A DNA stretch of 23,688 bases from Eubacterium sp. GTDB taxonomy: Bacteria > Bacillota_A > Clostridia > Lachnospirales > Lachnospiraceae. The DNA is taken from contig JAFVEX010000084.1 in the NCBI GenBank assembly GCA_017475785.1, forward strand, positions 1-23,688, in the 5' to 3' direction. The notes beneath the pieces are model-generated. The model saw only the letters and a program-made list of their open reading frames with translations, made no database searches and was not told where the DNA came from. Shown one piece after another: positions 1 through 23,688 of the stretch (position 1 is its first letter; each line of letters starts with the position of its first letter). Made by a program: the position numbers and the translations under genes.

Positions 1-53
1 AACACGCTACTGTTGGCTTGAGTCTTTCAAAATGAATTGATCTGGTGAATGAG

Positions 54-428
54 ATGACGATTTCTGAAAAGATTTTCCAGCTGCTTGAGGAGCGCGGCAT
101 GTCGCAGAAGGAGTTCTCTGAGAGGACAGGGATCGCCCAGAGCAGCATCAGCGACTGGAAACGCAAAAAGACAAATCCTGTGGCGGAGAAGATATTGATC
201 ATCTGTGAGCAGTTGGATGTCACCCCGTATGAATTGCTTTCCGGCACGGATGGAGAGGGGACAAGAAGTAACCCGTCCGACGTCATGATTATTCGAAAGG
301 ATTCGGAGGTCGGCCGTCTGGTTGTTGATTTCATGGAGGTGGATAACGGCCTGCAGGGGCGCCTGATTGGATATATGCGGGCATTGAAAGAACTGCAGAA
401 AAACAGCGGCGTGAAGGAATATGTCTGA
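54..428 (+). CDS. XRE-family helix-turn-helix transcriptional regulator
   Basis: A small DNA-binding regulator of 124 residues from ATG 54. An in-frame GTG at 45 would add three residues. Neither start has a strong ribosome binding site; a weak GGTG lies just before ATG 54. Residues about 4-62 form a Cro/C1-type HTH: the core reads MSQKEFSERTGIAQSSIS, followed by the SDWKRKKTNP turn typical of this family and a closing VTPYELLSG segment. The C-terminal half (about 65-124) has no domain I recognise and is rich in charged helical sequence, perhaps for dimerisation. It converges on the hybrid histidine kinase, and its stop codon TGA (426-428) shares its last base with an ATG that opens a short repeat-peptide frame. 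Its target is unknown; the left edge of the window hides most of its promoter. HTH assignment is firm, function is inference. Confidence 0.85.
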   Translation: MTISEKIFQLLEERGMSQKEFSERTGIAQSSISDWKRKKTNPVAEKILIICEQLDVTPYELLSGTDGEGTRSNPSDVMIIRKDSEVGRLVVDFMEVDNGLQGRLIGYMRALKELQKNSGVKEYV

Positions 429-559
429 TGAATGATCTGCCGGCGTCTGGTACAGTCATGAAAGCTGTATTTATGAAAGCTGCAGTCATGAAAGCTGTAG
501 TCATGAATGATGCGGTCATGAATGTCGCTGTCATGAATACTGCGGTCATGAATCCCTGA
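428..559 (+). CDS. Candidate small repeat-peptide ORF (43 aa) overlapping the XRE stop
   Basis: An open frame starts at ATG 428-430, overlapping the XRE stop as TGATG, and runs 43 codons to a TGA at 557-559. The first ten residues are unique (MNDLPASGTV). The rest is a five-residue repeat: MKAVF, MKAAV, MKAVV, MNDAV, MNVAV, MNTAV, then MNP. The TGATG arrangement would allow translational coupling to the regulator. The frame may stay open only because the DNA repeat is 15 nt long, a multiple of three, so it may not be a real gene. No family is recognised. Confidence 0.2.
   Translation: MNDLPASGTVMKAVFMKAAVMKAVVMNDAVMNVAVMNTAVMNP
455..559. repeat. 15-bp tandem repeat, seven units, each centred on TCATGA
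   Basis: Seven consecutive 15-nt units begin at 455, 470, 485, 500, 515, 530 and 545. Consensus is GTCATGAAnnnTGnn; six units carry the palindrome TCATGA and the second has TTATGA. The array fills the junction between the convergent XRE gene and histidine kinase. The last unit overlaps the kinase stop codon (TCA at 546-548 on the plus strand). Because the unit is a multiple of three, it is open on both strands: MKAVV-like pentapeptides on plus and MTAVF-like pentapeptides on minus (frame 549 down to 331, 72 codons, whose ATG overlaps the kinase TGA as ATGA). No rho-independent terminator is visible between the two genes. Confidence 0.9.
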
Positions 560-3209
560 TCAGGCTCTCCAGTGTCTCGTAGAGAATCCCAGGCTGAACG
601 GGCTTGCTCAGGTGCGCGTTCAGACCTGCCTGCATGCTGCGCTGCACATCTTCATCAAATGCGTTTGCGGTCAGCGCGATAATTGGTATGGTCTTTGCGT
701 CTTCCCGATCCATGGAGCGGATGGCTTTTGTCGCCTCCAGTCCGTCCATTTCTGGCATGCGCATATCCATGAGAATTGCATCATAATATCCGGCCGGGCG
801 CGCGGAAAACTTTTCCACGGCGATGCGGCCGTTCTCGGCGAGATCCGGCTCCATCTGTCGCATCTGCAGAACCATGGTCATGATCTCGGCGTTGACCTGT
901 ACATCTTCTGCCAGCAGAATATGGCGGCCGGCGAGATCGGCTTTCTGTATATTTTTCCGGACAGACTGGCTCTTTTTCCTGTACGCGGACTGGAATTCTT
1001 CGATGACGGCCGCTGCGAACAGCGGCTTGGGGATAAAGCTGTCCACGCCGGCCTGCAGCGCTTCTTCCAGCACGTCATCCCAGCGGTACGCGGTCAGAAT
1101 AATAATTGCGGACTCATTTCCTGTGACGGAGCGGATGAGGCGCGTCGTCTCTACGCCGTCCAGATCCGGCATCTTCCAGTCGACAAGAATCAGATTGTAT
1201 GGTTTTCTTCTGGCGTGACGCAGTTTCACCATATCCAGCGCTTCAGCGCCGGAGGATGCTGTTTCGGAAGATATTCCCGCCTTTTCCAGAACCAGCTTTG
1301 CGTGCGCGCAGGCGACGGGGTCATCGTCGACGACGAGAACCGCCATGTCGCTCAGATAGACTTCAGCGGAATCTTCTTCTGTATTTTTGCGGTCGGAATC
1401 CATCAGTGTCACGGTCACGACAAAGGTGGTTCCCCGGCCTTTTTCGCTCTCCACATGAATGTTGCCGTTCATCATCTCGACGATGCTTTTGGTGATGGCC
1501 ATGCCAAGACCCGAACTTCCGTACTTATTGGTTGAGGAAGAGTCTTCCTGGCTGAAGGTCTCAAAGATATGGGGCAGGAATTCTTTGCTCATGCCGATGC
1601 CGGTGTCCTCGATGGTAAAGCAGAGGGTTGACTGCCTGTCGTACTGTGCTTTCCGCTCCACTGTCATGGAAACGCTTCCGCCCTCAGGCGTGAATTTGAC
1701 GGCGTTGCCGAGAATGTTGATCAGCACCTGCCGCAGCTTCATGGTGTCTCCGATGTAATAATCGTCTACATGGCCGGTGATATGGCACTGATAATCCAGT
1801 CCCTTGTCCTGGCATTGCCCGCCAAACATGGTATTGATGGCTTCCAGAAGCCTGGAGAAAGAGAATTCCTCGTTTTTGAGGGTGAGCCGGCCGGATTCGA
1901 TGCGTGACATATCCAGAATATCATTGATCAGTCCCAGCAGATGGTCTGCGGAGGCTCCGATTTTCACCAGATAATCTCTGGTCTGGTCGGGCAGATCCGG
2001 ATCGTTGAGCGCGATATTATCCAGGCCGATAATCGCGTTCATCGGGGTGCGGATTTCGTGACTCATGTTGGAGAGGAAGGCGGTTTTGGCCTTATTTGCC
2101 TGTTCAGCGGCCTGCAGCGCGTCACTTAGTGCCTGACTCTGATTTTCCAGCTTCTTCTGCAGGGCAATCCGCTGTTCCAGTTCTGCCTGTTTTCCGCGGA
2201 TTTCTGCATCGGCAGTCTCTTTTTCGAGCCGAAGGCTGATGTTTTTGCGGCTCTGCGCGACTATATACGCGAAAACGCCCAGCATGATAAGGATTGTCAG
2301 GACAGACTGAAGGATACTTCTCCGGATGATGCTTTCTGAGAGCGTGCTGATCTGGTCGCTGATCACGCTTTCGCGGATCAGATAGGTCAGAAACCAGTCC
2401 GTGCCATCTATTGGAATGTAACTCAGTGTCTCGCGGATTCCCTTGTAGGTAAAGGAAGCCTCACCGCGCGAGAGAGAGGAAAAATCGCTGCAGACTTGTT
2501 CGTAGGAATAGCCTTTTTCATAAGCTGCCTGTGAGAGCGCGTCAAGAAGATTGTCTTCGACGGCAAGGCCGCCGAGAACCGTGTCGCTGAGGGCGACGCC
2601 GTCCTGCGTGTAGATGTTGGAGAAGGTCGCCCCGCTGTTCTGCGTTTTCATGGAGACGCCGGCCAGCATTTCATTCATGTCAATTTCCATGAAGCATGCC
2701 ATGAGCTTCTCACCGTTAAATGGGATGCGATCCAGAGGAACAGCGATGATAACCTTCTTTTCTGTTGTGTTCAGGTTTTTTACCGAAATATCAGCTCCGC
2801 TCAAAGTAAGATAATCAAAATGGTACGCGTCGATGTCCGTCTGTGTGCCGAGTGAGGTGTAAATCAGGCCATTTTCATCCACAAAGGCAAATTTTTCCAG
2901 CGTAAAGAGCTTTTTCATTTTTGCCTGATATGCCTGCAGGTGATCCATATCGCTCAGATCTTCGTCTGTCATAAGCTCGAGAGCGGCCTGCATGTCCGCA
3001 ATTCTGCCCTGCAGGTTGTCTGCGACGACCTGCTCACGGCGCCCTGCCAGCTCGTCCAGATAGAGCAGGCTTACCGTGCGGACAGAAGCCTCTGAAGCCC
3101 GCCTCGCGGACCGGCCAGTCAAAATGGTTCCGAGAACCAGAATCAGCATGACGGCAATGGCGCCGACAACTGCGATCAGAGTTGTGGTATGCTTTCTTCT
3201 AGAATCCAT
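546..3209 (-). CDS. Membrane hybrid sensor histidine kinase with two receiver domains
   Basis: An 887-residue hybrid kinase that would sense an extracellular cue and pass phosphate along an internal His-Asp chain. Start is ATG 3209 because GGAGGG lies 8 nt upstream; the frame stays open to 3482 but that extension has no family character. Transmembrane helix about 10-30; extracellular cache-like sensor about 35-295; second transmembrane helix about 297-318; coiled coil about 320-375; HisKA with SHEIRTP, phospho-acceptor His384; HATPase_c with the N-box (NILGNAVKF), DTGIGM and GSSGLGM boxes; receiver 1 with VVDDD and phospho-acceptor Asp677 (VDWKMP); receiver 2 with Asp815 (MDMRMP) and the SKP lysine. 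No Hpt domain is present, so a separate phosphotransfer protein or intramolecular transfer is likely. No partner regulator is adjacent. The ligand is unknown. Confidence 0.93.
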   Translation of the reverse strand: MDSRRKHTTTLIAVVGAIAVMLILVLGTILTGRSARRASEASVRTVSLLYLDELAGRREQVVADNLQGRIADMQAALELMTDEDLSDMDHLQAYQAKMKKLFTLEKFAFVDENGLIYTSLGTQTDIDAYHFDYLTLSGADISVKNLNTTEKKVIIAVPLDRIPFNGEKLMACFMEIDMNEMLAGVSMKTQNSGATFSNIYTQDGVALSDTVLGGLAVEDNLLDALSQAAYEKGYSYEQVCSDFSSLSRGEASFTYKGIRETLSYIPIDGTDWFLTYLIRESVISDQISTLSESIIRRSILQSVLTILIMLGVFAYIVAQSRKNISLRLEKETADAEIRGKQAELEQRIALQKKLENQSQALSDALQAAEQANKAKTAFLSNMSHEIRTPMNAIIGLDNIALNDPDLPDQTRDYLVKIGASADHLLGLINDILDMSRIESGRLTLKNEEFSFSRLLEAINTMFGGQCQDKGLDYQCHITGHVDDYYIGDTMKLRQVLINILGNAVKFTPEGGSVSMTVERKAQYDRQSTLCFTIEDTGIGMSKEFLPHIFETFSQEDSSSTNKYGSSGLGMAITKSIVEMMNGNIHVESEKGRGTTFVVTVTLMDSDRKNTEEDSAEVYLSDMAVLVVDDDPVACAHAKLVLEKAGISSETASSGAEALDMVKLRHARRKPYNLILVDWKMPDLDGVETTRLIRSVTGNESAIIILTAYRWDDVLEEALQAGVDSFIPKPLFAAAVIEEFQSAYRKKSQSVRKNIQKADLAGRHILLAEDVQVNAEIMTMVLQMRQMEPDLAENGRIAVEKFSARPAGYYDAILMDMRMPEMDGLEATKAIRSMDREDAKTIPIIALTANAFDEDVQRSMQAGLNAHLSKPVQPGILYETLESLIRDS

Positions 3210-3271
3210 AATGATCCCTCCGTATCTGCACATCAGGGGAGACACGGCAGCGCAGTGGCTCCTTAAAGGTA

Positions 3272-3300
3272 ATTGTACATAACAGGACGCACGTTTTCCA
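3272..3300 (-). promoter_or_regulatory. Putative promoter for the hybrid histidine kinase
   Basis: On the minus strand TGGAAA (3300-3295) and TACAAT (3277-3272) are separated by 17 nt and lie about 60 nt upstream of the kinase start. Four and five bases respectively match the consensus. Not tested. Confidence 0.4.
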
Positions 3301-3377
3301 GTATGATTCATCAAAATGTGAGCAAAATACAAGTAAAAGGGAGTAAATAGGAACAAATCGGGATAAAATCTAAATCT

Positions 3378-3399
3378 GGCTCTGAAAAGGCTCTGAAAA
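3378..3399. repeat. 11-bp tandem duplication GGCTCTGAAAA
   Basis: Two identical adjacent copies (3378-3388 and 3389-3399) in the divergent intergenic region between the hybrid kinase and the DUF362 gene, about 25 nt upstream of a possible -10 element. It could be a pair of regulator half-sites or a simple duplication. Confidence 0.6.
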
Positions 3400-3423
3400 G
3401 TGCAAATGTGAATTGCGATATGA

Positions 3424-3429
3424 TAGAAT
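3424..3429 (+). promoter_or_regulatory. Possible extended -10 element for the DUF362 gene
   Basis: TAGAAT at 3424-3429 is preceded by TGA, giving the extended -10 form TGnTAGAAT. The expected -35 position (TGCAAA, 3401-3406) is poor. Transcription would start near 3436 and include the two imperfect 31-nt repeats in the leader. Confidence 0.35.
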
Positions 3430-3450
3430 ATTCGTGGAAACCATGGAAAC

Positions 3451-3519
3451 CGGCTGTTTTCAGAGGACGACAGCGAGCACATTGAGAGCGGCTGTTTTCA
3501 GGGGGTGACAGTGAATACA
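3451..3519. repeat. Two imperfect 31-nt direct repeats, 38 nt apart
   Basis: Copies at 3451-3481 and 3489-3519 both begin CGGCTGTTTTCAG, then share GACAG and a final ACA. They lie immediately upstream of the DUF362 gene. The second copy runs past two in-frame GTG codons (3505, 3511) that are alternative starts, so the repeat may also affect translation initiation. Confidence 0.7.
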
Positions 3520-3561
3520 GTCAGAGGTGGTTATTCCCGGGGAAAGGCAGAAGGAATTGAT

Positions 3562-4659
3562 ATGATAGAGAAAAATCAGATCTGGAGAATTTACGGGACA
3601 GAGTTCAAGGAAATGACGAAACGGCTGCTGGAGGAGGCAGGTCTGGCCGCCCTGATCGGGGACAGAAAGACCCGGATCGGGATCAAGCCAAATCTGGTGT
3701 CACCCTCGCCTGCGGATTTCGGCGCGACGACGCACCCGGAGATCGTTGCGGGGATCGTGGAATATCTGCAGAAAAACGGATTTACGGATCTGATCATCAC
3801 AGAGGGATCCTGGGTGGGAGACCGCACCTCGCGTGCTTATGATATCTGTGGTTACCGCGCGCTGTGTGAGCAGTATGGTGTGCCTTTTGTTGATACGCAG
3901 AAGGAGAAATGGCACAGCGTGGACTGTGCCGGCATGGAACTGAATGTGACGGATGTGACAGATCGGATTGACTTCCTGATCAATGTGCCTGTTTTGAAGG
4001 GGCATTGTCAGACGAAAATCACCTGTGCGCTCAAGAACCTGAAGGGGCTTTTGCCGAACATGGAGAAATCCCGCTTTCACCGGCTGGGGCTGCACAAGCC
4101 GATCGCGCATCTCCAGACGGCAGTTCATCAGGATTTCATCGTCGTGGATCATATCTGCGGAGATCTGGATTTTGAGGAAGGCGGCAACCCGGTAGTCCGT
4201 AATTGTATCATGGCGGCCGTGGATCCCGTCCTTGTAGACAGTTATGTCTGCCATCTGATGGATTATTCGCCCGATGACGTGCCTTATGTCCGTATGGCAG
4301 AGGCGCTCGGTATCGGCAGCGCGGATTTGTCAGCTGCGGAGATTATTACGCTGGGAGAGTCTCATGAGGAGGCGCTTCCAAAGGAGGAGAAGCTTCTGGA
4401 GGTTTCCTATGCGGTGGACGCAGTGGAATCCTGCAGTGCCTGCTACGCGAATCTGATCGGCGCGCTCTGGCAGCTGCGGCAGGAAGGCCCGCTGGAAAAG
4501 CTTGACTGCCCCATCGGCATTGGCCAGGGAATGCAGGGGAAGACGGGGAGACTTGGGATCGGAAGATGCACCAGGGATTTCGACGTCTGCATCATGGGGT
4601 GTCCGCCGGATGAGAAGACAATTTATCAGGAATTAAAGAACTATATTATTTCGAGATGA
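3562..4659 (+). CDS. DUF362 domain-containing protein
   Basis: A cytosolic protein of 365 residues from ATG 3562, chosen for the AAGGA about 8 nt upstream; in-frame GTG codons at 3505 and 3511 (the latter behind AGGGGG) are alternatives. It matches DUF362 proteins: an N-terminal IKPNLV segment, then TTHPEIVAGIVEYL, ITEGSW, and the characteristic VPVLKGHCQTKITCALKNLKG stretch (residue runs split here by family use: NVPVLKGH, then CALKNLKG). The C-terminal part has cysteines in a CSAC pair and a CTRDFDVCIMGC cluster that could bind metal or Fe-S, though a classical ferredoxin 4Fe-4S motif is not present. No enzymatic activity is established for this family. It stands alone between the kinase and the ABC exporter, with a 136-nt gap downstream. 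Confidence 0.85.
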   Translation: MIEKNQIWRIYGTEFKEMTKRLLEEAGLAALIGDRKTRIGIKPNLVSPSPADFGATTHPEIVAGIVEYLQKNGFTDLIITEGSWVGDRTSRAYDICGYRALCEQYGVPFVDTQKEKWHSVDCAGMELNVTDVTDRIDFLINVPVLKGHCQTKITCALKNLKGLLPNMEKSRFHRLGLHKPIAHLQTAVHQDFIVVDHICGDLDFEEGGNPVVRNCIMAAVDPVLVDSYVCHLMDYSPDDVPYVRMAEALGIGSADLSAAEIITLGESHEEALPKEEKLLEVSYAVDAVESCSACYANLIGALWQLRQEGPLEKLDCPIGIGQGMQGKTGRLGIGRCTRDFDVCIMGCPPDEKTIYQELKNYIISR

Positions 4660-4701
4660 AATAAGATCTGGCTCTCAATTAAAATGATCGGAAACAGAGG
4701 A

Positions 4702-4738
4702 CGGGTGGGTGTTCGTCCGACCCGGTTTCTGATATAAT
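4702..4738 (+). promoter_or_regulatory. Promoter region of the ABC exporter with an overlapping GC-rich hairpin
   Basis: A perfect TATAAT lies at 4733-4738, 58 nt upstream of the ABC start. The -35 position 17 nt before it (TGTTCG, 4710-4715) is weak. A small stem, CGGGTGG (4702-4708) with CC-g-ACCCG (4717-4724), covers that -35 position. The stem could be a weak terminator for the DUF362 gene or an operator. The -10 is convincing; the rest is tentative. Confidence 0.45.
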
Positions 4739-4795
4739 TGCAGTGGAGTGCTATTAGATTGCATCATATGAAAATGTATTCAAGGAGGGTGCAGC

Positions 4796-6790
4796 ATGCC
4801 GCCGCTTGGAGGTCCGGGAGGATTTGGCAGAGGGAAATATTTGACAGAAGAGGAGAAGGCAAACCAGCCAAAAGTCACAAAAGAGCTGCTGGTGAGAGTC
4901 TTTTCTTATTTGAGGCCTTATTGGAAACAGCTGCTTTTGGCAGTTGTCTGCATCGCGGCGTCCTCGGTTCTGGCGCTGATGCCGTCTATCCTGACCGGCC
5001 GGATCATCGACGAGGGCCTGATCGGGAAAAATCTGAGCAGGCTGATTTTTCTGATTGTTCTTTCGCTGACGGTGACAGCAGTATCCAATCTGATCGGCGT
5101 CGCACAGAGCTATCTGAATACCTGGATTGCGCAGCATATCACCTTTGATATGCGCAACGCGATGTACCGCCACCTGCAGCAGATGTCCCAGCGTTTTTTT
5201 ACGACGAGCAATCAAGGGGAAATCATTACGCGCATGACAAGCGATATTGCCGGTGTGGAGCAGGTGATCGCGAATACGTTCACAAGTATTTTGTCAAATG
5301 GCATTACGCTGATTGCGGCACTTGTGGCGATGTACCGCAAAAACTGGATTCTCGCGACTGTTGGCCTTGTGATCGTACCGCTATTTACGCTGCCTACCAG
5401 GCGCGCGGGAAAAACCCGGTGGATGATTACGACGGAGGCGCAGGCGTGCAACGACGAAATCAACGGAATTCTGAATGAGACCATGTCGGTCAGCGGCCAG
5501 ATGCTGGTCAAGCTGTTCTGCCGCGAAGATTATGAGTACAGCAAGTACGAGGAAGTCAACCGCAAAATGGTCGGGCTGAATATCCGGGAGAGCATGGCAG
5601 GCCGCTGGTTCCGTGTGATCCTCGCGACAATTACCAGCGTCGGGCCGATGCTTCTGTATCTGGTCGGCGGCATCCTCATGATCCGCCGCGGCGCTGACCT
5701 GACGGTCGGTGATATCACCGTACTCGTCGCGCTGCTCTCGCGTATGTACGGTCCGGTAAACTCTCTTCTGAATATTCAGGTTGACTGGATCCGGTCTATG
5801 GCGCTGTTTTCGCGGATTTTCAATTACTTTGACATGCCGGTGGAAATTCAGAACGCGCCGGACGCGGTTGTGCCGCAGGAGGCACATGGCCGCGTGGAGT
5901 TTTCGCATGTGGGCTTTTCCTATACGGAGGAGCGGAAAATTCTTGATGATATCAGCTTCAGGCTGGAGCCGGGGCGTTCGGTTGCAATTGTCGGGCCTTC
6001 CGGATCCGGAAAGAGCACGATCGTAAACCTGATCCCGCGTCTCTATGACGTGCAGGAGGGAGCTGTGATTTTCGACGATGTGGACGTGCGGAAGCTGGAT
6101 TTGTCGTTTCTGCGGGGTTCCATCGGCGTCGTGACACAGGAGACTTACCTGTTTAACGGAACGATCCGTGAGAACCTGCTTTATGTGAAGCCTGACGCGA
6201 CAGAGGAGGAGCTCCGCGAGGCGTGCGGCAAGGCAAATGTGCTCAGCTTTATCGAGTCGCAGGAGAAAGGGTTTGACACCGTCGTCGGTAACCGCGGACT
6301 GAAGCTGTCCGGGGGAGAGAAGCAGCGGATTTCCATCGCCCGCGTCCTGCTGGCGAAGCCGGCGCTGCTGATCTTCGACGAGGCCACGGCCTCGCTGGAC
6401 TCGATTTCGGAGGCGAAAATACAGCAGGCAATCGATCCGCTCGTCACGTCCTGCACCAGTATCCTGATCGCCCACCGGCTGTCTACGATTCTGGCCGCGG
6501 ATGAGATTATCGTCGTTAAGGACGGAAAGATCGTTGAGCGCGGCAGACACAGCGATCTGGTCAATGCGGGCGGCGTCTACGCTGAGCTGTATGAGACGCA
6601 GTTCAAGCCGGGTCTCCCGGAGACAGACAGCGGAGAAGCGGATGATGCAGATGATAACGCAGAGGACAGGAATATCTTCGACTGGGAGATGCCGGAACCG
6701 GAAGAACGCGAACTTGAGGCACGGCGTCTGGCGGATGAGGAGCGCAGGAAGATCATGGATGAAATGCTGAACGGTTACAGATATCTCTGA
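4796..6790 (+). CDS. ABC exporter, fused membrane and ATPase domains
   Basis: A 664-residue half-transporter of the MsbA/LmrA/BmrA type that would work as a dimer to export lipids, drugs or peptides with ATP. The start at 4796 has a strong AAGGAGGG seven nt upstream. Six transmembrane helices span about 35-320. The nucleotide-binding domain starts near 360: Walker A GPSGSGKST (400-408), Q-loop VVTQETYLFNG, signature LSGGEKQ (504-510), Walker B LLIFDE with Asp528 and Glu529, D-loop SLD, and H-loop His560. All catalytic residues are intact, so a homodimer is plausible; no second half-transporter is adjacent. The N-terminus starts with a Gly/Pro-rich stretch (MPPLGGPGGFGRG) often seen in clostridial members, and the C-terminus carries an unusual acidic, charged tail of about 60 residues after the ATPase. 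Substrate unknown. Confidence 0.95.
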   Translation: MPPLGGPGGFGRGKYLTEEEKANQPKVTKELLVRVFSYLRPYWKQLLLAVVCIAASSVLALMPSILTGRIIDEGLIGKNLSRLIFLIVLSLTVTAVSNLIGVAQSYLNTWIAQHITFDMRNAMYRHLQQMSQRFFTTSNQGEIITRMTSDIAGVEQVIANTFTSILSNGITLIAALVAMYRKNWILATVGLVIVPLFTLPTRRAGKTRWMITTEAQACNDEINGILNETMSVSGQMLVKLFCREDYEYSKYEEVNRKMVGLNIRESMAGRWFRVILATITSVGPMLLYLVGGILMIRRGADLTVGDITVLVALLSRMYGPVNSLLNIQVDWIRSMALFSRIFNYFDMPVEIQNAPDAVVPQEAHGRVEFSHVGFSYTEERKILDDISFRLEPGRSVAIVGPSGSGKSTIVNLIPRLYDVQEGAVIFDDVDVRKLDLSFLRGSIGVVTQETYLFNGTIRENLLYVKPDATEEELREACGKANVLSFIESQEKGFDTVVGNRGLKLSGGEKQRISIARVLLAKPALLIFDEATASLDSISEAKIQQAIDPLVTSCTSILIAHRLSTILAADEIIVVKDGKIVERGRHSDLVNAGGVYAELYETQFKPGLPETDSGEADDADDNAEDRNIFDWEMPEPEERELEARRLADEERRKIMDEMLNGYRYL

Positions 6791-6792
6791 CC

Positions 6793-6821
6793 TTGTATTC
6801 TTTACCGGAATCCGGTATAAT
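6793..6821 (+). promoter_or_regulatory. tRNA-Ala promoter with an inverted repeat in the spacer
   Basis: TTGTAT (6793-6798) and TATAAT (6816-6821) are exactly 17 nt apart, 44 nt upstream of the mature tRNA. The spacer contains the perfect inverted repeat TACCGG-AAT-CCGGTA (6803-6817), which runs into the -10 box. Confidence 0.7.
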
Positions 6822-6865
6822 AGGCGTATCAGCAGAGAGACGCGTTTTAAGTGTCTTTTTGTTCT

Positions 6866-6938
<73 letters not shown>

Positions 6939-6954
6939 GTTCCGATGAGTCCGG

Positions 6955-6990
6955 AAGCCCGGTGCGCAAGAAGCGGCTTTCCGGGCTTTT
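6955..6990 (+). terminator. Rho-independent terminator after tRNA-Ala
   Basis: AAGCCCGG (6955-6962) pairs with CCGGGCTT (6981-6988), continuing into TTAT. The 18-nt loop is long. An alternative pairing of CCGGAAG (6951-6957) with CTTTCCGG (6977-6984) would compete with it. It lies 17 nt after the tRNA and before the MATE gene, so readthrough could feed the exporter. Confidence 0.7.
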
Positions 6991-7016
6991 ATATTTGCAA
7001 ACACAGGGAGAGCGTT

Positions 7017-8393
7017 ATGACAGAAGCAATTGCTAAGGCACCGTTTTTCTCCAGAAACAAAGTATTCTATAAGAGGCTGTTCACCATATTGCTGACTGTC
7101 TCGCTCCAGAATGTCATTGCCTACAGTGTCAATATGGCTGACAATATGATGCTGGGCAGTTATTCGCAGGTGACGCTCTCGGGCGCGGCCACGGTCAACC
7201 AGATTTTTTTTATGGTGCAGCAGCTGTCGGTTGGAATCTGTGACTCGCTGGTCATCATTGGCTCGCAGTACTGGGGCAGGCAGAATCCCCGCTCCCTGCG
7301 CAAGGTCGGCGGGTGCGGACTGAAGCTGGCGCTTGGCGGCGGCGTGCTGATCTGGCTCGTGTGCCTGCTCTTTCCGTCGCAGCTGATGGCGATTTTTACC
7401 ACGGATGCCGGGATCGCGGCCGAGGGAATGGCGTATATGGCCATCATCAAGTATACGTTTATTCTGTTTCTGATCACGCAGGCTCTGCTGGCCACACTCA
7501 GATGCGCGGATACGGTGAGGATCGCGTTTATTGTGTCCTGCGTTTCGCTTGTGGTCAACGTGGCCATCAATTACTGCCTGATTTTCGGAAAATTCGGCAT
7601 GCCGGAGATGGGCATCCGCGGCGCGGCAATCGGCACACTGATTGCGAGATGTGTAGAACTGATTATCGTTCTGTTCTATGTGCTGAAGGTGGATCAGAAA
7701 ATCCAGCTGTTCAGTGAGAATCCGCTGAAAAAGGATCCGGGCATCAGCCACGATTTTTCTGTTCTGGCGGCGCAGATCCTGGTGCAGGAGCTGTTTTGGG
7801 CAGTGTCGATCCCGCTGCAGAGCGCGATCCTCGGGCACCTGAGTTCTGACGCCATTGCGGCCAATTCCATCGCGACGACCTTCTACCAGTATCTGAAGGT
7901 GGTCGTCAGGGCGATGGCGTCCGCCTCCGCGGTCATGATCGGCAGCGCCATCGGCCGCGGCAATATCGAAGAGGTAAAAGCCGAAGGCCGGACGCTGGGT
8001 CTGATTGATCTGATCCTCGGATCAATTCTCGGTATGATTTTGTTCCTCCTGCACAAACCGCTGCTCTCGATGTATTCCCTGACAGACACGGCGTATGTGA
8101 TGGCGGATCAGCTGCTGATCCTGATGGCGTTTCTGATGGTGCCAATGGGCTACATGATGGCAGTGATGAACGGAATCCTGCGCGGTGGCGGAGACGCGAA
8201 GTTCACTTTATATGTCAATATGATCGGAACGTGGGCAGTTGTCGTGCCGCTGCCCTTTATGAGTGCGTTCTGGTGGAAGCTGCCGGTCGTCTGGGTCGTG
8301 TTTATGTCCCAGTCCGACCAGGTCTTCAAGGCGCCGATCGCCTTTTTGCGCTTCTGCACATATAAGTGGATTAACAAGCTGACGCGAGAATAG
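7017..8393 (+). CDS. MATE family efflux transporter
   Basis: A 458-residue integral membrane exporter of the MATE/NorM type, which expels drugs or metabolites using a Na+ or H+ gradient. Start at ATG 7017 follows GGGAG by about 8 nt. The longer open frame from 6897 would begin inside tRNA-Ala, so it is rejected. About 12 hydrophobic helices form two repeated MatE halves, the first around 20-220 and the second around 240-450. Family-like segments include QNVIAYSVNMADNMMLG near the N-terminus and the MAVMNGILRGGGDAKF loop in the second half, which matches the conserved RGxGD region. Length is typical. It sits alone downstream of tRNA-Ala, so it depends on readthrough or on a promoter not obvious to me. 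Substrate unknown. Confidence 0.92.
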   Translation: MTEAIAKAPFFSRNKVFYKRLFTILLTVSLQNVIAYSVNMADNMMLGSYSQVTLSGAATVNQIFFMVQQLSVGICDSLVIIGSQYWGRQNPRSLRKVGGCGLKLALGGGVLIWLVCLLFPSQLMAIFTTDAGIAAEGMAYMAIIKYTFILFLITQALLATLRCADTVRIAFIVSCVSLVVNVAINYCLIFGKFGMPEMGIRGAAIGTLIARCVELIIVLFYVLKVDQKIQLFSENPLKKDPGISHDFSVLAAQILVQELFWAVSIPLQSAILGHLSSDAIAANSIATTFYQYLKVVVRAMASASAVMIGSAIGRGNIEEVKAEGRTLGLIDLILGSILGMILFLLHKPLLSMYSLTDTAYVMADQLLILMAFLMVPMGYMMAVMNGILRGGGDAKFTLYVNMIGTWAVVVPLPFMSAFWWKLPVVWVVFMSQSDQVFKAPIAFLRFCTYKWINKLTRE

Positions 8394-8476
8394 TACATTG
8401 CTTCCTGGGCACCTGCATATTTTATGTCAAATACAAACTCGCCGGCAATGCAAGGGCAGCCGGATGAGGCGGTGTG

Positions 8477-8516
8477 ACTGCGTTGTCGATTGAGGACAAC
8501 GCAGTGATGCGTTTTT
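8477..8516 (+). terminator. Terminator after the MATE gene
   Basis: ACTGCGTTGTC (8477-8487) and GACAACGCAGT (8495-8505) form a perfect 11-bp stem around a 7-nt loop. A T-run at 8512-8516 follows after six bases. It separates the MATE gene from the convergent P-loop/CYTH gene. Confidence 0.75.
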
Positions 8517-8523
8517 ATGCCGG

Positions 8524-9609
8524 TCAGATGGCCGCGAGAGCGGAATTTTTGTATGCCGGGTCTTCTGTGACCTCGCGGATCAGCCTGAGCATCTGAGGAA
8601 ACCGGATCTCTTCATTCGGGTCGGACAGCTCGATTTCGACGATCGCCTGGTCTGACCAGAACGGGTAGATGTCGATTTCAAAGTACTGGTTCCCGTCGGA
8701 CAGACAGTAGCGATCCTTGCGGAGCGGTTTTTTCGACGGATCGGCGTCCATCAGGCGCTCCAGGTACTCGTCCTTCGTCAGCCTGCGCTCGATCTCCACA
8801 CGTTTCATGCCGGTGATGTTCTTTTTTCTCGTCTCAAAATAGATATAGCTGCCATTCGCGCCGCGCTGGCGGATCCGCACTTCTTCATCCGGGTCGGATT
8901 TCAGATATGTCTGAATAATGTCAACCTTCTGGCAATTCGGAAGCGCAGTCAGCTGCGCGACATCCGGGTATTCAATCAGAAACTTTCGCTCGATCTCATA
9001 AGGCTCCGGTTCGCCCAGAAAGGCGGTGATCTCTCTGATCAGGTGCCGCATTTTCCCATCAAAATCAAGAGAATTGTCAATGATCCGGAGATGCGGATGC
9101 CCGGTCCACGCAGAGATCAGCTTGTCATCCAGGGCAGCGGCCTCCTCCGGCGTCTCCGTGCGGGCTTTGTTGTTATCGGTTTCATAACTCTGCTCCGCGC
9201 CCTTTGCCGCAGTCACCAGATGAAACACGGCGTCATAGCTGTCCCGCAGCTCGATCTCATTCGATCCGGTCGCAGCGAGAACCTCTGCGAATTCCGCGTC
9301 CGTCATGTAGGCTTTGTTGTCAAGCGCGCCCCGGTCACAGACGATCAGGATTTTTTCCGCGGACATCGTCGACGCGGCCTGCTCAAAAACCTTTTCTTTT
9401 TCAAGCTGAAGCCGCATCTGGCACTTCTGAAAATCAAGGTTTGAGCCGCAGGTCTTGGGACCAACGCCGCCCGAAATCAGCTCCGTGGCAGTTTCCGGGA
9501 TAAACAAAACAGTGTACCCCCTCTGCGTAAAGGAATTCTGGATCCAGCTCATGCCGGTGGTCTTTCCTGCACAGGGTCCGCCGGTGATGACGATTTTGGT
9601 GATGGTCAT
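8524..9609 (-). CDS. AAA_28 P-loop kinase/NTPase fused to a CYTH domain
   Basis: A 361-residue two-domain protein. Start ATG 9609 is preceded by AGGAGG. N-terminal domain (1-about 195): Walker A GGPCAGKTT with Lys16, a FIPETATELI segment, and VCDRGALDNKAYM, all like AAA_28/NadR-type kinases that bind ATP or GTP. C-terminal domain (about 203-360): CYTH opens with the signature EIERKF (205-210). Alternating charged strands follow (VRIRQRG, YFETRK, VEIERRLT, RYCLSDG, FEIDIYPFW, VEIELSD), the tunnel residues that bind triphosphates and metal in this superfamily. The same order of domains is described for the animal TTD14 protein (GTP and phosphoinositide binding). The bacterial substrate is unknown; phosphorylation of a small molecule or polyphosphate handling are both possible. 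It is monocistronic. Confidence 0.85.
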   Translation of the reverse strand: MTITKIVITGGPCAGKTTGMSWIQNSFTQRGYTVLFIPETATELISGGVGPKTCGSNLDFQKCQMRLQLEKEKVFEQAASTMSAEKILIVCDRGALDNKAYMTDAEFAEVLAATGSNEIELRDSYDAVFHLVTAAKGAEQSYETDNNKARTETPEEAAALDDKLISAWTGHPHLRIIDNSLDFDGKMRHLIREITAFLGEPEPYEIERKFLIEYPDVAQLTALPNCQKVDIIQTYLKSDPDEEVRIRQRGANGSYIYFETRKKNITGMKRVEIERRLTKDEYLERLMDADPSKKPLRKDRYCLSDGNQYFEIDIYPFWSDQAIVEIELSDPNEEIRFPQMLRLIREVTEDPAYKNSALAAI

Positions 9610-9664
9610 GGTGTGCCTCCTGTTTTCTGAAAATTTGCTCGCATTAACTCATTTGAATACGATC

Positions 9665-9693
9665 ATTATACTACGAATCAGGAAGAATCTCCA
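9665..9693 (-). promoter_or_regulatory. Putative promoter for the P-loop/CYTH gene
   Basis: On the minus strand a perfect TATAAT (9670-9665) lies 56 nt upstream of the start, with TGGAGA (9693-9688) 17 nt before it as a weak -35. It diverges from the nagB operon promoter about 75 nt away. Confidence 0.5.
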
Positions 9694-9765
9694 CAGAATG
9701 AAATACACCGTCCACATTGATAGAATTCAGAGGCGTCTTTTTTGCGCTCAAAAAAAGAATTTTGG

Positions 9766-9794
9766 TTGACTGCATTTCGAGAACGCTTTAGAAT
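9766..9794 (+). promoter_or_regulatory. Promoter of the ribozyme-nagB operon
   Basis: TTGACT (9766-9771) and TAGAAT (9789-9794) are spaced by exactly 17 nt. Transcription would begin near 9800-9802, placing the hairpin 9804-9839 at the very 5' end of the RNA, directly before the ribozyme. Confidence 0.75.
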
Positions 9795-9803
9795 GTATCT
9801 GAA

Positions 9804-9839
9804 AACAGCCTTTTTTGGAAGGAGAGAGAAAAGGCTGTT
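9804..9839 (+). ncRNA. 5'-terminal hairpin directly before the ribozyme cleavage site
   Basis: AACAGCCTTTT (9804-9814) pairs perfectly over 11 bp with AAAAGGCTGTT (9829-9839). The 14-nt loop is purine rich (TTGGAAGGAGAGAG). The stem ends one base before the predicted cleavage between A9840 and G9841, so cleavage would release it as a fragment of about 40 nt. It is not a terminator, since no T-run follows. Confidence 0.7.
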
Positions 9840-10017
9840 AGCGCCAGGCCCCCGGTGGTTTTTCTTTGGCTTTTCAATATACGGCTGACGGAAGACGGAG
9901 CCGGCGGGTGACGAGGATTGGCAGTTGTCGAAAGACTCGGCGGATGCTGCCACGGCATGCTTCCCGTCCGCGCGCTTTATACATTTGTTGTATAAAAGCA
10001 GGGACAGGAGGAAGCAA
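9840..10017 (+). ncRNA. glmS-class self-cleaving ribozyme (GlcN6P-responsive), upstream of nagB
   Basis: Glucosamine-6-phosphate acts as cofactor for this RNA, which cuts its own transcript and lowers downstream expression. The conserved elements are visible in order: cleavage context A9840-GCGCC (9841-9845); P1 stem CCCCCGG (9849-9855) with CCGG-c-GGG (9901-9908); TGACGAGG (9909-9916); the core stem TGGCAG (9919-9924) with CTGCCA (9947-9952) enclosing TTGTCGAA and TCGGCGGATG (9937-9946). These match the Bacillus subtilis ribozyme core nearly base for base. A 3' extension follows: GCTTCC (9959-9964) with GGAAGC (10010-10015), enclosing a hairpin TTTATACA/TGTATAAA (9976-9996), consistent with the P3/P4 part. 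The first gene downstream is nagB at 10145, about 127 nt away, not glmS. The class is clear from memory of the consensus; exact stem boundaries are my inference. Confidence 0.92.
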
Positions 10018-10144
10018 GTGAGTCGTTAGAGAGAAAGCAAAAAGCGGAATCAAAACCGTAACAGAGGTTCTCTTGTCACTGCATATACGAAACAAAATGT
10101 ATCAGCGGCCGGAAGACGCCGCAGAAAGAGAGAAACTTTTTATC

Positions 10145-10936
10145 ATGCGTGTTGTAATACAGGAAAATTACGATAATATGTGCAAATGGGCGGCAAATTA
10201 TATCGCTGCCAGAATTAATGATCACAAGGAGGAGCGTCCCTTCGTCCTCGGCCTGCCGACTGGTTCTTCTCCGATCGGCGTATATAAGGAGCTGATCCGG
10301 ATGAACAAGGAGGGCACTGTGTCCTTCTCAAACGTCGTGACTTTTAATATGGACGAATATCTGGGTCTGCCGCACGAGCATGACCAGAGCTACTGGTATT
10401 TTATGCACGACAATTTCTTTGACCACTTAGTTGACATGAAGCCGGAAAATATCAACATTCTCAATGGAATGACAGATGATCCGGAGAAGGAGTGCGCGGA
10501 TTACGAGGAGAAGATCGCGTCCTTCGGCGGCATCGATCTCTTTATGGGCGGCATCGGCGTTGACGGACATATCGCGTTCAATGAGCCGTACACGTCTCTC
10601 TCATCCCGCACTGGCGTCCGGAATCTGACCTCAGATACGCGGATCGTAAACAGCCGTTTCTTCGATAATGATCCGGAGAAGGTGCCGTCACAGGCACTCT
10701 CTGTGGGCGTTGGCACCGTATTTGATTCTAAGGAAGTTCTGGTGCTGATCAATGGTCACAACAAGGCCAGAGCGCTGGCGGCGACCGTGGAAGGCGCAGT
10801 CAGCCACAAATGGACCTGCAGCGCTCTGCAGAATCACAATGCCGCGATCATCGCCTGCGACGAGGCAGCCTGCGGCGAGCTGACCGTGGATACCTATAAG
10901 TACTTCCTGGATATCGAGAAGAAAGAGAGGCTGTAA
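10145..10936 (+). CDS. nagB: Glucosamine-6-phosphate deaminase
   Basis: A 263-residue cytosolic enzyme that interconverts GlcN6P with fructose-6-P plus ammonia. Start ATG 10145 aligns with other NagB N-termini (MRVVIQENYD); a purine-rich GAGAGAA lies upstream. An in-frame TTG at 10073 gives an extension with no family likeness. Conserved elements: GLPTGSSPIGVYKELI (phosphate binding), NMDEYLGL with Asp70-Glu71, and GGIGVDGHIAFNEP with Asp140, His142 and Glu147, matching the catalytic Asp72, Asp141, His143 and Glu148 of E. coli NagB. It should be active. It is the first gene after the ribozyme and one base before the beta-helix gene. No nagA or amino-sugar transporter is nearby, and the two genes behind it act in GlcNAc-1-P synthesis. 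This suggests, but does not prove, use in the aminating direction. Catabolism is the textbook role. Confidence 0.95.
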   Translation: MRVVIQENYDNMCKWAANYIAARINDHKEERPFVLGLPTGSSPIGVYKELIRMNKEGTVSFSNVVTFNMDEYLGLPHEHDQSYWYFMHDNFFDHLVDMKPENINILNGMTDDPEKECADYEEKIASFGGIDLFMGGIGVDGHIAFNEPYTSLSSRTGVRNLTSDTRIVNSRFFDNDPEKVPSQALSVGVGTVFDSKEVLVLINGHNKARALAATVEGAVSHKWTCSALQNHNAAIIACDEAACGELTVDTYKYFLDIEKKERL

Positions 10937-10937
10937 G

Positions 10938-11600
10938 ATGTATACGATTTCGGAACTTTACGATCTCGAACACACGATTGCCGCGGATTATCTTCGCAAG
11001 TTTACATATCCGTGGGAAGCCCTCAAGGGAATCAAGGATCTGATCCTGGAGCTCGGGCCGGCGCTCGGGGATGAATACGAAGAGCGCGAGCCGCAGGTAT
11101 GGGTGCACAAGACGGCGAAGGTATTCCCGTCAGCCTACCTGGGAGCTCCCTGTATCATCGGGCCGAACACGGAAGTCCGCCACTGTGCCTTTATCCGCGG
11201 CTCCGCGATTGTAGGCGCGGACTGTGTCGTGGGCAACAGTGTGGAACTGAAGAATGTGATCCTGTTCGATCATGTGCAGACCCCGCATTACAATTATGTC
11301 GGTGACAGCATCCTGGGCTACTACAGCCACATGGGTGCCGGCTCCATAACTTCCAATGTAAAATCAGACAAAAAGCTTGTCATCGTTCACAACGGGACGG
11401 AACAGATCGAAACCGGCATCAAGAAATTCGGCGCGATGCTCGGTGACTATGTAGAAGTGGGCTGCAACGCAGTCTGCAATCCCGGGACGGTGATCGGACG
11501 ACATTGCAATGTTTATCCTACCTCCTGTGTGAGGGGTGTTGTGCCGGAGAACAGCATCTGGAAAGATAATGGGGAAATCATCCACAAGGAGGAACGGTAA
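10938..11600 (+). CDS. Left-handed beta-helix acyltransferase, GlmU C-terminal-like
   Basis: A 220-residue protein with a helical N-terminus (1-50) and hexapeptide repeats from about 52 to 205, the fold of trimeric acetyltransferases. The segment TPHYNYVGDSILG followed by MGAGSITSN (residues about 115-140) resembles the active site of the GlmU acetyltransferase domain, AGHLTYLGD...IGAGTITCN. His117 aligns with its catalytic histidine and Tyr120 with the following tyrosine. It lacks the uridylyltransferase domain. The likely reaction is acetyl-CoA plus GlcN-1-P to GlcNAc-1-P, but another amino-sugar acceptor is possible. It starts one base after the nagB stop and ends one base before glmM, so the three genes are clearly co-transcribed. 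Family members are often annotated loosely as UDP-GlcNAc pyrophosphorylase, which this protein alone could not perform. Confidence 0.82.
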   Translation: MYTISELYDLEHTIAADYLRKFTYPWEALKGIKDLILELGPALGDEYEEREPQVWVHKTAKVFPSAYLGAPCIIGPNTEVRHCAFIRGSAIVGADCVVGNSVELKNVILFDHVQTPHYNYVGDSILGYYSHMGAGSITSNVKSDKKLVIVHNGTEQIETGIKKFGAMLGDYVEVGCNAVCNPGTVIGRHCNVYPTSCVRGVVPENSIWKDNGEIIHKEER

Positions 11601-11601
11601 A

Positions 11602-12951
11602 ATGGGCAAATATTTTGGTACGGACGGCTTCCGGGGAGAAGCCAATAAAGAGCTGACCGCCGCAAAGGCGTTCAAGGTCGGCCGCTATATCGGCTGGTAT
11701 TACGGGCAGCAGCATGAAGACGGCAGGGCGCGGATCATCATCGGCAAGGACACCAGGCGCTCATCCTACACGCTGGAGTACGCGCTCTCCTGCGGCATTA
11801 CTTCTTCCGGCTCAGACGCGTATCTGCTGCATGTCACGACGACGCCTTCTGTCTCGTATTGCTGCCGGACAGACGGATTTGACTGCGGCATCATGATTTC
11901 GGCTTCTCACAATCCATTCTACGATAACGGAATCAAAATCATGCGTGCCAACGGGCAGAAGATCGAAGCTGAGATTGAAGAAAAGATCGAGGCATACATC
12001 GATTCGGAGGAGGATCTGCCGCTGGCTGAGCGTGAGGCCATGGGCAATGTCGTCGACTACGCGGCGGGCAGAAACCGCTATATCGGCTATCTGATGACGG
12101 TGCCCACACGGGCGTTCAACGGCTACAAGGTCGGTCTGGACTGCGCGAACGGAGCGTCGTGGAACATCGCGCGCGCGGTTTACGAGGCGCTCGGCGCAAA
12201 GGTCTATGTGATCAACAACACGCCCGACGGCGTAAACATCAACAAGGATTGCGGCTCTACACATATGGAGAGCCTGCAGAAGTATGTGGTGGAGAACGGT
12301 CTGAACGTAGGCTTCGCATATGACGGGGACGCGGACCGCTGCCTGGCGGTTGACGAGAAAGGCCGCGTGGTCAATGGAGACCAGGTCATGTTCATGTGCG
12401 GTAAGTACATGAAGGACGAGGGACTGCTGGATGGCAACACAATCGTCACGACGATTATGTCCAATATGGGTCTGTACAAAGCATGCGACGCGATCGGAAT
12501 TCACACAGAGAAGACTGCCGTAGGAGATAAATACGTAGCCGAAAATATGATGGCGAACGGTTATGTACTGGGCGGCGAGCAGTCCGGACATATCATATTC
12601 GGCAAGTACGCGACGACAGGCGACGGCATTCTGACCTCCCTGATGGTGATGATGACCATGCTGGACAAGAAGATGCCGCTCTCTATGCTGGCGGATGAGA
12701 TGAAGATGTATCCGCAGTGCCTGAAGAACGTGCGGGTGAAGTCCAAGCCCGACGCGCAGAACGATCCCGACGTGCAGGCAGCGGTGAAGGCCGCGGCGGA
12801 CGCGCTTGGAGACAGCGGCCGGATCCTGGTCCGCGAGAGCGGGACGGAGCCGGTGATCCGCGTAATGGTCGAGGCAGAGACGGACGAAATCTGCGAGAAG
12901 TATGTGGATCAGGTGATCGAAGTGATCACGGCCAAAGGACATCTGGCATAG
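11602..12951 (+). CDS. glmM: Phosphoglucosamine mutase
   Basis: A 449-residue alpha-D-phosphohexomutase, predicted to convert GlcN6P to GlcN1P for UDP-GlcNAc synthesis. Start ATG 11602 follows AAGGAGG (11586-11592) with 9 nt spacing, and lies one base after the upstream stop. Motifs: YFGTDGFRG at the N-terminus; the phosphoserine loop ISASHNP with Ser102, the same number as in E. coli GlmM; the metal loop DGDADR with Asp241, Asp243 and Asp245; the sugar-specificity loop GEQSGH (325-330); and the phosphate-binding loop RESGTEPVIR (411-420). GEQSGH and overall length favour GlmM over ManB or Pgm. Expression is expected to fall with nagB when the ribozyme cleaves. A second glmM elsewhere in the genome cannot be excluded. 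Confidence 0.92.
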   Translation: MGKYFGTDGFRGEANKELTAAKAFKVGRYIGWYYGQQHEDGRARIIIGKDTRRSSYTLEYALSCGITSSGSDAYLLHVTTTPSVSYCCRTDGFDCGIMISASHNPFYDNGIKIMRANGQKIEAEIEEKIEAYIDSEEDLPLAEREAMGNVVDYAAGRNRYIGYLMTVPTRAFNGYKVGLDCANGASWNIARAVYEALGAKVYVINNTPDGVNINKDCGSTHMESLQKYVVENGLNVGFAYDGDADRCLAVDEKGRVVNGDQVMFMCGKYMKDEGLLDGNTIVTTIMSNMGLYKACDAIGIHTEKTAVGDKYVAENMMANGYVLGGEQSGHIIFGKYATTGDGILTSLMVMMTMLDKKMPLSMLADEMKMYPQCLKNVRVKSKPDAQNDPDVQAAVKAAADALGDSGRILVRESGTEPVIRVMVEAETDEICEKYVDQVIEVITAKGHLA

Positions 12952-12968
12952 GAAGCTGCAACAGAAAA

Positions 12969-12997
12969 CAAAGCCGGAGGCGTGACCTCCGGCTTTG
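12969..12997 (+). terminator. Terminator of the nagB-glmM operon
   Basis: CAAAGCCGGAGG (12969-12980) and CCTCCGGCTTTG (12986-12997) form a perfect 12-bp stem with a 5-nt loop. The T stretch is short and within the stem. The rml promoter begins eight bases later. Confidence 0.75.
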
Positions 12998-13004
12998 ACA
13001 CATC

Positions 13005-13033
13005 TTGCCATTATGAGGCTGTGCGTTTATAAT
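13005..13033 (+). promoter_or_regulatory. Promoter of the rmlC gene cluster
   Basis: TTGCCA (13005-13010) and TATAAT (13028-13033) are separated by exactly 17 nt, 37 nt upstream of the rmlC start and just after the previous operon's hairpin. Confidence 0.75.
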
Positions 13034-13070
13034 AAAAGCAATTGACAGGAAAAAGCAGAGGGACTGAATA

Positions 13071-13679
13071 ATGGGCCAGATTACAGTTGAAAAAAACATG
13101 AATGGGATCGAGGGGCTTTGCGTGATCACGCCAACGGTGCATGGTGACAGCCGCGGATATTTTATGGAGACATATTCGCAGCGTGACATGGAGGAGGCGG
13201 GGCTGCGCTATACGTTTGTGCAGGACAACCAGAGCGCCTCGACAAAAGGCGTACTGCGCGGGCTTCATTTCCAGATCCGGTATCCGCAGACAAAGCTGGT
13301 GCGGGTCATTAAGGGGGCTGTGTACGATGTAGCCGTGGATCTGCGGAAGTGCTCCCCGACCTATGGAAAATATTACGGGGTGCTTCTGACAGAGGAGAAC
13401 AAGAAGCAGTTTCTGATTCCCCGCGGGTTTGCGCATGGATTTCTGGTGCTCTCGGATACCGCGGAATTCTGCTATAAATGTGATGATTTCTATCATCCGA
13501 ATGATGAAGGAGGGCTGGCCTGGAATGATCCGGCGATCGGTATCGATTGGCCGAAGCTGTCCGGCACCTGGCAGGGCACGGCAGGCGCGGAGGGCTACAC
13601 TGTAGATGGCGTGCCGCTGAATCTGTCTGAAAAGGATCAGAAGTGGGAAGGGCTGGAGAGCCTGAACCGAAGTGAGTGA
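13071..13679 (+). CDS. rmlC: dTDP-4-dehydrorhamnose 3,5-epimerase
   Basis: A 202-residue cupin-fold epimerase, third step of dTDP-L-rhamnose synthesis. It starts at ATG 13071 with AGAGGG about 10 nt upstream. Motifs: HGDSRGYFMETY (24-35), QDNQSASTKGVLRGLHFQ containing the catalytic His66, Lys76 in YPQTKLVRV, VYDVAVDLR, IPRGFAHGF, and the tyrosine-bearing CDDFYHPNDEGG loop. All active-site positions I know are present. It is the first gene of a cluster with rmlD and rmlA, and its own promoter separates it from glmM. The product feeds rhamnose-containing surface polysaccharide. Confidence 0.93.
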   Translation: MGQITVEKNMNGIEGLCVITPTVHGDSRGYFMETYSQRDMEEAGLRYTFVQDNQSASTKGVLRGLHFQIRYPQTKLVRVIKGAVYDVAVDLRKCSPTYGKYYGVLLTEENKKQFLIPRGFAHGFLVLSDTAEFCYKCDDFYHPNDEGGLAWNDPAIGIDWPKLSGTWQGTAGAEGYTVDGVPLNLSEKDQKWEGLESLNRSE

Positions 13680-13793
13680 GTTTCCGGCGAATGCGTGTTG
13701 CCCAGGGGAGAACAGCAGAATCAGGCGGGTTCGAGCGGAAGTATCATTTCGTTTGTGGGAACATTTCCCGCAGGGATGAAGGAGGAGAGACAG

Positions 13794-14753
13794 GTGAAAT
13801 TATTTGTAACCGGCGTGAATGGCCAGCTTGGTCACGATGTGGTTAACGAGGCTGTGGGACGCGGCTATGAAATCATTGGTTCCGATATTCAGGAGACGTA
13901 CAGCGGCGTCGCGGATGGCTCCGCGGTGACGCGCGCGCCCTATGTGCAGCTGGACATCACGGACGCGGAGGCAGTGGACCGGATCGTCGCGTCTTCCGGC
14001 GCGGATGTCGTGGTGCACTGCGCGGCGTGGACGGCTGTCGACCTCGCGGAGGACGCGGATAAGGTGGAGCGCGTCCGCATGATCAATGCGGACGGCACTG
14101 CGAACATGGCGCGCGCCGCAAAGGCGCTGGACGCGAAGATGGTTTACCTTTCTACGGATTATGTGTTTGATGGACAGGGGACGGAGCCCTGGCAGCCGGA
14201 CTGCAGGGATTACGCGCCGCTCAATGTCTACGGGCAGACGAAGCTGGACGGCGAGCTGGCGGTCTCGGGCACGCTGGAGAAGTATTTCATCGTGCGGATC
14301 GCCTGGGTATTTGGCTTGAACGGGAAAAACTTCATCAAGACGATGATCAACGTCGGGAAAACGCACGATACGGTCCGGGTCGTAAATGATCAGATCGGCA
14401 CGCCCACGTATACGCTTGATCTGGCGCGGCTGCTGGTCGACATGATCGAGACGGAAAAGTACGGCTATTACCACGCGACGAACAGTGAGCTGCCGGACGC
14501 GCCCGGCGGGCACACGCCGGAGGGGACGAAGACGGGCTACATTTCGTGGTATGATTTTTGTGTGGAATTTTACCGTCAGTACGGTTTGAAAACGACTGTG
14601 ATCCCTGTTACGACAGAAGAATATGGCCTGAGCAAGGCGGCGCGGCCATTCAACTCACGTCTGGATAAGTCGAAGCTGGAGGCGTGCGGATTTGCCCCGC
14701 TGCCGACCTGGCAGGACGCCGTGGCGCGGTATCTGAAAGAGGCGGAGCTGTAA
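13794..14753 (+). CDS. rmlD: dTDP-4-dehydrorhamnose reductase
   Basis: A 319-residue short-chain dehydrogenase that reduces dTDP-4-dehydro-L-rhamnose to dTDP-L-rhamnose with NAD(P)H. Start is GTG 13794, where the Rossmann strand KLFVTGVNGQLG begins and AAGGAGG (13779-13785) is 8 nt away; ATG 13776 in frame is the alternative. Cofactor motif TGVNGQLG (6-13); HCAAWTAVD; STDYVFDG with the active-site Thr121; PLNVYGQTK with catalytic Tyr146 and Lys150; VVNDQIGTPTYT. It is about 20-30 residues longer than many RmlD proteins, with extra sequence near 33-52 and around the ELPDAPGGHTPEGTKTG loop. It lies 114 nt after rmlC; that gap holds no gene. Confidence 0.93.
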   Translation: MKLFVTGVNGQLGHDVVNEAVGRGYEIIGSDIQETYSGVADGSAVTRAPYVQLDITDAEAVDRIVASSGADVVVHCAAWTAVDLAEDADKVERVRMINADGTANMARAAKALDAKMVYLSTDYVFDGQGTEPWQPDCRDYAPLNVYGQTKLDGELAVSGTLEKYFIVRIAWVFGLNGKNFIKTMINVGKTHDTVRVVNDQIGTPTYTLDLARLLVDMIETEKYGYYHATNSELPDAPGGHTPEGTKTGYISWYDFCVEFYRQYGLKTTVIPVTTEEYGLSKAARPFNSRLDKSKLEACGFAPLPTWQDAVARYLKEAEL

Positions 14754-14949
14754 GTTTGTTATATGATAACCTCGCCTAAGCTACAATTTCTGGACGATGG
14801 ACTTTTGTCGATCCATTTATAATTTCGGTATCTATGTCATAAGTTGTGCAGGGACGCCGGGCGAAATGCAATGAGAAACGCAGTGTTGAGTAAAAGGAGC
14901 TGCGGGAATCCGAATGAATCACACGATCTAGAAAAGGGGGAACCGACAC

Positions 14950-15858
14950 ATGAAGGGAATTATTCTTGCCGGCGGCGCCGGCACACGCCTGTATCCGCTG
15001 ACGCTGGTGACATCGAAGCAGCTTCTTCCGGTATACAATAAGCCGATGATTTATTATCCGCTCTCGACACTGATGCTCGCCGGGATCCGCGAGGTGCTTG
15101 TCATCAGCACGCCGGAGGACACGCCGCGCATCAGCCAGCTGCTGGGTGACGGATCGCAGCTGGGGATGGAGCTCAGCTATGCAGTGCAGGAAAAGCCGGA
15201 AGGACTGGCGCAGGCATTTACGATCGGAGAAGAGTTTATCGGAGAAGACAGCTGCGCGATGGTGCTCGGCGACAACATCTTCTACGGAAACGGTCTTGCC
15301 TATAAGCTGCAGTCGGCTGTCCGTGAGGCAGACGAAGGAAAAGCCACGATTTTCGGGTATTATGTAGAAGATCCGACTCGCTTCGGCATCATGGAAGTGG
15401 AAAAGATTCCCAAGGAAGAGGAGCGCGGCATCGGTGTGCGCGTGCTTTCTGTGGAGGAGAAGCCGCAGAACCCGAAAAGTAATTACGCGATTGCAGGATT
15501 GTATTTCTATCCGTCAGGCGTCAGCAAAAAAGCCGCGGAGGTGAAGCCAAGTGCCCGCGGTGAGCTGGAGATCACGACGCTGAATGACATGTATCTGCAG
15601 GAGGGCAGGCTCAACGCGCAGCTTCTCGGCCGCGGGTTTACATGGATGGACGCCGGCACGATCGAGAGCCTCCGGAAAGCGACGAACTTCGTCTGCATGC
15701 TGGAGCAGTACCAGGGCATGACCATCAGCGCGCCGGAGGAGATCGCCTACCGGTTCCAGTGGATTACCAAAGAGCAGCTTGCCGAGAGCGCGGAGCGCTA
15801 CGGAAAGAGCCCGTACGGCGAGCATCTGCGCGCCGTCGTGGAGGGCAGAGTCCTGTAA
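14950..15858 (+). CDS. rmlA: Glucose-1-phosphate thymidylyltransferase
   Basis: A 302-residue nucleotidyltransferase that makes dTDP-glucose from dTTP and glucose-1-P, the first step of the rhamnose route. Start ATG 14950 follows AAGGGGG by about 9 nt. Motifs: ILAGGAGTRLYPLT (6-18), SKQLLPVYNKPMIYYPL, QEKPEGLAQAF, LGDNIFYG with metal ligand Asp108, FGYYVEDPTRFGI, VEEKPQNPKSNYAIAGLYFY, and WMDAGT. Length is normal. It is separated from rmlD by 196 nt with no gene; a TATAAT at 14818-14823 without a good -35 might provide an internal start. It converges with the DUF2971 gene, 15 nt away, and I see no terminator between them. Confidence 0.95.
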   Translation: MKGIILAGGAGTRLYPLTLVTSKQLLPVYNKPMIYYPLSTLMLAGIREVLVISTPEDTPRISQLLGDGSQLGMELSYAVQEKPEGLAQAFTIGEEFIGEDSCAMVLGDNIFYGNGLAYKLQSAVREADEGKATIFGYYVEDPTRFGIMEVEKIPKEEERGIGVRVLSVEEKPQNPKSNYAIAGLYFYPSGVSKKAAEVKPSARGELEITTLNDMYLQEGRLNAQLLGRGFTWMDAGTIESLRKATNFVCMLEQYQGMTISAPEEIAYRFQWITKEQLAESAERYGKSPYGEHLRAVVEGRVL

Positions 15859-15873
15859 CCAGGAATCGCTCTA

Positions 15874-16779
15874 CTAGTATCGCAGCGAAGCGATCGATTC
15901 ATAGATAGGGATTTCAAAGTGAAATTCATCCAGGATCCGCTGGAAGTGCATGCGGCTCGCGTCGCCGTGCACCCACGGGTTCAGACGGATACTCTCCGGC
16001 AGCAGCTTGTTCTGGCCGCCGACCCGCACGGAGATGTAAGGGATTTCCTTGTGAAATCCCTCTTTGTTTCGATAACAGATTTCCACAGCGTTTTTGTCCG
16101 CGATGGCATAGGCAATGCGGAACTCCTGCTCGCCGCTGTAAATGCTTTCCTTGAGGAACATTGCGTAATAGCGCATGACGAGGGCGGTTTTGTCCAGATA
16201 CGCGCGCAGCTCTGCCCAGTTGGTGTTGTTCTGGAAGTGATGCAGGTATTCTACCGCGTCAAAGCCTTCGTCCAGCACGATCTGGAAGCTGCCGGCCAGA
16301 AGATCCAGCTGCTCCTGGCGGTCATAAATTACCCGGCCGGGCATGACGTCAACCAGATCGGAAGTCTTGCAGATGTCCTCCCGCCGGAAGCAGATGGCGC
16401 AGCCCGCGGCGGCCGAGAACTCGGACCAGAGCAGCAGGTTGTCGTCTCCGGTGGAAAAGCTGGTGATATAGTAACTCTCATTCAGGCGGCGGATCTGGTT
16501 CTGGTGCTGGATTTCCTGTACAAGAGCGCCGGCAACGATCAGCGCGAAATCGCGGTCCAGACCAAACGAACCGAGCACCTCAGGGATGAGGCGCTCGATA
16601 AGTCTGAATTCATTGCGGTCATTCAGATACTGATATTCAGTTGCCCAGAGTGTCCGGGACTGCAGGATGCCGCGGAAGCCGTCATTGTCGGTGTACTGGT
16701 AGAGCCGGTCATACTGTGACAGATCTGTGTGTGTAAAAACGTTCTTGTGAATGGCTTCAACGATTTCCTGCTTTGTCAT
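15874..16779 (-). CDS. DUF2971 family protein
   Basis: A 301-residue cytosolic protein of unknown function. Start ATG 16779 has GGAGAA about 7 nt upstream. The N-terminal region contains the family pattern: LYQYTDNDGFRGIL (about 26-39), then LWATEYQYLNDRNEF, then FSTGDDNLLLWSEFSAAAGCAICF. A basic, aromatic C-terminal half follows, with PYISVRVGG and LNPWVHGD. No catalytic mechanism is established for the family and no metal or nucleotide motif is visible. It lies 44 nt downstream of the secreted two-domain protein on the same strand and may be read from the two-component operon, although an independent role is equally likely. DUF2971 genes are scattered in genomes and often occur as orphans. 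Confidence 0.75.
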   Translation of the reverse strand: MTKQEIVEAIHKNVFTHTDLSQYDRLYQYTDNDGFRGILQSRTLWATEYQYLNDRNEFRLIERLIPEVLGSFGLDRDFALIVAGALVQEIQHQNQIRRLNESYYITSFSTGDDNLLLWSEFSAAAGCAICFRREDICKTSDLVDVMPGRVIYDRQEQLDLLAGSFQIVLDEGFDAVEYLHHFQNNTNWAELRAYLDKTALVMRYYAMFLKESIYSGEQEFRIAYAIADKNAVEICYRNKEGFHKEIPYISVRVGGQNKLLPESIRLNPWVHGDASRMHFQRILDEFHFEIPIYESIASLRY

Positions 16780-16823
16780 AAAATTTCTCCAATACGCTTA
16801 TAAAATAGCTGCTTCCCCGAGTA

Positions 16824-17474
16824 TCAGGCCTGAAACTTGCCGCTGATGGTGCGGTAGGACTTTCCGTCCAAATGCCGGATCCCCTGAATCGTGTAGGAAT
16901 AGGTCTTGCCCGGAGTCAGCTTTTTCACGCTGACTTCTATTTCATCCCGCTCGATGTCAGTAATCTTTTTGGAAACGGTCTTGCTGCCGTCCTTGATGGT
17001 CACGACCGGATTGCTGAATTTGACGCGGTACGGGAACTCAAACGAGACCTCACGGTCCTTCCGGTCATACTCGATTTCCTTCGGCTGCGGCTTCGCTGTC
17101 TTTTTCGGGATTCTGAAGGTGCCGGAGACAGAGCCGTATTTCTTTTCGCCGCGTGCGCGGATGCCTGTGATTTTGTAGGTGTACTTCTTGCCTTCTTTGT
17201 AATTCTTGACCTGGAAATCGATATCGTCACTGTCCTTGTCGACGATGACCGCTTTGTAGGCTTTTCCGGAACTGTCCTTCACGGTTACTTTTACATGATT
17301 ATACTGCACCCGCGTGAGAAAATCTACTTCGACGATACCTTTTCGCTCGTAGGAAGCTTCCTCAATCCCGGGCGCGGCGCAGACCAGCTGCGCGCTGACG
17401 GGAGTGAGCATTGAGAGGATACATCCGAGGACTGCCGCGGAGCGAAGCCGCGGTTTAATCTTTTTGAACAACAT
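16824..17474 (-). CDS. Secreted protein with two tandem copies of an ~80-residue domain
   Basis: A 216-residue predicted exported protein. Start ATG 17474 has AAGGAG 8 nt upstream. The frame is open from 17573, right after the PepSY stop, but that ATG has no ribosome site. The signal peptide has KKIKPRLR, a hydrophobic stretch and a cleavage region at VSAQLVCAA (about 26-34). There is no clean lipobox. Mature protein: two repeats, about 38-122 and 132-215. Both begin with a (Y-x-R-K) strand and share a VxVTIKD-like strand, a GKxYxYxIxGIR segment, and end SYRTISGKF / KYGSVSGTF. The pattern suggests a beta-sandwich such as FN3 or Ig-like. Lys-rich and Asp-rich composition suggests ionic binding, perhaps to the acidic PepSY partner encoded just upstream. 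Function unknown. Confidence 0.75.
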   Translation of the reverse strand: MLFKKIKPRLRSAAVLGCILSMLTPVSAQLVCAAPGIEEASYERKGIVEVDFLTRVQYNHVKVTVKDSSGKAYKAVIVDKDSDDIDFQVKNYKEGKKYTYKITGIRARGEKKYGSVSGTFRIPKKTAKPQPKEIEYDRKDREVSFEFPYRVKFSNPVVTIKDGSKTVSKKITDIERDEIEVSVKKLTPGKTYSYTIQGIRHLDGKSYRTISGKFQA

Positions 17475-17573
17475 AATAATTCTCCTTTCTGTTTTGGGTG
17501 AATTCAGGTAATTGCAAAATTTTTTCTCGCAAATGCCTGTTGGGTGATTTGCCTGCACATGGCCGGTGGTCAT

Positions 17574-18929
17574 TCAGTCGTCATCATCGTCGTCGTCATC
17601 GTCATGATCATCATCGTCATCATCCCGGTCATAGGTCTTAGGCACATTCTGGCTGTTCTGGGATTTTGAACCGTTGTTCTGTGTCTTTACACTGCCGGCC
17701 TGAGAACTGTTGCCGGTGTTTGCCTTTTTGGAGCTGCCGGTGCTTGCCTTTTTGGAGCTGTCGGTGCTTGCTTTTTGGGAACTGCCGGTGCTTTTTTCGG
17801 CACTGCCGCGGCCGTCGTCATCATCCCGGTCGTCATCGTGGTCATCATGGTCATCATCATCCCGGTCATCGTCATCCCAGTCATCATCGTCATCCCGGTC
17901 ATTGTTGTTCCGGCCGTTGTCCGGCGTGGCGGTTTTCTTGCCGCTGTCAGGCGTGGCGGTTTTCTTGCCGCTGTCCGGCGTGGCGGTTTTCTTGCCGCTG
18001 TCCGGCGTGGCGGTTTTCTTGCCGCTGTCCGGCGTGGTGGTTTTCTTGTTGCTGTCCGATGTGGTGGCTTTCTTACCGTTGTCCGGTGTGGTGGCTTTCT
18101 GTCCGCTCTGTCTGGCTTTGTTGTCCGGATTGTCTTTCGACACTGCTTTGCCGTCCGGATTATCTTTCGACACTGCTTTGCCGTCCGGATTGTCTTTTGA
18201 CACTGCTTTGCCGTCCGGATTGTCACTCTGCACGTCTTCGCTGTCCAGATCGTCAAATTCTCCGCTCCGTGAGAGGATATCTCCGTTATATGGGTCGATT
18301 TTATACTCATATTCAAAGGCGGTTCCGGAGGTATCCGAGGACGTCACATAGAACTTAATTTCGTAGTAAGACTGACCGTCGTCTTCTTCCAGTTTTGCCT
18401 TGCTGAAGGTGACCTCATCCATTGTGTATCCTGCGTCGGTTGTGGCAATTTCCCTGGCGCGGTCGATACTCAGAAGTCCCGGGTCTGTCAGATCCGGACG
18501 GAGGGAAGGACCTCGTCCGGCTGCGCCGCCGGTCTCTGGCGTCTGCCCGTTTTCGGCGGAATCCTTTGCCGGATCGGTCGGATTATCCTGCGAGTCAGGC
18601 TGGTTATCGGCTTTTTCGGTCCGGCTGGATGGCGTTCCTTCTTCCGAAGCTTCCAGAATTGTGCCGTTGGCTGAATTTACAAGGTAATCATATGAAACGC
18701 CGTCTGCGTCGAATTCGATATCATATGCGAACGTTCCTTTTTCATATTCGAATTCGATTTCGACATCCGTCACTTCCTCCGGAAGAAGCCCGGCGTCGAT
18801 GCAGGCGAAATTCAGTGCGGCATCCGCACCGATGGCCGTCCGCCTGGCGATCTGGCTGGCTGCGTAGACGCTCCCTGTGAGTGCGGCTGCGGCGGCCAGA
18901 GCGATGAACAGAATCCAGATTTTTTTCAA
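17574..18929 (-). CDS. Secreted PepSY protein with repeat-rich, poly-Asp C-terminus
   Basis: A 451-residue predicted exported protein. The start is TTG 18929, with AAGGAGGT seven nt upstream. Signal peptide 1-23 ends VYA-A. PepSY domain 1 lies about 30-95 and PepSY domain 2 about 152-221 (IDRAREIA...IDPYNGDIL). They are joined by a polar linker rich in Glu, Asp and Pro. From residue 236 it is low complexity: four DNPDGKAVSK units, then about seven TPDSGKKTA units, an Asp/Arg/His tract (344-373), four SSKKAST-like units (379-410), and a final Asp run (433-451). PepSY domains are linked to control of peptidases or signalling in the envelope. The acidic tail could bind divalent metal or the cationic partner protein. 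It follows the two-component genes by 95 nt, as PepSY genes often do. Confidence 0.85.
   Translation of the reverse strand: MKKIWILFIALAAAAALTGSVYAASQIARRTAIGADAALNFACIDAGLLPEEVTDVEIEFEYEKGTFAYDIEFDADGVSYDYLVNSANGTILEASEEGTPSSRTEKADNQPDSQDNPTDPAKDSAENGQTPETGGAAGRGPSLRPDLTDPGLLSIDRAREIATTDAGYTMDEVTFSKAKLEEDDGQSYYEIKFYVTSSDTSGTAFEYEYKIDPYNGDILSRSGEFDDLDSEDVQSDNPDGKAVSKDNPDGKAVSKDNPDGKAVSKDNPDNKARQSGQKATTPDNGKKATTSDSNKKTTTPDSGKKTATPDSGKKTATPDSGKKTATPDSGKKTATPDNGRNNNDRDDDDDWDDDDRDDDDHDDHDDDRDDDDGRGSAEKSTGSSQKASTDSSKKASTGSSKKANTGNSSQAGSVKTQNNGSKSQNSQNVPKTYDRDDDDDDHDDDDDDDDD
17811..17900 (-). repeat. Asp-rich codon tract (GAT/GAC repeats) in the PepSY gene
   Basis: Encodes residues about 344-373, almost entirely Asp with scattered Arg and His. 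A second tract encodes the last 19 residues (17577-17633). On the plus strand both read as ATC/GTC triplet runs. Such runs are prone to slippage, so copy number may vary between strains. Confidence 0.8.
17916..18098 (-). repeat. 27-bp tandem repeat coding TPDSGKKTA
   Basis: About seven units of nine codons. The central four are nearly identical in DNA, which implies recent expansion; the flanking units are diverged (TPDNGKKAT, SDSNKKTT, TPDNGR). Confidence 0.85.
18120..18224 (-). repeat. 30-bp tandem repeat coding DNPDGKAVSK
   Basis: Three full units and one partial unit of ten codons, almost identical at DNA level. It directly precedes the 27-bp repeat block in the protein. Confidence 0.85.
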
Positions 18930-18946
18930 TCGGTGTACCTCCTTTC

Positions 18947-19024
18947 TGACTGTCAGTTTACAGGGTGAAAATTAGACAGTCATTAGAAACGCTGATTTAA
19001 TCCATCGAATTAATCAGTGTTTCT
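18947..19024 (-). promoter_or_regulatory. Two successive inverted repeats between kinase and PepSY genes
   Basis: Element one starts at the kinase stop: AGAAAC (18985-18990) with GTTTCT (19019-19024), extended inward by CTGATT/AATCAG, gives an imperfect stem of about 13 bp. Element two is TGACTGTC (18947-18954) with GACAGTCA (18975-18982), an 8-bp perfect repeat close to the PepSY ribosome site. The first could be a weak terminator or processing hairpin, the second an operator or translational control. No T-run follows either in the direction of transcription. Confidence 0.5.
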
Positions 19025-20599
19025 TTAGAGCAGCAGGAATTTTATTATAAATGTACTGCCTTCGCCTGGGGTGCTTTCCACAGACGGAGCAGTGCCGTGT
19101 AATTCTGCGACTTTCCGCACAATGGAGAGTCCGAGCCCCGTGCCCTGGATGGAGCGGGAGGCGTCGCTGCGGTAGAAACGATCGAAGATTTTTTCGAGGT
19201 CTTCAGGCTGGATGCCGATGCCGTCGTCCCGCACCCGGAGAACAGCCTGACGGGGAATTTGCTGCGCAAAGGAACGGGATTGTTTTGCGGAATCGGAGAG
19301 GGGCATGGATTGAGGCGGCGTTTCTTCCTCAAGGAGTGAGACTTCAATGATGCCGTCCTCCTTCCCGTACCGGTACGCGTTGCTGATCAGATTTTGCAGG
19401 AGCCGGGAGAGGAGCATGCGGTTGCCGTTGATCATCAGGTCCGGCGTGACATTGCTGGTGAGCGTGATGTTGTGCGTGCGCAGCAGGGACATCTGCTCAG
19501 CTGTCTCCCGGATCAGATCGGAAAGATTCAGCGGGGTGAGCGGGTAGCGCTCCGCGCGCTGTTCCATGCGCGTGTAGTCCAGCATGTCATTGATCAGCCC
19601 GTTCATGCGGGCGCCCTGACGGCGGATGGTGCGCAGAGCCGCTTCGTAGGATTCCGTCGTGCGTGTTTTTTCCAGGGTCAGTTCACACTGGGCAAGAATG
19701 ACGGACATGGGCGTGCGCAGTTCGTGAGAGGCGTCTGAAGTAAACTGGCGCTCTACGGCAAACGCGTGATCCAGCCTGTCAAACATGGAGTTAAAGACGC
19801 TTGCGAGGCGGTGCAATTCATCGTCACCGGTGCCCAGATCAATCCGCTCCTTCAGGTCCGTGCCTTCAGAGATCCGGCTGGCCGCCTGTTCCATCTGCCG
19901 GATCGGCGCCAGCAGGCGGCTGGTGAGCAGGTATCCGGCGATAATCGCAAGGACGATCAAAATGGGAAGAAGCGTGAGAGAAATGCGGGAGATGTCGCGC
20001 AGCTGCTGGATGCTTTCCGTCTCCGGCACAATTCCGCGGATCCAGAGCGGCTTGCCGTCCGGCATCTGCAGGTTCAGCTTACGGTCATAGAACTCATAGC
20101 GCACGCCTTCGATTTGTGTGCTCCAGGTATAAGAAGTGGTAAACGGAATGACGCCCGTCTCCTGGACCAGCGGGTTTTCTCCGTACAGCATTCTGCCGTC
20201 AGTTGTGTAGAGCCCGGTGTGCACATCGTTTACAACATTCATGAAATCTTCGTCAATTGACAAAAATCCATCCTGGTACCGGATGGATATGTCGCCGGGC
20301 TGTGTATCTGACTGCCCTTCCTGTTTCTGAGATGCTTGTGGCGCCGAGACGGAATCCTGCGCCTGACTTTGCTGATCCGGGCTGGTATGTCCGGCAGCCT
20401 CCGCGGCACTCTGCTGTCCGGAGACAAACTGGATCTCGTCCACATTTGCCTCGACCGTGCTGATCAGGTAATCGCGGATGGTCTTGCGCAGAACAGAACT
20501 GCTCGCCCAGTAGACCGCGAGAAATGTCAGCGCGACGATCGCGATCAGGACGAGCGAGAACCAGAGGGTCATTTTGAAGCGGATGGATCGTTTTTTCAT
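19025..20599 (-). CDS. Sensor histidine kinase of a two-component system
   Basis: A 524-residue membrane kinase. Its ATG 20599 overlaps the response regulator stop by four bases (ATGA). Transmembrane helices at about 11-33 and 206-227 flank an extracellular domain of about 170 residues. That domain includes a Gln/Ser-rich low-complexity insert (about 60-102) unlike the rest. HAMP follows (about 228-280), then HisKA with DASHELRTP and phospho-acceptor His292, and HATPase_c with NLISNAYRYG (N-box), DDGIGI, FDRFYRSD and GTGLGLSI. All catalytic motifs are intact. The order regulator-kinase-PepSY matches envelope-sensing systems in Clostridia. The stimulus is unknown; the PepSY protein may act as an accessory sensor or output. 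Confidence 0.94.
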   Translation of the reverse strand: MKKRSIRFKMTLWFSLVLIAIVALTFLAVYWASSSVLRKTIRDYLISTVEANVDEIQFVSGQQSAAEAAGHTSPDQQSQAQDSVSAPQASQKQEGQSDTQPGDISIRYQDGFLSIDEDFMNVVNDVHTGLYTTDGRMLYGENPLVQETGVIPFTTSYTWSTQIEGVRYEFYDRKLNLQMPDGKPLWIRGIVPETESIQQLRDISRISLTLLPILIVLAIIAGYLLTSRLLAPIRQMEQAASRISEGTDLKERIDLGTGDDELHRLASVFNSMFDRLDHAFAVERQFTSDASHELRTPMSVILAQCELTLEKTRTTESYEAALRTIRRQGARMNGLINDMLDYTRMEQRAERYPLTPLNLSDLIRETAEQMSLLRTHNITLTSNVTPDLMINGNRMLLSRLLQNLISNAYRYGKEDGIIEVSLLEEETPPQSMPLSDSAKQSRSFAQQIPRQAVLRVRDDGIGIQPEDLEKIFDRFYRSDASRSIQGTGLGLSIVRKVAELHGTAPSVESTPGEGSTFIIKFLLL

Positions 20600-21276
20600 G
20601 GCTCGTCTCCGGCGCGCAGGACATATCCCGCGCCGCGCACGGTGCGGATCAGCCTGACGGGCGCGCCCTCGTCAATTTTTTTCCGCAGATAGCTGATATA
20701 GACATCGACGACGTTTGTGCCGCCCTCGTAGTCGAAATTCCAGATATGGTCTTCGATTTTTTCGCGGGAGAGTACGACGCCCTCATTGTGCATCAGGTAT
20801 TCGAGCAGGGCGTACTCGCGCGCCGAGAGCGAGATGCTCCGGCCGCCCCGTGTGACAGTGTGGGCGGCGAGATCCATCACCAGATCTCCGACGGTCAGTG
20901 TGTTGTCCGCGTGGCCGAAATAGTTTCTGGTCATCGCGCGCACGCGTGCCATCAGTTCATCCATTGAGAATGGTTTGACCAGATAATCGTTTGCGCCTGC
21001 GTCCAGTCCGCGGACACGGTCAGAGATGGAATCCCTGGCGGTCAAAAACAAAACCGGCAGCTGCCGGCCTGCCTCGCGCAGCCTGCGGAGCAGGGTGATA
21101 CCGTCGATTTTTGGCATCATAATGTCCAAAATGGCGGCGTCATAGTCGGCGCTCTCCAGATAATCCAGCGCTTCCGCACCGTCAAAACAGCTGTCTACGC
21201 TGTATCCCTCGTCGGTCAGTTTTTCTGTGACAATCCGGTTCAGGTCCGGCTCGTCTTCCGCAAATAAGAGTCTCAT
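20596..21276 (-). CDS. OmpR/PhoB-family response regulator
   Basis: A 226-residue DNA-binding regulator. Start ATG 21276 has AAGGAGGA upstream. Receiver domain 1-115: acidic pocket Glu7-Asp8, phospho-acceptor Asp51 (ILDIMMP), Thr79 (FLTA), Lys101 (VKPF). Winged-helix domain about 127-222: LSAREYALLEYLM, then VVDVYISYLRKKID recognition helix region and IRTVRGAGYVL, the standard ending. It is the first gene of the operon and is translationally coupled to the kinase. A palindrome in its own promoter may be an autoregulatory site. Confidence 0.95.
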   Translation of the reverse strand: MRLLFAEDEPDLNRIVTEKLTDEGYSVDSCFDGAEALDYLESADYDAAILDIMMPKIDGITLLRRLREAGRQLPVLFLTARDSISDRVRGLDAGANDYLVKPFSMDELMARVRAMTRNYFGHADNTLTVGDLVMDLAAHTVTRGGRSISLSAREYALLEYLMHNEGVVLSREKIEDHIWNFDYEGGTNVVDVYISYLRKKIDEGAPVRLIRTVRGAGYVLRAGDEP

Positions 21277-21295
21277 GGCATCCTCCTTCTGCTAT

Positions 21296-21321
21296 ATTAT
21301 ATCACAGAAACATTAATGTTT
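21296..21321 (-). promoter_or_regulatory. Two-component operon promoter with a 14-bp palindrome
   Basis: On the minus strand TATAAT (21301-21296) is preceded by TGA, an extended -10. The perfect palindrome AAACATTAATGTTT occupies 21308-21321 in the spacer/-35 area. The -35 itself is weak, as expected for a promoter that needs an activator. The region to the glmS promoter (21322-21435) holds nothing else I can recognise. Confidence 0.6.
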
Positions 21322-21435
21322 GATTAATAATTACGCAGATAGGGAAATATTGCCTTTTTCAGGCTGAAAGGATGATTGTCCGGAAAGCAGGCTGGTTATA
21401 GAAAACCGGTGCATTAGTTCTTTTTTCGGAATTCT

Positions 21436-21464
21436 TTGACGATAAAGCCGGGTTGTTATATGAT
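21436..21464 (+). promoter_or_regulatory. glmS promoter
   Basis: TTGACG (21436-21441) and TATGAT (21459-21464) are exactly 17 nt apart. Transcription would start near 21471, giving a leader of about 65 nt, too short for a glmS ribozyme. Confidence 0.75.
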
Positions 21465-21488
21465 AGAAGAGGAGTTTTGGATCATGTG

Positions 21489-21509
21489 TTCCGCGTGGGG
21501 AGCGCGGAA
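21489..21509 (+). promoter_or_regulatory. Hairpin in the glmS leader
   Basis: TTCCGCG (21489-21495) pairs with CGCGGAA (21503-21509) around TGGGGAG. It lies between an upstream in-frame ATG (21484, behind GAGGAG) and the true start at 21535, so it might discourage use of the upstream start. Confidence 0.5.
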
Positions 21510-21534
21510 GAAACGTATAAGGAGTTCTAAAGGA

Positions 21535-23403
21535 ATGTGTGGAATTGTTGGATATATCGGGATGGAACAGGCAGCGCCGATTCTGCTTTCAGGCCTTTCA
21601 AAGCTGGAGTACAGAGGATATGATTCGGCCGGTATCGCGGTTCGCGACGGGGAGGAGCTGGCGACGGTCGTCAAGACAACCGGAAAGCTGCGCAATCTGG
21701 CAGAAAAGACGGATGACGGCAAGGCGCTGAAGGGAACCTGCGGCATCGGCCACACGCGGTGGGCGACGCACGGCGAGCCTAGTAAGGCCAACGCGCACCC
21801 GCATGTCAGTGGAAGCTGCACCGGTTCCGGTTCCGGAGCGGTGGAATCGGATGTGGTTGGCGTCCACAACGGAATTATCGAGAACTACCAGGAGCTGACG
21901 GACAAGCTGTCCCGCAAAGGCTATTCATTCTACAGCGAGACGGACACTGAGGTCGCGATCAAGCTCGTGGATTACTATTACAAAAAATACAACATCGGCC
22001 CGATCGACGCAATTGCGAAGACAATGGTCCGCGTGCGCGGATCCTTCGCGTTTGCGCTGATGTTCAAGGATTACCCGGGTGAGATTTACGTGGCGCGCAA
22101 GGATTCGCCGATGGTGATCGGCGTAACCGATGACAGTACGTACGTCGCTTCGGATGTCCCGGCGATACTGCAGTACACCAGAAATGTCTACTACATCAAT
22201 AACCTCGAGATGGCGAAGCTGACAGCGGGCGAGGCGGTTTTCTACGACCTGAACGGCGATGTGATCGAAAAAGAGATGGTCGAGGTCAAATGGGACGCGG
22301 AAGCGGCCGAAAAAGGCGGATACGAGCATTTCATGATGAAGGAGATCCGTGAGCAGCCAAAAGCCATCAATGACACGATTCACTCTGTACTCAGAGACGG
22401 CCGGATTGACTTCGGAGAGATCGGGCTCGCAGATGAAGAAATCCGCGGGATCTCCCAGATTAATATTGTCGCGTGCGGCTCGGCCTACCATGTGGGCGCC
22501 GCGGCGCAGTATGTCATCGAAGATCTGGCAAAAATCCCGGTGCGCGTGGAGCTGGCGTCGGAATTCCGCTACCGGAAGCCGATTCTGTCTAAGGACGGGC
22601 TCGTCATCGTGATCAGCCAGTCCGGCGAGACCGCCGACACACTGGCGGCGCTGCGCGACGCAAAGGAGAAAGGAATCCCGACGCTCGCGATCGTCAACGT
22701 CGTCGGGAGCAGCATCGCGCGCGAGGCGGACAATGTCTTCTACACACTTGCGGGACCGGAGATCTCCGTTGCGACGACGAAGGCGTATTCTGCCCAGCTG
22801 ATCGCGATTTATCTGCTTGCGCTGCAGTTTGCGCTGGCGCGCGGTGAGATTGAGCAGGCGCGCTATGACGCTCTGCTGGCGGAACTGCAGACCATTCCGG
22901 AGAAGATGGAGCGGATTTTCGACGACAAGGAGCGGATCCAGTGGTTCGCGGCAAAATTCGCGCATGAGAAGGACGTTTTCTTCGTCGGACGCGGCATCGA
23001 CTACGCGATCGGCATGGAGGGCAGCCTCAAGATGAAGGAGATTTCCTACATCCACAGTGAGGCGTACGCGGCCGGCGAGATGAAGCATGGCACGATCAGC
23101 CTGATTGAGGACGGCACGCTGGTCATCGGCGTCCTCACGCAGGATGAGCTGTTCGAAAAGACCATCTCCAATATGGTCGAGTGCAAGAGCCGCGGCGCGT
23201 ACCTGATGGGTCTGACGACGAACGGGCATTATTCGGTGGAGGATTCTGCGGACTTTACGGTCTACATCCCGAAGACGGACGTGCATTTCGCGGCGTCTCT
23301 GGCTGTGATTCCGCTGCAGCTGCTTGGTTACTACATGAGCGTGGCGCGCGGACTGGATGTGGATAAGCCGCGCAACCTGGCCAAGAGCGTGACGGTGGAG
23401 TAG
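21535..23403 (+). CDS. glmS: Glutamine--fructose-6-phosphate aminotransferase (isomerizing)
   Basis: A 622-residue cytosolic enzyme making GlcN6P from fructose-6-P and glutamine. Start ATG 21535 is set by the N-terminal CGIVGYIG: the Cys after Met is the glutaminase nucleophile and must be exposed. AAGGAG and AAAGGA precede it. Glutaminase domain 1-about 240: EYRGYDSAG, GHTRWATHGEPS, HNGIIENY, RVRGSFAFALM. Two SIS domains follow: ACGSAYHVG, ISQSGETADT, ATTKAYSAQL, then VGRGIDYAIGMEGSLKMKEISY, EAYAAGEMKHG (split here as GRGIDY and EMKHG), and the C-terminal PRNLAKSVTVE. An unusual Gly/Ser-rich insert of about 14 residues (93-106) sits before VHNGI. The enzyme should be active. It has its own promoter, no visible ribozyme, and diverges from the two-component operon. 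Confidence 0.97.
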   Translation: MCGIVGYIGMEQAAPILLSGLSKLEYRGYDSAGIAVRDGEELATVVKTTGKLRNLAEKTDDGKALKGTCGIGHTRWATHGEPSKANAHPHVSGSCTGSGSGAVESDVVGVHNGIIENYQELTDKLSRKGYSFYSETDTEVAIKLVDYYYKKYNIGPIDAIAKTMVRVRGSFAFALMFKDYPGEIYVARKDSPMVIGVTDDSTYVASDVPAILQYTRNVYYINNLEMAKLTAGEAVFYDLNGDVIEKEMVEVKWDAEAAEKGGYEHFMMKEIREQPKAINDTIHSVLRDGRIDFGEIGLADEEIRGISQINIVACGSAYHVGAAAQYVIEDLAKIPVRVELASEFRYRKPILSKDGLVIVISQSGETADTLAALRDAKEKGIPTLAIVNVVGSSIAREADNVFYTLAGPEISVATTKAYSAQLIAIYLLALQFALARGEIEQARYDALLAELQTIPEKMERIFDDKERIQWFAAKFAHEKDVFFVGRGIDYAIGMEGSLKMKEISYIHSEAYAAGEMKHGTISLIEDGTLVIGVLTQDELFEKTISNMVECKSRGAYLMGLTTNGHYSVEDSADFTVYIPKTDVHFAASLAVIPLQLLGYYMSVARGLDVDKPRNLAKSVTVE

Positions 23404-23408
23404 AAAAC

Positions 23409-23488
23409 CGCCGGGCGTCAGGCATTTTTTGTATGATAGGAAAGTACTCTGTTGCAGAGTATTTCCTATCATACAAAAGCCTCCGGCG
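23409..23488 (+). terminator. Long hairpin after glmS
   Basis: TTTTGTATGATAGGAAA then g then TACTCTG (23427-23451) pairs with CAGAGTA and TTTCCTATCATACAAAA (23455-23478): 24 pairs, one bulged G, loop TTG. Outside it AGGC/GCCT and CCGCCGG/CCGGCGG (23409-23415 with 23482-23488) extend the stem. It begins five bases after the stop codon. The T-run at 23425-23430 is within the stem, so it may terminate transcription in either direction or simply protect the 3' end. Confidence 0.65.
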
Positions 23489-23497
23489 GATGCGCAC

Positions 23498-23608
23498 GCT
23501 GCTGCAAGGAAGATGTCACCTGTCGGTGACCAGCAGCGGCGCGCAAAGTCCGCAGCTCCCCTCATGAGTGAGGGGGATGGGGGAGTTGAAGTCCGCTTGC
23601 GGACTTTG
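23498..23608. other. Gene-free, highly structured stretch with competing stems
   Basis: No convincing gene is present from 23404 to the window end. This part folds strongly. GCTGCTG (23498-23504) pairs with CAGCAGC (23531-23537), and inside it GTCACC/GGTGAC (23515-23530) closes a TGTC loop. CCCCTCA (23558-23564) pairs with TGAGGGG (23569-23575). GCGGACTT (23599-23606) can pair with the adjacent AAGTCCGC (23589-23596), or as GCGGACTTTG with CAAAGTCCGC (23544-23553), so two exclusive folds exist. It could be a non-coding RNA, a leader of a gene beyond the window, or an intergenic repeat. Confidence 0.5.
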
Positions 23609-23639
23609 TTCTAAAAGGATCAAGATGCGGGCGCGGATG

Positions 23640-23664
23640 GAGTGTTTGTACAATTCAAACACTC
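23640..23664. other. Perfect 9-bp hairpin near the window end
   Basis: GAGTGTTTG (23640-23648) and CAAACACTC (23656-23664) flank the loop TACAATT. There is no T-run after it. It may belong to the structured region just upstream or be an operator for a gene beyond the window. Confidence 0.5.
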
Positions 23665-23688
23665 TGCACAAGTCCTAGAACTTCTTAT

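Follow-up and report, generated by a model that had tools for sequence, protein, structure and literature searches.

Judged from sequence, a ribozyme of the glmS class heads a set of amino-sugar genes (nagB, a gene for a GlmU-like acetyltransferase, glmM and sometimes glmS) in gut Clostridia and a few Erysipelotrichaceae, with the lineages named from record titles. Our main reading, to which we assign a probability of roughly 0.55, is that the ribozyme mediates product feedback on an operon for cell-wall amino sugars, whose NagB would act as an ammonia-dependent glucosamine-6-phosphate (GlcN6P) synthase, with the direction of NagB taken from genomic context only. Reportedly, all but two of the 463 ribozymes in a 2011 survey of the class lie before glmS. 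A 2007 survey presents the class as a repressor of the glmS genes that lie downstream of it (PMC2258182). No report of a pairing between a glmS ribozyme and nagB was found in the titles and abstract openings of the literature searched; earlier notice in the subscription literature is possible.

The window, i.e., the whole 23,688-nucleotide stretch of Eubacterium sp. DNA analysed here, contains what its sequence indicates is a real glmS-class ribozyme, the response to GlcN6P being taken from the class. The first-pass annotation had made this class assignment and suggested a scan with the Rfam covariance model; that model, RF00234, matched positions 9829–10032 of the forward strand over its full length (model positions 1–167) with 39.2 bits, above the gathering score of 37 (E = 4.1e-6 in a search of 23,688 bases against 4,227 families). 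The core blocks that the annotation had named were borne out (AGCGCC at 9840–9845, TGACGAGG at 9909–9916 and TCGGCGGATG at 9937–9946). The low Rfam score of the window is probably due to the long P1 and to the long P3, which contains an insertion. Rfam misplaced the 3' half of the ribozyme (last helix), and the alignment with 43 relatives corrected this, giving an extended P1 at ~9846–9908, an extended P3 at ~9953–10025 and the P4 domain at ~10027–10079, all on the forward strand. As delimited by RF00234, the 44-copy alignment and a subtype model termed R1, the ribozyme belongs to a nagB subtype and spans 9840–10079 of the forward strand (3' end approximate); R1 matched the whole element with 117.5 bits, a score that is not independent because the window was in the training set. 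Alignment to RF00234 and the 43 relatives places the inferred self-cleavage site between A-1 (9840) and G1 (9841) of the forward strand. The G1 at 9841 agrees with the glmS ribozyme class, and an A at position -1 was present in all 48 nagB-type leaders examined.

AGCGCC, GACGAGG (9910–9916) and TCGGCGG (9937–9943) are invariant in the 44 aligned copies, i.e., the window and its 43 relatives. RNAalifold returned 31 pairs, 17 of which show at least one both-side (compensatory) change, with pseudoknots outside the count. In total 49 nagB-type copies were collected, and the core lay at the expected point in 48 (L219 was dropped); four were excluded from the 44-copy alignment, two with misplaced 3' ends (L115, L036) and two with long inserts (L114, L001).

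The genes behind the ribozyme follow the order given in the first-pass annotation, which was confirmed by matches to TIGR models on the forward strand. nagB, of the glucosamine-6-phosphate deaminase family, occupies 10145–10936 (equivalog TIGR00502, 383.7 bits, cut-off 236.9), and the catalytic motifs of its protein, NMDEY and GVDGHIAFNEP, are intact. It is followed by a gene for a left-handed beta-helix acetyltransferase at 10938–11600, which resembles the C-terminal part of archaeal-type GlmU and remains below the cut-off (TIGR03992, 140.9 bits, cut-off 292.1), and by the phosphoglucosamine mutase gene glmM at ~11602–12951 (TIGR01455, 543.9 bits, cut-off 447.55), after which rml genes are located. 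The element thus departs from the usual location in the glmS 5' UTR, since the next gene is nagB and the GlcN6P synthase gene glmS (21538–23403, forward strand; TIGR01135, 756.8 bits, cut-off 418.05) lies 11.5 kb away. A second ribozyme before this glmS was considered and rejected, as the window holds no second RF00234 match among those listed up to E 5. The placement ahead of nagB instead of glmS, the central claim of the annotation, is therefore upheld: the window's glmS lacks such an element, and the pairing recurs in relatives.

The annotation had also proposed a survey of related genomes for this pairing. We took the genomes of the best 80 of at least 585 NagB relatives, a set selected by similarity to the NagB of the window. 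RF00234 was found in 35 of 50 and 5 of 30 of these genomes, with 41 matches in total, and 37 of the 41 ribozymes head a nagB-containing set. nagB comes first in 29 of these sets; the order is acetyltransferase-nagB in five, acetyltransferase-glmM-nagB in two and glmM-nagB-glmS in one. Among the loci with the ribozyme-nagB pair is L019, from Ruminococcaceae bacterium P7, which its record title suggests is an isolate. In one locus (L018), glmS ends just ahead of the ribozyme, so that the order reads glmS-ribozyme-acetyltransferase-nagB-glmM. The remaining four ribozymes comprise three before glmS (in G040, in G079 and as the second copy of G017) and one in G075 with no recognised co-directional gene behind it. 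G017 has two copies, one of the nagB subtype before nagB (130.5 bits with R1, in the training set); the other, before glmS, is of the ordinary kind (60.9 bits). The ribozyme of G075 (L112/L220) lies behind glmM, and only opposite-strand genes follow it when the longest frames are considered; perhaps it is an orphan left after loss or movement of glmS, or a misassembly.

No ribozyme stands at 43 of the 80 nagB loci, and three of these (L009, L012, L015) encode NagBs that are as window-like as the ribozyme-bearing ones; control by the ribozyme is thus not essential to this NagB. When R1 was used to look for weak ribozymes missed by Rfam, its 38 matches were confined to the window and to the 37 loci already counted, leaving the remaining 43 unmatched. 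The ribozyme label is clustered on the NagB tree (0/500 shuffles as low). A single origin of the trait was considered, and the quick tree needs 12 changes, of which at least two are forced by well-supported branches; with 41 of its 77 inner branches drawn open, the tree shows neither one origin nor many.

Broader samples place the pairing beside the canonical one. In an even sample of the family of genome G014, RF00234 was found in 74 of 397 genomes, and the ribozyme was followed by glmS in 60 loci, by nagB, the acetyltransferase gene or glmM of the set in 13, and by a contig end in one. Two of the 13 (G014, G016) overlap with the 80-genome set, and in another (L219 of G336) the nagB frame looks shortened. 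R1 gave any match in 79 of 392 genomes of an order sample and in 208 of 398 of a phylum sample, and the loci of 58 of these matches, the higher-scoring ones, were examined. Here 47 ribozymes precede glmS and seven (L223–L228, L253) precede the nagB set or its acetyltransferase-glmM part; two of the seven (L225, L226) repeat G014 and G028, and the 1.5 kb examined of L224 does not include nagB. Two loci (L254, L270) are followed by none of these genes, and two were unassigned by motif search, namely L231, which equals the already counted G336, and L271, in which the downstream frame begins like GlmS. Counted together, the ribozyme stands at the head of the nagB set in the window and 53 different genomes (37 + 11 + 4 + 1).

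With R1, nagB-linked copies score ~98–143 bits and most other listed matches 31–85 bits, where the former range includes training copies and R1 was trained on many of the nagB-type copies. Scores of at least 95 bits go with the nagB set, the exceptions being G168, G466 and G339 with 112 bits before glmS. Ribozymes of the nagB subtype before glmS (L189, L193, L199; 112 bits) are possible bridges between the two placements. A different target was observed in L270 (genome G815), where a ribozyme at 1501–1637 of the reverse strand (67.8 bits with R1) lies directly before glnA (95–1504, reverse strand), which encodes glutamine synthetase (TIGR00653, 578 bits), i.e., the supplier of the glutamine used by GlmS; G815 has a second R1 match.

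Gene order suggests that, at least in some genomes, nagB is itself a target of control, since in some loci no other amino-sugar gene was found behind it. In five loci (L003, L006, L023, L025, L190) no window-like acetyltransferase gene, glmM or glmS was found behind nagB, and the long frame that comes next is either distant or on the opposite strand, within the limits that a 110-codon co-directional frame comes next in L003, that the sequence of L006 ends 0.7 kb past nagB and that a co-directional frame lies 0.7 kb on in L023. These loci, subject to the limits on L003 and L006, and the position of nagB as first gene in most of the sets argue against an explanation in which the ribozyme serves a whole operon on behalf of glmM, the acetyltransferase or, ancestrally, glmS, and NagB is a passenger, an ordinary deaminase that perhaps remains from an operon with glmS. 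This explanation gains from loci in which glmS belongs to the same gene set, with the ribozyme (L022, L051, L062) or without it (L042), from the gene order of L018, and from G339, where a subtype ribozyme of 112.2 bits precedes a glmS that is 69% identical to that of the window; on balance we regard it as unlikely. The first-pass annotation had seen two ways to reconcile a ribozyme shut-off with a GlcN6P-consuming enzyme, namely that NagB works as a synthase or that the ribozyme really serves glmM and the acetyltransferase. The former fits the genomic context better, and a ribozyme serving only the latter genes is weakened by the five loci listed above. In a further locus (L026), the order ribozyme-nagB-yvcK/glmR (4822–6738; TIGR01826, 268 bits, cut-off 196) joins the ribozyme to the gene of a UDP-GlcNAc-binding regulator, and the product of yvcK/glmR supports GlmS in B. 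subtilis according to the available part of one report (PMC6171935).

NagB is a reversible enzyme, and feedback by GlcN6P makes sense if it runs net in the direction of amination. The genomic context points to a place of NagB on the supply side of GlcN6P: glmM, the acetyltransferase gene or glmS lies within 4.5 kb of nagB at 30 of 37 ribozyme loci vs. 18 of 43 loci without ribozyme. The NagB sequences are those of the deaminase family with ordinary motifs and no sequence mark tied to synthesis. Gly/Arg at positions 158/160, which we take to be the allosteric residues of E. coli NagB, were rejected as a biosynthetic mark because they are present in 81 of 81 NagBs with or without ribozyme. In Giardia and Entamoeba NagB is regarded as the maker of GlcN6P, and aminating activity was assayed for the Giardia enzyme, as stated in the accessible portion of the source (PMC4281351); the title of a study on S. 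mutans has GlmS and NagB acting in opposing directions (PMC3306399).

Among 34 ribozyme-nagB genomes (within G001–G050), nagA scored over the cut-off in 12 and below it at ~205 bits in two, with weak matches at most in 20; in the same genomes, glmS was over the cut-off in 25, fragmentary in two and not found in seven, with most of these genomes being draft MAGs, in which absence is weak evidence. Neither glmS nor nagA was found in G001. As the window has a glmS, and 25 of the 34 genomes have one that scores over the cut-off, GlcN6P could in most cases also come from a source other than NagB. In the 50 genomes, nagA is commoner where glmS is unmatched (9/11 vs. 12/39, Fisher 0.004), which could mean salvage of GlcNAc, so that loss of glmS is not clean evidence for synthesis by NagB. 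As a control for completeness, gyrB was over the cut-off in 40 of 50 genomes, a count blurred by its paralogue parE; inspection of the rows found no gyrB proper in G008, G013 and G032, of which G008 and G013 are among the seven genomes without glmS. With RNase J as the control, two of 50 genomes were unmatched vs. 11 of 50 without glmS (three more fragmentary), a difference that is suggestive only (Fisher 0.015).

The coexistence of glmS with ribozyme-nagB in those 25 genomes would also suit an arrangement in which NagB works near equilibrium in both directions as a buffer, and the ribozyme and GlmS fix the set point of GlcN6P with no fixed net direction. Both the reversibility of NagB and the assayed amination by the Giardia enzyme, the latter from the accessible portion of PMC4281351, speak for such a buffer; however, lowering NagB at high GlcN6P would presumably not help to drain GlcN6P, and we consider this arrangement improbable.

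Upstream of the ribozyme, a promoter-like pair (TTGACT-17-TAGAAT, 9766–9794, forward strand) was found as a consensus match only (10/12), and four such sites occur in 9600–10200 vs. 0.6 on average in shuffles. The RNA start predicted from it at ~9801–9803 lies ~40 nt upstream of the cleavage site, so that the ribozyme would be part of the nagB mRNA. The predicted transcript would begin with a leader hairpin, P0 (9804–9839, forward strand; -16.2 kcal/mol, z -4.68, 0/200 shuffles as good), which has 11 Watson-Crick pairs (9804–9814/9829–9839) and two further pairs, carries the Shine-Dalgarno-like GGAAGGAG at 9817–9824 in its loop and stops one base before A-1. In each of 48 nagB-type leaders we took the longest Watson-Crick stem that ends no more than two bases from the site; its mean length is 5.46 pairs, vs. 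3.66 when 3' arms were swapped between genomes (sd 0.14; highest of 200 swaps 4.02). The 61 glmS-type leaders (two of 63, in which the core lay away from the expected point, were left out) have a mean of 3.39, vs. 3.47 after swapping. Of the 48 nagB-type copies, 43 allow a stem anchored between -2 and -4, with C-G, T-A and A-T at the third pair; as the anchoring step selected such stems, the swap test is the fair test, and genomes that are related do not count as independent. Within 60 bases, GGAGG is present in 35 of 48 nagB-type and 18 of 61 glmS-type leaders, and GGAGG, AGGAG or GGAAGGA in 45 of 48 and 23 of 61; the window's own leader has GGAAGGAG and not GGAGG, and a GGAGG hairpin also lies farther upstream in some glmS-type leaders. 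In carrying a Shine-Dalgarno-like loop on a hairpin at the predicted 5' end, the leader resembles known mRNA stabilisers, and by this analogy we propose that P0 protects the uncut mRNA. No report of the leader hairpin was found in the literature searched.

Under product feedback, then, high GlcN6P would cause the RNA to cleave itself between 9840 and 9841, removing the hairpin that probably shields the uncut mRNA and leaving a 5'-OH end open to RNase J, upon which nagB and the genes behind it would fall. NagB would run in net amination of fructose-6-phosphate with ammonia to GlcN6P, which is possible in ammonia-rich gut contents, and the GlcN6P so made would feed GlmM and the acetyltransferase towards UDP-GlcNAc. 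In B. subtilis, according to the part of the report available, the mRNA, once cleaved in response to GlcN6P, has a 5'-OH end and is degraded by RNase J1 (PMC3997798). Given this precedent and the match to RNase J in 48 of 50 genomes (45 over the cut-off), OFF control through RNase J is likely by analogy with the ribozyme class.

The same precedent and the presence of RNase J count against an ON switch, in which cleavage strips an inhibitory leader whose Shine-Dalgarno-like loop could trap ribosomes and GlcN6P thereby induces a catabolic NagB deaminase. Its logic suits a deaminase, and the conserved leader hairpin is indeed what cleavage would cut off, but many neighbouring genes are biosynthetic, and we hold the ON switch to be highly improbable. 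That the element is a chance or decayed ribozyme-like sequence, as its margin of only 2.2 bits over the Rfam cut-off might suggest, is scarcely credible given the intact core blocks, the compensatory changes across 44 sequences and the consistent placement.

Compared with the RF00234 ribozyme before glmS, as in the cdaA-cdaR-glmM-glmS operon of B. subtilis, the element shares the cleavage-site and catalytic-core sequences, the helix layout and a co-directional position ahead of the first controlled gene; it differs in heading nagB, the acetyltransferase gene and glmM, in being a distinct sequence subtype and in its conserved leader hairpin at the cleavage site. With the 5' mRNA stabilisers of Bacillota (5' hairpins and the STAB-SD of cry genes), it shares a hairpin, here at a predicted 5' end, and a Shine-Dalgarno-like sequence away from a start codon, whereas the present candidate stabiliser is attached to a ribozyme able to remove it. 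In Giardia lamblia and Entamoeba, too, a NagB-fold deaminase has been proposed as the source of GlcN6P; in the accessible portion of that work (PMC4281351) these are eukaryotes without GlcN6P synthase and with no ribozyme, whereas most genomes here keep glmS. The catabolic nagA-nagB operons under NagR, as described in the available excerpt of PMC6141813, have the nagB gene in common with the present loci, but nagA is not over the cut-off in 22 of the 34 ribozyme-nagB genomes.

As a switch, the glmS ribozyme is known for its tie to one gene, and a subgroup tied to nagB offers a natural test of the purpose of that switch. If GlcN6P shuts off nagB, NagB is likely on the supply side here and its catabolic annotation would be wrong for these bacteria; at gut sites rich in ammonia, the nitrogen of cell-wall sugars would then come from ammonia and not from glutamine only. 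That a lineage of gut Clostridia combines a NagB synthase under GlcN6P-ribozyme feedback with a dedicated 5' stabiliser hairpin lost on cleavage is a tentative proposition, to which we give somewhat less than even odds; if true, ribozyme and hairpin would form an RNA fuse of two parts that unites the sensing of a metabolite, the loss of a protective cap and decay in one event. The pairing also bears on GlcN6P mimics proposed against the ribozyme, as the controlled gene differs between gut bacteria. Elsewhere in the window, a gene for an AAA ATPase that matches a CYTH domain in Pfam lies divergent from the ribozyme operon (8524–9609, reverse strand), and a 451-residue protein encoded at 17574–18929 of the reverse strand carries tandem DNPDGKAVSK and DSGKKTATP repeats and a long Asp/His-rich tail.
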